DNA of 64,000 nt from Clostridium sp. GTDB lineage: Bacteria > Bacillota > Clostridia > Lachnospirales > Lachnospiraceae. Below are positions 1 through 64,000 of the stretch, in pieces. Within the stretch, counting starts at the first letter, position 1, and every line of letters begins with the position of its first letter. Position numbers and translations under genes: made by a program. The DNA lies in NCBI GenBank assembly GCA_023664385.1, contig JAMPFU010000003.1, positions 78,538 to 142,537 of the forward strand, given 5' to 3'. A model generated the notes under the pieces. It was given only the letters and a program-made list of their open reading frames with translations. It was not told the DNA's origin and did not search any database.

Positions 1-1127
1 GCGTCCGTCATAAGCCCGATTCTCTTTGTGGAAAGCCTTATGTTTGTTCCGTCAAAGCAGGCAGCCTCAAATAAGAGCGTCTTTATGTCGTCAGTAACCA
101 TGGAATTTTCACCGCCCATGATGCCTGCAATACCGATTTCCTTTTCCCCGTCGCAAATCATAAGGACGTCCTTGTCCATTTTTCTTTCCTGTCCGTCAAG
201 TGTAGTAAACGAATCTCCGTCTTTCGCACGTCTTACAACGATTTTATTGCCTGCAATGGTAGACAAATCGTAGGCATGCATCGGCTGACCGTATTCTTCC
301 ATCACATAGTTAGTTATGTCAACCAAATTGTTAATAGAGCGAATACCCTGTGCGGCAAGTCTTTCCCGCATCCATTTTGGAGAAGGTCCTATTTTAATGT
401 CGGTTACAACCCTTGCAGTATAACGTGTACAAAGGTCTGAATCCTGCACCTCCACGGAAATATAATCATTTACATTTCCACCGCTTCCCTTTACGGTAAC
501 AACAGGCGGAATAAACTCCTTTTCAAATGTAGCCGCGGTCTCCCTAGCCATTCCTATCATCGAAAAACAGTCAACCCTGTTTGACGTAATCTCGTATTCT
601 ACTACTGCATCATTTAATCCAAGGGCAGCAACCGCATCATCTCCCACATTGACGCCTGCATCTTCCGGAAATACATAAATGCCATACTCAGGTGCCTCAG
701 GATAAAGATCCCTGCTTGAACCGAGCTCCTCAATGCTGCACATCATGCCAAAGGATTCAATGCCCCTAAGCTTACCCTTTTTAATCTTAATTCCTTCCTC
801 AGGAAGGGGCTCGCCGTCATGTCCCCCTGCAACCCTTCCACCGTCAAGCACGACGGGTACAAGGTCGCCCTCCTTTACGTTCGGTGCGCCCGTCACAATC
901 TGTATCGTCTCAGCGCCCACATTTACCTGACACACAATAAGCTTGTCTGCATCCGGGTGTTTTTCTATTTTTTCAATCCGTCCCACAACAATTTTTTCAA
1001 GATTTTTGTCCTTTTTCTCATATCCCTCAACATGGGAGCCTGAAAGCGTCATTGCGTCAACAAATTCATTGATATCCACGTCCAAATCAGGAACGTATGC
1101 CTTAAGCCATGATATTGGTGTATTCAT
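1..1127 (-). CDS. pheT: Phenylalanine-tRNA ligase beta subunit, 3' end outside window
   Basis: Encodes about the first 375 residues of PheRS beta; the reading frame is still open at base 1. The N-terminus (MNTPISWLKAYVPDL) and the tRNA-binding OB fold near residues 40-150 (motif HPDADKLIVCQVNVG) are typical. The B3/B4 editing domain follows, with SNRVDCFSMIGMARE and then a stretch ending in STKRIGLMTDA. PheT pairs with PheS to charge tRNA-Phe and edits Tyr-tRNA-Phe in the cytosol. It starts 25 bases after the pheS stop, so pheS-pheT is one transcript under the Phe T-box. The ATG at 1125-1127 has an AGGTAAAGG-like site upstream. Family membership is clear; the C-terminal B5 and anticodon-binding domains cannot be seen. 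Confidence 0.96.
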   Translation of the reverse strand, partial: MNTPISWLKAYVPDLDVDINEFVDAMTLSGSHVEGYEKKDKNLEKIVVGRIEKIEKHPDADKLIVCQVNVGAETIQIVTGAPNVKEGDLVPVVLDGGRVAGGHDGEPLPEEGIKIKKGKLRGIESFGMMCSIEELGSSRDLYPEAPEYGIYVFPEDAGVNVGDDAVAALGLNDAVVEYEITSNRVDCFSMIGMARETAATFEKEFIPPVVTVKGSGGNVNDYISVEVQDSDLCTRYTARVVTDIKIGPSPKWMRERLAAQGIRSINNLVDITNYVMEEYGQPMHAYDLSTIAGNKIVVRRAKDGDSFTTLDGQERKMDKDVLMICDGEKEIGIAGIMGGENSMVTDDIKTLLFEAACFDGTNIRLSTKRIGLMTD

Positions 1128-1152
1128 ATGCCTTTACCTCATCTTTCCTAAA

Positions 1153-2172
1153 CTAAAACTGATTTAAAAATCTCATGTCATTTTCGTAGAGAAGACGCAT
1201 GTCATCTATCTCATACTTCAGCAGTGTAACACGCTCCAAGCCTATTCCGAAGGCAAAGCCCGAATAAACCTCAGGGTCAATTCCACACATTTCAAGCACG
1301 TGAGGATGAACCATGCCGCAGCCTAAAATTTCTATCCAGCCGCTTCCCTTACATACACGGCAGCCCTTTCCTCCGCATTTAAAGCATGTTATGTCAACCT
1401 CTGCTGAGGGCTCAGTAAACGGAAAATGATGTGGTCTGAACTTCGTTTTTGTATTTTCTCCAAAAAATTCCTTTGCAAACTGGTCAAGGGTTCCCTTTAA
1501 ATCTGCCATTGTTATGTTTTTGTCTATGACAAGTCCCTCCACCTGATGAAAGGAAGGGGAATGGGTTGCGTCCACCTCGTCTGACCGGAAAACCCTGCCG
1601 GGTGAGATAATTCTGATCGGAAGCTTTCCCTGCTCCATAATTCTCGCCTGCACAGGTGAAGTCTGCGTCCTCAAAAGAATATCCTTTGTAATGTAAAATG
1701 TGTCCTGCTCATCCTTTGCAGGGTGGTTTGCAGGTATATTAAGGAGCTCAAAATTATATTTGTCATATTCTATCTCAGGTCCTCTTACAACCTCATAGCC
1801 CATACCAATAAACACTCGTTCCAAATCCTCTACGGCAATCTGATTCGGATGTCTGTGTCCCTGAATTTTCTTTACGCCGGGCAGTGTTACGTCTATCGTC
1901 TCACGCTTCATTTTCTCAGCCCGCACAGCATTATTTATGCTCTTTAGCTTTGCCTCTAATTTTTCCTCAATGCTTTGTCTCGCCTCATTTACGAGCTGTC
2001 CCACCTTTGGTCTGTCCTCCGGTGCAACGTCCTTCATGCTTTTCAGCACTTGTGTAAGCTCACCCTTTTTTCCAAGTATGGCTACCTTAATGTCATTAAT
2101 CATGGAGGCATCCTTTGCCTGCTCTATACTTGCAAGAGCCTTGTCCTTGATGCCCTGAAGCTTCTCCTTCAT
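1153..2172 (-). CDS. pheS: Phenylalanine-tRNA ligase alpha subunit
   Basis: 339 residues, the usual length for bacterial PheS. An N-terminal coiled coil (about 1-90) precedes the class II synthetase core. Motif 2 region is SPGRVFRSDEVDATHSPSFH and motif 3 is FGIGLERVTLLKYEI. A CxxC-type pair (CFKCGGKGCRVC) lies before motif 3. A longer open frame begins at 2244 inside the upstream palindrome, but the ATG at 2170-2172 has AAAGGAGGAAG eight bases upstream and gives the family N-terminus MKEKLQGIKDKAL, so it is chosen. Expression should be controlled by the T-box at 2312-2565. Confidence 0.97.
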   Translation of the reverse strand: MKEKLQGIKDKALASIEQAKDASMINDIKVAILGKKGELTQVLKSMKDVAPEDRPKVGQLVNEARQSIEEKLEAKLKSINNAVRAEKMKRETIDVTLPGVKKIQGHRHPNQIAVEDLERVFIGMGYEVVRGPEIEYDKYNFELLNIPANHPAKDEQDTFYITKDILLRTQTSPVQARIMEQGKLPIRIISPGRVFRSDEVDATHSPSFHQVEGLVIDKNITMADLKGTLDQFAKEFFGENTKTKFRPHHFPFTEPSAEVDITCFKCGGKGCRVCKGSGWIEILGCGMVHPHVLEMCGIDPEVYSGFAFGIGLERVTLLKYEIDDMRLLYENDMRFLNQF

Positions 2173-2213
2173 TATTTCTTCCTCCTTTACAATGGCAAAA
2201 TTAAAATACATTG

Positions 2214-2285
2214 TCGAAAATATGCTAGTGAGGACACCGGGCACACTGGCGCTTAACGCCCTGTGCCCTCACTAGCATATTTTCT
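2214..2285. repeat. 72-bp near-perfect palindrome between T-box and pheS
   Basis: The arms GAAAATATGCTAGTGAGG (2214-2231) and its exact reverse complement (2268-2285) enclose an inner, imperfect GC-rich stem (GGGCACA / TGTGCCC, then GGCG / CGCC). It lies downstream of the T-box terminator and upstream of the pheS ribosome-binding site, so every read-through pheST transcript should carry it as a long hairpin. It lacks a T-run in the pheS direction, so it is not an ordinary terminator. It could be a REP/MITE-like insertion or an mRNA-stabilising or processing stem. Confidence 0.8.
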
Positions 2286-2311
2286 CACGTTATGATGCTT
2301 CGCAGTTCAAA

Positions 2312-2565
2312 ACAAAAAAACGCCCCTTAACAAAGGGACGAAAATAATCCGCGGTACCACCCGTTTTCAGCCATATATGACTGCTCTTAAAAAATGGATA
2401 ACGTACATAACACGTCACGCCCTACTATAAGTTCAGGCATGCAGCTCCGGTGTGAAAATGAGACTTATCATTATCTTTAGAAAGGCTCTCAGCCAGCGGC
2501 CTCTCATCTCTGTAGGAAACAAATACGTCCTTGTTGCACCATCACAGCCTTTAAATATTCACATA
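2312..2565 (-). promoter_or_regulatory. T-box leader controlling pheST (tRNA-Phe)
   Basis: The minus strand carries the 14-nt T-box core GGGTGGTACCGCGGA (2348-2363), followed by a terminator hairpin CGTCCCTT-tgtt-AAGGGGCG with seven T (2312-2340). Stem I features are present upstream (GGCTGAGAGCC-type AG region near 2490-2505). The specifier region holds TTC, a Phe codon, in the context CATTTTCACACC near 2453. The 5' end is set by the promoter at 2571-2598. Uncharged tRNA-Phe should favour the antiterminator and turn on pheST. Confidence 0.95.
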
Positions 2566-2570
2566 AAGGT

Positions 2571-2598
2571 ATTCTAGCATAACTTTATTTCTTGTCAA
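2571..2598 (-). promoter_or_regulatory. Sigma-A type promoter of the pheST T-box transcript
   Basis: Minus-strand -35 TTGACA (2593-2598), 16-nt spacer, -10 TAGAAT (2571-2576) with an extended -10 TG (TATGC just before). Start of transcription is expected near 2564, exactly where the T-box leader begins. Confidence 0.85.
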
Positions 2599-2632
2599 GT
2601 GGTTTTTGCTATTGAAAAATGTCGGAAAATGG

Positions 2633-2652
2633 TTTACTCTTACAAGAGTAAA
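2633..2652. promoter_or_regulatory. Perfect 9-2-9 palindrome, operator candidate
   Basis: TTTACTCTT-AC-AAGAGTAAA lies just upstream of the unknown membrane-protein gene at 2664 and about 35 bp upstream of the divergent pheST -35 box. The symmetry and size suit a dimeric repressor site (GntR or MarR class), but the regulator is not known. Confidence 0.5.
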
Positions 2653-2663
2653 TCTGTATTTGG

Positions 2664-3638
2664 ATGAAAGTGGCAAAGCTGCTTTTCTCCTATACCCCAT
2701 CGGAGTTTAACATGAAGAAAAAAAAGTACCAGAAAATGTTATTAAAAAATACACTTGCCGTAGCAATTCCTGCTATAGCAGTTTTTCTTGTGCTTGTTTT
2801 TCTATGTATTCAATATCCAATATTTGACTATATCGAGTGCAAGGAAATCAGCAGCATGGAAAATATAGACGAAACGCTTGAGGGGCTTTATGCCGCACAG
2901 ACTACAAACGTAAAGCTTACAGCCGATAGCTTAAAATATACCGGACTTGACTATTATGAGGACGGAAAGCAGAAGGGCTCCTATTATTACATGTCAACAA
3001 ATAACAAACTCATACTTTTTCTGATTAAAACGGATGCGCCTGCTCCAAGCTATGAAGCAAAAGCCTTAAAAGGAACAATTATCAGGGATAATGTTTCCTC
3101 CACATATATTATGGGACAATTTGCAGAGCAGGCGGGCATAGACCAAAGCATCCTCGCAGGCTATTGCAGTGATTATATTGTAAGCGAGGTAGGCTATCCC
3201 TTTAATTTTATTGTAATGGTATATATCCTTTTTATTGCACCAATCGTAATCAGCATTATCATTTTAATGTACACGGTGTATGTCATGCTGAATCCACAGG
3301 CACACCCGCAGTCAAAGCAGCTTGCACCATATGGCAAGCCTGCTGAAATAATCTATGATATCAATACACAGCTTACACATCATCTGCTCTACAAAAAGAA
3401 ACATATTTACATCACAGAAAAATATATGATTGTAAACTATCTTTCCAAAACAGATGTTATCAAGCTTGATATGGTAAAATATCTGTCAAAAAATGTGATT
3501 GAGCGTCCAAAGACCTTCGGACACGCTTCCGAAAAATTCAGGCTTACACTTTCTAATCCTGACACCCTTTTTTATGAGGTGGATTTTAACTCTGAGGAGG
3601 TAATTGACGCTGTTATCAGAAATATTGGCAGCCTCTGA
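2664..3638 (+). CDS. Unknown membrane protein with two TM segments
   Basis: 324 residues from the first ATG. A second ATG at 2712 (MKKKKYQKMLLK) has GGAG six bases upstream and is the more likely start, giving 308 residues. The protein has a basic N-terminus, a TM helix (about 28-48 in the long form), an extracytoplasmic domain of roughly 130 residues rich in Tyr and Asp, a second TM helix (about 182-207), and a cytoplasmic C-terminal domain. No catalytic motif is recognised. It reads away from the pheST promoter behind the palindrome at 2633. The layout would fit a membrane-anchored sensor or a small housekeeping protein of Lachnospiraceae; function is unknown. Confidence 0.8.
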   Translation: MKVAKLLFSYTPSEFNMKKKKYQKMLLKNTLAVAIPAIAVFLVLVFLCIQYPIFDYIECKEISSMENIDETLEGLYAAQTTNVKLTADSLKYTGLDYYEDGKQKGSYYYMSTNNKLILFLIKTDAPAPSYEAKALKGTIIRDNVSSTYIMGQFAEQAGIDQSILAGYCSDYIVSEVGYPFNFIVMVYILFIAPIVISIIILMYTVYVMLNPQAHPQSKQLAPYGKPAEIIYDINTQLTHHLLYKKKHIYITEKYMIVNYLSKTDVIKLDMVKYLSKNVIERPKTFGHASEKFRLTLSNPDTLFYEVDFNSEEVIDAVIRNIGSL

Positions 3639-3753
3639 TTTTTTACGCAAAAATACTCAAATTCCCAAATCATTCTTTACCCCAATATAATATTTTAACA
3701 ACTTTCCTCCAAATGAATAATATAAAGCATAAGAATATTTTGGAGGTAAACAC

Positions 3754-4014
3754 ATGAGTGATTTATCAGCTACACAGTGTGGTTGCGGTTGCGGCAACGG
3801 TCTCTTTGGTGGAAACGGCAGCAATTGCAGTTGTATATGGATAATATTGATATTGCTGCTCTGCAACGGAAATTGCGGCAGCGGTCTCTTTGGCGGCGAC
3901 GGCTACGGAAACGGCGGATGTGACTGCATTTGGATAATCCTTATTCTTCTTTTCTGCTGCGGTGGAAACAGCAACAATTGCGGCAGTGGATACTCAAATA
4001 ACTGCGGCTGCTAA
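3754..4014 (+). CDS. Small Cys/Gly-rich protein with duplicated CIWIILILL block
   Basis: 86 residues with GGAGG eight bases before the ATG. Two copies of the unit GLFGG...C.CIWIILILLL (about residues 16-37 and 44-68) alternate Gly/Asn/Cys-rich runs with short very hydrophobic runs, and the tail is again Cys/Asn/Gly rich (NNCGSGYSNNCGC). It carries roughly 16 cysteines. Such high-Cys, Gly-rich small proteins in sporulating Firmicutes are often annotated as spore-coat or chorion-class-like proteins; that assignment is by composition only. It is a stand-alone gene between two unknown genes on the same strand. Confidence 0.75.
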   Translation: MSDLSATQCGCGCGNGLFGGNGSNCSCIWIILILLLCNGNCGSGLFGGDGYGNGGCDCIWIILILLFCCGGNSNNCGSGYSNNCGC

Positions 4015-4042
4015 TAAGGGAGTTTTTTTAACAAGCAGGGAT

Positions 4043-4093
4043 CCGTCATGGGATTGTTGTATTAAACTATTTTGTACGACAGCTCCATGACGG
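4043..4093 (+). other. Stem-loop with 9-bp arms in intergenic DNA
   Basis: CCGTCATGG (4043-4051) pairs exactly with CCATGACGG (4085-4093) across a 33-nt loop. It lies between the Cys-rich gene and the promoter at 4121. There is no T-run after it, so it is not a simple terminator. Role unknown. Confidence 0.45.
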
Positions 4094-4120
4094 TAAATCC
4101 TTATATAGGTTCAGCCATTG

Positions 4121-4149
4121 TTCATAAGAAAAAATTATGTGCATATAAT
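4121..4149 (+). promoter_or_regulatory. Promoter of the 4221-4984 gene pair
   Basis: TTCATA (4121-4126), 17-nt spacer, TATAAT (4144-4149). It lies 70 bp upstream of the ATG at 4221. The perfect -10 and 17-nt spacing support it. Confidence 0.6.
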
Positions 4150-4220
4150 GTACAGAGAAAATGTTGCCTTATCGGAAAAAGTGCTTTCAATAACAAAAAC
4201 GAAACAGGCAGGATGTTTTT

Positions 4221-4646
4221 ATGAATAATTTTGGGCGTGTCCATCCCCTTGATAAATTAATAAATGATGATTCCCTTTTCCTGCTTGAAGCGATGGTTCC
4301 TTTTGTAGAGTATCAGTACAAACTTCCTTTAATTTTTTTCATAAAGTACAGGGAGCTTACAATGATTATGCAGCGGATGAATGACAGGAACTATATTTCC
4401 GAATGCGGTTTTGACTGCCACCCAAAAAATCAGGAGGAAATGCTTGGCAGCATGTTAAGCTTTATGCCCAGTGAATATGCAAACACATTTCAGCAGATGA
4501 AACAGATGATGTCCATGATGGAAATGATGAATTCCATGCCGGGGCAGCCGCCTGAATATAACGAGCATGTTGAAAATGAAACGAACAGCGGCACCTCAGA
4601 TGATTTATATGAAAGCGTAATGTCAATATTAAATGAAAGGACGTAA
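4221..4646 (+). CDS. Unknown protein, Met/Gln-rich C-terminal half
   Basis: 141 residues, probably cytoplasmic. The N-terminal half (1-80) is mixed and hydrophobic, with a possible helix FVEYQYKLPLIFFIKYREL. The middle has a methionine-rich helix (FQQMKQMMSMMEMMNSM, about 93-110), and the tail is acidic and polar. It is followed two bases later by the gene at 4649, so the two are probably co-translated and may act together. No domain is recognised; secondary-structure pattern suggests a small helical protein. The ATG has GGCAGGATG upstream. Confidence 0.75.
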   Translation: MNNFGRVHPLDKLINDDSLFLLEAMVPFVEYQYKLPLIFFIKYRELTMIMQRMNDRNYISECGFDCHPKNQEEMLGSMLSFMPSEYANTFQQMKQMMSMMEMMNSMPGQPPEYNEHVENETNSGTSDDLYESVMSILNERT

Positions 4647-4648
4647 AA

Positions 4649-4984
4649 ATGTATAACAGACCACAACAAAGAAATAACGGATACCAACGTCAAAATTCTC
4701 CTTATCAAAATAATGGCTATCAAAATGATGGAGCCTTTGAGAACAATCCGAAATTAAGGGGCATAGACCCTTTGAAGCTGAAAATAATATTGGAAATTAA
4801 GAATAAAAGCAAAAATAAATCCATGGAGGAGCTTCTTCCTGAAATCATGAAAATAAATCAGGAGCTGAACCACCGTAACATGAATTTTACAAAACAAGAG
4901 AGCGAACTCCTCCTTGATGCAATAGAGGAATCACTCTCTCCTTCTGAAAGACAAAAATTTAATATGCTGAAATCGTTTCTTTAA
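4649..4984 (+). CDS. Unknown small helical protein with Asn/Gln/Tyr-rich head
   Basis: 111 residues. The first 35 are low-complexity (repeats of QNNGYQ-like units) and the rest is charged and helical ([30 protein letters not shown] and on). The ending ([16 protein letters not shown]) resembles small sporulation or coat-assembly accessory proteins, but only loosely. The ribosome-binding site AAAGGA overlaps the end of the upstream gene. The stop overlaps the leuS stop by four bases in convergent orientation, with no room for a separate terminator. Confidence 0.75.
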
Positions 4985-7407
4985 TGACAAACGATATTTA
5001 CAATTCTGTTCGGCACGTAAATCTCCTTGACAATATTGCCTGTAAGTCTGTCGCCTAACGCCTCCTTCGCCTTTGCAATCACGGTGTCCTTGTCATCATT
5101 TACGGAAATGTTTACGGTAACTCTTGTCTTGCCGTTTATCTGAACAGCAATTTCCTTTTCCTCATCCTTCATTTCCGCCTCATCATAGGAAGGCCACTGA
5201 TTATGGAATACGGAGGTCGTCCCTCCAAGCATCTCCCAAAGCTCCTCACCTATGTGAGGTGCAAACGGAGCAATCAGAAGCACCATTGTCTTGAGCGTTT
5301 CCTTATCTACGCCCGTAGTCTTTGTAAGCTCCAAAAACTTGTTGTTATACTCCATAAAGCCTGATATAACGGTATTTAAGTTGAACTGCTCCAGTCTTTG
5401 TGTTATATCAAATACAAGCTTATTGCGAAGCTTCACAAGCTCCTTTGTCTCAGGTGCATCTTTTTCAAGATTTGAGGTAACCATTGCATAAAAACGGTTC
5501 AAAAATCTGTATATGCCCTCCATGCCGCTGTCATCCCATATGGAGTCAAGCTCAGGAGGTCCGATAAACAGCTCGTACATTCTTAACGTATCGCAGCCGT
5601 AATCTCTCACGATGTCATCAGGCGATACAATATTTCCAAGTGATTTGCTCATTTTTGTAGCGGCGCCGGTCTCTTTGTCCCTGCCGCATACCATGCCCTG
5701 ATTAAACAGTCTCTTAAACGGCTCCTCAAAATCCACAACTCCAATATCATAGAGAAATTTCGTGTAAAATCTTGAGTAGAGCAGGTGCAGAACCGCATGC
5801 TCCACGCCACCAATATACATATCTACAGGAAGATACTTGTCCGCCTTTTCACGGCTTACAAGCTCGTTTTTATTTTTGCTGTCGACATACCGCAGGAAGT
5901 ACCATGATGATCCTGCCCACTGCGGCATGGTATTTGTCTCTCTTTTCGCAGGCTTTCCACAGCATGGACATGTTGTGTTTACCCACTCCGTAATATCTGC
6001 AAGTGGCGACTCGCCTGTTCCTGTAGGCTGATAGCTTTCAACCTCAGGAAGAAGAAGCGGAAGCTGCTCCTCAGGAACGGGAACTGCCCCACAATCAGGA
6101 CAATGTACAATCGGTATCGGCTCGCCCCAATATCTCTGGCGTGAAAATACCCAATCACGAAGCTTGTAGTTTACAGTCTTTTTGCCGTAGCCCTTTTCCT
6201 CTATCATTGCAGGTGCTTCCTTTTTCAGCACAGCAGATTCCATGCCGTTCCAGTCCCCTGAATTAATCATGGTTCCTGCTGCCTCCGTATAAGCCTCCGT
6301 CATATTTTCTATTTCCTTGCCATCCTTGGCAATAACCTGAATAATTGGAAGATTAAATTTCTTTGCAAATTCAAAGTCCCTGTCATCATGTGCAGGCACA
6401 CACATGATTGCTCCCGTACCGTAATCGGCAAGTACATAATCGGAAAGCCATATCGGCGTTTTCTTTCCATTTAAAGGATTTATGGCATAGCTTCCCGTAA
6501 ATACGCCGGTTTTTTCCTTATCCTGCATACGGTCAACATTTGACTTCATGGAAGCCTCATAAATGTATTTGTCAACCGCCTCCTTCGTTTCAGGCGTGGC
6601 AAGGTCAGCCGCAAGCGCATGTTCAGGTGCAAGCACCATAAATGTAGCGCCGTAAAGGGTGTCAGGTCTTGTTGTGTATACGGTAATCGCCTCATCCCGT
6701 CCGTCAATCTTAAAATCAACCTCCGCTCCGTAAGACTTTCCAATCCACTCGCTCTGCATTTTCTTAACCTTTTCAGGCCAATCAAGGCCCTCAAGGTCAG
6801 TTAAAAGCCGCTCTGCATATGCTGTAATTTTAAGCATCCACTGACGAAGGTTCTTCTTAGTTACGTCAGCACCGCACCGCTCACATTTACCGTTTACAAC
6901 CTCCTCGTTGGCAAGTCCCGTCTTACAGGAAGGACACCAGTTAATCGGCATCTGCTTCTCGTATGCAAGCCCCTTCTTAAACATCTGCACAAATATCCAC
7001 TGCGTCCACTTGTAGTATTCAGGGTCAGTCGTATTAACCTCCATATCCCAATCGTATATGGCGGCAATCTGATTAATCTGTTTTTTTATGTTGGCTACAT
7101 TTTCTGCTGTTGAAATGCTTGGATGCACTCCGTTTTTTATAGCATAATTCTCAGCAGGAAGTCCAAAGGCATCCCAGCCCATAGGGTGTATCACATAATG
7201 TCCCTGCATCAGCTTGTATCTGCTCCAAACGTCAGATATAACGTAGCCTCTCCAATGTCCTACATGTAAGCCGTTTCCTGACGGATACGGGAACATATCA
7301 AGACAGTAATATTTCGGCTTTACCCCATCATTTACATTAATCGGATTTTCCTCCCAGTTCTTACGCCACTTTCCTTCAATCAGCTTATGATTATATCCAC
7401 TCGCCAT
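4981..7407 (-). CDS. leuS: Leucine-tRNA ligase
   Basis: 808 residues, normal for bacterial LeuRS. The HIGH motif is HVGH (residues 48-51, in [15 protein letters not shown]). A zinc ribbon (NWCPSCKTG...KCERCG, about 158-180) precedes the CP1 editing domain with [12 protein letters not shown] and the conserved [15 protein letters not shown]. The class I signature KMSKS appears as [10 protein letters not shown] about residue 570-585. A C-terminal anticodon-binding domain follows. It charges tRNA-Leu and edits Ile/Met mischarging in the cytosol. Unlike pheS and aspS it has no T-box in the 107 bp upstream, so regulation must differ. The ATG has GGAGGAATTAAAA upstream. Confidence 0.97.
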
Positions 7408-7463
7408 TTTTTAATTCCTCCGGTAATTTTATTGTTTTTTCTAATATAAACAATTCTTTCTAA

Positions 7464-7538
7464 ATTAAATATATTTATATAAATTTTCTAAGCACAGCCT
7501 TATATTAAATATTCTTAAATAAATTTTCTGAGCGCATC
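7464..7538 (-). repeat. Imperfect tandem duplication of the end of the DUF4250 gene
   Basis: The minus strand reads GCTCAGAAAATTTATTTAA (7507-7538 unit, encoding the C-terminal LRKFI and stop) and then GCTTAGAAAATTTATATAA with the same flanks (7464-7500 unit). The second unit is an untranslated copy of the gene's last codons and 3' flank. It looks like a replication-slippage duplication. Confidence 0.6.
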
Positions 7539-7700
7539 ATCATAATGATACTCTATTTTTTCAAGCACGCCCTCAACGGCTTCCCTGTCTGTGCCAAACT
7601 GCTCACAAAGCTCCGCAAGATTGATATTTTCATCCCGCATTCTTGTATTTACAAAGCTTAGCAGCATCATAGGGTCCTTCGGTAATACATCTATCGCCAT
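7515..7700 (-). CDS. DUF4250 family protein
   Basis: 61 residues. The motif LPKDPMMLLSFVNTRMRD at the N-terminus, followed by LAELCEQFGTDRE and a YDDALRKF end, is typical of DUF4250, a short cytoplasmic family common in Clostridia with no known function. Its middle looks like a degenerate helix-turn-helix. It follows the methyltransferase-like gene at 7701 with no gap, so the two genes (and 8606) form one transcriptional unit. Length is normal for the family. Confidence 0.88.
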   Translation of the reverse strand: MAIDVLPKDPMMLLSFVNTRMRDENINLAELCEQFGTDREAVEGVLEKIEYHYDDALRKFI

Positions 7701-8603
7701 CTACAGCACCTCTCCCGTTATGAGCCAAGGCGACGGCTGTGTCACAAACACGCTGTTCTTATCCGTCTTGGAAACGGTTATCTGCATGACCTCCATATTG
7801 CCTATGCCATATTTTTCAAATAAAGCCTTGATGCCTGAAAGTATATCCAGCTCAAGGGTATAAATAACAAACTGCATGTTCGGATTTTTCACAAGAAGCC
7901 TCTGTATATCCTCCTCAAGATGCTTGTTTGCCACGATAAAGGAAAGTCTTGGAACAGGAATACTGTCCATGGATTCCTGATCAAGATCAGGAATAATCTT
8001 TACATTATGAACGCCAAACTGCCTGACGTTATCCTCCATGGTTTCCTTTGCGCCCTTGTCGTTTTCAACACATATGATAGTGCCGTCAACCGCTACAAAT
8101 GCAGCCTCAACAGCAATGCTTTCCGCATCAACAAGACAGATTGTATCTTGCGAATCCACACCTAAAAGACTCATGATAACCGCTCTTATTTCCTTGCCGA
8201 CATATTTGATGGGACCCTTGGAAAACATATCGTTTCTCATGCCTATTCTGTAGGATTCCCTTGTATTTTCATTTAGAATAAATATGACTGTTGGAGCAGT
8301 TATCTTTCTGTTGATAACCTCCTTAATCTTTACGTGCCGTACCTGACCTTCCTCCTTGATGCCGACGCCGTACCACATATCATACTCGCCAAAGCCGGCC
8401 TCCCAAAATTCATAAAATAAATCCTCATGCAGCTCGTCTGCAAATATGATTACCCGCTTATGGGTTTCAACAGTAGGTATGACATTTTTCATTTTGCCGC
8501 AAATATCCAAAAGCTTTATTTTCTCAGGACTTGTTTCCATTGTTTTTGAAAAATACCCCATCCACTCAAGTATCTGATTTGTTGTGTAGCTTCCCTTTGC
8601 CAT
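7701..8603 (-). CDS. Degenerate precorrin-6Y methyltransferase (CobL/CbiE-CbiT)-like protein
   Basis: 300 residues. The middle and C-terminal parts follow the CbiT pattern: GMRNDMF..., a KEIRAVIMSLLGV stretch matching the family KREVRA region, then VEAAFVAVDGTIICVENDKGA and DNVRQFGVHNVKIIPDL. These match the expected strand with acidic ribose-binding residue and the following helix. The SAM-binding glycine loop (GxGxG in CbiT) is replaced by CLVDAESIAV, so normal SAM binding looks lost. The N-terminal part (FYEFWEAGFGEYDMWYGVGI) resembles a shrunken CbiE half. No cobalamin genes are nearby; the neighbours are an AI-2E-type exporter (2-bp gap) and DUF4250. It may be a repurposed regulatory or structural paralogue. 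Family relation is inferred from pattern and should be tested. Confidence 0.6.
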   Translation of the reverse strand: MAKGSYTTNQILEWMGYFSKTMETSPEKIKLLDICGKMKNVIPTVETHKRVIIFADELHEDLFYEFWEAGFGEYDMWYGVGIKEEGQVRHVKIKEVINRKITAPTVIFILNENTRESYRIGMRNDMFSKGPIKYVGKEIRAVIMSLLGVDSQDTICLVDAESIAVEAAFVAVDGTIICVENDKGAKETMEDNVRQFGVHNVKIIPDLDQESMDSIPVPRLSFIVANKHLEEDIQRLLVKNPNMQFVIYTLELDILSGIKALFEKYGIGNMEVMQITVSKTDKNSVFVTQPSPWLITGEVL

Positions 8604-8605
8604 AT

Positions 8606-10108
8606 CTACTCCTCCTTTTTGTCACCGTTTTCGCCATGCTCCGTATCGTATGCATCGTCTGTTTCATGTACGTCATCCTCCGACTCATTTACAGTCTCGT
8701 ACACATCGTCCTCCGCCATATTTATCTCCTCAAGGGTATCCTTGTCCAAAGTCTCCTCGTCAGGAAATTCCTGTCTTTTTTTCACAAGCAGCTTTGCCTT
8801 AATGGTGGCAAAATAACCCTTTTTCCGTTTTTTCTTTTTCAGATGGTTCCTTCTTCCATAAAGCTTTGCCGCATATTTTGGTTCTCCCGTCTCCTCATCA
8901 AATCCGATAAGCCTGAAATAATCCTCAGTATCGGAGGACATATTTTTTGCACGAAGCCCGTCCCGAAGCTGTACTGCAAAGAACGCATAAATACATGCAA
9001 ATACGGGAACACCTAAAATCATGCCCGGCACACCAAACAAATCTCCTCCGACCAAGATTGCAACAAGCACCCAGATTCCCGATATACCTGTGGAATCCCC
9101 AAGAATAAGCGGTCCAAGTATGTTGCCGTCAAACTGCTGAAGAATGAGAATCCATACAATAAATATCACAAACATAATCGGGTCGTCCATAAGGGCAAGC
9201 AGCGCTCCCGGAACGGCACCGATAAAAGGTCCAAAGAACGGTATAATGTTTGTAACTCCAACAATAACGCTGATAAGCAATGCATATTCCATGTGCATCG
9301 TCTTCGTAAATACATAGCATATAATGCCGATGATAATGGAATCAAGTATTTTACCGTTTATAAAGCCGCCAAATACGGAATTGGCATAGGAAAGTCCGTC
9401 AAGTATTTTATTTCCATGCTTTTTGGAGAAAATACAGTAAATGATTTTCTTGCCCTGAGCAATCAGTACATCCTTGCTTGCAAGAAGATATACGGTTACA
9501 ATCAATCCGATAAAGAAATTCAGTACCGCCTTCACGCCTACCATCAAACCTGATGAAACCTGCACCATAATTGTATCGATATTCGGAATTACTTTCTCCT
9601 CAATGATTGTCATTACATTATTCTGCACATAGCTTATGACCTCCGACAGCTTTCCCTCAAGATATTCATTTTTTGCAAAGACCCGCTCAACCCACTCTTG
9701 CGCATTATTCAGATACCCTGTCATATTACGTGCAAGTGTTTCGACGCTGACTTTAATCTGTGGAATGACAAGCCATAAAAAGCCGGACAAAATGCCGATA
9801 AAAAATACAAGCGTCAGTATCAGTGCCGGCACCTTTGTCTTATGATACAGAACATTGTAGCTTTTCTTCTTCCAGATTTTTGTAAATAAAAAGGCAAGTC
9901 CACGCCTTATATATATCATAATCGGGTTAAGCATAAAGGCAATGATAAATCCTATAATAATAGGCGTCATTGCAGAAAAAATCTTGCCTATGGTTTCCGC
10001 TATTACCCGCCAGCCTTCAACCACATGTGCAAAAAGAATACAGATACATATAGATACCGTAAATACAACTCCTGCACGTATAATATTTTTATTCCATTTC
10101 TGTCCCAT
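8606..10108 (-). CDS. AI-2E family transporter (PerM/UPF0118)
   Basis: 500 residues. It has the family layout of about eight TM segments with a large loop after the third, including SAMTPIIIGFIIAFMLNPI near residue 45, and the conserved late region VTNIIPFFGPFIGAVPGALLAL. The end segment GDLFGVPGMILGVPVFACIYAFF is also typical. The C-terminal about 120 residues are a charged cytoplasmic tail: a KKKKRKK run, then a very acidic end rich in Asp/Glu (EDDVYETVNESEDDVHETDD). Members export small molecules or ions (AI-2 in TqsA, Na+/H+ in others); substrate cannot be told here. It is the first gene of the unit 8606-7701-7515. Confidence 0.9.
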   Translation of the reverse strand: MGQKWNKNIIRAGVVFTVSICICILFAHVVEGWRVIAETIGKIFSAMTPIIIGFIIAFMLNPIMIYIRRGLAFLFTKIWKKKSYNVLYHKTKVPALILTLVFFIGILSGFLWLVIPQIKVSVETLARNMTGYLNNAQEWVERVFAKNEYLEGKLSEVISYVQNNVMTIIEEKVIPNIDTIMVQVSSGLMVGVKAVLNFFIGLIVTVYLLASKDVLIAQGKKIIYCIFSKKHGNKILDGLSYANSVFGGFINGKILDSIIIGIICYVFTKTMHMEYALLISVIVGVTNIIPFFGPFIGAVPGALLALMDDPIMFVIFIVWILILQQFDGNILGPLILGDSTGISGIWVLVAILVGGDLFGVPGMILGVPVFACIYAFFAVQLRDGLRAKNMSSDTEDYFRLIGFDEETGEPKYAAKLYGRRNHLKKKKRKKGYFATIKAKLLVKKRQEFPDEETLDKDTLEEINMAEDDVYETVNESEDDVHETDDAYDTEHGENGDKKEE

Positions 10109-10218
10109 AAAGCATCTCCTAAATTTGTCTTATCACTACTTTTTCGATACCAACATTCGCTACAATTGATATACCTAAAAAATTATATCAGATTTTCCTT
10201 CCTATTTCTACCTATAAC

Positions 10219-10252
10219 TTAAAAAACCTGCATATTCTGTGCAGGTTTTTTA
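10219..10252 (-). terminator. Bidirectional intrinsic terminator after carD
   Basis: AAAAACCTGCA (10222-10232) and TGCAGGTTTTT (10240-10250) form an 11-bp stem with a 7-nt loop, flanked by A-run and T-run on the two sides. It lies ten bases after the carD stop and works in either direction. Confidence 0.88.
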
Positions 10253-10261
10253 GAAGCCTCT

Positions 10262-10762
10262 TTACTCCGATACGCTTTGTATAATTATGTTCCTGATTTC
10301 CTCCTTGTCACTTCCAGTTGCAAGCGCAAGCTCCGAATACAAATCCTCCTCAGCCATTTTCAAGTATCTTTCATCTGTTGCAGTTATTTTTTTGCCGTTT
10401 TCCTCACGCTCCCTTTTTCTTATAAGGAGCGTCTTTATAATCTGTATCCACTGTCTGCAATCTCCACTTTTCATGACACTCTTATAGCTGTCGTCACGCA
10501 TCCTTTCATTCGTGATACAAAGCGGTTCAATCGTTTTTGATTCGGCAATAATCTGTTTTGCCTCCTCGCAGCTGATTACCTTTCTGATCATAATCCTGTC
10601 ATTGTCTGCCGGGCAAAAAAGCCTACTGCCTCTTGCCTTTTCCGGAATTAATACATAGTATAATCTGTTCCCGTCTGCTCCCGAAATGTCAGGATGCGTA
10701 ATATCCGCCACCCTGCAAATTCCATTAATTCCGTAAACGATATAGTCTCCGATATCAAACAT
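10262..10762 (-). CDS. CarD family transcriptional regulator
   Basis: 166 residues from the chosen start. The N-terminal RID/Tudor-like domain (about 1-60) has the family opening MFDIGDYIVYGINGICRVADI and LYYVLIPEKARGSRLFCPADN. The C-terminal helical domain contains RQWIQIIKTLLIRKRER and AEEDLYSELALA, as in CdnL/CarD proteins, which bind RNA polymerase beta and promoter DNA. An earlier in-frame ATG at 10780 exists, but GGAGG five bases upstream of 10762 and the family N-terminus favour the later start. It is monocistronic between the terminator at 10219 and an inverted repeat at 10779-10807. Confidence 0.9.
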   Translation of the reverse strand: MFDIGDYIVYGINGICRVADITHPDISGADGNRLYYVLIPEKARGSRLFCPADNDRIMIRKVISCEEAKQIIAESKTIEPLCITNERMRDDSYKSVMKSGDCRQWIQIIKTLLIRKREREENGKKITATDERYLKMAEEDLYSELALATGSDKEEIRNIIIQSVSE

Positions 10763-10778
10763 TACATCCTCCATTTCC

Positions 10779-10807
10779 AAAACAATTTACCGTAGGTAAA
10801 CTGTTTT
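10779..10807. promoter_or_regulatory. Inverted repeat upstream of carD
   Basis: AAAACAATTTACC-GTA-GGTAAACTGTTTT, 13-bp arms with one mismatch. On the plus strand it is followed by more T. It sits directly before the carD ribosome-binding site, so it may be an operator, or an mRNA hairpin affecting carD translation. Confidence 0.55.
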
Positions 10808-11036
10808 TTTACTAACGAAAAAGCCGTTGCAACAAATATTTTAGCAAACTTAAAACTGAAAAGTAAATATTAAATTTGCCCCAAAAAAATTTTTGTCACT
10901 TTGCTCATTTTGACCCCTTGTTATTTTGTAATATTTTACAATGTGATAGTCCAATTATTCCCAACAAAAGGGGTACTTTAAACAAAACCTTTGAAGGATG
11001 ATTCCACTGTTTTTCTTGGTATCATGACAGAATGAC

Positions 11037-11118
11037 TGCACAAGGTGCATTTCAGGCGAAAATCCATGCCTACACGCTGGATTTCCCAACAATTTGCCCC
11101 ACAGGGATGTGGTTTTTT
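11037..11118 (+). ncRNA. Candidate small RNA end: hairpins plus intrinsic terminator
   Basis: Three short stems follow each other: TGCAC-aag-GTGCA (11037-11049), AAATCCA/TGGATTT (11060-11066 with 11078-11084), then CCACA-ggga-TGTGG with six T (11099-11118). The terminator faces the plus strand, but no plus-strand coding sequence precedes it. A weak promoter-like TTGACC with an AT-rich -10 lies near 10911-10940. This is the only content of the 390-base gap 10763-11152 besides the carD repeat. No RNA family is recognised. Confidence 0.4.
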
Positions 11119-11152
11119 CAATTTTATTTTCTGTCCCACCTGAAATTCCATT

Positions 11153-11539
11153 TTATTTCCTTTTTAAATGCAGCATTACGCTTCTTCTTGTTATAATTCC
11201 AATAAAAATATTTCTGTCATCTATAACCGAAAGAAAATTTCTGTCAATTATCTTGTCCATGATTTTATCCGTATCTGTACTGTTAAGCACAAAGTCATCT
11301 ACAGAAAGATGCACAATATCCCTGACAACCATGTTTTTCATCTCATCGCAGCCATGCTGTATGGCTACACGCAGGAAATCACCTTCACTTACAATGCCCT
11401 CCAGCCTTCCGACCTCATCCACAACAGGAACGGCAGTAAACCCACTGGCAAGCAGAAATTCAACTGCCCTATCCATTTTATCGTTTCCATTAAGATATGT
11501 AAGATCCTGTTTCGGAATAAGAATATTAAATATGTTCAT
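11153..11539 (-). CDS. Two-CBS-domain protein
   Basis: 128 residues forming one Bateman module. CBS1 covers roughly 1-58 (DKMDRAVEFLLASGFTAVPVVDEVGRLEGIVSEGDFLR) and CBS2 roughly 70-128 (VRDIVHLSVDDFVLNSTDTDKIMD...FLSVIDDRNIFIGIITRRSVM). Such stand-alone modules bind adenine nucleotides and often regulate partner enzymes. It lies 35 bp downstream of the DAHP synthase gene on the same strand and may be co-transcribed. The ATG has GGGGGT ten bases upstream. Partner and ligand are unknown. Confidence 0.9.
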   Translation of the reverse strand: MNIFNILIPKQDLTYLNGNDKMDRAVEFLLASGFTAVPVVDEVGRLEGIVSEGDFLRVAIQHGCDEMKNMVVRDIVHLSVDDFVLNSTDTDKIMDKIIDRNFLSVIDDRNIFIGIITRRSVMLHLKRK

Positions 11540-11574
11540 CTTATGTTACCCCCATTAATAACAGTTGTCGCAAG

Positions 11575-12603
11575 TTAAAGCTGCTCTGCCATAGAAAGAA
11601 GCAAAGCCTCCGATTTTTCCCAGCCAAGACATGGATCTGTAATTGATTTACCGTAACAGCCGCCTCCAATCGGCTGGTTGCCGTCCTCAATATAGCTTTC
11701 CACCATGACGCCCTTTACAAGCCTTCTCACGCTCTCAGAATGTCTCCTGCTGTGCAGTATTTCATTGACAATTCTTGGCTGCTCGTCCCATTTCTTGCCT
11801 GAATTATTATGGTTTGCGTCCACAATGCAGGCAGGATTTACAAGGTCAAATTTTGCATACATATCACTTAAAAGCTTTAAATCCTCATAGTGATAGTTTG
11901 CAAGGGAACGTCCGCTCTTACTGAGTGAACCTCTCAAAATACAATGTGCGAGAGGATTTCCGTCAGTCTTTGTCTCATAGCCCATAAATAAAAAGGTGTG
12001 CTTTGACTGTGCTGCCACACAGGAATTGAGCATGACATTGTAATCTCCGCTTGTAGGATTTTTCATTCCCACGGGAACGTCTATACCGCTTGCTGTCAGC
12101 CTGTGTGCCTGGTTTTCCACACTTCTTGCGCCGATTGCAACATAGGAAAGGACATCCTCAAGATAAGGCCAGTTATCCGTGTAAAGCATCTCATCTGCAG
12201 CCGTAAGCCCTGTCTCGTTGATTGCCTTTATGTGCATCTTTCTGATTGCCTTTACGCCCTCAATAAAATCCGGCTTATTTTCAGGATTTGGCTGATGCAG
12301 CATTCCCTTGTAGCCCGAGCCGTTTGTCCTAGGCTTATTTGTATAAATTCTAGGGATAATCATTATTTTATCCTTAACCTTTTCCTGCACCTTTGCAAGC
12401 CTTCCGAGGTAGTCCAAAACCGAATCCTCATAATCTGCCGAGCAGGGTCCTATGATAGCGATAAATTTATCTGATTCTCCCGTAAAAATTTTTTTAATTT
12501 CCTCATCTCTTGCAGCCTTTATATCTGCAAGTGATTGATCCATCGGGTGTGCCTGCCTGATTTCGTCAGGGGTAGGTACACTCTTTACCATGTGTAGTGC
12601 CAC
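11575..12603 (-). CDS. 3-deoxy-7-phosphoheptulonate synthase (class I DAHP synthase)
   Basis: 342 residues. It makes DAHP from phosphoenolpyruvate and erythrose 4-phosphate, the first step of the shikimate pathway. Family landmarks are IIGPCSADYEDS, the PRIYTNKPRTNGSGYKGMLHQP segment in two parts around residue 95-115, GARSVENQAHR, GMKNPTSGD and IVDANHNNSGK (metal and PEP ligands). It is of the AroF/AroG/AroH type, with only a short N-terminal extension of the kind that carries feedback control in E. coli. The longer frame starting at 12645 overlaps no better site; GTG at 12601-12603 has AAGGAGG seven bases upstream, so it is chosen. It follows yfbR by 28 bases. Confidence 0.95.
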   Translation of the reverse strand: MALHMVKSVPTPDEIRQAHPMDQSLADIKAARDEEIKKIFTGESDKFIAIIGPCSADYEDSVLDYLGRLAKVQEKVKDKIMIIPRIYTNKPRTNGSGYKGMLHQPNPENKPDFIEGVKAIRKMHIKAINETGLTAADEMLYTDNWPYLEDVLSYVAIGARSVENQAHRLTASGIDVPVGMKNPTSGDYNVMLNSCVAAQSKHTFLFMGYETKTDGNPLAHCILRGSLSKSGRSLANYHYEDLKLLSDMYAKFDLVNPACIVDANHNNSGKKWDEQPRIVNEILHSRRHSESVRRLVKGVMVESYIEDGNQPIGGGCYGKSITDPCLGWEKSEALLLSMAEQL

Positions 12604-12631
12604 TTTTTTACCTCCTTGTTTTGCGTCCTCC

Positions 12632-13219
12632 TCAGGACAGCTCATCTAATGTCTTTGAAAATGCCTCTAAGCATTCACACACAAACGCCTCTACCTCCGG
12701 AAGCTCCTTTGCAAGCCTTTTTACGCTTGCCTCCGTTGATTTTTTTGCAACAACAAATTCCTTATTTCCGGTTTTTTCTTCCTCTATGCACTTAATGAGT
12801 GCCGATATTTTGTCGGCAGCCTTAACAAGCCTCCACTCGTAAGCTTTTTCCTCCGGCTTTACAAAATACTTTTCATACTCGCTCCGTATATCCTCCGGAA
12901 GCTGCGAGAGAAGCTTTTTATTCGCCTCATCCTCAATGGATTTGAATGCCTCATTAATGCTTCTGTTATAATATTTTACCGGTGTCGGCATGTCGCCTGT
13001 TATAATCTCGGAAGCGTCATGGTAAATGCCGACAATAGCCGCATAATCGGCATCAAGCTTTTTTTTATATCTGACGTTTCCTATAATGCACAGGGCATGG
13101 GCAATCATACTTACCTCAAGAGAGTGTTCTGACAGATTTTCTGATATGGTGTTTCGCATAAGCGCCCATCGTTCAATATATTTCATTCTTGCAACAGTAG
13201 CATAAAAATTATAGTTCAT
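12632..13219 (-). CDS. yfbR: 5'-deoxynucleotidase, YfbR-like HD hydrolase
   Basis: 195 residues, the E. coli YfbR length. It dephosphorylates deoxynucleoside 5'-monophosphates. The HD-type metal site is visible: NLSEHSLEVSMIAHAL (His), YHDASEIITGDMPTPVKY (HD pair plus substrate loop) and VKAADKISALIKCIEE (last Asp). RWALMRN near residue 18 is the conserved nucleotide-contact stretch. The ATG overlaps the ftsH end by 11 bases, so it is translationally coupled to ftsH, an unusual partner. Confidence 0.95.
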   Translation of the reverse strand: MNYNFYATVARMKYIERWALMRNTISENLSEHSLEVSMIAHALCIIGNVRYKKKLDADYAAIVGIYHDASEIITGDMPTPVKYYNRSINEAFKSIEDEANKKLLSQLPEDIRSEYEKYFVKPEEKAYEWRLVKAADKISALIKCIEEEKTGNKEFVVAKKSTEASVKRLAKELPEVEAFVCECLEAFSKTLDELS

Positions 13220-15143
13220 AATTTACCCCTGCCTTAGCGTTATCTGCCGCATTTTTTAGCTTGACGTTCTGATGCGTTTCATAAAGCTTCATAAACTCGT
13301 CGCCTGTAAGATTTTCCTTTTCATAGAGCACCGTTGCAATAGCGTCAAGGGTCGTCATGTTTTTCTTGAGAAGCTTGATTGCCTTCTCATAGGAAGCCTT
13401 TATCATATTTTTAACTTCCGTATCAACCTTCGTTTCCGTCTCCGATGAGCAGTTTAAAACACGCCTGTTGTCAAGATACTGCCCTGTTACACTTTCAAGC
13501 TGCACCATTCCAAACTTGTCCGACATACCGTACATGGTTATCATTGTTCTCGCAATGCTGGTTGCCTTTTCTATGTCGTTTGCCGCACCGCTTGTAACCG
13601 AATCAAACTTCAGCTCCTCCGCCGCACGTCCTGCAAGACAGATAACAATTTCCTCCTCAAGCTCCTTCTTGCTTTCAAGCTGTTTTTCTTCCTCAGGAAC
13701 CTGCCATACATATCCCAATGCTCCGCCTGTTCTCGGCACAATGGTTATTCTCTGTATCGGCAGTGTATTTTTCTGAAGCGCCGACACAAGGGCATGTCCA
13801 ACCTCGTGATAAGCAACGATTTCCTTTTCCTTCGGACTTAAAAGCTTTTCCTTCTTTTCCTTTCCTGCGAATACAACCTCAACGGAGCCAAGCAGGTCAG
13901 CCTGTGAAACAAAGTCACGTCTGTTTCTTACTGCAAGCAGCGCCGCCTCATTTATAATGTTGGCAAGGTCAGCACCGACCGCACCGGCAGTCGCAAGGGC
14001 AAGCTCCTTGAAATTCACGGTCTGATCCATCTTTACATCCTTGGAATGAACCTTTAACGTATCAATTCGTCCCTGAAGGTCAGGCTTAGACACTATGACT
14101 CTCCTGTCAAAACGTCCCGGACGAAGCAGCGCCTTATCAAGCACCTCAGGTCTGTTTGTAGCTGCAAGCACAACGATACCCTTTGAGGTATCAAAGCCGT
14201 CCATCTCTGAAAGAAGCTGATTTAATGTCTGCTCCCGCTCAGAATCGCCACCGGAATGTCTTGTATCTCTGCTTCTTCCAATGGCATCAATCTCATCGAT
14301 AAATATAATACATGGCGCCATGGCATTTGCACGCTTAAATAAATCCCTTACACGGGAGGCTCCCACACCTACATAAAGCTCAACAAAATCCGAGCCTGAC
14401 AGTGAGAAAAACGGAACCTTTGCCTCTCCTGCAACCGCCTTTGCAAGAAGCGTCTTTCCTGTTCCCGGAGGTCCTACAAGCAGGGCACCTCTCGGAAGCT
14501 TTGCTCCAATCTGAAGGTATTTCTCAGGCTTTTCAAGGAAATCAACCATCTCAGAAAGGGATTCCTTTGCCTCCTCCTGACCTGCCACGTCCTTAAAGGT
14601 AACACCTGTTTCTGTCTGAACGTACATTTTAGCATTGGATTTTCCGACGCCCATAACACCGCCGCTCTTTGTAGCGCTTTTCATAATAAGCATCATGAGA
14701 AGATAAAATGCAACAATCATAATGCCGTAGGAAAGAATTGTCTGTACAATAACACTTCCACCCTCGTCTATCTCCTCAAAGGTTACCCCTGCTTTCGCAA
14801 GCCTCTCAATCAGGTTGAAATCATCAGTTCTGACAACGCTGTAGGAAACCTCATAAACTGCATTTTCATCTTGTACGGCTGGCTCAAAGGTTATCTCATT
14901 TGAATATATTTTTACGTTTTGGACATTGCCATCATCAAGCATTGTAAGAAACTCATCATAGGTTATCTGTTCCTTGCCTGAATCCTTAAATTTGCTGTAG
15001 GTCTGCCAAAAGGCAAGCGTCATCAAAACAGACAATATAAGAATGATAATTGTAGCAGAAGGTTTTTTCTTATTATTGTTGTTGCCGCCTCCCTGATTGT
15101 TATTTGAATTGCCATTATCGTTATTGCTTTGATTATTTTCCAT
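13209..15143 (-). CDS. ftsH: ATP-dependent zinc metalloprotease FtsH
   Basis: 644 residues. A very Asn/Gly-rich head (about 1-25) precedes TM1, an extracytoplasmic domain of about 80 residues, and TM2 ([19 protein letters not shown]). The AAA core has Walker A GPPGTGKT, Walker [12 protein letters not shown], the second region of homology ([18 protein letters not shown]) and the zinc motif HEVGH ([12 protein letters not shown]). It degrades misfolded and short-lived membrane and cytosolic proteins at the inner face of the membrane. An in-frame TTG at 15170 is less likely than ATG 15143. It heads ftsH-yfbR-aroF. Confidence 0.97.
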
Positions 15144-15218
15144 ATTTTTCTCTTTTCTTTCAATTAGCAATGAGCTGCCTCAGAAATACACTGCAACAGC
15201 CCATCTAAATAATAAAAA

Positions 15219-16454
15219 TTATTTATATAACGGATATTTGTCAGTAATACTCTTTACCAACGACATAGCCTTATCGTTATCCTTGTCTATAACTGCTGCC
15301 TTTATGGCATCTGCTATGGTAATCATATCCTCCTCATTTGCACCACGGGTTGTAATTGCAGGTGTGCCAAGTCTGATTCCGCTTGTTACAAATGGTGATT
15401 TCGGGTCGTTTGGAACTGTATTTTTGTTACATGTAATGTGTACCGAATCAAGCAGCTTTTCAACCTCTTTTCCGGTAAGGTCAAGATTCTGTAAATCAAC
15501 GAGCATCAGATGATTATCCGTACCGCCCGATACGATTTTAAAGCCTCTCTCCGTAAGTGCCTGTGCAAGCCTTGCCGCATTTTTGACAACCTGCTGCTGA
15601 TACTGCTTATACTCATCGGTAAGGGCTTCCTTCAAGCAAACTGCCTTTGCAGCTATGACATGCATAAGAGGTCCGCCCTGAATGCCAGGAAATACAGCCT
15701 TATTAAAGTTGTACTTCTCATTTACCTCATTGCTTGAAAGAATCATGCCGCCACGTGGTCCCCTTAAAGTCTTGTGGGTCGTCGTTGTTGTAACATGTGC
15801 GTAAGGGATTGGGCTTTCATGTACGCCTGCCGCAACAAGTCCTGCAATATGCGCCATATCTACCATGAGAACTGCTCCCACGCTGTCAGCGATTTCCCTG
15901 AAACGCTTAAAATCGATTGCCCTTGCATATGCGGAAGCGCCTGCCACGATAAGCTTCGGCTTACACTCCTTTGCAATTTCAAGAACCTTATCGTAATCTA
16001 TAAATCCATCATCATTTACACCGTAAGGCACAACATTGAAATATTTTCCTGACAAATTAACCGGTGAACCGTGTGTTAAATGTCCGCCGTGTGCAAGATT
16101 CATTCCCATAAATGTATCGCCCGGCTCCATGATTGCAAAAAATGCCGCCATATTTGCCTGCGCGCCTGAATGTGGCTGCACATTTACATACTCACATCCA
16201 AAAAGCTGCTTCGCTCTTTCTCTCGCCAAATCCTCCACAACGTCAACATGCTCGCATCCGCCATAATACCGCTTTCCCGGATAGCCTTCCGCATATTTAT
16301 TTGTAAGAGGGCTTCCCATTGCCGCCATAACAGCCTTCGAGACAATATTTTCGGATGCAATCAGCTCAATGTTATCATTCTGTCTGTTAATCTCGTCAGT
16401 CATTGCTTTGGCAACCTCATGGTCAAAGCCTTGTATCTCATCAAAATCGTACAT
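15219..16454 (-). CDS. glyA: Serine hydroxymethyltransferase
   Basis: 411 residues, a full-length GlyA converting serine and tetrahydrofolate to glycine and methylene-THF with PLP. Motifs: [13 protein letters not shown] near the start, [39 protein letters not shown], and the PLP lysine in [21 protein letters not shown] eight bases before ATG 16454 decides the start over the in-frame ATG at 16478. It stands alone with 46 bp to the upstream YihY gene; no glycine riboswitch or PurR-like site is seen. Confidence 0.97.
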
Positions 16455-16500
16455 TTCATTTACCTCCATTGGACACATACTCTAAACATTCGCCATAATA

Positions 16501-17367
16501 TTATACCATAGCATTTTCATTATTGCTATCTGCATTTTCATCTTTTTCTTCTTTTTTAAAAAAAACCGGACGAAGGGAATTAAATTCTGCACCATACAAT
16601 ATAATCTGCATACCCACATACAGCCAAATCAAGATAACAACAATGGAGGTAAGGCTTCCGTACATGTAGGACGCCTTTGTTGCAAACCGCATATATATCG
16701 CAAAGCCTCTTGTCATAACCATCCATGCAAATGCCGCAAATACGGCGCCCATAACCTCATCCTTAAACCGCCCCTTACGGTTGGGGAGCTGATAATATAT
16801 CAGAAGAATAAACACAAAAAACACTGCAAAGGTAAGCACTCCCTTTATGCTTAATATAAGCGCCGTGGCGTTGGCAAGCTCAGGTTTTGCCGTAACAATC
16901 TTTTTCGCTATATCATTTCCAAAGGTATTTAAAATCATAAGCGCAATGCAGATAAGCATAAAAATAATTGTATAAAGTGCACTGATAAGCCTTGTAAGGA
17001 CAAAGCCCCTTGCACGCTCCACCCCATACACCTTGTTAAGTCCATAGGTTATCGCCTGTATTCCTTTGCCAGCCGACCATACGGTAAAAAGAGCCGTTAT
17101 GATTGTAAATGAACTGCCGCCTCCGTACATAATATCATCAACCATATATATGATATAGGAGTCAAACTCGTCTGGCATAATCTCAATCAGCTCAGATACT
17201 ATATTCTGTCTCGCAAAGGGAAGATGCATTGCAGCCATTATAATCATTATGATAAATGGAAAAAAGGACAGCAGGACAAAGAATGCCGTCTGTGCTGCAT
17301 AAGCAGGAAGACTGTCATCCGAACCCTTTTCCACGATACGCACTATATTTTTTATAAAAGTCTTCAC
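16501..17367 (-). CDS. YihY/BrkB family inner-membrane protein
   Basis: 288 residues with about six TM helices. The opening SDDSLPAYAAQTAFFVLLSF and ITALFTVWSAGKGIQAITYGLNKVY, and the late YMYGSLTSIVVILIWLYVGMQIILYGAEFN, are characteristic of the YihY family (once misnamed RNase BN). Function is unsettled; members are membrane proteins of transport type. It begins with GTG right after the stop of the SpoIID-like gene (TAAGTG, no spacer) with GGGGAAG upstream, so translation is coupled. Confidence 0.93.
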   Translation of the reverse strand: MKTFIKNIVRIVEKGSDDSLPAYAAQTAFFVLLSFFPFIIMIIMAAMHLPFARQNIVSELIEIMPDEFDSYIIYMVDDIMYGGGSSFTIITALFTVWSAGKGIQAITYGLNKVYGVERARGFVLTRLISALYTIIFMLICIALMILNTFGNDIAKKIVTAKPELANATALILSIKGVLTFAVFFVFILLIYYQLPNRKGRFKDEVMGAVFAAFAWMVMTRGFAIYMRFATKASYMYGSLTSIVVILIWLYVGMQIILYGAEFNSLRPVFFKKEEKDENADSNNENAMV

Positions 17368-19704
17368 TTATTCTTCCCCGTCTTCTTCTAAAAATTCATA
17401 TATCATTTCAAAGTCGGCAGATGAAAAATAATGCCTTATGATATATGTATAATGATACCCTTTTGCAGCCAGGGCATTTGCCCCATTCTGACTTAAACCG
17501 GCGCCGTGGCCGAAGCCGCCTCCATATATTGTAAAGCCGCCGTCACTTTCCGTTATATAATAAAATGTACTCGGCAGCGAGTTCCAACCCGTTACGACAG
17601 AGCCATCCTGCCTTACAATATTTTGGTTTACGGGCGTTATAAGATTTCTTATATTCGCCTGCCCTTTCACTAAAATCGTTTCTTTGGTTCCCTCTATCCA
17701 AAGCGCAAGCACCATGCCGCTGCTGCTTCTTTCAGAAACCCCCACGGAAACAACGTCGCCTATATCCGTAATATCCCCATCAACAAAATCACCATTGTCA
17801 TTTTTTACCCTTATGCTTCCTGCCGCAGTGTCAAGCCGTTCCGAAAGCTTACGGTTTACGGCTTTTGATATATCCTCTCTTGTATAATATATGCTCCATC
17901 TGTAATATGGCAAATTCTTCTCTATGGTGTCATATCCAAGACTATCCTCCATAAACTGCACAAAGGCGTCCTCATCTGATAAATCAAGCTCCGATTTTTC
18001 TATATCCTCCACGTTGGAGGTAAAATACGGATATGGAGTACCTCCCCATATCTCTGAATTTGTACAGGTCATGCCACAGGAGGTTGAAAAATAAAGCGGG
18101 AAAACGACCTCACCGTCATAAATCGGAACAATTCCATAGGTTTCATCAACTGCCCTTATGCTCTCCGGTGTTTTTAAAACATCATTGTACATTTGGCAAA
18201 AAACGGAATCGTCCAAATCGGCATTATATTCGTCAAAGCTTCCATCCTTCATTTTACCATAGGCATATGCCCTTGCACAAACAGCAATTGCCTTTAGCGC
18301 CTCATTTTCATAGGAGGACGGAGCCTCACTTGACACAACGCCGTACAAATACTGCTCAAGAGGCAGCTCGTTTATAACATACATGCTATCATCCTGAATA
18401 TCAAGCTCAAGAAAACCGTCATAAACAGGAGCGCCGCATTCCCTCGCTATGCTATGGATGGTAATTCCTTTTCCCTTGCCGGTCTGCTCTATAATAATTT
18501 TGTCGCCATCTTCATAGTCCTCATATTGTATCGTAACCATCTCACCCGCAGGAAATGTTTTTTCCCCGCCGTCAGGATATATGACCTTAAGCACATCCTC
18601 CGACGAAAGGGTCAGCTTAGCCATTTTGTACGATGTAAAATCATGATTGCTCAGTATTACTCTTATTGTTTCGCACTCTGCATCCCCATATGTAACAGCG
18701 GCACAGGCTTTTTTATCCTTTACCAAAAGCTTTACCGTCCCATATCCCAAAAGAGGCGGCCTGCTTTCCATAAAGCTTACGTCATCCGATATGTTATACA
18801 CTGCAAAATTATCATCATAGGCATAGCTCGGTGTGCCATCTAAACGTATATCTCCTTCAACCGAAACGACTCTGCCCTCTATGACCTCATAGGCATCATC
18901 AAACTCCGCAACGCCTGCATCTGTAATAAAAAGCGTCCCCACACAATCCTTTTTTACCACAGTTCCATTGTTGATAGGATAGCTTTTTATAATTCCCTTA
19001 TATAGAAAAGTACATTTCGTGCTGTCCGTATCAAGCATCCATACATGCTCAAGGGGTATTTTTGTATGTCCAAAGCCGTTTACCTTAAATATTACACTAT
19101 TTTTTACATAAACATCCAAAACCCTGTCTAAATAATTTTCTTCATAAGCAGTCTGAAAATCATATTTTTTCGTGCCATCACTCACATATATTTTTTCCCT
19201 GTTTTCCTCATCCTCCGTCCAAGCAACATCGAACACAAGAATTTCCCTACGCTCCAAGCCGTTTACAACATCAGAATCCACCATATTGTGGTAAATCTCG
19301 TCAAACTCCTCACGGCTGACAAGGCTTTCCTCACCTCTGCCCTTAAAATAATCCTGATAGACCGTGTCAGGTGCGCCGATTATTTTAACAATATTTTTCA
19401 CATATGAAACTGTAATGGGATTACTTTTTGACAGTGGATCCACCAGCCTTGCAAGCTGAGTGCCAGATTCCTCCGAAGCTGCAAGATAGCTTACAACCTT
19501 TTCAACATCACTGTAGGAATAACAGTCTGCATCCGTTTTTGTTGATACATCCGTATCAGATGCATCCATGCCGATGCCCAATGTCTCATCCTGCCGATCA
19601 TCTTTTTTTGTTTCTTTTGCCATTCGATTAATCTCACCTGCAATAACAATTATTATGGCAAGGAAAAAAAACAGTCCTAAAAAAATGTATATTTTTCGTT
19701 TCAT
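17368..19704 (-). CDS. Membrane-anchored SpoIID/LytB-domain protein
   Basis: 778 residues, much larger than SpoIID. An N-terminal TM or signal anchor (about 4-23) is followed by a roughly 400-residue unrecognised extracytoplasmic region. The SpoIID domain (about 430-760) follows, with INELPLEQYLYGVVSSEAPSS, ALKAIAVCARAYA, a Cys-containing STSCGMTCTNSEIWG, and the C-terminal GGGFGHGAGLSQNGANALAAKGY. SpoIID proteins are lytic transglycosylases acting on denuded glycan in engulfment; large variants like this also occur outside sporulation operons. The catalytic Glu is probably in SSEAPSS. It is coupled to yihY downstream. The ribosome-binding site is weak (CGGATG). Confidence 0.88.
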   Translation of the reverse strand: MKRKIYIFLGLFFFLAIIIVIAGEINRMAKETKKDDRQDETLGIGMDASDTDVSTKTDADCYSYSDVEKVVSYLAASEESGTQLARLVDPLSKSNPITVSYVKNIVKIIGAPDTVYQDYFKGRGEESLVSREEFDEIYHNMVDSDVVNGLERREILVFDVAWTEDEENREKIYVSDGTKKYDFQTAYEENYLDRVLDVYVKNSVIFKVNGFGHTKIPLEHVWMLDTDSTKCTFLYKGIIKSYPINNGTVVKKDCVGTLFITDAGVAEFDDAYEVIEGRVVSVEGDIRLDGTPSYAYDDNFAVYNISDDVSFMESRPPLLGYGTVKLLVKDKKACAAVTYGDAECETIRVILSNHDFTSYKMAKLTLSSEDVLKVIYPDGGEKTFPAGEMVTIQYEDYEDGDKIIIEQTGKGKGITIHSIARECGAPVYDGFLELDIQDDSMYVINELPLEQYLYGVVSSEAPSSYENEALKAIAVCARAYAYGKMKDGSFDEYNADLDDSVFCQMYNDVLKTPESIRAVDETYGIVPIYDGEVVFPLYFSTSCGMTCTNSEIWGGTPYPYFTSNVEDIEKSELDLSDEDAFVQFMEDSLGYDTIEKNLPYYRWSIYYTREDISKAVNRKLSERLDTAAGSIRVKNDNGDFVDGDITDIGDVVSVGVSERSSSGMVLALWIEGTKETILVKGQANIRNLITPVNQNIVRQDGSVVTGWNSLPSTFYYITESDGGFTIYGGGFGHGAGLSQNGANALAAKGYHYTYIIRHYFSSADFEMIYEFLEEDGEE

Positions 19705-19749
19705 AAATACAATTCATCCGTACGCTTACACATAAATCAATGTCTAAGC

Positions 19750-19940
19750 AAAAAAATATATATCCAGAATGCCGGTTCCTGCCTTTTGACTCCTAGCAAA
19801 GCTAGGTGGGCAACCGCACATAGTTTTTTTGTCTTCCACTGCAATCGGAGGCCTGACATATTACTACGCTATAGGAATCCCGTTTAAAGTAAATGTAGGT
19901 TCAAAATAAACAGGAATTATCGAGCATTCCAGATATATAT
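19750..19940 (-). ncRNA. ssrS: 6S RNA
   Basis: About 190 nt folding into one long hairpin. Closing arms ATATATATCTGGAATGC (5', from 19940) and GCATTCTGGATATATAT (3', to 19756) pair imperfectly and are followed by seven T. Inside are segments placed as in Firmicutes 6S: TTTGAACC near the 5' side, CAGGCCTCCGATTGCAGTGGAAG at the apex side split in shorter blocks, GCGGTTGCCCACC, and a CCTAGC-ttt-GCTAGG stem. 6S RNA mimics an open promoter and traps sigma-A RNA polymerase in stationary phase. It fills most of the 398-base gap between 19705 and 20102. Assignment is by pattern, not by a covariance model. Confidence 0.82.
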
Positions 19941-19997
19941 GTATCCATAAATCAACCTGACAACATCCATTTTCGTAATTGATATTGCCTTTTGTTA

Positions 19998-20026
19998 ATT
20001 ATATAATAATTATATGCTATTTTCAA
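19998..20026 (-). promoter_or_regulatory. Promoter upstream of 6S RNA
   Basis: Minus-strand TTGAAA (20021-20026), 17-nt spacer, TATAAT (19998-20003). Transcription would start about 50 nt before the 6S closing stem. A second possible promoter, TTGTCA (19958-19963) with TATATA 18 nt further, would start within the stem region. Confidence 0.6.
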
Positions 20027-20102
20027 GATATTATTATGGAAAAATTAACAAAAATATGCTATCCTATAGCAAAATTTTAAAACTAAAATATGAGGTATAA
20101 AA

Positions 20103-21347
20103 ATGGAAAAAAACTGTATCATTGCCCAGTCCGGTGGTCCAACTGCCGCCATTAACGCTTCCCTTGCGGGAATCATAAACAAAATAATAACAGACAGGGA
20201 ATTTGAACATATATACGGTGCAGTTCACGGCATACAAGGCGTTCTCCGTGAGAATTTTCTCGATCTTACAAAAAGCACGCCCGAATTTATCAGCAGATTG
20301 AAAATAACTCCTGCCATGTATCTCGGCTCATGCCGTTTTAAGCTTCCTGCCGTGTCGGAGGATATAACCCTATACAGGGAAATATTTAACATATTTGACA
20401 AAATGAATGTCGGTGCGTTTTTCTACATCGGCGGCAATGATTCCATGGATACCGTAGACAAGCTTTCCGAATATGCATCGTCAATCGGAAGCAACATTCA
20501 AATTGCAGGCATACCCAAAACAATAGACAATGACCTTATGTGTACGGACCATACGCCTGGTTTTGGTTCTGCAGCCAAATATGTAGCTTGCTCCGTAAGG
20601 GAAATCGCATATGACACATACATTTATGACCTTGAGAGTGTAACAATCGTTGAGATAATGGGACGTGATGCAGGCTGGCTCACAGCCGCCTCCTGCCTTG
20701 CAAGAAGCGAAGCAGCTTTGGCACCCCATCTGATCTATCTGCCTGAGGTTGCATTTGACACTGGGAATTTTATATCTGATCTTAAGAGGCTGTTGCCTAT
20801 CCACAAGAATTTAATTGTGGCAGTGTCCGAGGGAATCCATGATAAGGAAGGCACCTATCTTTCAGCAGCCGAGGCGGCATCTGACCGTTTCGGCCACGCA
20901 CAGCTTTCCGGCGCTGGAAAATATCTTGAACACCTTGTTAAAGAAACCCTTGGCGTAAAAGTGCGTTCGGTAGAGATAAATGTTTTACAGCGCTGTGCAG
21001 GACACCTTTGCTCAAAGACAGACCTTGACGAGGCATTTGCCCTTGGCGGGCATGCGGTAACACTTGTGAAAGAGGGACAAACAGGCTTTATGACAACCCT
21101 TATCCGCACAGGAAATAATCCTTACAAATGTACGCTCTCCTCAATACCAGTAAATCAGACAGCAAACAAGGCAAAGGCTGTTCCACGCAGCTTCATTAAC
21201 GCTGACGGAAACGATGTGACGGGGGAGATGCAGGAATATCTTGCACCGCTTATTGCAGGCGAGGTTGAAACAGCTTATATAGATGGGGTTCCGTCTTACC
21301 TTGAGGTGCCGCATTTATTACAAAAAAACAAGGGGCTGTCACAGTAA
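20103..21347 (+). CDS. 6-phosphofructokinase, PPi-type subgroup
   Basis: 414 residues, longer than the 320-residue ATP-PFK of E. coli and in the range of PPi-dependent or group III enzymes. Motifs: AQSGGPTAAINASLAG, GGNDSMDT, PKTIDNDL (catalytic Asp; the Lys is the PPi-type marker), GFGSAAKY, MGRDAGWLTA and VSEGIHD. ATP-PFKs have GGDGS; here the second Gly is Asp as in PPi enzymes, but the preceding Asp is Asn. It is a stand-alone plus-strand glycolysis gene. GAGG lies seven bases before the ATG. The last residues GLSQ and the TAA stop lie inside the fold-back element 21328-21520, so the natural C-terminus was probably different. Confidence 0.9.
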   Translation: MEKNCIIAQSGGPTAAINASLAGIINKIITDREFEHIYGAVHGIQGVLRENFLDLTKSTPEFISRLKITPAMYLGSCRFKLPAVSEDITLYREIFNIFDKMNVGAFFYIGGNDSMDTVDKLSEYASSIGSNIQIAGIPKTIDNDLMCTDHTPGFGSAAKYVACSVREIAYDTYIYDLESVTIVEIMGRDAGWLTAASCLARSEAALAPHLIYLPEVAFDTGNFISDLKRLLPIHKNLIVAVSEGIHDKEGTYLSAAEAASDRFGHAQLSGAGKYLEHLVKETLGVKVRSVEINVLQRCAGHLCSKTDLDEAFALGGHAVTLVKEGQTGFMTTLIRTGNNPYKCTLSSIPVNQTANKAKAVPRSFINADGNDVTGEMQEYLAPLIAGEVETAYIDGVPSYLEVPHLLQKNKGLSQ

Positions 21348-21520
21348 GATTTAAGGCACATAGCTGTTTACCCGTGACAAGCCCTCTTTTATTTTGTATC
21401 TTTATAACCTGTGCTATCTAAGCATATTGAGATAGCCGGTAACCATAAAAATACAAAATATAAGAAGCTTGTCTGTGTAATTTTATGTGTACCTTAAATC
21501 TTACTGCGACAGCCCCCTGT
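21328..21520. mobile_element. 193-bp fold-back element (MITE-like)
   Basis: The 33-bp ends (21328-21360 and 21488-21520) are inverted repeats with three mismatches, core GGGGCTGTC-CAGTAAGATTTAAGG. Inner parts also pair: GACAAGC, TATTTTGTAT and TTTATaacC on the left with their complements on the right. The whole element can thus fold into one imperfect hairpin. It has no coding capacity. Such terminal repeats beginning GGGGCTGT resemble IS ends. It lies between converging genes, ends the phosphofructokinase frame, and probably also serves as terminator for the response-regulator gene. Confidence 0.75.
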
Positions 21521-21532
21521 CCCATAATATCC

Positions 21533-22600
21533 TTATCCTACTAATTTTTGTATTGTATTTTTAATTACGTCTACATCAGGCGGCTTTACAAGATAGCCGT
21601 TCGGCTTCAATGCCACAAGGCTCATAATTTCCTTTTTATCCTGTAATCCTGTCAGGAACACAACCGGCATATTTTTTAAATTCTCCGACTTACGTACTGT
21701 CTCAAGGACCTGTTTTCCATTGTAGCCCGGCATCGTATAATCCAAAAATACGATATCAGGGTGTTCATCGTTCATAACCTCAATTGACTCCTCCCCTGAT
21801 ACAGCCATAAGCACTTCATAGTCCTTCATCAAGGCACTTCGAAGCGCCCTTAACTGAATCGGATTGTCGTCCACCAAAAGAACTCTTATCTTTTTGCTTA
21901 TCGGCGGCAGAGCCTCCTCCACCTTCGGCTGTGGTGTGGTTGCAGAAGCCACAGGGGTTTGTGTAGCCTGTGGTGCTGCTTTCACAGCTGGTGTCGCTTC
22001 CGTTTTCGGCATTATCTTCGCCTGATACGCAGCCTTTGTCTGCTTTGCAAGAGCCTCATCAATCCACGAATCGTCCAAATCATCCTCAATGCTGTTTTGA
22101 CGGTTATCCCTGAATGTAACAGTTCGTTTCTCCTGCTCCTCCTGTTTTTCCTCCATTCGCCTTCCGATTTTTTCCTCCAGCTCACGCTCCAAATCTTCCT
22201 CAGACTTTTCAACAAGCTTTGTCGGTTTTTCTGATATGTCAAGGATTGCCTTTACATGCGTCCATATATTTCTGTTCGTGCATGGACGTGTGATTGCCTG
22301 ATACTGGGCAGTTTCCAAAAATGCCTCAAATGGCTTTTGCTCAGACTCCGTTCCGATACAAAGCACAGGAAGGTCCTCATATTTCTGCCTGATAAATGCA
22401 AAAAGGGTCTGGTATTCCTTATCCAAGCTTATGAGACTGATGATAATAAGCCCCGGATTTGTCATTTTTATGATGCTTTTGATTGACTCTATGTGTTCAG
22501 GGCATACCTGAATATGGATAAACTGATCCTTCTCATCAAAAAAATCGTAGAGATCCTTAAAAACAGTGTTGAATTTTCCTATCAGCAATGCTTTTTTCAT
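21533..22600 (-). CDS. Two-part response-regulator-like protein with C-terminal REC domain
   Basis: 355 residues. Residues 1-115 resemble a receiver fold without the phospho-Asp pattern (MKKALLIGKFNTVFKDLYDFFD...LIIISLISLDKEYQ). A charged coiled coil (KSEEDLERELEEKIGRRMEEKQEEQEK) and a Pro/Ala/Thr linker follow. A true REC domain occupies about 235-355: VLLVDDNPIQLRALRSAL, phospho-Asp in DIVFLDYTMPGYNG, then VVFLTG and the Lys in YLVKPP. There is no output domain, so it probably acts through protein contacts. It starts one base after the upstream kinase stop with GGAGGAAAATAAT. The start at 22645 is less likely. Confidence 0.9.
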   Translation of the reverse strand: MKKALLIGKFNTVFKDLYDFFDEKDQFIHIQVCPEHIESIKSIIKMTNPGLIIISLISLDKEYQTLFAFIRQKYEDLPVLCIGTESEQKPFEAFLETAQYQAITRPCTNRNIWTHVKAILDISEKPTKLVEKSEEDLERELEEKIGRRMEEKQEEQEKRTVTFRDNRQNSIEDDLDDSWIDEALAKQTKAAYQAKIMPKTEATPAVKAAPQATQTPVASATTPQPKVEEALPPISKKIRVLLVDDNPIQLRALRSALMKDYEVLMAVSGEESIEVMNDEHPDIVFLDYTMPGYNGKQVLETVRKSENLKNMPVVFLTGLQDKKEIMSLVALKPNGYLVKPPDVDVIKNTIQKLVG

Positions 22601-22601
22601 A

Positions 22602-24968
22602 TTATTTTCCTCCAACCATTTCCATAATTTCCGCAAGCGTTGCATCCGCTTTTTTCATCTGAAGATTTAAAACCTGCTTTGCAATCGTGTCAATCTTTTC
22701 CTGAAGCTCCTCCTCATAAGAATATTCACCAAGCTCTGCCACAAGCTCATCCGTCTTGTCAAGGTTTCTTACCTTAAGCGCCTTTTCAAGCTCGCCCAAA
22801 ATGGAACGCATTTCATCATAATCCTCCATAGGCGGCTTAACATTTTTATCACCTACCCATTCGTACAATATGCCCTTTATCTTCTTAAGCTCATCCATGA
22901 GAATAGGCGTTATGTTTTTTATCCGCTGCACGTCCTTGTCTATGGCATATACCTCTGCGACCCTTGCAACACCTGACAGGCTTAACGCACCTATCATTTT
23001 GCTTGTACTCTTTAACGAATGGACTTTTATCTTGTACTGTTCCATTATATCAGAGTCTTCAATATTTTGATACATTTCATTTAGATTTTCAAGCTCATAC
23101 TCTATCGTCTTATAAAAATCTCCCGCAGTCTGCAAAATAAGCTCCGGCGTTTTTAATACCGTAAGGGCATAGGTCCAATCAAATTCAGCAAGCTCAGGCA
23201 GCTCAGTTGTTTTTTTCTTAACCGTTTTCTTAGCCGGCATCATCTCAAAGTTCAGCTTTTCACGTGGGAGCATATCTGCGATAAGCTTCTCAAGATTTTC
23301 CGGAATAATCGGTTTTGATAAATAATTATCAAAGCCCTCCGCCAAATAGTTATCTCTTGCGCCCACTACCGCATTTGCAGTCAAAACTACAACTGGCGTG
23401 TTTACATTGACATTATCCTTTGCATTTCTCAGGAGATGGAATGTCTCCACGCCGTCAAGCTCCGGCATCATATGGTCTAAGAATATAATATCATATTTTG
23501 TATCGGCTGTTTTTTTCAGGCATTGCTTTCCGCTGTCCGCCTGCTCAACCATTATCTTTGTTTCTTTTAATAGATTTTTAAATACCTTTCGGTTCGCCTC
23601 GTTATCGTCAACGACCAAAACCTTTACGTCAGGCGCTGTAAACAGCGTGCTGTACTCATATTCCTGTGTCATATGCTTTAACCGGCTCTCAATATCACCT
23701 ATGATTTCCTGCCCCATTACCTTCTGCTCCAAAACAAATGAAAAGGTTGAGCCTTCCCCATAGACACTCTCCACCTCAAGCTTACTGCCCATTAGGAATA
23801 AAAGCTGATTTGTTATATTCATTCCAAGACCAGTGCCCTCAACATACCTGTGTTTATTTTCATCAATTCTCTTGAAGGCTTTAAACAGCTCAGGTATATC
23901 TTCTTCCTTTATGCCAATGCCTGTATCACTTACCTTAAATACAAGCCTTACCTCGCCGTGCTCCGTGTAACCGCCGCTTGTTACGCTTAATGTTATGCCG
24001 CCCCGTTTTGTATATTTCACTGCATTTGACAGAAGATTAAGTAAAATCTGCCTGATTCTTACATCATCGCCAAAAAGGATATTTGGAAGGTCACGTGCAA
24101 CCTGTATCTCAAGCTTCAGCTTTTTTGCCTCAGCAGAGCTTTGTGTCATATTTACCACATCATTAATCAGGGAAGAAAAATCATACCTGGCAGGAAGCAG
24201 CGTCATATTTCCCGAATCAAGCTTCGATAAGTCGAGAATATCATTTACGATACTGAGCATAGATTTCGCTGCAACATTAATATCCATGGCATAGTTGCGG
24301 ATATTACTCTCTGTGCTTTCCCGCATTATCATTTCATTCATGCCGATAATTGTGTTTATCGGGGTTCTTATTTCATGTGACATTTTGGCAAAAAATTCAT
24401 TTCTTGCTTGCATTGCAAATTCGGTATCCCGTCTTGCCTTATTGGCAAGATAACGCCCGTAGGCAAGGCTCGACAAAACCTCAGCAATGCTTCCAAGTGC
24501 CGCAGCGGCATTATCAATCCGCTCTTTATCAATAACCTCAACCTTTTTAACTGCCTCTATGTATTCCTCCTCATCAATTTCAAGCTCCCTTGCAATTTTT
24601 CGGAATTTATCAAGGTCGGGCTTTTTGGAGAGCACCTGCCCTCCAATAAATGAGCCTATCATTTTTCCGTGTACCATAATCGGAGCCGCATAATCAATCA
24701 GTCCTCCATGACAGGAATATGCATGGGGTCTTCCATTTTCTATACATATTTCAGCTCCCATTTTGTCACATTTTTCACATCGTTCAGCTCCCTTTGCCGA
24801 CTGACGTGTGTATTTCATACAAAAGTCAGTAAAATTACTTCCCTCCGTTATCGGTGTACCATCTTTATCTGTAGTCAATGCAGCCATACCCGTAAGCGAA
24901 GAAAAGCTGTCCTGTATTTTTTGCAATAATTCAGTTTCAATTAACTCTACCAGCCTGATATCACCCAT
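22602..24968 (-). CDS. Hybrid sensor histidine kinase with PocR sensory domain and Hpt
   Basis: 788 residues and no TM segment, so cytoplasmic. The PocR domain (about 1-175) has FCMKYTRQSAKGAERCEKCD and HAYSCHGGLIDYAAPI, a Cys-rich ligand pocket seen in PocR and related sensors. HisKA follows with the phospho-His in MSHEIRTPINTIIG (about 195), then HATPase_c (DDVRIRQILLNLLSNAVKYT, DTGIGIKEEDIP, GTGLGMNIT). A REC domain (VLVVDDNEANRKVFKNLL, phospho-Asp in DIIFLDHMMPELDG) and an Hpt domain (His in KVHSLKSTSKMIGALSL) come next. It forms a phosphorelay whose output is likely the REC protein at 21533. GGAGATGAAAAT precedes the ATG. Confidence 0.94.
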   Translation of the reverse strand: MGDIRLVELIETELLQKIQDSFSSLTGMAALTTDKDGTPITEGSNFTDFCMKYTRQSAKGAERCEKCDKMGAEICIENGRPHAYSCHGGLIDYAAPIMVHGKMIGSFIGGQVLSKKPDLDKFRKIARELEIDEEEYIEAVKKVEVIDKERIDNAAAALGSIAEVLSSLAYGRYLANKARRDTEFAMQARNEFFAKMSHEIRTPINTIIGMNEMIMRESTESNIRNYAMDINVAAKSMLSIVNDILDLSKLDSGNMTLLPARYDFSSLINDVVNMTQSSAEAKKLKLEIQVARDLPNILFGDDVRIRQILLNLLSNAVKYTKRGGITLSVTSGGYTEHGEVRLVFKVSDTGIGIKEEDIPELFKAFKRIDENKHRYVEGTGLGMNITNQLLFLMGSKLEVESVYGEGSTFSFVLEQKVMGQEIIGDIESRLKHMTQEYEYSTLFTAPDVKVLVVDDNEANRKVFKNLLKETKIMVEQADSGKQCLKKTADTKYDIIFLDHMMPELDGVETFHLLRNAKDNVNVNTPVVVLTANAVVGARDNYLAEGFDNYLSKPIIPENLEKLIADMLPREKLNFEMMPAKKTVKKKTTELPELAEFDWTYALTVLKTPELILQTAGDFYKTIEYELENLNEMYQNIEDSDIMEQYKIKVHSLKSTSKMIGALSLSGVARVAEVYAIDKDVQRIKNITPILMDELKKIKGILYEWVGDKNVKPPMEDYDEMRSILGELEKALKVRNLDKTDELVAELGEYSYEEELQEKIDTIAKQVLNLQMKKADATLAEIMEMVGGK

Positions 24969-24980
24969 ATTTTCATCTCC

Positions 24981-25850
24981 TTATAGTCCATTTGCCACGT
25001 CTACAAGATACTGTCCATATGCCGTTTTCATAAGAGGTTCAGCAAGTGCAAGCAGCTGTTCCTTATTGATAAAGCCTCGTCTATATGCGATTTCCTCAAT
25101 ACATGAAATATACATACCCTGTCTCTTTTGGAACGCTGCCACAAAATCAGCGGCATCAAGGAGCATGTCATGGTTTCCTGTGTCAAGCCATGCGAACCCA
25201 CGTCCGAGCGTTTCCACCATAAGCGTGCCCCGTCTTAAATACTCATTGTTTATACTGGTTATCTCGATTTCGCCTCTTGCCGAAGGCTTTACGTTTTTTG
25301 CAATCTCTACAACATCATTGTCGTAGAAATAAAGCCCCGGAACGGCATAATTTGACTTTGGATGCTCTGGCTTTTCCTCAATTGACAGTGCCTTTCCATT
25401 CTCATCAAACTCTACCACGCCGTACTCCCTTGGATCCTTTACATAGTAACCAAATATTGTTGCTCCTTTTTCCCTTGCCGCTGCATTTTTTAAAACCTTT
25501 GAAAAGCTCTGTCCATAAAAAATGTTATCGCCAAGAACAAGTGCAACATGATCCGTTCCAATAAAATCCGCCCCAATTATAAATGCATCCGCCAGCCCCC
25601 TCGGTGTCTCCTGCACTGCATAGCAAAAGCTCATGCCAAGCTGCTCACCTGTCCCAAAAAGCTCCTGAAAAGCAGGCAAATCTCTTGGTGTGGATATAAT
25701 AAGCACTTCTCTGATACCTGCAAGCATCAATGTGGAAAGCGGATAATATATCATGGGCTTATCGTAGACAGGCATTATCTGCTTTGAAACTGCCTTTGTG
25801 AGCGGGTACAGACGTGTGCCGGAGCCACCGGCAAGTATGATTCCTTTCAT
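24981..25850 (-). CDS. rfbA: Glucose-1-phosphate thymidylyltransferase
   Basis: 289 residues, the RmlA length. It makes dTDP-glucose from dTTP and glucose 1-phosphate, the first step to dTDP-sugars. Visible motifs: [45 protein letters not shown], and [19 protein letters not shown]. It is last in the run aspS-gatCAB-rfbB-rfbA on the minus strand. A palindromic repeat (25909-26059) separates it from rfbB, so it may be differentially expressed. Confidence 0.97.
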
Positions 25851-25908
25851 AAGTAACCTCCTTCTTGAAATATATTGCGTATTTTTACTTTCTTGTGTAT
25901 TTTACTCC

Positions 25909-26059
25909 GAACTATCTCCGTTGGATTTTCACAGGTATATCGAAAACCGCTTTCGCTCCGACGAAATCGTAACAGTGCTAAGCTCGATAAAACCTCGCTA
26001 AGCACTGACGATTTCTAACGGTTTTCTATATACCTGCGAAAATCACAAGGCGATAGTTC
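25909..26059 (-). repeat. 151-bp palindromic repeat, family member 1
   Basis: Arms beginning GAACTATC pair along nearly their whole length, including GATTTTC-CAGGTATAT, GAAAACCG, GAAATCGT and CAGTGCT-AGC blocks; the left arm carries about 13 extra bases. The minus strand shares three blocks in the same order with the repeat at 27361-27537: GTGCTTAGC-AGGT (25992-26005), GCAC-GTT-CGA (25967-25978) and AGCGAAAGCG (25948-25957). It is the only content of the 363-base gap between rfbA and rfbB apart from AT-rich DNA. Confidence 0.75.
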
Positions 26060-26213
26060 TCACTCAGAGAATATACAATGTTGTGTTATATACGATTTTT
26101 AAAATGAATTGTACAACTATTATAATGTGTCCTATAACAGGGTTTATGGACTGTCATATAAGGACTATTTGTATTATAACATAAATGTTTTTCGTACGGC
26201 AGTCATATATATT

Positions 26214-27299
26214 TTACTTATCCTTGTACATATCTTCGTAGTATTTCTGGTAATCGCCGCTTGTTACGTTTTTCATCCAGTCCTCATGCTCGAAGAACCA
26301 TGCGATTGTTTTCTTTATGCCCTCAGCAAACATGGTTTCAGGATACCAGCCAATATCTGCCTTTATCTTGTCTGGTGCGATTGCATATCTTCTGTCATGT
26401 CCCTTTCTGTCCTCAACGTATGTGATGAGATCTTTTGACACAAGGGCTTTTCTTGGGTCATCATCTGCAAGCATTTCCTGAAGGGTGTCAATGATTATAT
26501 TTATGATTTCTATATTCTGTTTCTCGTTGTGTCCGCCTATGTTATAGGTCTCAAAAAGCTTACCCTGCTCCTGCACCATATCGATTGCCTTTGCATGGTC
26601 CTCCACATAAAGCCAGTCACGGACATTTTTTCCGTCACCGTAAACAGGAAGCTTCTTGCCTGAAAGTGCATTGTTTATAATAAGCGGTATCAGCTTCTCA
26701 GGGAACTGGTACGGTCCATAATTGTTACTGCAATTTGTTATGTTTGCAGGAAATTTGTATGTGTCCATATATGCCTTTACAAGCATATCCGAGGACGCCT
26801 TGCTTGCAGAATACGGACTGTGTGGGTCATACGGTGACGTCTCATAGAAAAATGCACTGTCATCATCAGGGAGCGAGCCGTAAACCTCATCTGTTGACAC
26901 ATGGAGAAATTTCTTTCCCTCTTTAAAGCTTCCGTCAGGAAGCTCCCAAGCCGCCTTTGCACAATTTAACATGGTTGCCGTTCCAAGCACGTTTGTCTGC
27001 ACGAAAATCTCAGGATTTTTAATACTTCTGTCAACATGTGACTCTGCCGCAAAATGCACCACACGGTCTATGTCGTTTTCTGCAAATATTTTTGATATGG
27101 CATCCCTGTCACAGATATCCGCCTTGACAAATGTATAGTTGTCCCTTCCCTCAACCTCCTTTAGGTTTTCAAGGTTTCCTGCATAGGTAAGGACATCAAC
27201 GTTTATTATCCTTATTTCATTATCATATTTTTTAAACATATAATGAATGTAGTTTGAACCGATAAAGCCGGCACCGCCTGTTACCAAATAAGTTCTCAT
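26214..27299 (-). CDS. rfbB: dTDP-glucose 4,6-dehydratase
   Basis: 361 residues, an extended SDR converting dTDP-glucose to dTDP-4-keto-6-deoxyglucose. NAD-binding GGAGFIGSNYIHYMF at the start, HFAAESHVDRSI, active-site STDEVYGSL followed by the YSASK Tyr/Lys pair, and NNYGPYQFPEKLIPL are all RmlB hallmarks. It is slightly longer than usual because of short insertions near 145 (ELPDGSFKEGKKF). It is flanked on both sides by related palindromic repeats (25909, 27361), which hints at a transferred gene. Confidence 0.97.
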   Translation of the reverse strand: MRTYLVTGGAGFIGSNYIHYMFKKYDNEIRIINVDVLTYAGNLENLKEVEGRDNYTFVKADICDRDAISKIFAENDIDRVVHFAAESHVDRSIKNPEIFVQTNVLGTATMLNCAKAAWELPDGSFKEGKKFLHVSTDEVYGSLPDDDSAFFYETSPYDPHSPYSASKASSDMLVKAYMDTYKFPANITNCSNNYGPYQFPEKLIPLIINNALSGKKLPVYGDGKNVRDWLYVEDHAKAIDMVQEQGKLFETYNIGGHNEKQNIEIINIIIDTLQEMLADDDPRKALVSKDLITYVEDRKGHDRRYAIAPDKIKADIGWYPETMFAEGIKKTIAWFFEHEDWMKNVTSGDYQKYYEDMYKDK

Positions 27300-27360
27300 T
27301 TTTTAATTCCTTTCTTTTTATATTTACGCAACATTTGCCTCCCTATCTCGAGAAAGCCCA

Positions 27361-27537
27361 GTTGCACGATATAGACAACTTCATAAGCAGGTGATTTGGA
27401 ACCGCCGGTGCTTAGCAAGGTATGTCCTGAGGTGGCTGCGAAGCAGACGGAGTCCTGAGGACAAAGGCATTTCATGCACCGTTGCGAGTGACAATCAGCG
27501 AAAGCGTGCCTGCGTTGATTTGTCTATATCGTACAAC
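27361..27537 (+). repeat. 177-bp palindromic repeat, family member 2
   Basis: Ends GTTGCACGATATAGACAA (27361-27378) and its complement with one mismatch (27520-27537) enclose further pairing blocks (TGTCCTGAGG / CCTGAGGACA, GGTGC / GCACC). The plus strand carries GTGCTTAGCAAGGT (27408), GCACCGTTGCGA (27476) and AGCGAAAGCG (27497), matching the repeat at 25909 in the opposite orientation. The spacing of the last two blocks is 21 in both copies. It lies between gatB and rfbB. Confidence 0.72.
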
Positions 27538-27566
27538 GGATGTTCGCAAAAAGCAGCTTTTATCTG

Positions 27567-29003
27567 TTACTTCGACAATAGTTCCTTCAAGATACGGTTT
27601 ACCTCGCCAGGGTCTGCCTTGCCCTGCATTGCCTTCATGGTCTGTCCCACAAGGAAGCCGATGGCTTTTTCCTTGCCGTTCTTGTAGTCCTCTACGGATT
27701 TCGGATTTGCTGCTACGATTTCCTCAATTGTTTTGGTAAGTGCTCCCGCATCATTTACGGTTTTAAGACCATGCTCCTCAACATATTTCTCAGGGTCTAT
27801 GTCGTCCGTAAATATCTTTTCGTATACTTCCTTTGCAACAGTTCCGTTTATAGCCTTTGACTCCACAAGTGCGATAAGAGCCGCAAGGTTTTTCGCTGAA
27901 AATGACAAATCATCAGCATCAACCGAATGCTCCTTCATAAGACGCATGGTCTCCACCATAAGCCAGTTTGATACCTTTTTCGGTGCGGCACCAAGTGCGA
28001 TTGTCTCCTCAAAAATATCTGCCATTTTCTTGGAATTTGTTATAATGTCTATGTCATAATCTGGAATATCGTATTCTTCCTTATACCTGATGCGTTTTTC
28101 ATCACGAAGCTCAGGCTGTTTTTGGCGTATTTCCTCCATCCATGCATCACTTATGACAATCGGAACAAGGTCAGGGTCAGGGAAATATCTGTAATCCTGT
28201 GCATCCTCCTTCGAACGCATCGGATAAGAATATTCCTTTGTGTCATCCCATCTTCTTGTTTCCTGAATCACCGTTTCACCCGACTCAAGCAAATCAATCT
28301 GACGCTCACGCTCATTTTCGATTGCCCTCGCAATTGCCTTAAAGGAGTTCAGGTTTTTCGTCTCTGTTCTCGTTCCAAATTCCTCACTGCCAAGCTCTCT
28401 GATGGAAAGGTTGACATCTGCCCGCATGGAGCCCTCGTTTAATTTGCAGTCGGACGCTCCAAGATACTGTATAATCAGCCGAAGCTTCTCAAGATATGCA
28501 ATAACCTCCTCTGCCGACCTCATATCAGGCTCAGAAACAATCTCTATGAGCGGCACGCCGGAACGGTTAAAATCTACTAAGGAGCTGTCCGTAAACGGGT
28601 CATGCACAAGCTTTCCCGCATCCTCCTCCATGTGTATCTCATGGATTCTCACAAACTTCTTTTTGCCGTCAACCTCGATTTCCACCTTTCCATCACGGCA
28701 TATCGGATAATAGAGCTGTGATATCTGATAGTTCTGTGGATTATCGGGATAAAAATAATTTTTTCGGTCAAATTTACAGTTCTGCGTAATGGTACAGTTC
28801 GTTGCAAGCCCAACTGCTACCGCCTTTTCCACAACAGCCTTATTCAGCACAGGAAGCGACCCCGGCATACCCGTACATACAGGACATGTGTGTGTGTTGG
28901 GAGCACCGCCAAATTCCGTGGAGCAGCCGCAGAATATTTTTGTTTTCGTTGCAAGCTCTACATGAACCTCAAGTCCTATGACTGTTTCATATGTTTTTGA
29001 CAT
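27567..29003 (-). CDS. gatB: Asp-tRNA(Asn)/Glu-tRNA(Gln) amidotransferase subunit B
   Basis: 478 residues. Opening YETVIGLEVHVELATKTKIFCGC, zinc Cys residues in CGCSTEF and CPVCTGMPGSLP, NFDRKNYFYPDNPQNYQISQ-like segment, and RADVNLSI are typical. The C-terminal YqeY-like tail ends GQTMKAMQGKADPGEVNRILKELL. It binds the mischarged tRNA and carries the kinase site for the amidotransferase. It follows gatA by two bases; the set gatC-gatA-gatB lies downstream of aspS and its T-box. Confidence 0.97.
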   Translation of the reverse strand: MSKTYETVIGLEVHVELATKTKIFCGCSTEFGGAPNTHTCPVCTGMPGSLPVLNKAVVEKAVAVGLATNCTITQNCKFDRKNYFYPDNPQNYQISQLYYPICRDGKVEIEVDGKKKFVRIHEIHMEEDAGKLVHDPFTDSSLVDFNRSGVPLIEIVSEPDMRSAEEVIAYLEKLRLIIQYLGASDCKLNEGSMRADVNLSIRELGSEEFGTRTETKNLNSFKAIARAIENERERQIDLLESGETVIQETRRWDDTKEYSYPMRSKEDAQDYRYFPDPDLVPIVISDAWMEEIRQKQPELRDEKRIRYKEEYDIPDYDIDIITNSKKMADIFEETIALGAAPKKVSNWLMVETMRLMKEHSVDADDLSFSAKNLAALIALVESKAINGTVAKEVYEKIFTDDIDPEKYVEEHGLKTVNDAGALTKTIEEIVAANPKSVEDYKNGKEKAIGFLVGQTMKAMQGKADPGEVNRILKELLSK

Positions 29004-29005
29004 TC

Positions 29006-30511
29006 CTAAAGCCCCCTTTCAGCAAGCAGTGCAGGTCTTTCATAGCTCCTGCTGCACTCAAACGAATATGCCACCCTTATAATCGACTTTTCATCAAAGG
29101 TCTGTCCCAAAAGCTGAAGTCCTACCGGCATGCCGTTTTTATCAAAGCCACAGGGCAGTGAAATTCCAGGAATTCCTGCAAGATTTACGGAAACAGTGTA
29201 AATGTCTCCAAGGTACATTTTAAGCGGGTCGGAAAGGGACTCTCCCTTTGTAAGTGCAGTCGTAGGTGCAACCGGACCCAGTATCACATCATAGTTTGCA
29301 AATGCATCGTCAAATGCTTTCTTTATGAGTGCCTTTGTCTTTAACGCCTTAACATAGTATGCATCGTAATAGCCTGAGCTTAAAACAAAGGATCCAAGCA
29401 TGATTCTTCTCTGTACCTCAGGACCAAAGCCCTCGGAACGCGACTTTTTATACATATTATGAAGGTCTGTATATTCAGCAGTCCGATAGCCATACTTAAC
29501 ACCGTCAAACCGTTCAAGGTTTGAGGATGCCTCCGCAGATGCAATAATATAATATGCAGGTATGGCATATTCTACCATTCCAAGGTCAAATTCCTCAACG
29601 ATTGCACCTTTATCACGAAGAATGTCTGCCGCTGCAAGAACATTTTTCTTAACGTCCGCATCAATTCCCTCGCCAAAATAATCTCTCGGTATGCCGATTT
29701 TCATTCCCTTTACATCATCAACAAGTGCAGCGGTAAAATCGCTCCCCTTGTCAGTAATGCCATCGCCTACATAATCCATGTTTTCATTGTATGATGTAGA
29801 ATCCTTCGGGTCATGCCTGCATATAATTTCCAAAATTGCCGCACAATCCGTTACATCCTTTGCGATAGGTCCAATCTGGTCAAGGGATGAGCCGTAAGCA
29901 ATCAGTCCGTATCTTGAAACCCTGCCATAGGTAGGCTTTATTCCTGTTACACCACAAAATGCGGCAGGCTGTCTGATGGAACCGCCTGTGTCAGAGCCTA
30001 GTGCATATGGCACCTCCTCGGCTGCAACTGCAGCGGCAGAGCCTCCTGAAGATCCACCCGAAACCTTATTCAAATCCCATGGATTTTGGGTTGGTCCGTA
30101 AAAGGATGTCTCCGTTGTGCTTCCCATTGCAAACTCATCCATGTTTGTCTTTCCAATAATGACAGCTCCTGCATCCTTCAGTGCAAGAACAGCATCAGCC
30201 GTATAGGTTGGAATAAAGTTACTTAGTATTTTTGAGGAGCAGCTTGTAAGCAGCCCTTTCGTACACATATTGTCCTTTATTGCAACAGGCACGCCCGCAA
30301 GTGGCGATGAAAGCTCTCCTGCATCTATTTTTTCCTGTATCATCTTTGCCTGTTCCATTGCATTTTCAGCGTCAACAGTTACAAAAGCATTTACATCATT
30401 TTCTAATTTTTCTATTCTGTCAAGGTATGCCTTTGTTACATCCATAACCTTAAGCTCCCCTGACTTTATTTTCTTTCCAAGCTCTACAGCCGTAAGTTTC
30501 GATATATCCAT
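29006..30511 (-). CDS. gatA: Asp-tRNA(Asn)/Glu-tRNA(Gln) amidotransferase subunit A
   Basis: 501 residues, an amidase-signature enzyme. The catalytic Lys lies in VPVAIKDNMCTKG, and the Ser-cisSer pair in KVSGGSSGGSAAAVAA and GSDTGGSIRQPAAFCG. It releases ammonia from glutamine for GatB. The longer frame begins with GTG at 30520, but the AGGGGG ribosome-binding site sits eight bases before ATG 30511, so that start is used. It begins a few bases after the gatC stop. Confidence 0.96.
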   Translation of the reverse strand: MDISKLTAVELGKKIKSGELKVMDVTKAYLDRIEKLENDVNAFVTVDAENAMEQAKMIQEKIDAGELSSPLAGVPVAIKDNMCTKGLLTSCSSKILSNFIPTYTADAVLALKDAGAVIIGKTNMDEFAMGSTTETSFYGPTQNPWDLNKVSGGSSGGSAAAVAAEEVPYALGSDTGGSIRQPAAFCGVTGIKPTYGRVSRYGLIAYGSSLDQIGPIAKDVTDCAAILEIICRHDPKDSTSYNENMDYVGDGITDKGSDFTAALVDDVKGMKIGIPRDYFGEGIDADVKKNVLAAADILRDKGAIVEEFDLGMVEYAIPAYYIIASAEASSNLERFDGVKYGYRTAEYTDLHNMYKKSRSEGFGPEVQRRIMLGSFVLSSGYYDAYYVKALKTKALIKKAFDDAFANYDVILGPVAPTTALTKGESLSDPLKMYLGDIYTVSVNLAGIPGISLPCGFDKNGMPVGLQLLGQTFDEKSIIRVAYSFECSRSYERPALLAERGL

Positions 30512-30523
30512 CTTAAGCACCCC

Positions 30524-30811
30524 CTAGTCAAATGTTTTCGGCACCTTGTAGCAGCCGTCCTTCTGCTCAGGTGCATTTGAAAGAAGCTGCTCCCTGTCGT
30601 CGCCGTTTGTGACAGCGTCCTCCCGGAATACATTTTTTACAGGAAATGCATGGCTCATGGCAGGAACATTGTCTGTATCCAATTCATTTAACTTGCTTAC
30701 ATAATCAAGCATGTTGGACATATCCTTCTTTGCCTGCTCCTTCGCCTCATCGGAAAGCTCAAGCTTGGCAAGAATACCTACATACTCTATTGTTTCATCC
30801 GTAATAACCAT
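30524..30811 (-). CDS. gatC: Asp-tRNA(Asn)/Glu-tRNA(Gln) amidotransferase subunit C
   Basis: 95 residues, the usual GatC size. [21 protein letters not shown] at the start and [21 protein letters not shown] are family features. It wraps around GatA and stabilises the GatAB contact. It lies 14 bp after aspS and just before gatA. Confidence 0.95.
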
Positions 30812-30825
30812 AAGATACCTCCTAT

Positions 30826-32574
30826 CTAACTTCTCACCTTTATATGCACCTCACGAAGCTGCTGCTCCGTTACCTCGCCCGGTGCACCACACATTAAATC
30901 CTGTGCCGTGCCGCTCATCGGGAATGGTATTACCTCTCTGATATTTTCCTCATTACGAAGAAGCATAATCATTCTGTCAACGCCTGGTGCCATGCCTGCA
31001 TGAGGCGGTGCACCAAACTGAAATGCACTGTAAAGTGCACCGAATTTTTCCTCCAAAACAGACTTGTCATAGCCTGCTATCTCAAATGCCTTTTCCATAA
31101 TCTGCATGTCATGGTTTCTGACGGCACCTGAGGAAAGCTCAACGCCGTTGCAGACAATATCATACTGATATGCAAGTATTTCAAGTGGATCCTTTTCATT
31201 TAATGCATCAAGTCCTCCCTGCGGCATGGAAAATGGATTGTGGGTAAATCCGATGCTCTTTGTCTCAGTGTCGTACTCATACATCGGGAAATCATTAATA
31301 TAACAGAACCGGTATGCATTTTTCTCAAGCAAATCCAGTCTGCTTCCAAGCTCTGTTCTAATCTGTCCTGCAAATATTGCCGCCTGCTTCTTTGTATCGG
31401 CAATAAAGAATATTGTGTCACCCACATCAAGTCCTGCCTTGTCGGCAAGCTCCTGCTTCATATCATCAGGAATAAACTTGTCGATTGGTCCCTTGTAGGT
31501 TTTATCCTCAAGCACCTCAAGGTAGCCAAGTCCGCCCATTCCGATTGAGGTTGCAAACTTGAGCATTTTCTCATGCTGACCCTTGGAAAGCTTGGCATGT
31601 ACGTTGATTGCCCTTACGGTCTTGCCATGAAATGGCTTAAAGGTACATCTCTCAAAAAATTCTGAAAGGTCAATAATCTCTAACGGATTTCTAAGGTCAG
31701 GCTTGTCCGTACCGTATTTCAGCATTGCCTCCTCATAGCTGATAACAGGATATGGTGCCTTTGTGACGGAATATCCTTTCGGTGCAAACTTTTCAAAGGC
31801 TGCGGAAAGAACCTCCTCACCGACTTTAAAAACATCCTCCTGTGTTGCAAAGCTCATCTCGAAATCAAGCTGGTAAAACTCTCCCGGTGAACGGTCAGCC
31901 CTTGCGTCCTCGTCCCTGAAGCATGGTGCAATCTGAAAATATTTATCAAAGCCCGACACCATTAAAAGCTGCTTATATTGCTGCGGTGCCTGCGGCAATG
32001 CATAAAACTTGCCCTTATATTTTCTTGAAGGAACAATATAGTCCCTTGCACCCTCCGGTGATGACGCACAAAGTATCGGGGTCTGTATTTCAAGGAATCC
32101 AAGCTCTGTCATTTTCTCACGCAGAAAGCTTATGACCTTTGACCTGAAAATCATATTGTCCTTGACCTTACGGTTTCTCAAATCGAGGTAACGGTACTTC
32201 AGTCTTACCTCCTCACGAACCTCCTTTGAGGTTGTAACCTCAAACGGCACCTGCTTGTAAACCTTTCCAAGCACATCAACCTTGTGTGCCTCAAGCTCTA
32301 TGGTGCCTGTAGGAATTTTAGGATTGTAGGTTTCCTCATCCCTATGCTCCACAAGTCCCTCTACGGAGATACACTCCTCCCTTGTCAGACCGTCAAGCAG
32401 GCTTGTATCTCTCATAACAACCTGCATCACACCGTACATGTCACGAAGGTCAATAAACGATACGCCTCCGTGGTCACGGATATTTTCAATCCATCCTGCT
32501 ATGCGGATTTCCTTTCCAACAAGCTCCTCACCCATATTTTCCATTGTCATGTCTCTGTAAATGTTTGAACTCAT
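30826..32574 (-). CDS. aspS: Aspartate-tRNA ligase, bacterial type
   Basis: 582 residues. The N-terminal OB fold has [23 protein letters not shown]. The class II core shows motif 2 in [22 protein letters not shown] and motif 3 in [19 protein letters not shown], with the bacterial GAD insert in between (about 290-400). With GatCAB next door it may be non-discriminating and charge tRNA-Asn as well; nothing decisive is visible for this. Transcription is controlled by the Asp T-box at 32600-32880. Confidence 0.97.
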
Positions 32575-32599
32575 GTTTTTCTTCCTTTCCTAATAAAGT

Positions 32600-32880
32600 A
32601 AAAAAGCCCGAGGCTTTATAAACCTCGGGACGAATAAACAACAGTTATCCGCGGTACCACCCGCTTTAAAATATAAGTTATGTAAACTTACATTTTCTCT
32701 CTATCTCCGTAACGTGGATAGGACGTATATACCTAGACCTCACCAAAAGGCTTCAATATATCAGCTCAGGTAGCGTTCCGCCATGTAGGGTGTCATGCTA
32801 TAGCTCTCAGTCTGCGGCTATATTCCCTGTCATGTCCTTTTACCGGCAGTCTCCGTCATTGCCTTTTCCTTTATACTTTG
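32600..32880 (-). promoter_or_regulatory. T-box leader controlling aspS-gatCAB (tRNA-Asp)
   Basis: The minus strand has the T-box core GGGTGGTACCGCGGAT (32648-32663) and a terminator CCCGAGG...CCTCGGG followed by six T (32600-32630). Stem I contains CAGACTGAGAGC near 32808 and the specifier GAC (Asp) in GCATGACACCC near 32793. Leader length and order are canonical. Low charged tRNA-Asp should raise aspS and the amidotransferase genes. The leader and its promoter account for the 364-base gap 32575-32938. Confidence 0.95.
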
Positions 32881-32885
32881 CAAAG

Positions 32886-32914
32886 ATTATATGCTAATTA
32901 TTCCCAAAAGTAAA
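32886..32914 (-). promoter_or_regulatory. Promoter of the aspS T-box transcript
   Basis: Minus-strand TTTACT (32909-32914), 17-nt spacer, TATAAT (32886-32891). It lies just before the leader start and about 25 bp after the end of the glycosyltransferase gene at 32939. Confidence 0.78.
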
Positions 32915-32938
32915 GGGGTTATATGCATTATTTTTTTA

Positions 32939-33784
32939 TCATCTGCTATATTTTATCAACCCATTTATGGCATAGCACAAATTACACCAGACGGATTTCC
33001 AAAATCCATATCCCGCATATCTGTAGGTTTTAAAATTCATAACCGCCGATTTAAGCTTATTGCCGGATTTACTTCCGGGCGTTATTCTGTACAGCAAAAG
33101 CGGCTCCTGTATTCCCACTGCATATTCATAATCCTTCAGCATTTTCAGCCACGACAGATAATCCTCATGGGCGTCACTATGCTGCATTGGGTATTTCAGC
33201 ATCACATCTCTTTTTACCAACACGGAGGAACAGTTAATGCAGTTTGTTTTCTCAATCTCCTTAAGGGTTATTTTTATCGGGGTTGTGATTATTTTATCAA
33301 GCATATCCCCCTCGGAGTCCACAAGAATCCGTGATGTATTGCAAAGCGGTGCTGCCTGATACTGCTTCATGGTTTCCAGCTGTTTTTCAAGTTTTTTTTC
33401 CTCCCATATATCATCCGCATCAAGAAAAGCCACATATTTTCCCCTTGCAAGCTTTACGCCCCTGTTTCTTGTGACTGCAACCTTTTTATTTTCCCTGTTT
33501 GAGAAAATGTATACAGGAAATTCACTGTTTTTCAGGCTCTTATCACATACAATGCCTGCCCATCTGAAAATAATTGCTTTTTCATTCAATCCGCCAATGG
33601 AGGTTTTTTCTTCCGAAACCTCATAGCTCCACTTAACCTTTGATAGAAACTCCTCTATCCACGACTCTCCTGAATGGTCATCAACAATAATAATTTCCTT
33701 TTTCACGTCCTGCATTGCCGCAGAGGAAAAAGCGTCCATGATATATTTGCCCGGATTGTATGCAGGAATAATTACTGATACCAT
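32939..33784 (-). CDS. Family 2 glycosyltransferase
   Basis: 281 residues. The GT-A opening VSVIIPAYNPGKYI, VDDHS, then after an insert of about 50 residues the RNRGVKLARGKYVAFLDADD block (DxD). The insert between VDDHS and RNRG (about 45-100) is longer than normal. No TM helix is evident, though the tail (FWKSVWCNLCYAINGLIKYSR) may lie on the membrane. It is the last gene of the polymer operon from 46 kb. Sugar specificity cannot be told. Confidence 0.88.
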   Translation of the reverse strand: MVSVIIPAYNPGKYIMDAFSSAAMQDVKKEIIIVDDHSGESWIEEFLSKVKWSYEVSEEKTSIGGLNEKAIIFRWAGIVCDKSLKNSEFPVYIFSNRENKKVAVTRNRGVKLARGKYVAFLDADDIWEEKKLEKQLETMKQYQAAPLCNTSRILVDSEGDMLDKIITTPIKITLKEIEKTNCINCSSVLVKRDVMLKYPMQHSDAHEDYLSWLKMLKDYEYAVGIQEPLLLYRITPGSKSGNKLKSAVMNFKTYRYAGYGFWKSVWCNLCYAINGLIKYSR

Positions 33785-33799
33785 TTATACCGCCTCTTT

Positions 33800-35023
33800 C
33801 TAAAACCTAACCTCTCGTCCCTCTTTTTTCCACTGCCGGAATTCTGCCGTAGCGGCAAAGAGAACGTCTCCTGAGGAATTAATTGCCGTTTCAAAGGAAT
33901 CCTGCACAACGCCTACAATAAATCCTACGCCTACAACCTGCATTGCCACATCGGCTGAAATGCCAAAAAGCGAGCATGCCATAGGAATGAGCAGCAGCGA
34001 ACCGCCTGCCACGCCCGATGCACCGCAGGCTGCAATTGCTGAGAGCAGACTTAAAATAATTGCCGTTGGTATATCCGTTGCAATATTCATTGTGTTTGCC
34101 GCAGCCATAGTCATAACAGTAATTGTTATGGCTGCACCGTCCATATTGATTGTAGCACCAAGCGGAATGGAAACGGAATAAACATCCTTATCAAGCCCGA
34201 GCCTTTCGCAAAGTGCCATGTTGATTGGAATGTTGGCGGCAGAGCTTCTCGTAAAAAATGCCGTAAGCCCGCTTTCCTTAAAGCACCTTAATACAAGGGG
34301 ATATGGATTTTGGCGTAAACAAATCCATGCGATAAGCGGGTCAACAATCAGTGCCACGGCAAGCATACATCCCACCAACAGAAGAAGCAGCTTTCCGTAA
34401 TCGGTAAATATGCTAAGACCGTTCGTGGAAACGGTAGTAAATACAAGTCCTAAAATTCCAAAAGGTGCCAGATTTATAATCCACTTTACCGCCTGCGACA
34501 CAGCATCGGACATATCCTGCAACATTCTGATTGTCGTATCTGCCCCATACTTTTTAAGTGCAAGCCCAAATATAACCGCCCACGCCAAAATTCCGATATA
34601 GTTGGCATTCATCAGTGCACTTACGGGATTTGCAACAATATTATTAAGAAGGGACCGAAGCACCTCGGAAATACCACTTGGAGCCGTCTGCTCCACAGCC
34701 GCCGTAAGCTTCAGGGTAACAGGAAATGCAAAGCTTGCAAGCACAGCTACAACCGCAGCAAGAAATGTACTCAGCATATAAAGGATAATCACTGTCCTGA
34801 ATTTCTTTCCGATACCGCTGCTTGCCTTCGCCAAAGAGCTTATGACAAGCACAAATACCAAAATAGGTGCAACCGCCTTAAGTGCCCCGACAAAAATATC
34901 ACCAAGAATTGATATAGCCGTTGCCTTTGGTGTAAAAACACCAAGCAGTGCCCCGATAACCAAGCCTATAAAAATTCTTAAAATTAAGCTTGTTTTGTTA
35001 TATACTTCCACAATTTTTTTCAT
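33800..35023 (-). CDS. sstT: Serine/threonine:Na+ symporter
   Basis: 407 residues, the SstT length, with eight TM helices and two re-entrant hairpins of the DAACS fold. Diagnostic parts: [59 protein letters not shown], and [19 protein letters not shown]. It imports Ser/Thr with Na+ across the cytoplasmic membrane. Its ATG overlaps the stop of the glycerophosphotransferase gene at 35020 by four bases (ATGA), so it is translationally coupled to a wall-polymer gene, an unusual context. D-Ala or Ser decoration of the polymer is one possible link, not shown by the sequence. Confidence 0.93.
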
Positions 35024-36279
35024 ACGTTTTCCCCGCTTTCATTTTTTCTCATCTTCTCAAGGTCATCTCCCATAACGAGCCTCATAATCCTCTTTGTTGC
35101 ATGCCCGTCGCAGGCGCTCATATATTTTTCCTTAAACTGCGTTACAATATGCTTGTCAAAATTTGTTTCCATCGTTTTTATGCAGCCAAGAACCTCTTTT
35201 CCCGATCTGCAAATAGGTCCCGGAACAAACTCGTCATATTTGTAGTAAAAGCCTCTCCAGTCAAAGTAATCCTCCAAGTCATAAGCAAAGAATATCATAG
35301 GTCTTTCAAAAAGTGAATACTCAAATACAAGGGAAGAATAGTCAGATATACAGATGTCGCTTACAAAAAGCAAATCCTCTATGGATAATTCCTCCGTAAC
35401 ATCCCTTGCAAACTCTGAAAATTCCTCGTCTATCATGGGACGGTTTTTCACAAATGGGTGGTGCTTAAAAAGCATAACATATTCTTTTCCTAGTGTATCC
35501 CTCATCATCTGCATGTCAAATTCATTGGGCGTTTTTGCCGATGCAACCCTTCCCCTAAACGTAGGCGCATACAAAATAATTTTTTTCCCCCTTGCCTGTG
35601 GAAATACCGAGTAGAGCCTGTCAAATGCAAGCTTTTTCATTTTCGGGTCATAAAATATATCCGTTCTTGAAATGCCTACAGGCTTTACAATGTTTTCCTC
35701 ATGCCTTACATTCATTGCCTCCTCATACGCCCATACAACCTCAGGCGAGCTTACGGTTACGTGCGTATAATTGCCATGATATGGATATTTATTGAGCGTC
35801 TTTTTGTCATCACCAAATTTAAGCTCAGCAATGCTCATTCCAAATTTTTTAAATGCACCACATGCATGCCAAAGCTGCGTAACAACCGTTTCCTTCCTTA
35901 GGGACAGACAGCTAAATACATTTGATGCATCATTCAGAAAAACATATTTTGCATCTGCCACATCAACTACCATTTTTTTACAAAACCTTTCATACTCCCG
36001 CCAGCGTGAAAAGCTCATATGCAAAAAATGCGTGGAAATTTTATAGGTATACTTATTTTTTAATTCGTCATAGATATATCTGAAATTATCGCTTATTTCA
36101 GGCATACGCACCTCAATAAAAACAACCTTTTCCTTGTCAATTTCCTTGTTCGCATGTTTTTTGTAAAGGCGTGGATACATAATTCTAAGGGAATAAAAAC
36201 GATACAGCTTTTTTGCCCCTCTTAAAAAAAACTGATAGATATGTGATTTGTATATTGTTCTTCTCCATCCTGTCAGCAT
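35020..36279 (-). CDS. CDP-glycerol glycerophosphotransferase-like protein 1 (TagB/TagF family)
   Basis: 419 residues. The GT-B type catalytic part has [37 protein letters not shown], the His pair in FKHHPFV, and [26 protein letters not shown]. The N-terminal part carries a basic amphipathic helix (about 1-40) for membrane contact. Such enzymes add glycerol-P (or ribitol-P) units from CDP-alditols to a lipid-linked acceptor at the inner membrane face. The ATG has AGGT upstream. It follows the second paralogue by five bases. Both end in the shared [17 protein letters not shown] stretch. Confidence 0.9.
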
Positions 36280-36284
36280 AATCG

Positions 36285-37475
36285 TTACCTGCTTATTTCC
36301 TTCACAATTCTTTCCGTCACGTGTCCGTCACAGGCAGACATATACCGTTCCTTAAATTTCTGCCTTAAAGCATGCATCTTATCTTCATTTGTGACGTTCT
36401 TCTCTTTTTCATCTCCAACAATAACATTATACAAAATCCTTACTGCCTCATCAATATTATTATTTTTCACAATATGTCCCGGCAGGCTGCCAAAATCAAG
36501 ATAAAAACCTCTATCCCTTGCATAAGCCTCATAGTCAGGTGCAAAAAACACAATAGGTCTGTCCAAAAGAAGATACTCAAAAAAAATGGAGGAATAATCC
36601 GTTATGAGTACATCGGCACATACAAGAAGCTCGGTGGAATCCTCCCTGCTTTGCGGGTCTCTTTCCTTTTGGTCGCAAGGCATCCTCCCTGCTTCGCGGG
36701 TCCCTCCTTCCGACATGGGATGAAAAGCCTTTATGACGTACAGCTCATTTTTGTATAGCTCGGCGAGCCTGTCTATATACTCCCCGCCAACCACAGTTGC
36801 AGTTCCTGCATTTCCCCTAAAAGTGGATGCCCAAAGAACCACCTTTTTTCCTTCTGCATTAGGGTGTGTACGCTTAAATTTCTCCCTGCACAGGCTTAGA
36901 TATTCCCTGTCAAACAGCCTGTCAGTAATACAGCACCCAAGCGGCTTTACGATTCCCTTGCCAAGCCTCATGGCTGACCGAAAAAACGGCACACAATATT
37001 TTCCGCTTACAGTTACAAGGTCATAATTTTTGTATACATTTCCCCTATATCCCTTTGGTATGTCATCAAATGCGTCATAGCCAAATTTCTTAAATGCACC
37101 ACAGCCATGCCAAAGCTGTATTACCTTTGTTTCCTTTCTTTTTTTACAGGCAGCCACAGGGAGAAAATTGTTACAAATGATAACACAGCCGCTTACGGCA
37201 TACAGCCTCATAAATCCAAGCATTTTTCTCATGCCTGCAAATACACTTATTTTCCCCAAATCAAAAAAACACTCCTGAACGTCAAAGCCCAAATGAAGGA
37301 GGGTGTCCCTTACCTGCTTCATATGCGGGGGACAGTTCTCGTGGTGTGCATCTGCAAGAATAATTTTATTTTTATGAACCGGCTTAAACCGGTTCAGATT
37401 ATATACAAGAGGAAACAAAATATGCTGGGAGAGCATTTTAAGCTGCTGTTTTATTTTAAATTTTATCTTCCTCAT
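36285..37475 (-). CDS. CDP-glycerol glycerophosphotransferase-like protein 2 (TagB/TagF family)
   Basis: 396 residues from ATG 37475, which has GAGG eight bases upstream (an ATG two codons earlier is less likely). Motifs parallel the neighbour: [45 protein letters not shown], and VLITDYSSIFFEYLLLDRPIVFFAPD. Between AFHPM and the LLVCADVLITDYSS block is an insert of about 30 charged residues encoded by a duplicated 21-bp unit (36639-36702). It probably extends the same polymer as 35020, as a primase/polymerase pair like TagB/TagF; which is which cannot be told. Confidence 0.9.
   Translation of the reverse strand: MRKIKFKIKQQLKMLSQHILFPLVYNLNRFKPVHKNKIILADAHHENCPPHMKQVRDTLLHLGFDVQECFFDLGKISVFAGMRKMLGFMRLYAVSGCVIICNNFLPVAACKKRKETKVIQLWHGCGAFKKFGYDAFDDIPKGYRGNVYKNYDLVTVSGKYCVPFFRSAMRLGKGIVKPLGCCITDRLFDREYLSLCREKFKRTHPNAEGKKVVLWASTFRGNAGTATVVGGEYIDRLAELYKNELYVIKAFHPMSEGGTREAGRMPCDQKERDPQSREDSTELLVCADVLITDYSSIFFEYLLLDRPIVFFAPDYEAYARDRGFYLDFGSLPGHIVKNNNIDEAVRILYNVIVGDEKEKNVTNEDKMHALRQKFKERYMSACDGHVTERIVKEISR
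36639..36702 (-). repeat. 21-bp repeat duplicated inside a coding sequence, in two frames
   Basis: ATCCTCCCTGCTTTGCGGGTC (split: 36639-36659) and ATCCTCCCTGCTTCGCGGG plus TC (36682-36702) differ at one base and are 43 bp apart. As 43 is not a multiple of three, the copies are read in different frames (DPQSRED and TREAGRM). It lies in an insert not shared with the paralogue at 35020. Confidence 0.75.
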
Positions 37476-37565
37476 AACCATTACCTCAGTTTCTCAGACA
37501 GCCATTGTTCCATATAGAAATCATATGCCTGGCTCAGCTCTATCATATAGAAATTTTATCATTTT

Positions 37566-38300
37566 CTACTTTGTCATACTCTCATATGCAGATACGGTTT
37601 CCTCCATATCCCCATATTTTATCAGTCTGCCACGTTCAAGAATGACAGCCTTATTACAGATACGCCTTACCTGCTCCATGTTATGTGATACAAACAAAAC
37701 CGTAATGCCCTTATCCATCATGTCCCTTATTTTTTTCTCGCTCTTTTTCTTAAATTTAGCGTCCCCTACGGAAAGCACCTCATCAAGTATCAATATATCA
37801 GGGGAAACGGCTGTTGCAATTGCAAAGCCAAGTCTTGCCCGCATGCCCGATGAATAATTTTTGAGGGGAACGTCAATAAATTCACGAAGCTCGGAAAAAT
37901 CCACAATTTCATCATATTTTTCCTCCATAAATTTTCTGGAATGTCCAAGCACGGCACCGTATAAGAATATATTTTCAGCACCCGTATACTGCATGTCAAA
38001 GCCTGCCCCAAGCTCTATCATGGGGGCAATGACGCCCTGTTTTTCCACCGTACCCTCCGTCGGCTTAAACACCCCTGCGATTACCTTCATAAGCGTGGAT
38101 TTTCCCGCACCATTCAGACCAAGGATTCCTACCCTGTCCCCCTGTTCTACCGTAAAGGATATGTCACGCAGCGCCCAAAACTCATTAAACGAAAGTTCCC
38201 GCTTTATGCGCTTAATAAAATATTCCTTGACGCTGTCTACCTTTTCCCTGCTTAAATTGAAACGCATGCCTACATCCGTAAGCGTAATAATATGATTCAT
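37566..38300 (-). CDS. Polysaccharide/teichoic acid ABC exporter, ATP-binding subunit
   Basis: 244 residues, the short form without the extra C-terminal glycan-binding domain found in Wzt. Walker A GLNGAGKSTLMK, the Q-loop region, signature YSSGMRARLGFAIA, and Walker B ILILDEVLSVGDAKFKKK with the H-loop FVSHNMEQVRRI. It is close to TagH/RfbE/KpsT enzymes that export lipid-linked polymers made in the cytoplasm. It pairs with the permease at 38314 (13-bp gap). Confidence 0.95.
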   Translation of the reverse strand: MNHIITLTDVGMRFNLSREKVDSVKEYFIKRIKRELSFNEFWALRDISFTVEQGDRVGILGLNGAGKSTLMKVIAGVFKPTEGTVEKQGVIAPMIELGAGFDMQYTGAENIFLYGAVLGHSRKFMEEKYDEIVDFSELREFIDVPLKNYSSGMRARLGFAIATAVSPDILILDEVLSVGDAKFKKKSEKKIRDMMDKGITVLFVSHNMEQVRRICNKAVILERGRLIKYGDMEETVSAYESMTK

Positions 38301-38313
38301 AATTTATACCCTT

Positions 38314-39090
38314 TTATATATACAAAATAAAATCGTTCTGTTTTTTTGCAAAGACAAGCCCGCCTGCGATAACGCTTACAAGGGCAAATATGCTTGCGTA
38401 TGCCAGCATCCCCATGTCCATCGCCTCGCCAAACACACAGCTTCTGAAATTTGAAATGATACAGAACAGAGGATTGTATTTTAAGATCCAGCCCACACTG
38501 CTTGTAAGAATCGCATCAGGGTAATAAAATATGGCGCAGGTATACATAACAAGCATAAGGGCGACGTTCCACAAATATTCGAGGTCACGGAAAAAGACAC
38601 CTGCCGTTGCAAGTATCAGTCCCACTCCCACTGATAATACAAATAACACAAGCAATGGCACTACCGAAAATAACATATAAAGGGTTGGATAAACCTTAAG
38701 TGATATAGACACAGCAAACAGCACCACAAGGGATATTAAGAACAGCACATAGTTATATGCTATTCCTGACAGGGGGTAAAGATATTTGGGCACATACACC
38801 TTTTTTATCATTCCCTGATTTGTCCTGATAGACTTTAACGCATTTGTGGTCGACTGCGAAAAAAGGGTATAGATAAGCCGTCCTGCAAGAATATAGACAG
38901 GAAAATCCTTCCCATCATGTCCAAGCAGCGTTCCAAATACAACGGTAAGCACAATCATGGTAAGCAGTGGCTCAGCCATAGACCATATAATGCCGAGATA
39001 TGACCGTCTGTATTTTAATTTGATTCCCTTTCTTACAAGCTCCACAAACAAATTGCCGTATTGCTTAAACTCCTGAAAAAATGTTTTCAT
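38314..39090 (-). CDS. Polysaccharide/teichoic acid ABC exporter, permease subunit
   Basis: 258 residues, ABC-2 type, six TM helices. The N-terminal amphipathic KLKYRRSYLGIIWSMAEPLLTMIVLTVVFG is the hallmark of TagG/Wzm proteins. RLIYTLFSQSTTNALKSI and FFRDLEYLWNVALMLVMYTCAIFYYPDAI also match. It works with the ATPase at 37566 to flip the lipid-linked polymer across the membrane. Confidence 0.94.
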   Translation of the reverse strand: MKTFFQEFKQYGNLFVELVRKGIKLKYRRSYLGIIWSMAEPLLTMIVLTVVFGTLLGHDGKDFPVYILAGRLIYTLFSQSTTNALKSIRTNQGMIKKVYVPKYLYPLSGIAYNYVLFLISLVVLFAVSISLKVYPTLYMLFSVVPLLVLFVLSVGVGLILATAGVFFRDLEYLWNVALMLVMYTCAIFYYPDAILTSSVGWILKYNPLFCIISNFRSCVFGEAMDMGMLAYASIFALVSVIAGGLVFAKKQNDFILYI

Positions 39091-39160
39091 ACTGTTTTAT
39101 ACCGTTTCCCCTAATTAATGATAAACAACCACCTTAAATAACCGATTAGCTGCCACACGC

Positions 39161-40234
39161 TTAATTTGTAATTTCTTTTACTATATCAATCGTCCTGATT
39201 AAACCGTCTGACATATCATAAAGCGGCGTCCAGCCCGTTCCCTTTAATTTCTGACAGTCAAGCAGCGCCTTTGTCGCCTTGGAATAGCCTGCACTTTCCG
39301 TTTTATCAGGAAGCTCATAAACAACCCTTTTGCCAACATAATCCGCTATGACTTTTGCAAGCTCCCGAAGCGTCAAATCGGAGGCATCGGACGCGATATT
39401 GTAAGCCTGTCCATTTTCTCCCTCAAGCATAAGCTTTATAATTGCAGAGGCGGCATCCGCCACATAGACGTATGAATAAAGCTGCATGCCCTCACTTTTT
39501 AACACAATATTCTCGCCATATGCTCCCTTTAAAATAAACTGGGATATCGCCTTCGTGTCCGACAGAAGCATGGTCGGTCCGTAGGTTCTTGAAAGACGTG
39601 GAATAACAACGTCAAGTCCATGCTGCTTCCTATATGCCTGACAAAGCGCCTCTCCCGTCCGTTTGCTCTCAGGATAGCCTGCACGAAGCGTATTGCAGTC
39701 TATATATCCAAGGTAGTCCTCGGCAAATTTATCTGTATCTCCCTTGTTTTCACCGTAAATCTCAACGGATGATAGAAATACGAACCGTTTACAGCCTGCT
39801 TTTTCGGCGAAATCCAAAAGATATTTTGTTCCAAGCACATTTGCAGATATTGTGCCTATGGGGTCGCTTGCATAAGCGGCAGGATGCGTATTGCTTGCAG
39901 CATGTATGACATAATCAATCCCATTCAAATCTGCAGGTTTGCTTATGTCCAACGGTTCATTTATATCGTGGCAGACAAAATGAAGCTTGCCACAATCCAT
40001 ATAGCTTCCAAACCTGTCCCAAGCCTTTTTTTTGCTTCTCCCGATAACATATACGTGAGTTTCTAAGCCCATAACCTCATTTTGGTACATAAGAACGTCA
40101 ACGATAAAGCTTCCTATCATGCCGGTACCGCCTGATATTACTACGGATTTACCTCTTAGCATTTCCCATTTATAATTGCAACAGGCAACACGCTTGATAT
40201 CCTCCATGTAAAGCCTGCTATCATATAATGACAT
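39161..40234 (-). CDS. Extended SDR NAD-dependent epimerase/dehydratase
   Basis: 357 residues; GGAGG eight bases before ATG 40234 decides the start. A 36-residue N-terminal extension precedes the dinucleotide motif SGGTGMIGSFIVDVL. HAASNTHPAAYASDP and the catalytic LSSVEIYGE with YPESK (Tyr/Lys) follow. The C-terminal half resembles sugar-nucleotide epimerases (TYGPTMLLSDTKAISQFI, YNIASDASDLTLRELA). It lies between the ABC permease and the TarI-like cytidylyltransferase. Placement suggests it makes or modifies the activated alditol or sugar, but no dedicated TarJ-type reductase is present, so the exact reaction is open. Confidence 0.85.
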   Translation of the reverse strand: MSLYDSRLYMEDIKRVACCNYKWEMLRGKSVVISGGTGMIGSFIVDVLMYQNEVMGLETHVYVIGRSKKKAWDRFGSYMDCGKLHFVCHDINEPLDISKPADLNGIDYVIHAASNTHPAAYASDPIGTISANVLGTKYLLDFAEKAGCKRFVFLSSVEIYGENKGDTDKFAEDYLGYIDCNTLRAGYPESKRTGEALCQAYRKQHGLDVVIPRLSRTYGPTMLLSDTKAISQFILKGAYGENIVLKSEGMQLYSYVYVADAASAIIKLMLEGENGQAYNIASDASDLTLRELAKVIADYVGKRVVYELPDKTESAGYSKATKALLDCQKLKGTGWTPLYDMSDGLIRTIDIVKEITN

Positions 40235-40294
40235 AACAAAACCTCCGTTACGGAACATCATCCATTTTATGTTTGCTTCGGTATATGTTCCACT

Positions 40295-41011
40295 CTACTT
40301 TAACCACTTGTCTTTTTCTGCTGTCAGATAACCCTTAAATATCTCCAAATCATCCTTTGTGGTAAGCTTTATATTTTTATCAGAGCCCTTTGCAAAATAA
40401 AGCCGTTCTCCAAGCTCCACCATCATTGTATTTGTGTAGGAGGAGCCGTAAATTCCGATTTCCTCCTGAAATGCCTTCTCATATGCCCAAATGAGCTTAT
40501 CCAGCTTGTATGCCTGCGGCGTTGACACTCTCCTCAGTGTCTCCCTCGGAATATATTTTGTTGTGGATTTTTCATCATCGACAACAAAAATCTGCTCATT
40601 GTACGGCAGGGAAGACACGCCATTTCCGTATTCATTACATTTATCAATCACATCATTTAAAACCGCATCATCAACAAGCGGTCTGATTCCGTCGTGAATG
40701 ATAATGTTATCGTCTCCGTCACAGTTATCCTTTAAATGATAAACTCCGTTTCTTATGGACTCCTGCGCACTGCTGCCGCCTGACACGACCCATTTAAGCT
40801 TTGTTATGTTAAACTGCTTTGCATATGCCCAAAGTATATCATGCCAGCCGTCTATACAGACAACCAAAATGGCATCAATCATGTCATGTCTTTCAAAGCT
40901 CTCAAGCGTGTAAATGATGACAGGCTTGTCATATACATTGATAAACTGCTTTGGTATGTCCTGACCCATGCGTGAGCCTGAGCCGCCCGCAATAATAACC
41001 GCTATATTCAT
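40295..41011 (-). CDS. IspD/TarI-like cytidylyltransferase (likely ribitol-5-phosphate)
   Basis: 238 residues from ATG 41011 (GGGAGGAGC seven bases upstream). The nucleotide-binding AVIIAGGSGSRMGQDIPKQFI is shared by IspD and TarI. HDGIRPLVDDAVLNDVI, LRRVSTPQAYKLDKL and KLTTKDDLEIFKGY follow. The ammonium-like and SGG..R..S region (VVSGGSSAQESIRNGV) is also present. Context (two TagB/TagF-like enzymes, SDR) argues for CDP-alditol synthesis rather than the isoprenoid pathway. Sequence alone does not fully separate IspD from TarI. Confidence 0.82.
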   Translation of the reverse strand: MNIAVIIAGGSGSRMGQDIPKQFINVYDKPVIIYTLESFERHDMIDAILVVCIDGWHDILWAYAKQFNITKLKWVVSGGSSAQESIRNGVYHLKDNCDGDDNIIIHDGIRPLVDDAVLNDVIDKCNEYGNGVSSLPYNEQIFVVDDEKSTTKYIPRETLRRVSTPQAYKLDKLIWAYEKAFQEEIGIYGSSYTNTMMVELGERLYFAKGSDKNIKLTTKDDLEIFKGYLTAEKDKWLK

Positions 41012-41033
41012 GTAATGCTCCTCCCACATTTAC

Positions 41034-42359
41034 CTAAATTCCTTCAGAGCTTTCCTTCCTGAAAATGACACGGAAGGTTAAAATCATCAGCTTTATATCA
41101 AGCCAATAGCTGTATTCCTGTATGTATGTCAAATCAAGCTTCAGCTTGTCTATGGGCTTCGTGTTGTATTTGCCGTAAACCTGCGCATAGCCCGTTATGC
41201 CCGCCTTCACCTTCAGCCTTATTGCAAAATCAGGTATTTCCTTGGAATATCTTTCAAATATTTCAGGGCGTTCGGGACGTGGTCCCACAATGGACATATC
41301 CCCTGCAAGCACGTTAAAAAGCTGCGGCAGCTCATCTAAATGCAGTCTTCTTAGCACCCTGCCTACAGGCGTTATCCTGCCGTCATGCTTTTTTGCAAGC
41401 TGTACCCCCTGCTCCTCAGCATCAATACCCATGCTCCTGAATTTCAGCATCATAAAGCGTTTACCCCCAAGCGTAAGCCTCTCCTGCCTATACAAAGCAG
41501 CCCCGCCGTCATAAACCTTTATGAAAAGGGCAATGATAAGCATAAGGGGAGCCGTTACTACGATACCGGCAAGCGCTGTTACTATATCCATCATTCTTTT
41601 CACAAATCTCTGATCCAAATGAAGTCCCTGATTTCGTGAAAGAAAAAGGGGCGTGTCCACAAGATGCATATAATCCGAGCCACGCATAATAATATCCGTA
41701 ATTTTCGGCACAACATAGGTACGGATATCATGCTCATAGCAATATTTCATTATGCCGTTCCGTTCCCCTGAAGGAAGGTCGTACAAAAATACTCCCTCAA
41801 AATTAAGCACATCACTGCATATTCTTTCAAAGCCCTTCTGATAATCTAAAATTTCCTTAACCTCATATTTATCGGTTCTTGTATTCAGCTTTTCAAGGAA
41901 GGTTTCCAGTGGATAGTTGCCGTATATAATAATAACCTTTCTTGGCGGAAAAGCCCTTCCGTATATTACCCTTGTCAGCTTTATCCACACGCCTGCAAAA
42001 ACAATCTGAATCACTGCCCCAAGCAAAACAGGAAGCACAGGCATGTAATCCGTAAAAACCATACAGATAAAAACATAGCCCGCCCCGCTTGAACAGATAA
42101 TGGCAAGCATATGAGAAAGAATCAAATCCACCGACCGCATGTAGCTCACATTATAACCGTTAAAGCTTTTTGTGAGCAGATACATAAATATGGCGTACAG
42201 CCCAATAACCGCCATATGCCCATACTTAAAGAAATGGCTGTTATAGGGATTATGATAATACCGAAACCATACGACAGCAAATGTAAGCGTCTCAAAAATC
42301 CACAATATGAAATTGGACGTTATGCTGAAAATTCGTTTTTGCTGTTCCGATTTGTACAT
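41034..42359 (-). CDS. Undecaprenyl-phosphate sugar phosphotransferase (WcaJ/RfbP type)
   Basis: 441 residues from ATG 42359, which has GGAG six bases upstream (an ATG five codons earlier lacks a site). Four N-terminal TM helices and a Rossmann-like CoA-binding-type middle are followed by the catalytic domain (about 245-441). That has a re-entrant helix (KRMMDIVTALAGIVVTAPLMLIIAL), then KFRSMGIDAEE, RRLHLDELPQLFNVLAGDMSIVGPRPERPEIF and KAGITGYAQVYGKYN. It moves a sugar 1-phosphate onto undecaprenyl phosphate, starting a repeat unit. It suggests that the polymer is assembled on Und-P. Confidence 0.94.
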   Translation of the reverse strand: MYKSEQQKRIFSITSNFILWIFETLTFAVVWFRYYHNPYNSHFFKYGHMAVIGLYAIFMYLLTKSFNGYNVSYMRSVDLILSHMLAIICSSGAGYVFICMVFTDYMPVLPVLLGAVIQIVFAGVWIKLTRVIYGRAFPPRKVIIIYGNYPLETFLEKLNTRTDKYEVKEILDYQKGFERICSDVLNFEGVFLYDLPSGERNGIMKYCYEHDIRTYVVPKITDIIMRGSDYMHLVDTPLFLSRNQGLHLDQRFVKRMMDIVTALAGIVVTAPLMLIIALFIKVYDGGAALYRQERLTLGGKRFMMLKFRSMGIDAEEQGVQLAKKHDGRITPVGRVLRRLHLDELPQLFNVLAGDMSIVGPRPERPEIFERYSKEIPDFAIRLKVKAGITGYAQVYGKYNTKPIDKLKLDLTYIQEYSYWLDIKLMILTFRVIFRKESSEGI

Positions 42360-42426
42360 ATCTTTCTCCGTCATACAATGGCATATAAAGCAATTTCCAT
42401 TATATCATTCATAATCGTTATAACTA

Positions 42427-44250
42427 TTACTCAGGCAACGTAAACGGAGGCAGCGACACAGGAAAATTCATGTTATAAAAAGGATCTCCGTCCTTTAAAA
42501 TATCCTGCCACTTTTCCCTGAACAGGGAAATTTCCTTTTCAAATCTTGCCTTCTTTTCAGGGGTATCTTCATATCCTCTTGATTTGGATTCATAGTGATA
42601 CCATTTTGCATTTGCACAGTAGGTAACCAAAAGACCAGCCCTGCCAACCCGCAGGCAGTAGTCGACGTCATTGCCTGCAACGACAAATTCCTCACATAGC
42701 CCCCCAACCTTGTCAAACACTGCCTTAGGCGTCATAAGGCAGGCAGCAGTAACTGCGCTGAAATTGCTGTTTATCCTTGCCCGCATCATATAACCCATGT
42801 CAGTGTCCTTATAGCCGGAAAAAACATGTCCCGCATAGCCGGCAAAGCCTATGACGATGCCTGCATGCTGCACCGTATCATCTGCAAAAAAAAGTTTTGC
42901 CCCCACAGCTCCCACATCATCCCTCATGCAAATTCCAACCATTCTTGAAAGTGCATCGGGACTAATAAGCTCCGTGTCATTATTTAACAGCAAAATATAT
43001 TCCCCTTTTGCCTTGGAAACGCCAAAATTATTGATTGCCGAATAGTTAAAACCTTTTTCCCATTTTACGACACGGAAGTTGTCGTGCGCCTGCTCCATAG
43101 CCTCATAATACCGGAAGGTTTCTTTTTCGGTGCTTCCATTTTCAACTATGACAAATTCAAAGCTTTTATAAGTGCTTTTATCATATATGGAGCTTACACA
43201 TTTCGTCAAGTCATCTATATGGTCTTTATTTGGAATTATAATGGAAATGAGAGGCTCTTTATCAATGATATACCTTACATCATAAAGCCCGGTCATATCG
43301 GTAAATCCAACCTCTGCCTTAATTCCCACACGGTCTAAATGTGCCTGCAGCGCCCTTCTGCCAGCATCGTAAGCATATTCCTTGCTTTTTGGGTTTCCCG
43401 CAGTAGAGTTTTTGTGAATCCTCCAATGATAGAGGATATGTGGTATATGCTTTATTTTATTTGTCTGCTCAATACATTTCAGTATAAGGTCATAGTCCTG
43501 CGCCCCATCATATTTTTTGTCAAAGGCACCCACCTTATGGATAAGCTCCTTTTTCACAACAAAAAAATGAGTGATATAATTGTGTACCAAAATAAGATCC
43601 ATGGAAAAGTCCGGCTTAAACTTTGGGTTCATCCGCTTATTTCCCTTGGAATTAATCATATCCTCATCCGTATAGATAATGTCATATGCTCCATTATTTG
43701 AAGCCGTGTTTTCATTTAGCGCACTTACAACATGGTAAAGTGCGTCCGGTTCAAGCAGGTCATCATGGTCAAACAGTCCCACATACTCGCCCTTCGCAAG
43801 TGCAAGAGCGGCATTTGTATTTTCCGAAATTCCCTTGTTTTCCTCAAGAAATGCACACGTTATTCTGCTGTCCCTTGCCTGATATTCCTTTATGATATCC
43901 CTTGCAAGCCTGCCTGCCTCTTTTTTTATATCGCTTCCGTCAGCGATGCAAAGCTGCCAATTTTCGTAGGTCTGTGCCATAACGGACGCAATCATCTCAC
44001 GAAGATATTTCTCAGGCGTATTGTAGGTAGGCACAATGACACTAATGATAGGCGCATAGGAAAAGCGGACCTTTTTCTGCCGTTCAAGCTCCTCCGAAGT
44101 AGTCCTATGTTTTTCAAACCATTTCGGATAGTAATAGTCCATTCCCCAAAATACCTGTTTGATTTTTGTTATAAACAGACCAATGCCATTTTTAAATAAA
44201 TATTTTATGCCTTTTATTATACTTTTCGGTTTTAATAATTCTTTGTTCAT
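42427..44250 (-). CDS. Tandem family 2 glycosyltransferase
   Basis: 607 residues from ATG 44250 (GGAG six bases before; the TTG at 44262 is unlikely). Two GT-A domains: domain 1 (about 68-290) with ISVIVPTYNTPEKYLREMI, FDHDDLLEPDALYHV and DYDLILKCIE; domain 2 (about 330-580) with ISIIIPNKDHIDDLTKCV, LLLNNDTELISPDALSRM, and GNDVDYCLRVGRAG. A double-GT2 layout like this is common in O-antigen/rhamnan enzymes that add two sugars in turn. Acceptor and sugars are unknown. It sits between the aminotransferase and the sugar transferase. Confidence 0.92.
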   Translation of the reverse strand: MNKELLKPKSIIKGIKYLFKNGIGLFITKIKQVFWGMDYYYPKWFEKHRTTSEELERQKKVRFSYAPIISVIVPTYNTPEKYLREMIASVMAQTYENWQLCIADGSDIKKEAGRLARDIIKEYQARDSRITCAFLEENKGISENTNAALALAKGEYVGLFDHDDLLEPDALYHVVSALNENTASNNGAYDIIYTDEDMINSKGNKRMNPKFKPDFSMDLILVHNYITHFFVVKKELIHKVGAFDKKYDGAQDYDLILKCIEQTNKIKHIPHILYHWRIHKNSTAGNPKSKEYAYDAGRRALQAHLDRVGIKAEVGFTDMTGLYDVRYIIDKEPLISIIIPNKDHIDDLTKCVSSIYDKSTYKSFEFVIVENGSTEKETFRYYEAMEQAHDNFRVVKWEKGFNYSAINNFGVSKAKGEYILLLNNDTELISPDALSRMVGICMRDDVGAVGAKLFFADDTVQHAGIVIGFAGYAGHVFSGYKDTDMGYMMRARINSNFSAVTAACLMTPKAVFDKVGGLCEEFVVAGNDVDYCLRVGRAGLLVTYCANAKWYHYESKSRGYEDTPEKKARFEKEISLFREKWQDILKDGDPFYNMNFPVSLPPFTLPE

Positions 44251-44280
44251 GTTTTGCTCCAAACAGACTGATGCATCTGC

Positions 44281-45390
44281 TTATATTTTACAGGAAATAA
44301 TAATATCACATATCCTGTCAACATCGGTTAAGGAAAGTCCTGCATAAAGCGGCAGCGTCAAAACCCTCTTGCTGATATGTAACGCCACGGGCGTAAGATT
44401 AGCGTCATACTTTCCGTTGAAGCAGTCAAACGTATTGGTAATCGGGTAAAAATATTTTCTTGCACCGATTCCATGCTGCGCCAAGGCATGAGAAACCCCA
44501 TCCCTGTCCGTACCAAAAAGCTTCTCATCAAAAACAACAGGAAAATATGCATAATTTGTCTGGACGTCAGGCTGCGTACTGTTCAATCTAATACCGGCAA
44601 TATTACTAAGACGTTCCGTATACCGCTCAACTACAAGCCTGCGTTTTTCAATCTCCTCATCAATATGCCGCAAATTACAGACTCCCATTGCGGCACAAAA
44701 TTCATTCATTTTAGCATTTGCACCGATGCCATCCACCGTCTCCTCATCACGTATTCCAAAGTTCTTCAGCCTGTAAAGCTCTATTCCAAATATCTCATCG
44801 GCAAAGCATGCTGCCCCGCCTTCAATCGTATGAAATACCTTAGTTGCATGAAAACTAAAGCAGGCAACATCTCCATAACAACCTGTACCCTTTCCCTTAT
44901 AAGTTACCCCAAATGTATGGGCTGCATCATAGATAACCTTCAAGCCATGCTTTTTCGCAATGCTGTCTATGGCTTCAATATCGCAAACATTTCCATAAAC
45001 ATGAACCGGCACTATGGCACAGGTTTTGTCCGTAATTAAAGCCTCCAGCTTTGAAGCATCAATTGTAAAATCCTTCGGATTAATATCACAAAAAACCGGC
45101 TTCAAGCCATTTCTTACTATGGCATGGGTCGTGGATGCAAAGGTAAAGGGTGTCGTAATAACCTCCCCCTGGAGCTTTAACGCCTGCAAGGAAAGCTCCA
45201 GCGCCATGTGCCCGTTTGTAAATAAATCCAGCATCGGCACGCCGAGATACTCCTTCAACTGCTCCTTAAGCTTATTATGCTCAGGTCCCATATTTGTAAG
45301 CCAGTGGGTGTCCCACATTCCCTTTATTTCATCAACATACTCATCAAAGTCAGGAAGGGAAGACCTTGTTACTAAAATATTTTGCGACAT
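44281..45390 (-). CDS. DegT/DnrJ/EryC1/StrS sugar aminotransferase
   Basis: 369 residues from ATG 45390 with GGAGG seven bases upstream. PLP-dependent; the pattern is LFTNGHMALELSLQALKL, ITTPFTFASTTHAIVRNGLKPVFCDI, VIYDAAHTFGVTYKGKGTG, and the PLP Lys in CFSFHATKVFHTIEGGAACF. It aminates a keto group of a dTDP-sugar, most simply C4 of the rfbB product, as VioA does. With rfbA/rfbB in this window and rfbC next to it, a 4-amino-4,6-dideoxy sugar is plausible. C3 versus C4 specificity is not visible. Confidence 0.92.
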   Translation of the reverse strand: MSQNILVTRSSLPDFDEYVDEIKGMWDTHWLTNMGPEHNKLKEQLKEYLGVPMLDLFTNGHMALELSLQALKLQGEVITTPFTFASTTHAIVRNGLKPVFCDINPKDFTIDASKLEALITDKTCAIVPVHVYGNVCDIEAIDSIAKKHGLKVIYDAAHTFGVTYKGKGTGCYGDVACFSFHATKVFHTIEGGAACFADEIFGIELYRLKNFGIRDEETVDGIGANAKMNEFCAAMGVCNLRHIDEEIEKRRLVVERYTERLSNIAGIRLNSTQPDVQTNYAYFPVVFDEKLFGTDRDGVSHALAQHGIGARKYFYPITNTFDCFNGKYDANLTPVALHISKRVLTLPLYAGLSLTDVDRICDIIISCKI

Positions 45391-45456
45391 ATTATGCCTC
45401 CTGATAATACAATATACATTCACGATATATGTATTTTGAACGATATATTTTATAGT

Positions 45457-46041
45457 CTATTTGTTTTTATAATCCTTAATTCCGCCCCACTTCTTATCCT
45501 TGTCAGAAATGGTAAGGTCAGCCTTTGTCATCCCGTCAGGAAGGGGCCACGCTACGCCTATATCAGGGTCATCAAAGAAAAGCCCGCCCTCATCATTCGC
45601 ATGATAAAAATCAGAGCACTTATAGGTAAACTCAGCGCTTTCAGAAAGAACAATGAAGCCGTGTGCAAAATTTTTCGGAATGAAAAACTGCTTTTTATTT
45701 TCAGCAGAAAGCACAACACCAAACCATTTTCCAAAGGTTTTTGAGCCTTCTCTAAGGTCAACCGCCACGTCAAAAACCTCGCCGCTTACCACACGCACAA
45801 GCTTATCCTGCGGATAATTTATCTGAAAATGCAGTCCTCTTAACACACCCTTCTTGGAGCTTGACTGATTATCCTGAACAAAATCCACGTCAATACCCGC
45901 TGCCTGAAAATCCTGCTTCTGATATGTCTCCATAAAGTATCCACGCTCGTCGCCAAATACAGAAGGGGTAATTACCTTAAGCCCTTCTATATCACATGTT
46001 TCAACTGTTATTTTTCCAAATTTTTCTGTTTTGCCGTTCAT
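45457..46041 (-). CDS. rfbC: dTDP-4-dehydrorhamnose 3,5-epimerase
   Basis: 194 residues, the RmlC cupin. VFGDERGYFMETY, FVQDNQSSSKKGVLRGLHFQ (catalytic His) and PKNFAHGFIVLSESAEF (second His) are diagnostic. It is the first gene of the operon behind the promoter at 46139. No rfbD reductase is present in the window, so L-rhamnose is made only if rfbD is elsewhere. Confidence 0.96.
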   Translation of the reverse strand: MNGKTEKFGKITVETCDIEGLKVITPSVFGDERGYFMETYQKQDFQAAGIDVDFVQDNQSSSKKGVLRGLHFQINYPQDKLVRVVSGEVFDVAVDLREGSKTFGKWFGVVLSAENKKQFFIPKNFAHGFIVLSESAEFTYKCSDFYHANDEGGLFFDDPDIGVAWPLPDGMTKADLTISDKDKKWGGIKDYKNK

Positions 46042-46138
46042 TTTTTCGCCTTTCTAATAAATATTTTTCATCTATCCGTTATTAATACAAAATATATAAT
46101 TTCATAACCTGCCTAATAATATATCCCGCCGTCCTTTC

Positions 46139-46167
46139 ATTATAACAAAGTTGTTTTTGTAAGTAAA
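46139..46167 (-). promoter_or_regulatory. Promoter of the rfbC polymer operon
   Basis: Minus-strand TTTACT (46162-46167), 17-nt spacer, TATAAT (46139-46144), about 98 bp before the rfbC ATG. The operon downstream reads without an obvious terminator to 32939. Confidence 0.8.
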
Positions 46168-46195
46168 CGGCAACAAATAAATAACCATTAACTCA

Positions 46196-47146
46196 TTATG
46201 TACATTCATTTAATATGGCATCCACGCAAGCTTTTACTTTACTATTTTGCTTTTGCCCATCACTCAGGGACAAATAAACGGTAATAGGGTCAACAAAGCC
46301 CGTTCCATTAAAATTGATACAATAGCCAAGCTCCTGAACAACGCAGCCTACTTCATCGTCATCTAATGCCTGTTCCCTCGTCTTAATCTGAAATCTCTGC
46401 AAATCCCGTTTCGTGACCGCATATGTAGGATAAACATTATCCTGCAACCCAAAATAATGACAAATTGCCGAACTGCCTGATTTTATATTTGCTGAAATAT
46501 CCTCGATAAACTCAAATGTCTTAATCACAGGATTTCTAAATAAGGGCTCCAACAAATTCCACAGTTCCTTCGGGGAAATGCCTATGGAAAGCAGCCTTGC
46601 CCTTCCAACATCCTTGATAACCGGAAGCTTTAAATACTGTATTTCATCAAAGCATTTACGCACTGCCATGGTTGTCACATTAAGCTTCTCTGCAATTTCT
46701 TGGGCAGACATGTCCTGCCACTTTTCATATAAAGCCAACAGCAGCAGTTTTTGCGTAAGAAATGCAATTCTTTCAACAGGCTTAATCGTTTTATCTGCTC
46801 TCGCATATACCAATATATCCAAAAAAGGAAGAAAAACCATTTTGTCCCAAATAATAAACGGAATCCCCTCCTCCACCATCTTATTCCTTATATAAATGCT
46901 TTGGTTTTTGAGATACAATGCGCACTCCATACCCGAAAGTTTCTTCATAAGCCTTTGGTGCTTTCTCATAAAGCTCAAAGAAAACCTCATTAACGGTTCG
47001 GCAACCAGCCACTCAAGACCATCCATTTTGATTATATAAAAATCGTAGGTATTTTCAAAGGTTCGTGACAATTCTATACAATCCAAATATACTGATACGC
47101 CTATGGGGCTTTTAAGAGTTTTTTCTAAATATTCCTGCATTTGCAT
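46196..47146 (-). CDS. Unknown protein with central winged-helix motif
   Basis: 316 residues. The first about 140 residues are not recognised. A helix-turn-helix lies near 145-195 (SAQEIAEKLNVTTMAVRKCFDEIQYLKLPVIKDVG and LLSIGISPKE), like MarR-type or AbiEi-like DNA-binding modules. The C-terminal part has ICHYFGLQDNVYPTYAVTKRDLQRFQ. It is divergent from the AAA_14 ATPase at 47337 with a promoter on each side. The first ten codons are duplicated with variation after the ATPase (48608-48640). It may regulate the ATPase locus, possibly through the inverted repeat 47237-47262. Function is inferred from motif and position only. Confidence 0.7.
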   Translation of the reverse strand: MQMQEYLEKTLKSPIGVSVYLDCIELSRTFENTYDFYIIKMDGLEWLVAEPLMRFSLSFMRKHQRLMKKLSGMECALYLKNQSIYIRNKMVEEGIPFIIWDKMVFLPFLDILVYARADKTIKPVERIAFLTQKLLLLALYEKWQDMSAQEIAEKLNVTTMAVRKCFDEIQYLKLPVIKDVGRARLLSIGISPKELWNLLEPLFRNPVIKTFEFIEDISANIKSGSSAICHYFGLQDNVYPTYAVTKRDLQRFQIKTREQALDDDEVGCVVQELGYCINFNGTGFVDPITVYLSLSDGQKQNSKVKACVDAILNECT

Positions 47147-47228
47147 TTTAGTATTTCCTTGTGTTGTTTTTATATGTGCTTATGGTGGGTATTATAAATT
47201 AAAATATGGGTTGGTGCAAGGATATATT
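47119..47228 (-). repeat. Direct duplication, left copy
   Basis: 110 bp covering the first codons of the winged-helix gene, its ribosome-binding site and its promoter. It closely matches 48619-48722 over its whole length apart from a 6-bp insertion and scattered single changes. The two copies are direct repeats flanking the ATPase gene. Confidence 0.85.
47191..47219 (-). promoter_or_regulatory. Promoter of the winged-helix gene
   Basis: Minus-strand TTGCAC (47214-47219), 17-nt spacer, TATAAT (47191-47196). A matching promoter with TTGCTC is present in the right repeat copy (near 48683-48711), reading into the 3' end of the ATPase gene in antisense. Confidence 0.8.
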
Positions 47229-47236
47229 ATCACAAT

Positions 47237-47270
47237 CGACATTGACAACCACGCAAATGTCGTCTATAAT
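47237..47270 (+). promoter_or_regulatory. Consensus promoter of the ATPase gene with overlapping inverted repeat
   Basis: TTGACA (47242-47247), 17-nt spacer, TATAAT (47265-47270), a perfect sigma-A promoter. The inverted repeat CGACATT (47237-47243) and AATGTCG (47256-47262) overlaps the -35 and spacer. A protein bound there would block the promoter, so repression by a local regulator is likely. Confidence 0.8.
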
Positions 47271-47336
47271 AAATTTACATTTTAGTTTAGACAAGTTTTT
47301 GGATATTAAATATGCAGACTTTTAGGAGAAATTGCC

Positions 47337-48611
47337 ATGACATATATAAAAAGAGCTGCCGAGGATACGATTGCACGGATTTCCAAAATGTTTCCCGTGC
47401 TTTTGGTAACAGGTCCGAGGCAGGTAGGAAAAACAACCTTGCTGCAAAAACTGGCAGAGGAACAAAAGGAACTTGGCGTAAACCGTAAATACGTAACCCT
47501 AGATGATCCCGACGTGCGATACCTTGCAAAGCATGACCCGGCGTTATTTATGCAAAGATATGAGCCACCGGTACTGATTGATGAGATTCAATATGCAACA
47601 GAGCTCCTTCCGTACATCAAAATGAGCGTTGACCGTTCAAAACGAAAGGGTGATTTTTGGATTACGGGCTCACAAGCTTTTAGACTTATGGAGAATGTCA
47701 GTGAAAGTCTTGCGGGACGTGTCGGCATTATAAATCTGTTAGGACTTTCCGATGCAGAGATTTATAAAAACCCAAGTCAACCATTTTGTGCAGATGCTAA
47801 ACAGCTAATGAAGCGCATATCAACTATAAAACCAAGGGGACTGAATGAAATTTACAGGAGAATTTTCAAGGGCTCCATGCCAGAGCTTTATGCAGATAAA
47901 AATGTGGATTGGGAAACCTATTACCGTTCCTATGTAGATACCTATTTGCAACGGGATATTCGTGATTTGACACAAGTCGCTGATGAAATGCAGTTTTACA
48001 ATTTTATGACGATTGTTGCAGCCCACACCTCCAAACCAGTTGTTTATGAAGAATTGGCAAGCGCAGCGGGTATCTCAGCTCCAACTGCTAAAAAGTGGCT
48101 GTCTGTTTTGGTATCCTCCCACATCATTGCACTGATACAGCCATATCATAATAATGCACTGAAACGTGTTGTAAAAATGCCGTTTCTTCACTTTTTGGAC
48201 ACCGGACTTGCGGCATATCTTTTGAAATGGGGCAATTCTGAAGCACTCGAAAAAGGGGCAATGTCAGGGGCTTTTTTTGAAAGCTATGTATTTTCGGAAA
48301 TCTATAAAAGTTATCTCAATGCGGGAAAGGAGCCTCCGATTTTTTATTACAGGGACAAGGATAAGAAGGAAATCGACCTGCTGATTTATCAAAATGGAAC
48401 CCTGTTCCCGATAGAAATTAAAAAGTCCGCCTCCCCCGGTAAGGCAGCAATCAAGAATTTCCGTGTTTTAGAGCCTGTGACCCGATCTGATACCTTCAAC
48501 GATTTGGAAAGCTTAAAGATTGAAATCGGAACAGGCAGTGTTATTTGTATGTCAAACAACTTACTTCCGATTGACGAAAAGAATTGGTACGTGCCTGCTT
48601 GGTTGATTTAA
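47337..48611 (+). CDS. AAA_14 ATPase with DUF4143 domain
   Basis: 424 residues. AAA_14 domain first: PVLLVTGPRQVGKTTLLQKLAEE (Walker A), KYVTLDDPDVRYLAKHDP, PPVLIDEIQYATELLPYIK (Walker B) and FWITGSQAFRLMENVSESLAGRV (sensor). The DUF4143 half (about 190-400) carries YVDTYLQRDIRDLTQV, a winged-helix-like segment (AAGISAPTAKKWLSVL), and the nuclease-like FYRDKDKKEIDLLIYQNG...PIEIKKS pattern. The family is common in accessory regions and its role is unknown. GGAG lies nine bases before the ATG. A 110-bp duplication flanks it. It ends at 48611, overlapping a remnant of the winged-helix gene. Confidence 0.93.
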   Translation: MTYIKRAAEDTIARISKMFPVLLVTGPRQVGKTTLLQKLAEEQKELGVNRKYVTLDDPDVRYLAKHDPALFMQRYEPPVLIDEIQYATELLPYIKMSVDRSKRKGDFWITGSQAFRLMENVSESLAGRVGIINLLGLSDAEIYKNPSQPFCADAKQLMKRISTIKPRGLNEIYRRIFKGSMPELYADKNVDWETYYRSYVDTYLQRDIRDLTQVADEMQFYNFMTIVAAHTSKPVVYEELASAAGISAPTAKKWLSVLVSSHIIALIQPYHNNALKRVVKMPFLHFLDTGLAAYLLKWGNSEALEKGAMSGAFFESYVFSEIYKSYLNAGKEPPIFYYRDKDKKEIDLLIYQNGTLFPIEIKKSASPGKAAIKNFRVLEPVTRSDTFNDLESLKIEIGTGSVICMSNNLLPIDEKNWYVPAWLI

Positions 48612-48640
48612 GGAGAACATTTTTCTAAATATTTTTGCAT
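48608..48640 (-). pseudogene. Remnant of a second winged-helix gene start
   Basis: ATG at 48640 gives MQKYLEKCSP and stop, compared with MQMQEYLEKTLKSP at the start of the gene at 47146. It carries the same ribosome-binding site and promoter (right repeat copy 48619-48722). It is clearly a truncated copy whose break lies at the ATPase stop codon. Confidence 0.75.
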
Positions 48641-48722
48641 TTTAGTATTTCCATGTGTTGTTTTTATGTGTGTTTACGGTGGATATTATAAATTAAAATA
48701 TGGGTTGGAGCAAGGAGATATT
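48619..48722 (-). repeat. Direct duplication, right copy
   Basis: 104 bp matching 47119-47228. See left copy. Together they suggest that the ATPase gene was inserted or exchanged between duplicated ends. Confidence 0.85.
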
Positions 48723-48735
48723 GCCCAACCCTTTT
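48702..48735 (+). terminator. Terminator of the ATPase gene
   Basis: GGGTTGG (48702-48708) and CCAACCC (48725-48731) with TTTT after it. The left arm belongs to the right repeat copy and the right arm to new sequence, so the duplication helped to form it. Confidence 0.55.
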
Positions 48736-48791
48736 AGAAATTTTATGACATTTTCGTATTTTAGAGCCTGTGCATCAAAATAGTCTTACAA

Positions 48792-49307
48792 TTACACAGT
48801 AATTAAATTTAATTTCCGTAATTCATCAAACGTATTTTCAATCGTTGCTTCATCAAATTTTGTTCCCTTTATCTCTTTAAATTTATTTATAATTTTTTCC
48901 TTACTGATAGGAGCATAAACAAGATTATTAGCAACATAATCCATAGTAGCAAGCGCCTCTAATTCCCTAGGACTTCTATGTGCAAACTGCTCTATTACCT
49001 GTATAGCACATTTTTCATCATCGTCTGACAAGCTATTATGAGTTATTTGGGCATTCCCTTTACTTATTACATGCGTTTTTCCACTATCATCAATTTTTAT
49101 TACATTTTCACTTTCAAGATAATACATAATATTGTCTAATTTTTCACTGTACGGTCCATAATAATGTATACCATACCGAAGATTAAGCGCTATGCCTTCC
49201 CTCTCAAAAAAGTAAAATAACTTTTGAGCAGCTTTTTTCCCAAGCTCAGCACCATCAAATTTTTCGCAAATCAATTCAAAAAGATACGCATGGTTTTCAT
49301 ATTTCAT
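48792..49307 (-). CDS. YwgA-like protein
   Basis: 171 residues, cytoplasmic. GKKAAQKLFYFFEREG, then RYGIHYYGPYSEKLDNIMYYLESENVI, resembles Bacillus YwgA and, more loosely, the SocA/Panacea antitoxin fold, with a winged-helix C-terminal half (ISKEKIINKFKEIKGTKFDEATIENTFDELRKL). In Bacillus ywgA neighbours ywfO, an HD hydrolase, and the same pairing is seen here: its ATG overlaps the HD gene stop by four bases. GGAGGACG precedes the start. It probably forms a functional pair with the HD protein; the activity is not known. Confidence 0.75.
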   Translation of the reverse strand: MKYENHAYLFELICEKFDGAELGKKAAQKLFYFFEREGIALNLRYGIHYYGPYSEKLDNIMYYLESENVIKIDDSGKTHVISKGNAQITHNSLSDDDEKCAIQVIEQFAHRSPRELEALATMDYVANNLVYAPISKEKIINKFKEIKGTKFDEATIENTFDELRKLNLITV

Positions 49308-50593
49308 AATTCGTCCTCCATAATACTATTATTAACGTCTTTCATGTATTCAAACGCTTTTTCTGCAACATCGGGAGCACAGTATATTCTCATTATATCA
49401 ATTTTTTCTGACAAAGCATTAATAATTTCCGACTCCTCAGAAATCGTTGTTACCCTGTCAGTTTTTTCATCATAAATTATTATAGCCTTTTCGTCAGAAA
49501 ACTCAACCCTTTTAGGAATTTTATGCGGCATTTTACCTGCCGATTTATCCACAATCAAATTTTCTTTCCCTACTTTTTCTGATAATTCAGAATAATTCCT
49601 CTGAAATTCTCTCTTATCAGCTTCAACCGGATGTGTTTTCGTATAGCAGACCCGCGGGTATACAATTCGGAATATAATATTTCTACACGCCTCATCTTGA
49701 GCATTTTCCTTTAAAGCCTGTATCACCCTACAGTCATCCCACTCCAAATACTCCGCTGTATTTACCGGATATATCCCATCAGGTAAAACAGACTTTAAAG
49801 CTCTTACAAGCATAATGTCAAAATATCTTCGGGTTCTATGGAAATATACCTGTATAAACATAAAGTATCTCGCTAAAACAAATTCCTCAAACGCCTGAAC
49901 ACCTCCATGTTGAATTGCAAGTCGAGGGCAGTCATCCATAAAGTGAATTGTAAATGAGGAAATTAAACGTTCAATATCATATACACCATATTTTACCCCA
50001 CAATAATATGAATCACGCAGCAAATAATCCATCTTATCACAATCTAATTCGCTATCCATAAAACTTTTCAAAAACATAAATTCAGAATTTGGTCCCGCAT
50101 CTCTTCCCCTATAAATATCACATAACAATTTGGGCGTTATATTATATTCCTCACCATACTTGTTTACAAATTCATTACCTATTTCATGTATAATGTCTGC
50201 AATTTCTGTTTCATTTATAATCTTAACAGTATAGTCCTCATGTTCCAGCACATCAGAAAAAAGTTTTTCAGATGCATGGGAAAATGGTGCATGACCTATA
50301 TCATGTACAAGTGCTATCAGCCTTAGCAATTGCTCATACCATGCACGCTTAGGTTCAGGAAATTTATCCTCAAAGCCTTGTATGGCAGAACTAAATGCTC
50401 TAGTTACAAGGTGCATAACTCCTAACGAGTGTTCAAAACGTGTATGTTCCGCACCAGGGAAAACATAATAAGTCATAGCAAGCTGCTTTATATATCTAAG
50501 TCTTTGAAATGGTTTGGAATTGATAATTTTCAGTTCACCACCTCTCACTTCAATAAAGCCATGAATCGGATCTCGAAATTTGTCATTTTTCAA
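49304..50593 (-). CDS. YwfO-like HD-domain hydrolase (SAMHD1/dGTPase family)
   Basis: 429 residues. FRDPIHGFIEVRGGE at the start and the HD metal site GAEHTRFEHSLGVMH, LVHDIGHAPFSHASE (HD pair) and SELDCDKMDYLLRDSYYCGVKYG are as in the SAMHD1-like dNTP triphosphohydrolases and B. subtilis YwfO. Substrates are likely dNTPs or related nucleotides. It starts with TTG, which has AAAGGAGG seven bases upstream; no better ATG exists. It sits second in a unit: two-TM protein (60-bp gap before), HD, YwgA-like. Confidence 0.88.
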   Translation of the reverse strand: MKNDKFRDPIHGFIEVRGGELKIINSKPFQRLRYIKQLAMTYYVFPGAEHTRFEHSLGVMHLVTRAFSSAIQGFEDKFPEPKRAWYEQLLRLIALVHDIGHAPFSHASEKLFSDVLEHEDYTVKIINETEIADIIHEIGNEFVNKYGEEYNITPKLLCDIYRGRDAGPNSEFMFLKSFMDSELDCDKMDYLLRDSYYCGVKYGVYDIERLISSFTIHFMDDCPRLAIQHGGVQAFEEFVLARYFMFIQVYFHRTRRYFDIMLVRALKSVLPDGIYPVNTAEYLEWDDCRVIQALKENAQDEACRNIIFRIVYPRVCYTKTHPVEADKREFQRNYSELSEKVGKENLIVDKSAGKMPHKIPKRVEFSDEKAIIIYDEKTDRVTTISEESEIINALSEKIDIMRIYCAPDVAEKAFEYMKDVNNSIMEDEL

Positions 50594-50653
50594 CTTACCG
50601 CCTCCTTTGCATACAGAACATTTGTTCTATTATAATTGTTTTTAGATATAATG

Positions 50654-52261
50654 TCAATAGGTATGCCAATTTCCCATAATCCCATTATATCGCAGACGAA
50701 GCTCATTAGCATAATCATCCTTCATATCAATAATGTCCAAATAGGAAATCAGCTTCTCAATTTCTGCAATATAGTATTCCAAAGGTTTTGTGAATTTTTG
50801 TTTTGCCGAATCGTTACCAGCCTTCAATAAAAATATAACGTATGTATAAGAAAGCCCCAGCAGGGAAATTCGCAATGTATAATGTGGATTATGATTTACT
50901 CCCGAGCGGGCAATCATTACATAATCATGCAACATATTTACTATAGTATTATTATCTTTTTCTTTTATACTGGAAAGCATTTTCTCCAATTCAGCCCCAT
51001 ATTCAGAATGTCCTTCCGCATTCTTACCACATAAAACTGAAGCACGTTTTTCTTTTGTATAATTTAAACATTCACCATCCATCTCGGAAAATTCTTTTCT
51101 AAAATATTTTTCGTAATAAGACAGTATCGTATGATATATTTTTTCTTTTCTTATATCCATTATAGTACCGTCATTGTGCATTTTTATAAATGCCCGCTTA
51201 TAGTTATCCATAATTTTATTTTTGTTTTCGAATGTTTGATCGAATGTTTGATCGAATGTTTGATCAAATATTTTATCCAGCCCTTCATATGCACATCCAA
51301 GATTTCTAAAATATACCTCTCGTTCATATGGAGTATTTTCACTCCATTTAGCAGCACATCCACAAAAATAAACTGCCTTATTTGCATAATCCTTCTTGTT
51401 TTTTATTGTTTTAAATGCAGCATCCTTACCACATACATTTATAATTCTGCTATAAGAATCACCAACGGCTCCTGCCAAATAACATGCCATTTCAACACTA
51501 TCTCCATTATAATCCGGAGGATTATCACGTTTATCCTCATCATATTCCAATGGTATATCTATTTGTTTTGCAAAATTGGTACATATATTGATAGCACTCA
51601 TAAAGCATTCGTAAACATCCTTAATTTTTTCTTCATTATATCCTTTATAATACTTAAATTCAGCAATTCTATAATCTAAATACTGCTTCACTAATTTCTC
51701 CGGCTGTTTACTTGATGCATACTCCTCTATTTTTTTCAAACCAACATTTGCTTTTGCTATTAATAATTCATGTTGATTACTTCCTGATGTATACAAGGAA
51801 TAAATTTCAACAAAAACATGCTCAATTTCCATAAGCGACAAGACATCATCATTTTGGTTTTGCGGCTTATTAAAATATTCTATAAATTTTTCATAAAAAT
51901 ACATTGAGATGGCATCCTTTGAAGTTTTCAATAATTCCTGTAAAAAGAGCATATTATAGTTATTAAAACTCACTTCAACAGATTTTTTTATACGTTCAGA
52001 ATCCGATTTCAATTCTTCTAATTCTCTTCTATTTATAGAATTAGCAATGTTCAAGCCTGTCCACACTGTTATCGCAGCACCAATAATTGCAATTCCTGTT
52101 GCCAGCAATGATGCCTCTGAATATGCAGCAGCAACTCCCTTATCAAGTTTCATAAATGCAATAAATATAGTAATAGGGCATGCAAGGATAAGAAGCATAA
52201 TACTGATAATAATACTTATTTTAGCAATTTCAGCAAACTTGCTTTTACTAGATTGGTTCAT
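50654..52261 (-). CDS. Unknown membrane protein: two TM helices and long helical domain
   Basis: 535 residues. TM1 about 13-33 and TM2 about 45-68 (SLLATGIAIIGAAITVWTGL) are followed by a coiled coil (NRRELEELKSDSERIKKSV) and a long all-helical cytoplasmic region. That region has Tyr/Asn/Lys-rich helix pairs that look TPR- or HEPN-like without clear motifs, and many Cys/Tyr residues. Three in-frame copies of the unit FDQT (51230-51265) lie near residue 335. The gene is strongly AT-rich. First gene of a likely operon with the HD and YwgA-like genes. No known family is recognised. Confidence 0.85.
   Translation of the reverse strand: MNQSSKSKFAEIAKISIIISIMLLILACPITIFIAFMKLDKGVAAAYSEASLLATGIAIIGAAITVWTGLNIANSINRRELEELKSDSERIKKSVEVSFNNYNMLFLQELLKTSKDAISMYFYEKFIEYFNKPQNQNDDVLSLMEIEHVFVEIYSLYTSGSNQHELLIAKANVGLKKIEEYASSKQPEKLVKQYLDYRIAEFKYYKGYNEEKIKDVYECFMSAINICTNFAKQIDIPLEYDEDKRDNPPDYNGDSVEMACYLAGAVGDSYSRIINVCGKDAAFKTIKNKKDYANKAVYFCGCAAKWSENTPYEREVYFRNLGCAYEGLDKIFDQTFDQTFDQTFENKNKIMDNYKRAFIKMHNDGTIMDIRKEKIYHTILSYYEKYFRKEFSEMDGECLNYTKEKRASVLCGKNAEGHSEYGAELEKMLSSIKEKDNNTIVNMLHDYVMIARSGVNHNPHYTLRISLLGLSYTYVIFLLKAGNDSAKQKFTKPLEYYIAEIEKLISYLDIIDMKDDYANELRLRYNGIMGNWHTY
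51230..51265 (-). repeat. Three tandem 12-bp units inside the two-TM gene
   Basis: GAATGTTTGATC three times in a row (51230, 51242, 51254), encoding (F)DQT repeats without changing the frame. Unit number could vary between strains by slippage. Confidence 0.9.
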
Positions 52262-52369
52262 TTTAATAATCCACCTTTCTTCTGCTCTTTAATATATCAT
52301 ACCATGTCGAAAAAAGCACTTAGCTCATTGTCCTAGTTATAGTGTATTTGTGCCAGTTAAACCAATTTA

Positions 52370-52421
52370 GATAAATAAAAAGGTTTGGTAAATGCTATAT
52401 TTCTAGTATTTACCAGACCTT
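52370..52421 (-). terminator. Strong intrinsic terminator of the right polysaccharide operon
   Basis: AGGTTTGGTAAATGCTA (52381-52397) and TAGTATTTACCAGACCT (52404-52420) pair over about 16 bp. The minus strand then runs TTTTTATTTAT. It lies 50 bp after the epimerase stop and ends the operon before the island gene at 52261. Confidence 0.88.
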
Positions 52422-52471
52422 ATGTGTTGAAGTAAAGATTTTTCATTAATTTATTCAAAAGTAATACTAAC

Positions 52472-53467
52472 TTATTTCATATACTGATTATACCACTCGA
52501 CAAACTTAGTCAAGCCATCTTCCAAACTAGTATCAGGTTTAAATCCAAAATCTCGTTCCAAGTCACTTACATCCGCAAAAGTTTGATATACATCCCCTTG
52601 CTGCATAGGTAAAAACTCTTTATCTGCCTTTTTACCAAGACACTTTTCCAAAACTTCTACAAAATGCAATAAATTTTCCGGCTTATTATTACCTATATTG
52701 TACACTTTATATCTAACACCATCTTCATTTTCAACAGGAGGGTTTGGTATAATCCGCATCATCCCCTGTATAATATCATCAATGTATGTGAAATCCCTGT
52801 ACAAATCACCATTATTGAATATCTTTATGGTTTCACCTGCAAGAATTTTATTTGTAAAAGAAAAATATGCCATATCAGGTCTTCCAAAAGGTCCATAAAC
52901 TGTAAAAAACCTTAGCCCGGTTGCTGGTATACCATATAATTTACTATATGCATGTGCCATAAGCTCGTTAGATTTTTTTGTTGCAGCATATAAGCTTACA
53001 GGATTGTCCACCCTATCTTCAACAGAATACGGTACTTTCTTATTTGAACCATATACGGAGCTAGATGAAGCATACACTAAATGCTCAACCATATTATATC
53101 TGCAACATTCAAGAATATTAAAAAAGCCTACTAAATTAGAGCTTATATAAGCCTCCGGATTTGTGATACTATATCTGACACCTGCCTGCGCTGCCAAGTT
53201 TACAACAATCTGAGGTCTGACGTCCGCAAAAACCTTTTCAAGTGATTCTTTATCCGAAATATCAATTTTGAAAAAATCAAAATCCTTATATAGTTTTAGT
53301 TGTTCCAATCTATCAAGTTTAAGCTGGACATCATAATAATCGTTTAAATTGTCTATTCCTACAACCACAAAACCTTCATCCAAAAGTTTCTTGGAAAGAT
53401 GATATCCTATAAAACCAGCACTACCAGTAACCAAAATTATTTTTTTATCATTATTTTTTTTATTCAT
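52472..53467 (-). CDS. UDP-glucuronate 4-epimerase-like SDR
   Basis: 331 residues from ATG 53467 (GAGGG upstream). Motifs: VTGSAGFIGYHLSKKLL, GIDNLNDYYDVQLKLDRL, NLAAQAGVRYSITNP, YASSSSVYGSNKKVPYS with the YAATKKSNE Tyr/Lys, and RFFTVYGPFGRPDMAYFSF. These are features of the WbpP/LspL/Cap1J group that makes UDP-galacturonate. It lies directly after ugd (4-bp gap), which supplies UDP-glucuronate. Last gene of the operon from 63.8 kb. Confidence 0.92.
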   Translation of the reverse strand: MNKKNNDKKIILVTGSAGFIGYHLSKKLLDEGFVVVGIDNLNDYYDVQLKLDRLEQLKLYKDFDFFKIDISDKESLEKVFADVRPQIVVNLAAQAGVRYSITNPEAYISSNLVGFFNILECCRYNMVEHLVYASSSSVYGSNKKVPYSVEDRVDNPVSLYAATKKSNELMAHAYSKLYGIPATGLRFFTVYGPFGRPDMAYFSFTNKILAGETIKIFNNGDLYRDFTYIDDIIQGMMRIIPNPPVENEDGVRYKVYNIGNNKPENLLHFVEVLEKCLGKKADKEFLPMQQGDVYQTFADVSDLERDFGFKPDTSLEDGLTKFVEWYNQYMK

Positions 53468-53471
53468 ATTT

Positions 53472-54722
53472 TTAATCCCTCTTAAACACATCTCTTGTAT
53501 AAACCTTTTCTCTTACATCGTCAAGTTCAGCATCATAACGGTTTGCTATAATTGCATTACATTTAACTTTAAATTCATTTAGGTTATTCACAACCTCTGA
53601 ACCAAAAAAGGTTGTCCCGTCAGGCAAAGTCGGCTCATAAACTATTACCGTTGCTCCTTTTGCTTTGACCCGCTTCATAACACCCTGTATAGAAGACTGA
53701 CGAAAATTATCCGAATTTGACTTCATCGTAAGACGATAGACGCCTATAACAACCTCTTTCTCGCTTTCTTGATCCCAAGAACTGTTTGCGCTATAATATC
53801 CTGCTTTTTCCAATACACGGTCTGCAATAAAATCCTTTCTCGTCCTATTACTCTCAACAATAGCAGACATCATATTTTGAGGCACATTATCATAATTCGC
53901 TAATAACTGTTTCGTGTCCTTTGGAAGACAATATCCTCCATATCCAAAGCTTGGGTTATTGTAATGTGAGCCAATTCTAGGATCAAGGCATACTCCCTTA
54001 ATTACTGCTTCCGTATTTAATCCCTTCATTTCGGCATAAGTATCAAGCTCATTAAAATACGATACCCTGAGTGCAAGATAGGTATTAGCAAAAAGTTTTA
54101 CTGCCTCCGCCTCTGTAAATCCCATAAATAATGTATCAATATTCTCTTTAAGGGCGCCCTCCTGTAAAAGTGCGGCAAACGTGTGTGCTGCAAGTGTGAG
54201 ATTTTCGTCGGCTTCATCAGTACCCACAATAATTCTGCTTGGATATAAATTATCATAAAGCGCCTTTGACTCTCTTAAAAACTCAGGACTGAAAATAATA
54301 TTCGATGTGTTATATTTCTTCCTTACAGAAACCGTATACCCAACCGGAATTGTTGATTTTATAACCATAACAGCATTTGGATTTACCTTTAAAACCAACT
54401 CAATTACAGCCTCAACAGCGGACGTATCAAAGAAATTTTTATGACTATCATAATTTGTAGGTGTAGCTATAACAACAAAATCAGCATTCGCATATGCGCT
54501 CTCCGCATCTAAGGTTGCCGTGAGCCTAAGCTCTTTTTCCAAAAGGAATTTTTCAATATACTCATCCTCTATAGGACTTTTTCGGTTGTTAATCATATCA
54601 ACCTTTTCTTTAATTACATCAACCGCAATTACCTCATGATGCTGCGACAGTAGTGTAGCAATAGAAAGTCCTACATAGCCTGTGCCTGCAACAGCAATTT
54701 TTATGTTTTCAAAGTTATTCAT
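53472..54722 (-). CDS. ugd: UDP-glucose 6-dehydrogenase
   Basis: 416 residues. NAD-binding [19 protein letters not shown], the catalytic Cys in [36 protein letters not shown], and the C-terminal [21 protein letters not shown] are typical of Ugd/TuaD. It makes UDP-glucuronate for acidic polysaccharide. GGAGGGC precedes the ATG. The middle helix [20 protein letters not shown] is intact. With 52472 it forms a UDP-uronic acid pair. Confidence 0.96.
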
Positions 54723-54805
54723 TATTTTGCCCTCCCCATGTTAAAACCTTAACATATTTTTATATAAATTTCATAATTTTACAACACATGCCTGCCATTT
54801 ATACA

Positions 54806-55667
54806 TCAAAACATTATCTCCATTGTTTCGACATTATCTTCTAAATTCTTCATTCTCCAATATATCATAATTTTACCATGATCAACCTTGGGAATTGTAT
54901 TTTCCCTGTTTTTACTATAATCTTGCAACATCAGCTTAGAAGATGTCTTATATTCTGCGCCTTCGTCATCAACCTGTTCAAAAACAACTTTAAATTCCAT
55001 ATCAGAATTATCACTGGCTGCAATTTTTATAATGCACTCATCTTTATTTACCCAGTTTATCCCATATAATCTTGGTGTTTCATTTTGCATTTTCTCGCAG
55101 AAGGAATTATAAAAGTATATATTCTTATCTACAGTTTCATTGCTAAATACATCACAGAGTATTCTGGTAAATTTTTCAGCTCCCCGACTATTTAAATGTC
55201 CCATATCATAAAAGTCATCTGCATACAATTCCAAATATTCTTTTTTTATAAGATTAAAATCATAAATTGGAATTGCATATTCATCTGCGAGTGCTTGAAC
55301 AGAAGCTAAATAAGTGTCATATCCTCCTTCTATAGATAACAATTCTATTTCATATATTGGCGATATAAACAATTTTAAATTTATCTCATGCTCATTGCAA
55401 TACTCAATTATTTTTTTTGATATTTTTCTGCGTCACCCGTCACGCACATATCAAGTTTGTCTCGTGTTGATGTATAAATAAACTCCTCCATTATTCTTGT
55501 AGAATACCAAAAAATGTATCAACATCCTCCTGAGCGTAAAAACTTTTCCACATAATGCGTAGAGCATAGTCAGACTCTTGGTATATATTATTTCGCCAAA
55601 ATAAGTAATCATTAATACAATATAATGCAGATTCCTCTGCATATAGAAATAATAAAATATACATCAT
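54806..55667 (-). pseudogene. Broken SGNH-like hydrolase/acyltransferase gene
   Basis: Three minus-strand frames follow each other: about 58 residues from ATG 55667 to 55491 (ending FFGILQE), then 27 residues from ATG 55491 (MEEFIYTSTRDKLDM...EKYQKK), then the long 3' frame (188 residues from TTG 55372). The middle frame runs into the last if a run of eight T (55411-55418, plus strand) had nine: KYQKK then IIEYCNEHEINLKLFISPIYE. The 3' part has YDFNLIKKEYLELYADDFYDMGHLNSRGAEKF, the Asp/His end motif of SGNH enzymes. It was probably an O-acyl or related sugar-modifying enzyme. A sequencing slip at the homopolymer is possible for one of the two breaks. Confidence 0.65.
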
Positions 55668-55708
55668 CTAATCATTTCATACTTAATGATTAGAATTCTC
55701 CTTCACAT

Positions 55709-56254
55709 CTATTCTCTATTTTCATACCAGATCAAATCCTCATGAAAATCTTGTATCTGCAATTCATCCCATATTATAACATTCACAGAACGTTTATCAT
55801 AGCAATATTCCAATATTTGTGAAATATCCGTTTCAATTTTAAAAATATCATCTGATTTAACATATAATTCAGAATTAAAAATACATCTTCCGCTTAACAC
55901 AATTGACAACAAAACCCCCATTGTAATAAAAAATTTCTTTAGTTTTTCGGTGCAATTTATAAGTAAAGTTAAACCATAAGCAATTACTAAAAAAATAGGC
56001 ATTAAATAAAATAATTTAATATAATATACATCTAACTGCATGTTGATTTTTTCCAGTATACGTTGTCCCAATATAACTGCCAGTGGATTAAATATAAATA
56101 ATAAAACTATTATAGTATAAATACAAATAATTTTATTATGTTTCTTATTTTCAAAAATCAATATTAAAACAAGGCAGAAAAAAAACAATCCTTCAAAGGC
56201 GGAATTTTCCCAATACAAATCAACTATATTTTTTATAAACTGCCAAGCGTCCAT
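55709..56254 (-). CDS. Truncated copy of the C-terminal half of a split DUF6077-like protein
   Basis: 181 residues, clearly homologous to the first about 175 residues of the gene at 57366: same KN.L.LYW start, YTI-LLIFNPLAV..., YYIKLFYLMPIFLVIAYGLTLL and GRCIFNSELYVK segments. About four TM helices. It stops right after the strand before the AVYLRQ region of the paralogue, so it lacks the soluble part and the hydrolase domain. GAGG lies seven bases before the ATG and the preceding gene's last codons contain it. It could be a working short form or a decayed copy. Confidence 0.78.
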   Translation of the reverse strand: MDAWQFIKNIVDLYWENSAFEGLFFFCLVLILIFENKKHNKIICIYTIIVLLFIFNPLAVILGQRILEKINMQLDVYYIKLFYLMPIFLVIAYGLTLLINCTEKLKKFFITMGVLLSIVLSGRCIFNSELYVKSDDIFKIETDISQILEYCYDKRSVNVIIWDELQIQDFHEDLIWYENRE

Positions 56255-56258
56255 TATA

Positions 56259-57296
56259 TCACCTCAAAAAAAGCATCAATTGAACAATAGGTAAAATGCA
56301 ATATGCAGAAAAAAAAGTTATTATAACCCTTTTTTTCTTATATACAAACAATAAAATCAATACAATAGAACTCATAATCAGCATTGCTACAGCACCCCAT
56401 GCACTAAGAGAACAAGCAGATATAGAAAAAGTTATTCCCCACATAATGTCATATGTATTTATATTAAATTTATCCATATTAGGAATTAATGCTATAAAAA
56501 GTGGTATAATTATCAAAAAAACAATATTATGTCCTTGCCATAAGTTTAATAATAATGCTACTGTAGGTGAATATGAGGAAAAACCACCAAATAAATACAA
56601 TACTGCTAAAATCAATAAAAAAATCAATCTATTTTCCCGTTTATCAAACAGCTTTACCACAAGTAAATAATATATCATATATGCTATTACAGTGAAAAAC
56701 GCAGGAATTACTGTATAAATTATTGTTGCCGTATCCAGCCCTGATGCTATAGACAAAAAAGCTATATAAATCGGCCATGTAATCATTGTATTTTGGGCAT
56801 TTCCCAAAATCAAGCCTGCTAAATCGACGTTATATATTTTACTTTCTTTCAAACTATCTAAAAAAAGCACTATATTATGATATTCATCCGAAAGCTCATT
56901 TACAGATTCATTAAAAAAAATAAAATACATTTGTATGAATACTACACCTACAAGCATAGTCAAATATAAAATTTCATATAGACTAAATTTATCAAGTTTT
57001 ATATTAAATTTTATTTTTTTCTTAGTAATAAAAATTTCAAATAAAAATATAATGATCGAGAAAGCAATTATACAAGTAAAAAAAATATATATTAGGTGGA
57101 TAATATTCAAATTGAAAATTAAGACCGGTAAACAACAAATCCAAAAAAAAGACATTAGTATAACTTGTCCCTTAACAATCCTCATGCAAATGCTATATAA
57201 AGTTATATTATATTCATCATACACAACTGTGTCTCCAAATAAATATGATACAAATAGTAACATAAATATAAGCAGAAAGAATTTAAGAAATAACAT
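56259..57296 (-). CDS. N-terminal half of a split DUF6077-like membrane protein, copy 2
   Basis: 345 residues from ATG 57296 (MLFLKFFLL, matching MFFLKIS in copy 1; the frame opens earlier at TTG 57314). About nine TM helices. The loop after TM4 carries ELSDEYHNIVLFLDSL and ITWPIYIAFLSIASGLDTATIIYTVIPAFF, then LLNLWQGHNIVFLIIIPLFIALIP, as in DUF6077 proteins. It stops in a TM helix (IVQLMLFLR) and the second half begins four bases later as 55709. The acidic pair in the loop recalls GT-C glycosyltransferases; function is not proven. Confidence 0.75.
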   Translation of the reverse strand: MLFLKFFLLIFMLLFVSYLFGDTVVYDEYNITLYSICMRIVKGQVILMSFFWICCLPVLIFNLNIIHLIYIFFTCIIAFSIIIFLFEIFITKKKIKFNIKLDKFSLYEILYLTMLVGVVFIQMYFIFFNESVNELSDEYHNIVLFLDSLKESKIYNVDLAGLILGNAQNTMITWPIYIAFLSIASGLDTATIIYTVIPAFFTVIAYMIYYLLVVKLFDKRENRLIFLLILAVLYLFGGFSSYSPTVALLLNLWQGHNIVFLIIIPLFIALIPNMDKFNINTYDIMWGITFSISACSLSAWGAVAMLIMSSIVLILLFVYKKKRVIITFFSAYCILPIVQLMLFLR

Positions 57297-57365
57297 TTCC
57301 ACCATCCTCAACAAAATAATTTATAATTTCCATAATACATTTTCTTCCCTGAAAAATATATTTAT

Positions 57366-58895
57366 TTAATATAATCCAAAAACATTAGGAGCTGTTGCAT
57401 AATCATATACAACAACATTTTTTTTCTTGAAAAAATCTGCCAAATCTTTTGTCGAAAGACGTTCCCCTGACATCATCCAATCAGGTGCATCAAAAAAAGC
57501 ATAGTCAGGTTCTATAAAATCATAAAAAGCTTCAGGTAAAGAATTGTATCCATGATATCCAACTTGTACATATTTCGCTTTCAAGTCATATTTATATTGT
57601 TCAATCAAATAATTTGCTATGTACTCTGAATTACAATCGGAACAAAAAAGCACGCTGTCATCATTAGTTTCAATTTTAAACACTAACGAAGCATTATCTA
57701 AAATATTATTTTGTTTTAACATATTATCATCAAATACATTCAAAAAAGTAATAATCATATCTTTATATTGTAATTTCTGACTTGCTTCTGCATGATAAAC
57801 AATATCTAAATCTTCAGTAACTTCATTATATTTTTCATAACACTTAATATTATCCCATTCTCTTGCAATATCATGATATATTTCTGAATCTATGAATACA
57901 TCATATATTTTTTTTATCTCAATTCCTTGTGGATTTTCACATATTTTATTAAATGCCCCTATATGATCAGCATGATAATTAGTTAATATCCATGTATCAA
58001 CTATACCACCTTTTTGATCAATAATTTTCCTCACATAGCTCTCATTAGCTTCCCATCCTCCATCTATTACAATTAAAGTCCCATCGTCCGTATTTTGTAT
58101 CGTATAAAACATTCCTCTTTTATAGGAACTTTCAGCGTACTGTGTTAGAATCCACTTTGGCATCATAAATACTGCATATTGCTCAGTCAAACCATACAAT
58201 TCGCAACCTGCCTTTTGATAGGAATTTATTGTATTACCAATATTTTTACATACAATGAAATCGACATCATGTTCCATTGCATATCTTATGACTGTCTCTA
58301 CATCCTGTGTATCACTTTCAAGCTTATAACTAATGGTACTTTGTCCATATCTGCCAAATGGTAATGAATATTTTGAATCAATCTGCCTAAGATAAACAGC
58401 CAAATCAACCGGTACCATAATTGAAACAATGTCATCAGATTCCAAAAACATATCATTTATTTGCATTACATCAACAGGCACTTTGTTAAAATTATTGGCT
58501 TTAACAAACCATTTCTCGCCATATACGCAATTCCCGCTAATTGCTATAATCACAAGCATACATACTGTAAAGCAAGCTTTTCTCCACCCTGACAAATTTC
58601 CTAATATCAGTACAAGACCATATGCTATAACAAAAAAAACAGGAATCACACAAAACAGCCTTGAATAATAAGCATATATCTTTTCATCTCCAAACAATTT
58701 TTTACATAAAAAAACCATTACAGGATTAAATATAATAATAAGCATACATACCGTATACCACGCCCAATTTATTTTCTTTATTCTATTGCGTTCAAATATA
58801 ACAATTACAATAAGTGCTAAATAAAAAAGCACCTGTATCCCATAATCTCCCCAATAAATCTTTAATAAGTTTTTAAAAAAATCAATATATCCCAT
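57366..58895 (-). CDS. C-terminal half of split DUF6077-like protein fused to metallo-beta-lactamase-fold domain
   Basis: 509 residues. Four TM helices (about 1-150) and a soluble part with VDLAVYLRQIDSKYSLPFGRYG and DVETVIRYAMEHDVDFIVCKNIG finish the DUF6077-like protein. From about residue 265 a metallo-beta-lactamase fold follows: LIVIDGGWEANE, the metal motif TNYHADHIGAF (HxxDH form HADH), SVLFCSDCNSEY (Asp) and YVQVGYHGYNSLPE (His), close to the ComEC-type hydrolase domain. The gene follows 58901 by five bases with its ribosome-binding site in the end of that gene. Joining these two parts is unusual; the hydrolase is probably on the outer face if topology holds. Confidence 0.82.
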   Translation of the reverse strand: MGYIDFFKNLLKIYWGDYGIQVLFYLALIVIVIFERNRIKKINWAWYTVCMLIIIFNPVMVFLCKKLFGDEKIYAYYSRLFCVIPVFFVIAYGLVLILGNLSGWRKACFTVCMLVIIAISGNCVYGEKWFVKANNFNKVPVDVMQINDMFLESDDIVSIMVPVDLAVYLRQIDSKYSLPFGRYGQSTISYKLESDTQDVETVIRYAMEHDVDFIVCKNIGNTINSYQKAGCELYGLTEQYAVFMMPKWILTQYAESSYKRGMFYTIQNTDDGTLIVIDGGWEANESYVRKIIDQKGGIVDTWILTNYHADHIGAFNKICENPQGIEIKKIYDVFIDSEIYHDIAREWDNIKCYEKYNEVTEDLDIVYHAEASQKLQYKDMIITFLNVFDDNMLKQNNILDNASLVFKIETNDDSVLFCSDCNSEYIANYLIEQYKYDLKAKYVQVGYHGYNSLPEAFYDFIEPDYAFFDAPDWMMSGERLSTKDLADFFKKKNVVVYDYATAPNVFGLY

Positions 58896-58900
58896 ACTAT

Positions 58901-59944
58901 TTACCTCAAAACAAGATACAATATCAATTGTATACTTGGAAAAAAGCTACAAATAATTGCATACCATATCCCACTCAGCCGTTTATTATAGACAGACATG
59001 GCAATACTCATGGCAACACAAACACAAATTATCATCCCGGAACCCATAACTGTAGTACAACAAGCAGCAGCCGAAACAACAAGCAAATAAATAATATTTT
59101 GTTTTTTTACCTTATCATTGTAAATATTAGGTAAATACGCAATCAGAAAAGGTATAATTATCGTTGAAACTATCGCTTTTCCTTGCCACAAAGCCACCAA
59201 CAATCTAAACGTCAGGGAATAATCTGAATATAAACCAAAAATATTTAACATAGAGACAATACATAAAAAAATCAACCGATCTTCACTCTTATTAAACAAT
59301 TTTTTAGCCATCAAATAATAAACAATATATGCGATTAACAAAAAAAACATCGGCATAATGGTATGAGCTATTACGGTAACATGTACCCCTGTTGTTTTTG
59401 ATAAAAAAGCAATGAAAATTGGCCAGGACGCACAAACTCTTTTTCCATCGAAATCAGCTATTATTTTCCCAGAATTTATATCAGTTATATAAATACCATC
59501 ATTAGTAATAGCATCCAACGATAATGTTATATATGAGTAATCATCATATGAGCTTGTTGTCACATCATAAAACAAAGCAAAATATAATTGTACAAATAAC
59601 AACAAAATAAATAACATAAAATACATCATTTCAAAGCGATTGAACTTTTTGAAATGAGGCTTTAATAAAATGTCTCTTTTCTTTAACACTAGACAAATTG
59701 AAAATATGCAACAACAAATTATTATAAAAGAATAAAAATAAACAAATTGTGTAAATGAACACCTAAAAAGGGTCATTGGTACACATATAATCCAAAATAA
59801 TGCCAAAGACAAAAAAAATCCTATTATGTATTTAGCCAATGGCTCTTTTATATGAATTGTGTCATTAACCGAAATTAAAAGCCCTAATAAAAAAGGAACA
59901 ATAATCAATTCAATAACAAAAATACTTATCTTTAAAAAAAACAT
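58901..59944 (-). CDS. N-terminal half of a split DUF6077-like membrane protein, copy 1
   Basis: 347 residues, nine to ten TM helices. After TM4, SYDDYSYITLSLDAITNDGIY, SWPIFIAFLSKTTGVHVTVIAHTIMPMFF and LLVALWQGKAIVSTIIIPFLIAYLP follow the DUF6077 pattern. It ends within the membrane region (IQLILYLVLR), where a single-chain homologue would continue; the continuation is the next gene. Its ATG shares one base with the stop of the methyltransferase gene (TAATG). It follows a GtrB-like transferase and a methyltransferase, so a role in adding Und-P-linked sugars is possible, by inference. Confidence 0.76.
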   Translation of the reverse strand: MFFLKISIFVIELIIVPFLLGLLISVNDTIHIKEPLAKYIIGFFLSLALFWIICVPMTLFRCSFTQFVYFYSFIIICCCIFSICLVLKKRDILLKPHFKKFNRFEMMYFMLFILLLFVQLYFALFYDVTTSSYDDYSYITLSLDAITNDGIYITDINSGKIIADFDGKRVCASWPIFIAFLSKTTGVHVTVIAHTIMPMFFLLIAYIVYYLMAKKLFNKSEDRLIFLCIVSMLNIFGLYSDYSLTFRLLVALWQGKAIVSTIIIPFLIAYLPNIYNDKVKKQNIIYLLVVSAAACCTTVMGSGMIICVCVAMSIAMSVYNKRLSGIWYAIICSFFPSIQLILYLVLR

Positions 59945-60660
59945 TAAACCCCTTCTCTGTTCTTGTCATATATACATACCCAATCGCCCTCTAAACTAAA
60001 ATACCTGCCGCCTGCCAATCCACCTTCTTTTAAAAAGCTTTTGAATCTATACATATATGGGCAAAAATTAACATGTAAATCCGGTGTATACTTATATTCT
60101 CTTTGACGCGGCATAACAATAATTAACCTTTTCCCCGTAACTCTGAGTAGCTCGCTAATTGCTTTTCTGTAATCCCTTATATGCTCTAATGCGTGTGTGC
60201 ATATTACTGTGTCAAATTTACTGTCTTCAAATGGCAAATCAAGCAATGAGCCTTTAATGGCACAGCCTCTTTTTTTATTTTTATCATCAGGCGCAACATC
60301 AACACCTACTGCTTCATACCCTTTATTAATCAGCCGGTTCAACATATAACCCCTTCCACATGCAGCATCTAAAACAGTGTGTCCCTTAATATGAGATAAA
60401 ATATACCGGACACCCGCCTGATTCAAATCCGTCATACGCTTTTTATTAATTGGCGCATCTGCAATAAGCTCATAATAATGGTTGATTTCTTCATCTGTCA
60501 GGTTAGGATATTTATCCTTAAATTCCATAATATATTTCGTGTATTTGCCATATGCAAACCATATAATTAAATACATAAACCATCTACATTCCCTCATGAT
60601 TGGAAATAACAGGTTTTCTAAAATCCAATTAACCTTTACGGTTATGTTTCTACTAAGCAT
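59944..60660 (-). CDS. Class I SAM-dependent methyltransferase 1
   Basis: 238 residues from ATG 60660; GGAGGAG is nine bases upstream. The N-terminal 40 residues are hydrophobic (NLLFPIMRECRWFMYLIIWFAYG), suggesting membrane contact. The Methyltransf_11 core has HTVLDAACGRGYMLNRL (SAM loop), AVGVDVAP, LPFEDSKFDTVICTHALEHI and LLRVTGKRLIIVMP. The target is probably a sugar or lipid-linked intermediate. Start overlaps the stop of the GtrB-like gene by eight bases. Confidence 0.9.
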   Translation of the reverse strand: MLSRNITVKVNWILENLLFPIMRECRWFMYLIIWFAYGKYTKYIMEFKDKYPNLTDEEINHYYELIADAPINKKRMTDLNQAGVRYILSHIKGHTVLDAACGRGYMLNRLINKGYEAVGVDVAPDDKNKKRGCAIKGSLLDLPFEDSKFDTVICTHALEHIRDYRKAISELLRVTGKRLIIVMPRQREYKYTPDLHVNFCPYMYRFKSFLKEGGLAGGRYFSLEGDWVCIYDKNREGV

Positions 60661-61615
60661 TTTTAGTATCTCCTCCATTATTTTTTGAACTTACATGCTC
60701 TTTAACCAAATATACCGGTCTTGCTTTTGTTTCTTTAAAGATTTTTGACAGATATGCCCCAACTATTCCTATACAACTAAGCTGTACTCCTCCCAAAAAC
60801 AATATGACACATACCATAAATGCATATCCTTCCACATCGATTCCTACAAATAACTTTTGTATAATCATATATAATATTACAATCAAAGATATCATGCATG
60901 TTACTATACCGGCAAGTGATGAAATAACTAACGGGAATGTGGAAAATGATAATATTCCGTCTATTGCATAGGAAAAAAGCTTAAAAAATGACCATTTTGT
61001 TTTCCCATTCTCCCTCGCAACATTCTCATAACTAATCCACTTTGTATTGTATCCTACCCATGCAAAAAGACCCTTTGAAAAACGGGATGTCTCAGGTAAC
61101 TGGGCAATCGAATCATTCATGCTTTTTTTCATTATTCTAAAGTCTCTCGCCCCATCAGGTATGTGTATTTCTGTTACTTTATTAACTATTTTATAAAACA
61201 ATTTAGAAAACCACGAACGGAGAAAAGGCTCGCCCTTCCGGTTTACTCTTCTTGCCGCTATACAGTCTACAGTATCATCATCAAACCCATCCAGCATGTC
61301 CTTTATTAATTCTGGCGGATCCTGTAAGTCTGCATCCATTATAGCCACATAATCAGAATCCTCACTAACATTCCGCATACCCGCAAGCATTGCCGCCTCC
61401 TTGCCAAAATTACGAGTCAATGTTATATAACTTACATTATTATATTTTTCATTAAGCTCAATTAAACGTTTCACTGTATCGTCACTGCTTCCGTCATCGA
61501 CAAAAAGCATTTCATTTTCAATGCCAATTTCATTTAAAATACAATTAATTCTGTCATAAAAAACATTTATATTTTTAGATTCATTATAACACGGTACAAT
61601 AACAGTTAATTTCAC
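60653..61615 (-). CDS. GtrB/DPM1-like polyprenyl-phosphate glycosyltransferase
   Basis: 320 residues. GT2 domain: LTVIVPCYNESKNI, FVDDGSSDDT, RNFGKEAAMLAGM, DADLQDPPELI and ARDFRIM, then two C-terminal TM helices (about 225-255 and 265-290) and KARPVYLVKE. It makes undecaprenyl-phosphate-sugar from a UDP- or GDP-sugar. The product is normally used by a membrane GT-C enzyme, which fits the DUF6077-like proteins downstream. Confidence 0.94.
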   Translation of the reverse strand: MKLTVIVPCYNESKNINVFYDRINCILNEIGIENEMLFVDDGSSDDTVKRLIELNEKYNNVSYITLTRNFGKEAAMLAGMRNVSEDSDYVAIMDADLQDPPELIKDMLDGFDDDTVDCIAARRVNRKGEPFLRSWFSKLFYKIVNKVTEIHIPDGARDFRIMKKSMNDSIAQLPETSRFSKGLFAWVGYNTKWISYENVARENGKTKWSFFKLFSYAIDGILSFSTFPLVISSLAGIVTCMISLIVILYMIIQKLFVGIDVEGYAFMVCVILFLGGVQLSCIGIVGAYLSKIFKETKARPVYLVKEHVSSKNNGGDTKNA

Positions 61616-61628
61616 AATACCACCCCAG

Positions 61629-62369
61629 CTATTTTTTCACGGCAACCATTATAATTGATACACCAAACGGAAATCCCTTTTTTCTTAAATGTTTCTTTTC
61701 TGACACAAAAACATTGTAACACAACTTATTTAAAAAGCCAAACTCCCTAGTTTTTCCCATATCATCTTTGTTTATTTTAAATAAGTTTTTAATCTTTCTG
61801 ACTATCCAAATCGGTATGAAAAACCAAAAATTATAGTATGAACACATTTTTATCTTAAAGCCTGCTTTGTGGCACAGGTCTATCAGTTCTTTTTTCACAT
61901 ACCGTCTGTAATGCTTTACCACAACATCATTATATCCCCAAAGGGTCTTAAAGGCAGGCACAGTAATTAACAAATTCCCCTTTGGCTTTAGCATACTATA
62001 TAATGCTTTCACAGCTTCCTTATCATCCTCAATATGCTCCAATAAATCCAAGGCTAAAATATTATCAAAAAAATCATTTTCAAAAGGAAGGTCATCTGGC
62101 AGCGTACCCTGTAGAATTTTGTTCCGTCCCCACTTTTGCCCGCAATAATTCACAGAAATTTCTGACATATCCATTCCATATACATCACCGTACTTTGACA
62201 AAGCCTCCAACATAACCCCCATACCGCATCCTGCATCCAAAATCCTATTATCTTTCTTCGCATGTTTACAGTATCTTGAAAAAACATCCATTATTATTTC
62301 CTTGCGGGCAGCAAACCACCAATGATTATTTTGAATTTTTTTCATTTCAATATATACTTTTTTATTCAT
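61629..62369 (-). CDS. Class I SAM-dependent methyltransferase 2
   Basis: 246 residues from ATG 62369 with GGGGAG upstream; the longer frame to 62414 overlaps the Wzz gene and is less likely. KKIQNNHWWFAARKEIIMDVF is a head found in polysaccharide-cluster methyltransferases. The SAM loop is ILDAGCGMGVMLEAL, then GMDMSEISVNYC, LPFENDFFDNILALDLLEHI and a hydrophobic stretch FWFFIPIWIVRKIKNLF. It lies between wzz and gtrB-like genes. Target unknown. Confidence 0.9.
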   Translation of the reverse strand: MNKKVYIEMKKIQNNHWWFAARKEIIMDVFSRYCKHAKKDNRILDAGCGMGVMLEALSKYGDVYGMDMSEISVNYCGQKWGRNKILQGTLPDDLPFENDFFDNILALDLLEHIEDDKEAVKALYSMLKPKGNLLITVPAFKTLWGYNDVVVKHYRRYVKKELIDLCHKAGFKIKMCSYYNFWFFIPIWIVRKIKNLFKINKDDMGKTREFGFLNKLCYNVFVSEKKHLRKKGFPFGVSIIMVAVKK

Positions 62370-62404
62370 ACACCCACTCCCCACAACGTTTCTTCTCTTT
62401 ATAT

Positions 62405-63823
62405 TTATACACAAGCAATTACGCCAACCACATTACAATCACATTCGTTTACAATGCTTATCAAATCCAAAAGTTCTTTACGAACGCAATCACCTATTTG
62501 TTCAATGATTATAACATTAGAATTCCTTTTCATATTATCTATCATATTTATATCATACATTAAATTCTGCATATTCTCCACTAAGACACCACTTTTTCCC
62601 AATTGCTCCAGCAGCTTTTTTACATTTATGTTATCAAACAAATTATCATTTGTACTAACAACAAATATTTGCTCCATATTCTTAGAAATATAGGTTGCCT
62701 TTATTTTGGATATTGCCAAATTCTGCTTTTTATCGTCTTGACAATCCGAAACATTATAATATACATCATCAATCCAATTATCAAGCTTCTTTAAAAAGCC
62801 CTTTTTCCCATCTACTACTTTTATTGTTTCCAATAAAAAACCATTAGAAAGATTTTTCAATTCATCGATCGTATTTACTGTCTTATCCTTCAGAAACATA
62901 ACAACAGAAATCAGGCTTGCCAAAATCATTCCTAAAATGCAGCCTAATATAATATTTTTACTACTAACTCTATAAGTTTTTTTATCCGTTTCATTTAAAT
63001 ATAAGTTATCCTCTTCTATATTTATGCCATTCAACTTGTCCAAATATTTTTGTTGGACATCCGTAAATGATAATTCATATTCTTGAAGGGTTTTATTTAT
63101 AGAATTTATCTTATCATAATATTTTTGTTGATCATTCATAATTTCCGGTAAATCTAGTACATTAGAATTTGTCTCAAAAAGTGCTATATTATGTGTGCCT
63201 ATCTTTTCTTTAATATAATAATAGTATTTATCAATTTGGTTAATTATTTTTTGACCAATTTCATTGCAAAATTCTTCACTATTACCATAAATTACAATTG
63301 CAAACATAATACTTGCATTATCTTTATTTTCAAAGTACATTCCTTGTTGTAATTGTAAATCAGAATTATCAGCAAACGATATAATTTCATTAAAATATTC
63401 CGAATTATCGGCACCAAGTCCCATATCAGCATATAGTTTTCCTCCATTAACATAATTTTTATATGCATATAGTATGGAATGAATATCTACATTTACAGGA
63501 CATTTAATATAATACTGCACGATCTCTTGATGAACCTCGTAAGGATTTAATTTCATTTTTAACGAATTTTCTACATACGCATTATAGTAATTCAACGTAT
63601 CCTTCAATCTTAAATATTCGTTTACATCATATAATTCCTTTTCAGTCAAATCCGTTTCTTCCACCGTTTGGATAGGTTGTAAATCATTATTTCCTAATTC
63701 AATCTGTTTTCTGTATGATATAACACCAATAACAATTCCGCAGAAAAGTGCACATAAAATAACAAGACGCCACCTTTTTGCCACACAATATATGATTGTC
63801 CTAAAATCGCTAACTATTTTCAT
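62405..63823 (-). CDS. Wzz-like chain-length protein with degenerate tyrosine-kinase domain
   Basis: 472 residues. TM1 about 18-38 (LVILCALFCGIVIGVISY), a long extracytoplasmic helical domain with coiled coils (about 40-290), TM2 about 298-318, then a cytoplasmic domain of about 150 residues. That domain follows the BY-kinase layout (NLAISKIKATYISKN...QIFVVSTNDNLFDNINVKKLLEQLG...NVIIIEQIG) but has no Walker A or Walker B motif and no tyrosine tail. It likely sets chain length of the second polymer without kinase activity. First gene of the operon; AAGGAG is ten bases before the ATG. Confidence 0.85.
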   Translation of the reverse strand: MKIVSDFRTIIYCVAKRWRLVILCALFCGIVIGVISYRKQIELGNNDLQPIQTVEETDLTEKELYDVNEYLRLKDTLNYYNAYVENSLKMKLNPYEVHQEIVQYYIKCPVNVDIHSILYAYKNYVNGGKLYADMGLGADNSEYFNEIISFADNSDLQLQQGMYFENKDNASIMFAIVIYGNSEEFCNEIGQKIINQIDKYYYYIKEKIGTHNIALFETNSNVLDLPEIMNDQQKYYDKINSINKTLQEYELSFTDVQQKYLDKLNGINIEEDNLYLNETDKKTYRVSSKNIILGCILGMILASLISVVMFLKDKTVNTIDELKNLSNGFLLETIKVVDGKKGFLKKLDNWIDDVYYNVSDCQDDKKQNLAISKIKATYISKNMEQIFVVSTNDNLFDNINVKKLLEQLGKSGVLVENMQNLMYDINMIDNMKRNSNVIIIEQIGDCVRKELLDLISIVNECDCNVVGVIACV

Positions 63824-63878
63824 AACACTTATTCTCCTTATATATACATAATACGTTTATTACAATTCAACAATAGAA

Positions 63879-63907
63879 ATTATATCAAAAAAAGCATTAG
63901 GCTTCAA
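63879..63907 (-). promoter_or_regulatory. Promoter of the right polysaccharide operon
   Basis: Minus-strand TTGAAG (63902-63907), 17-nt spacer, TATAAT (63879-63884), about 55 bp before the wzz-like ATG. The -35 begins immediately after the stop of the partial gene at 63908. Confidence 0.8.
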
Positions 63908-64000
63908 CTACGTCATATATTTCCCAAAAAAAGGCACTTTTTTAATAACCCTAGATAGAATGACGCTCAATATAGTCGTAATAAGAACCTCAATAAAAAC
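63908..64000 (-). CDS. C-terminal end of an unknown membrane protein (possibly an acyltransferase)
   Basis: The minus strand is open from the window end to TAG at 63908, giving 30 residues: VFIEVLITTILSVILSRVI then KKVPFFGKYMT. One hydrophobic helix followed by a short basic tail is how OafA-type membrane acyltransferases often end, but the evidence is thin. Only the 3' end lies in the window. Confidence 0.45.
   Translation of the reverse strand, partial: VFIEVLITTILSVILSRVIKKVPFFGKYMT

Follow-up and report, generated by a model that had tools for sequence, protein, structure and literature searches.

The mobile unit at the locus studied here is a pair of genes, encoding an HD hydrolase and a YwgA-like protein, which are the last two of three genuine ORFs (535, 429 and 171 aa) on the minus strand of the window, the 64-kb stretch of gut-bacterial DNA that was analysed. 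Judged from sequence comparison, the HD-YwgA pair is horizontally mobile, and it looks to be wired to the DNA-damage alarm by a putative LexA-type box at its own promoter. This promoter and box are a new observation, beyond the first-pass annotation of this DNA. We tentatively propose, with confidence a little below even, that the pair is an SOS-controlled mobile module in which a dNTP-hydrolysing HD enzyme is combined with a restraining YwgA protein that resembles DarG and Panacea.

Gene arrangement and the two-TM protein

The HD gene starts with a TTG codon preceded by AGGAGG, and it shares an ATGA overlap with the gene for the 171-aa protein (Table 1). The first-pass annotation had described the three ORFs and this overlap, and both were present. 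The accessory location that it gave for the trio was borne out, and the polysaccharide genes on the flanks and the AAA_14 neighbour (AAA_14/DUF4143 by Pfam) were found as claimed. The AAA_14/DUF4143 gene was bordered by 89-nt direct repeats and was missing at the corresponding site in genome G645.

Table 1 Features of the HD-YwgA locus, in positions of the window.
Feature	Position	Strand	Remarks
Two-TM helical protein, 535 aa	50654..52261	-	No Pfam, NCBIfam or PADLOC match; membership of the unit unproven
HD hydrolase, SAMHD1/EF1143 type, 429 aa	49304..50593	-	Ligands H55, H97, D98, D186
YwgA-like protein, 171 aa, standalone DarG-C-terminal-domain/Panacea-like	48792..49307	-	PF13274, PADLOC DarG, 7yk3_B
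HD-YwgA pair promoter, TTGACA-17-TATAAT	50629..50657	-	12/12 match
LexA-type SOS box AGAACAAATGTTCT, putative	50615..50628	-	Immediately 3' of -10
AAA_14/DUF4143 ATPase	47337..48611	+	Separate insertion adjoining the unit, outside it

The two TM helices previously assigned to the 535-aa protein agreed with hydrophobic segments at residues 17-35 and 52-70. A PDB search with this protein gave a best E value of 0.13, the protein was not found in plasmids or phages, and no relative was seen in four pattern scans of viral contigs. Three orthologues were identified in 37 genomes of the genus, invariably upstream of the HD gene, and the trio formed a conserved block in only 3 of these genomes, closely related to one another (3 of 3 orthologous HD-YwgA loci). 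The suggestion that the trio is conserved as a unit thus held within the genus but failed beyond it: the pair occurred without the two-TM gene in locus L033, which lies outside the genus, and no two-TM match turned up in the 115 loci that were fetched from other genera and families. Two distant two-TM relatives in the family (23-26% identical) adjoined other genes, and their genomes had no match to the HD-YwgA pair. The trio as a widespread system was rejected on the pairs fetched from outside the genus.

These results bear on whether all three genes form an anti-phage system with the two-TM protein as trigger or effector, which we consider improbable. The two-TM gene is directly upstream in all 3 orthologous loci of the genus, and it is the fastest-evolving of the genes, as a sensor might be (58% identity to G645 versus 92% for HD; dN/dS 0.33 versus 0.06 in the same comparison). 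However, the pair is found without it elsewhere, its distant relatives occur without the pair, and the pair has its own promoter. The same three observations give no support to the earlier view of the membrane protein as the new element of the locus, and it is best read as a fast-evolving, lineage-specific passenger or helper.

The HD protein

The 429-aa protein matched Pfam HD and HD_assoc_2, and PDB searches returned 2hek (E 5e-55) and EF1143 (2o6i, E 7e-40). H97, D98 and D186 were kept in all 71 aligned HD proteins and H55 in 69 of them; in the window protein these residues line up with EF1143 H66, H110, D111 and D183, giving the H...HD...D metal ligands of the SAMHD1/EF1143 type. These matches and ligands uphold the original assignment to SAMHD1-type HD enzymes. 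Because of this family membership and the intact ligands, the enzyme probably destroys DNA building blocks as a dNTP triphosphohydrolase; EF1143 depletes dNTP pools (PMC8177086). Against the anti-phage dGTPase model NF041026 the window protein scored 26.5 bits, where the NCBIfam cut-off is 400. Relatives of the HD protein were found in 51 records of the plasmid collection, every one less than 60% identical, and among six whose neighbours were inspected one (Priestia) had a YwgA gene behind it.

Pairing, distribution and decay of the HD and YwgA genes

Of 41 YwgA genes in 348 genomes of the phylum, 37 lay directly behind an HD gene, and of 77 HD places in the same genomes 54 were adjacent to YwgA in the order HD-YwgA, with broken HD genes treated as present in these counts. 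The neighbours mostly overlapped or lay less than 50 nt apart. The clade of the window HD was paired with YwgA in 31 of 31 tree rows (support 96/90) and was scattered over five families; it was distinct from a housekeeping YwfO/EF1143-like clade, in a tree from which EF1143 itself is absent. A housekeeping YwfO-YwgA identity for the window pair was rejected on the basis of this separate, paired HD clade. Evolutionary distances of HD and YwgA were correlated over 45 pairs (r 0.88; the best of 2000 permutations reached 0.17). Such pairing and matched distances would also be expected if the enzyme were stable and YwgA its scaffold, or simply from common descent.

Broken HD genes were more frequent within the clade (15 of 45) than among the others (2 of 42; P 9e-4), although some may be assembly errors; locus L157, a composite of unrelated hits, was left out of this count. 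Broken YwgA genes were under-counted, since most loci were found via YwgA. Frequent breakage of HD fits the expectation for a costly accessory gene.

The YwgA-like protein

The window YwgA scored 27.8 bits against PF13274 (SocA/Panacea), above the Pfam gathering cut-off of 25.7, and matched PADLOC DarG (1.2e-17; positions 164-327 of a model with 329). The YwgA profile matched the DarG domain 7yk3_B at E 1.8e-10. In a hand-picked subset of 34 aligned members from the 67 ORFs found, all 34 matched PADLOC DarG and 10 reached E<=0.01 with PF13274. The 171-aa protein thus resembles the C-terminal, YwgA-like inhibitor domain of DarG in sequence. It has no macro domain and no adjacent DarT, its neighbour being the HD gene, and it scored 51.7 bits against the NCBIfam DarG model, for which 250 are needed. 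Locus L104 served as a positive control, in which DarT was detected, followed by a gene for a macro-domain DarG. In a ywfO-like operon of Priestia, the gene directly behind HD matched the YwgA profile (E 7e-29), a place that we take to be the position of ywgA in Bacillus; this shared profile agrees with the name YwgA-like originally given to the 171-aa protein. No YwgA was found in the phage search, a plasmid search with YwgA returned only four DarG-like macro-domain proteins, and literature searches found no function for YwgA. By homology, YwgA is related to the inhibitor domain at the C terminus of DarG, but stands alone. This homology and the obligate pairing suggest that YwgA probably restrains the HD enzyme.

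Promoter and LexA-type box

The promoter of the pair lies between the two-TM and HD genes, with the two-TM stop codon inside its -35 box. The same promoter was present in loci L004 and L233, and L033 matched at 10 of 12 positions; 12/12 was never reached when the 130 nt were shuffled 5000 times. The LexA-type box, which follows the -10 without a gap, was conserved in L004 and L233, and the nearest relative outside the genus (L033) had a degenerate box only. The box is the sole GAACNNNNGTTC in the window, where 0.58 are expected by chance; at least one GAACN4GTTC arose in 48 of 100 shuffles of the window, and a lone occurrence in 64 kb is unremarkable by itself. A match to GAACATATGTTC with up to 2 mismatches preceded, within 120 nt, 13 of the 42 clade HD genes, compared to 3 of 40 other HD genes and 3 of 389 background genes. 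The remaining 29 of 42 clade genes were without a box at that threshold. With one locus per genus the count was 7 of 32, and five scrambled palindromes used as a control gave 0-1 of 42. Across the whole genome AGAACN4GTTCT was rarer than its reversed control (3 versus 7), and the genome's own lexA was preceded by just a box with one mismatch, 109 nt from the start of the longest ORF.

By sequence match, the promoter thus carries an operator of the GAACN4GTTC type, as that type is given in PMC4234289. The same paper gives the C. difficile recA operator as GAGAACAAATGTTTGT, nearly identical to the window box. Because of this SOS-type box, occupancy and repression by LexA are proposed.

An SOS box would also suit a host regulator or sanitiser of the nucleotide pool, in which HD trims dNTPs, or damaged ones, while repair proceeds, and depends on YwgA as a subunit or adaptor; the pair would then play no part in conflict. 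Pool depletion by EF1143 (PMC8177086) and the proposal that YwfO hydrolyses modified triphosphates (PMC4993169) point the same way. The patchy, family-scattered spread and the frequent HD decay in the clade are unlike a housekeeping repair enzyme, and we regard this explanation as unlikely.

Genes around the pairs

When neighbours within four genes were clustered to look for a conserved third gene, the sole widely recurring group was sugar-nucleotide epimerase/CapD-like (12 loci, with L004). Polysaccharide genes lay within four genes at 8 of 39 loci and at 1 of 40 regions drawn at random from some of the same genomes (P 0.014), and galE/capD pieces adjoined several pairs. This enrichment raises a cargo role in surface polysaccharide, with HD-YwgA recurring within exopolysaccharide operons. 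We consider it very unlikely: by those probes 31 of 39 loci had no polysaccharide genes, three of the clearest cases came from one genus, and exopolysaccharide operons are hot spots of gene exchange.

In a defence census of genes up to two positions away, 154 families were matched for 117 proteins beside the pairs and 44 families for 132 control proteins, with figures by family covering the best 25 families each. Among the matches listed, ZorD/SNF2-type helicase models led beside the pairs (2 proteins), with single matches to type I methyltransferase, BrxHI and SngC; those listed for the control were mad3 (4), Csm3 (2) and single GajB and Cmr. The census left out proteins below 100 aa, loci L004, L033 and L034, 2 of 119 case proteins (the L104 DarT, and L086:2-3958, which extends past the end of its locus) and 7 of 139 control proteins, most of which were long or open-ended.

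Proposed mechanism

In the SOS-controlled module that we tentatively favour, LexA bound to the box just behind the -10 would keep HD-YwgA expression low in the undamaged cell. DNA damage, prophage induction or phage attack would lead to LexA cleavage, and the strong promoter would fire. The HD protein would then lower the dNTP pool, so that a phage is starved or replication stalls, while the translationally coupled YwgA would bind and restrain HD, as the DarG C-terminal domain blocks DarT and Panacea blocks toxins. The two-TM protein, encoded upstream, may serve as a lineage-specific helper or be a passenger. Pairing, the clade with its scatter and decay, the promoter and the enrichment of boxes are observations, whereas we infer LexA binding, enzyme activity, inhibition and biological role, phage defence included; phage defence by the pair is possible. 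A fuller version is doubtful: a mobile toxin under LexA control, set free by DNA damage or prophage induction and paired with a protein antitoxin of the DarG-CTD/Panacea type, would empty the dNTP pool and so deny phages replication.

Antiviral dNTP depletion is used by animals and bacteria alike. If the proposal is true, the pair would be a new kind of toxin-antitoxin or defence module uniting SAMHD1, DarTG and SOS themes, and the YwgA family would gain a function. How cells render dNTP-depleting enzymes harmless could be addressed with YwgA as the brake and DNA damage as the trigger; such a concrete test is possible because the clade HDs in the tree are all coupled to a DarG-CTD/Panacea-like protein, many with an SOS-type box.

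Comparison with known systems

The pair shares its two families and their order with Bacillus YwfO-YwgA, as does the Priestia operon with its YwgA-profile gene behind HD, but the window HD belongs to another clade, wholly paired and scattered over families. The YwfO-type clade (Priestia, Listeria, S. aureus), in contrast, has many solo HD genes, and SOS boxes are less common outside the window's clade (3 of 40). The window HD is like the EF1143/SAMHD1 dNTP triphosphohydrolases in sequence and in its four metal ligands, whereas HD of its clade is invariably paired in the tree, the window pair has a LexA-type box, and the dNTPase activity of the window enzyme is predicted.

DarTG is similar in that all 34 aligned YwgA members match the DarG C-terminal domain, which mimics ssDNA and thereby occludes the DarT active site (PMC11481870). 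The window YwgA differs in having neither macro domain nor DarT; it is paired with an HD hydrolase instead. Panacea (PanAT, DUF4065) is likewise a two-gene locus, and the window YwgA exceeds the PF13274 cut-off, but as a family YwgA fits the model less well than classical Panacea does, with E<=0.01 reached by 10 of 34 members. In the main texts of two Panacea papers, term searches turned up no SAMHD1, dGTPase or YwgA.

In Clover, as described in PMC12265719, the toxic dNTPase CloA is held back by the adjacent CloB, an arrangement that we propose for the window pair as well. The window genes lie beside the two-TM, AAA_14 and sugar genes, with no adjacent CloB-type nucleotidyltransferase. CloB is, by the same source, a nucleotidyltransferase that makes p3diT, whereas the putative restraining partner in the window is DarG/Panacea-like and encoded behind a LexA-type box.

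Organization of the three genes and distribution of the two-TM gene

The first-pass annotation had proposed a three-gene unit with possible phage resistance, made up of a protein with two transmembrane helices (two-TM protein), an HD hydrolase and a YwgA-like protein, with the membrane partner as its new element. The three minus-strand open reading frames were confirmed, as was the overlap of the last two, and residues 17-35 and 52-70 of the two-TM protein form hydrophobic segments that fit the two helices. The two-TM protein matched no Pfam, NCBIfam or PADLOC model. A distant relative in genome G056 gave sub-threshold TPR matches (best E 4e-4), which makes a helical-repeat domain plausible. 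The gene also contains an in-frame 12-bp tandem repeat, TCGAATGTTTGA, encoding FDQT repeats, and this array is shorter in locus L004.

Features of the window at and beside the HD-YwgA pair
Feature	Coordinates	Strand	Remarks
Two-TM protein gene	50654-52261	minus	
12-bp tandem repeat in two-TM gene	51228-51275		
HD promoter	50657-50629		TTGACA-17-TATAAT, 12/12 match
HD gene	49304-50593	minus	TTG start, AGGAGG ahead of start
171-aa protein gene	48792-49307	minus	overlaps HD gene by ATGA
Direct repeats bounding the AAA_14/DUF4143 gene	47120-47228 and 48620-48722		89 nt core, 92% identical
316-aa HTH protein gene	46196-47146		adjoins the repeat-bounded slot

Orthologues of all three genes occupied the same site in 3 of 37 genus genomes, namely G645, that of the window and G662, whose record appears to be identical with L004. 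In one more genus genome, G677, the two-TM protein was matched weakly over 66 residues (E 1.4e-4). In G646 the flanking genes were present and the trio was replaced by a hexapeptide-transferase gene. Between the window and G645, identity was 92% for HD, 86% for YwgA and 58% for the two-TM protein, with dN/dS values of 0.06, 0.16 and 0.33, respectively. These values indicated that the two-TM gene is retained yet fast-evolving within the genus. It was absent from G096 (L033) despite HD and YwgA proteins 70% and 57% identical, and no match at E ≤ 0.01 was found in 115 loci (L039-L112, L142-L182), many of which are limited to a few kb surrounding the pair. Genomes G056 and G212, which carry distant two-TM relatives, had no HD or YwgA match. 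The proposed conserved unit held as a same-site block within the genus and did not extend beyond it in the loci compared, where the two-TM gene is missing.

HD and YwgA travel as a pair

The travelling unit is the HD-YwgA pair. A YwgA search of 348 genomes of the phylum returned 41 places in 37 genomes, and HD lay directly upstream in 36 of the 40 fetched (all except the window, with broken HD genes counted like intact ones), or 37 of 41 with the window included. Four places departed from this pattern: the DarG gene, L098, which is a second copy, and the fragments L111 and L112. An HD search of the same genomes (E ≤ 1e-30) returned 77 places in 70 genomes, with a YwgA gene directly behind HD in 54; a YwgA-like gene lay upstream instead in two further places (L167 and L172), and one solo HD gene (L146) lay close to a contig end. 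The HD and YwgA distance matrices agreed (r 0.88, 45 pairs; at most 0.17 in 2000 permutations), an agreement that could come from common descent alone. Locus L087 carried two pairs (5000-6935 and 10248-12258); in each, HD is broken and the YwgA ORF is full length.

The HD protein, its clade and its decay

The HD protein carries the Pfam domains HD and HD_assoc_2, and its closest solved relatives were 2hek, EF1143 (2o6i/4lrl) and SAMHD1. The metal ligands of EF1143 are H66, H110, D111 and D183 (PMC8177086); H55, H97, D98 and D186 of the HD protein aligned with these when the alignment was read by eye and the chain was assumed to be numbered 24 higher. H97, D98 and D186 were kept in 71/71 HD proteins and H55 in 69/71.

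In a tree of 71 HD proteins, each at least 380 aa, that of the window fell in a 31-row clade, paired in every row (support 96/90), within which families f22, f36, f90, f96 and f123 were scattered and f1 and f70 were grouped. Of the 40 rows outside this clade, 26 were solo and 14 paired; they included YwfO-type proteins of Priestia, Listeria and S. aureus, and six were plasmid-collection records. Here f31, f72, f87 and f91 were each grouped; f22 and f57 rows were split and belong to different HD subfamilies.

Stops, frameshifts or deletions had broken 15 HD genes of the window's clade versus 30 intact, compared with 2 short genes (L167 and L169) versus 40 intact outside it, the placement of L167 being uncertain because its best match fell narrowly inside the clade (Fisher P 9e-4; 0.003 without the near-contig-end L082 and L179). 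YwgA was intact beside 13 of the 15 broken genes. Three of these (L075, L085 and L170) sit on contigs of 2.5-3.3 Mb, which makes assembly gaps less likely in their case.

YwgA resembles the C-terminal domain of DarG

The 171-aa protein scored above the Pfam SocA_Panacea cut-off (27.8 vs 25.7 bits) and matched the C-terminal part of DarG (PADLOC, 1.2e-17). A profile of 34 YwgA members, hand-picked out of 67 YwgA-profile ORFs, picked out the DarG domain structure 7yk3_B (E 1.8e-10), with other PDB matches at E 0.005 or weaker. All 34 members matched PADLOC DarG, 10 matched PF13274 at E ≤ 0.01, and 26 matched the PADLOC candidate-defence model PDC-M19A (best E 7e-11). With a second profile, the gene in the YwgA position of a ywfO-like operon from Priestia was recovered at E 7e-29; the control, a macro-domain DarG encoded after a DarT gene in L104, was recovered at E 1e-19. 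Based on these DarG, Panacea and Priestia matches, the YwgA family is predicted to be a standalone form of the DarG C-terminal/Panacea-like domain. In DarTG, this domain of DarG occludes the DarT active site (PMC11481870), and Panacea antitoxins work through toxin binding (PMC8832971).

An SOS-type box recurs upstream of HD

The two-TM gene has its stop codon inside the -35 box of the HD promoter, and a AGAACAAATGTTCT box lies directly 3' of the -10. The B. subtilis LexA consensus reads GAACN4GTTC, and in C. difficile the recA operator reads GAGAACAAATGTTTGT (PMC4234289). The box was the sole GAACN4GTTC site in the window, where 0.58 were expected by chance and 48 of 100 shuffles held at least one; a single site by chance is no surprise. 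Genome-wide, AGAACN4GTTCT was rarer than its reversed control (three places vs seven). The box carries evidential weight through where it lies, how it is conserved and how it recurs.

Promoter and box were preserved in L004 and L233, with a degenerate version in L033. Recurrence was scanned upstream of longest-ORF starts, with L004 and L233 excluded and with thresholds set after the window's box was known. GAACATATGTTC, with ≤2 mismatches and ≤120 nt upstream, preceded 13/42 HD genes of the window's clade, 3/40 other HD genes and 3/389 background genes, the last drawn from 40 random regions in a subset of the genomes scanned. Fisher P against this background was 5e-12 for the clade and 0.012 for the other HD genes. 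With ≤1 mismatch, GAACN4GTTC gave 11/42, 6/40 and 10/389. One locus per genus left 7/32 (P 8e-7), and five scrambled palindromes each matched 0 or 1 of the 42 clade genes. In a letter-shuffle control, 16/45 upstream regions matched with ≤1 mismatch; the 60 shuffles averaged 3.9 and reached 9 at most. The genome's lexA has GAACATTCGTTT 109 nt upstream of its longest ORF start. A further AGAACATATGTTCT box lies in L241 (1502-1513; G000 C35:18309-18322), ahead of an uncharacterised 238-aa ORF.

Genomic surroundings

Probed with the window's own sugar genes, 8/39 phylum loci had polysaccharide genes ≤4 genes away, versus 1/40 random regions (P 0.014); a biased test, its probes mostly from the loci themselves, gave 12/39 versus 1/40. 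Pieces of galE or capD lay beside the pair in several loci, including L101, L107 and, from a single genus, L085, L096 and L142. In L096 (6945-7304 and 9239-10228) a full galE lies on one side of the pair and part of a second copy on the other (83-89% identical blocks), suggesting that it arrived there via recombination at galE.

The AAA_14/DUF4143 gene site looks like a repeat-bounded cargo slot. The gene is missing in G645, a similar repeat lies beside the hexapeptide-transferase gene of G646 (L234), and two copies of the repeat were found in the genome. The adjoining 316-aa HTH protein occurred in 4/37 genus genomes (E ≤ 1e-20) and diverged faster than the surrounding sugar genes. Nucleotidyltransferase/HEPN-type pairs, a candidate family recognized by eye, adjoin HD-YwgA in L078 (9235-10114) and L100 (4464-5322) and are related to each other by BLAST grouping.

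Proposed mechanism and comparison with known systems

The analysis showed the pairing, the clade, the decay of its HD genes, the promoter and the enrichment of the box. From these we infer the biochemistry of a chain in which DNA damage or phage would lead to LexA cleavage, LexA cleavage would lead to transcription of HD-YwgA, and this to dNTP hydrolysis, with YwgA as a putative restraint. Among the listed matches to YwfO or YwgA in open-licence papers, nothing concerned YwgA function. No open-licence paper joined DarG with YwgA or DUF4065 with an HD domain, and none held three of LexA box, SOS regulon, dNTPase and HD domain. Panacea antitoxin and dNTP together led to the 2023 Panacea paper, where dNTP concerns GajA, and a term search of the main texts of two Panacea papers found no HD partner, though one may be listed in their data sets. 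The closest mechanism is that of Clover, described as a toxic dNTPase restrained by its neighbour (PMC12265719). Clover shares with the HD-YwgA proposal a dNTPase and an adjacent restraint, yet differs in that its brake, as described there, is a nucleotide.
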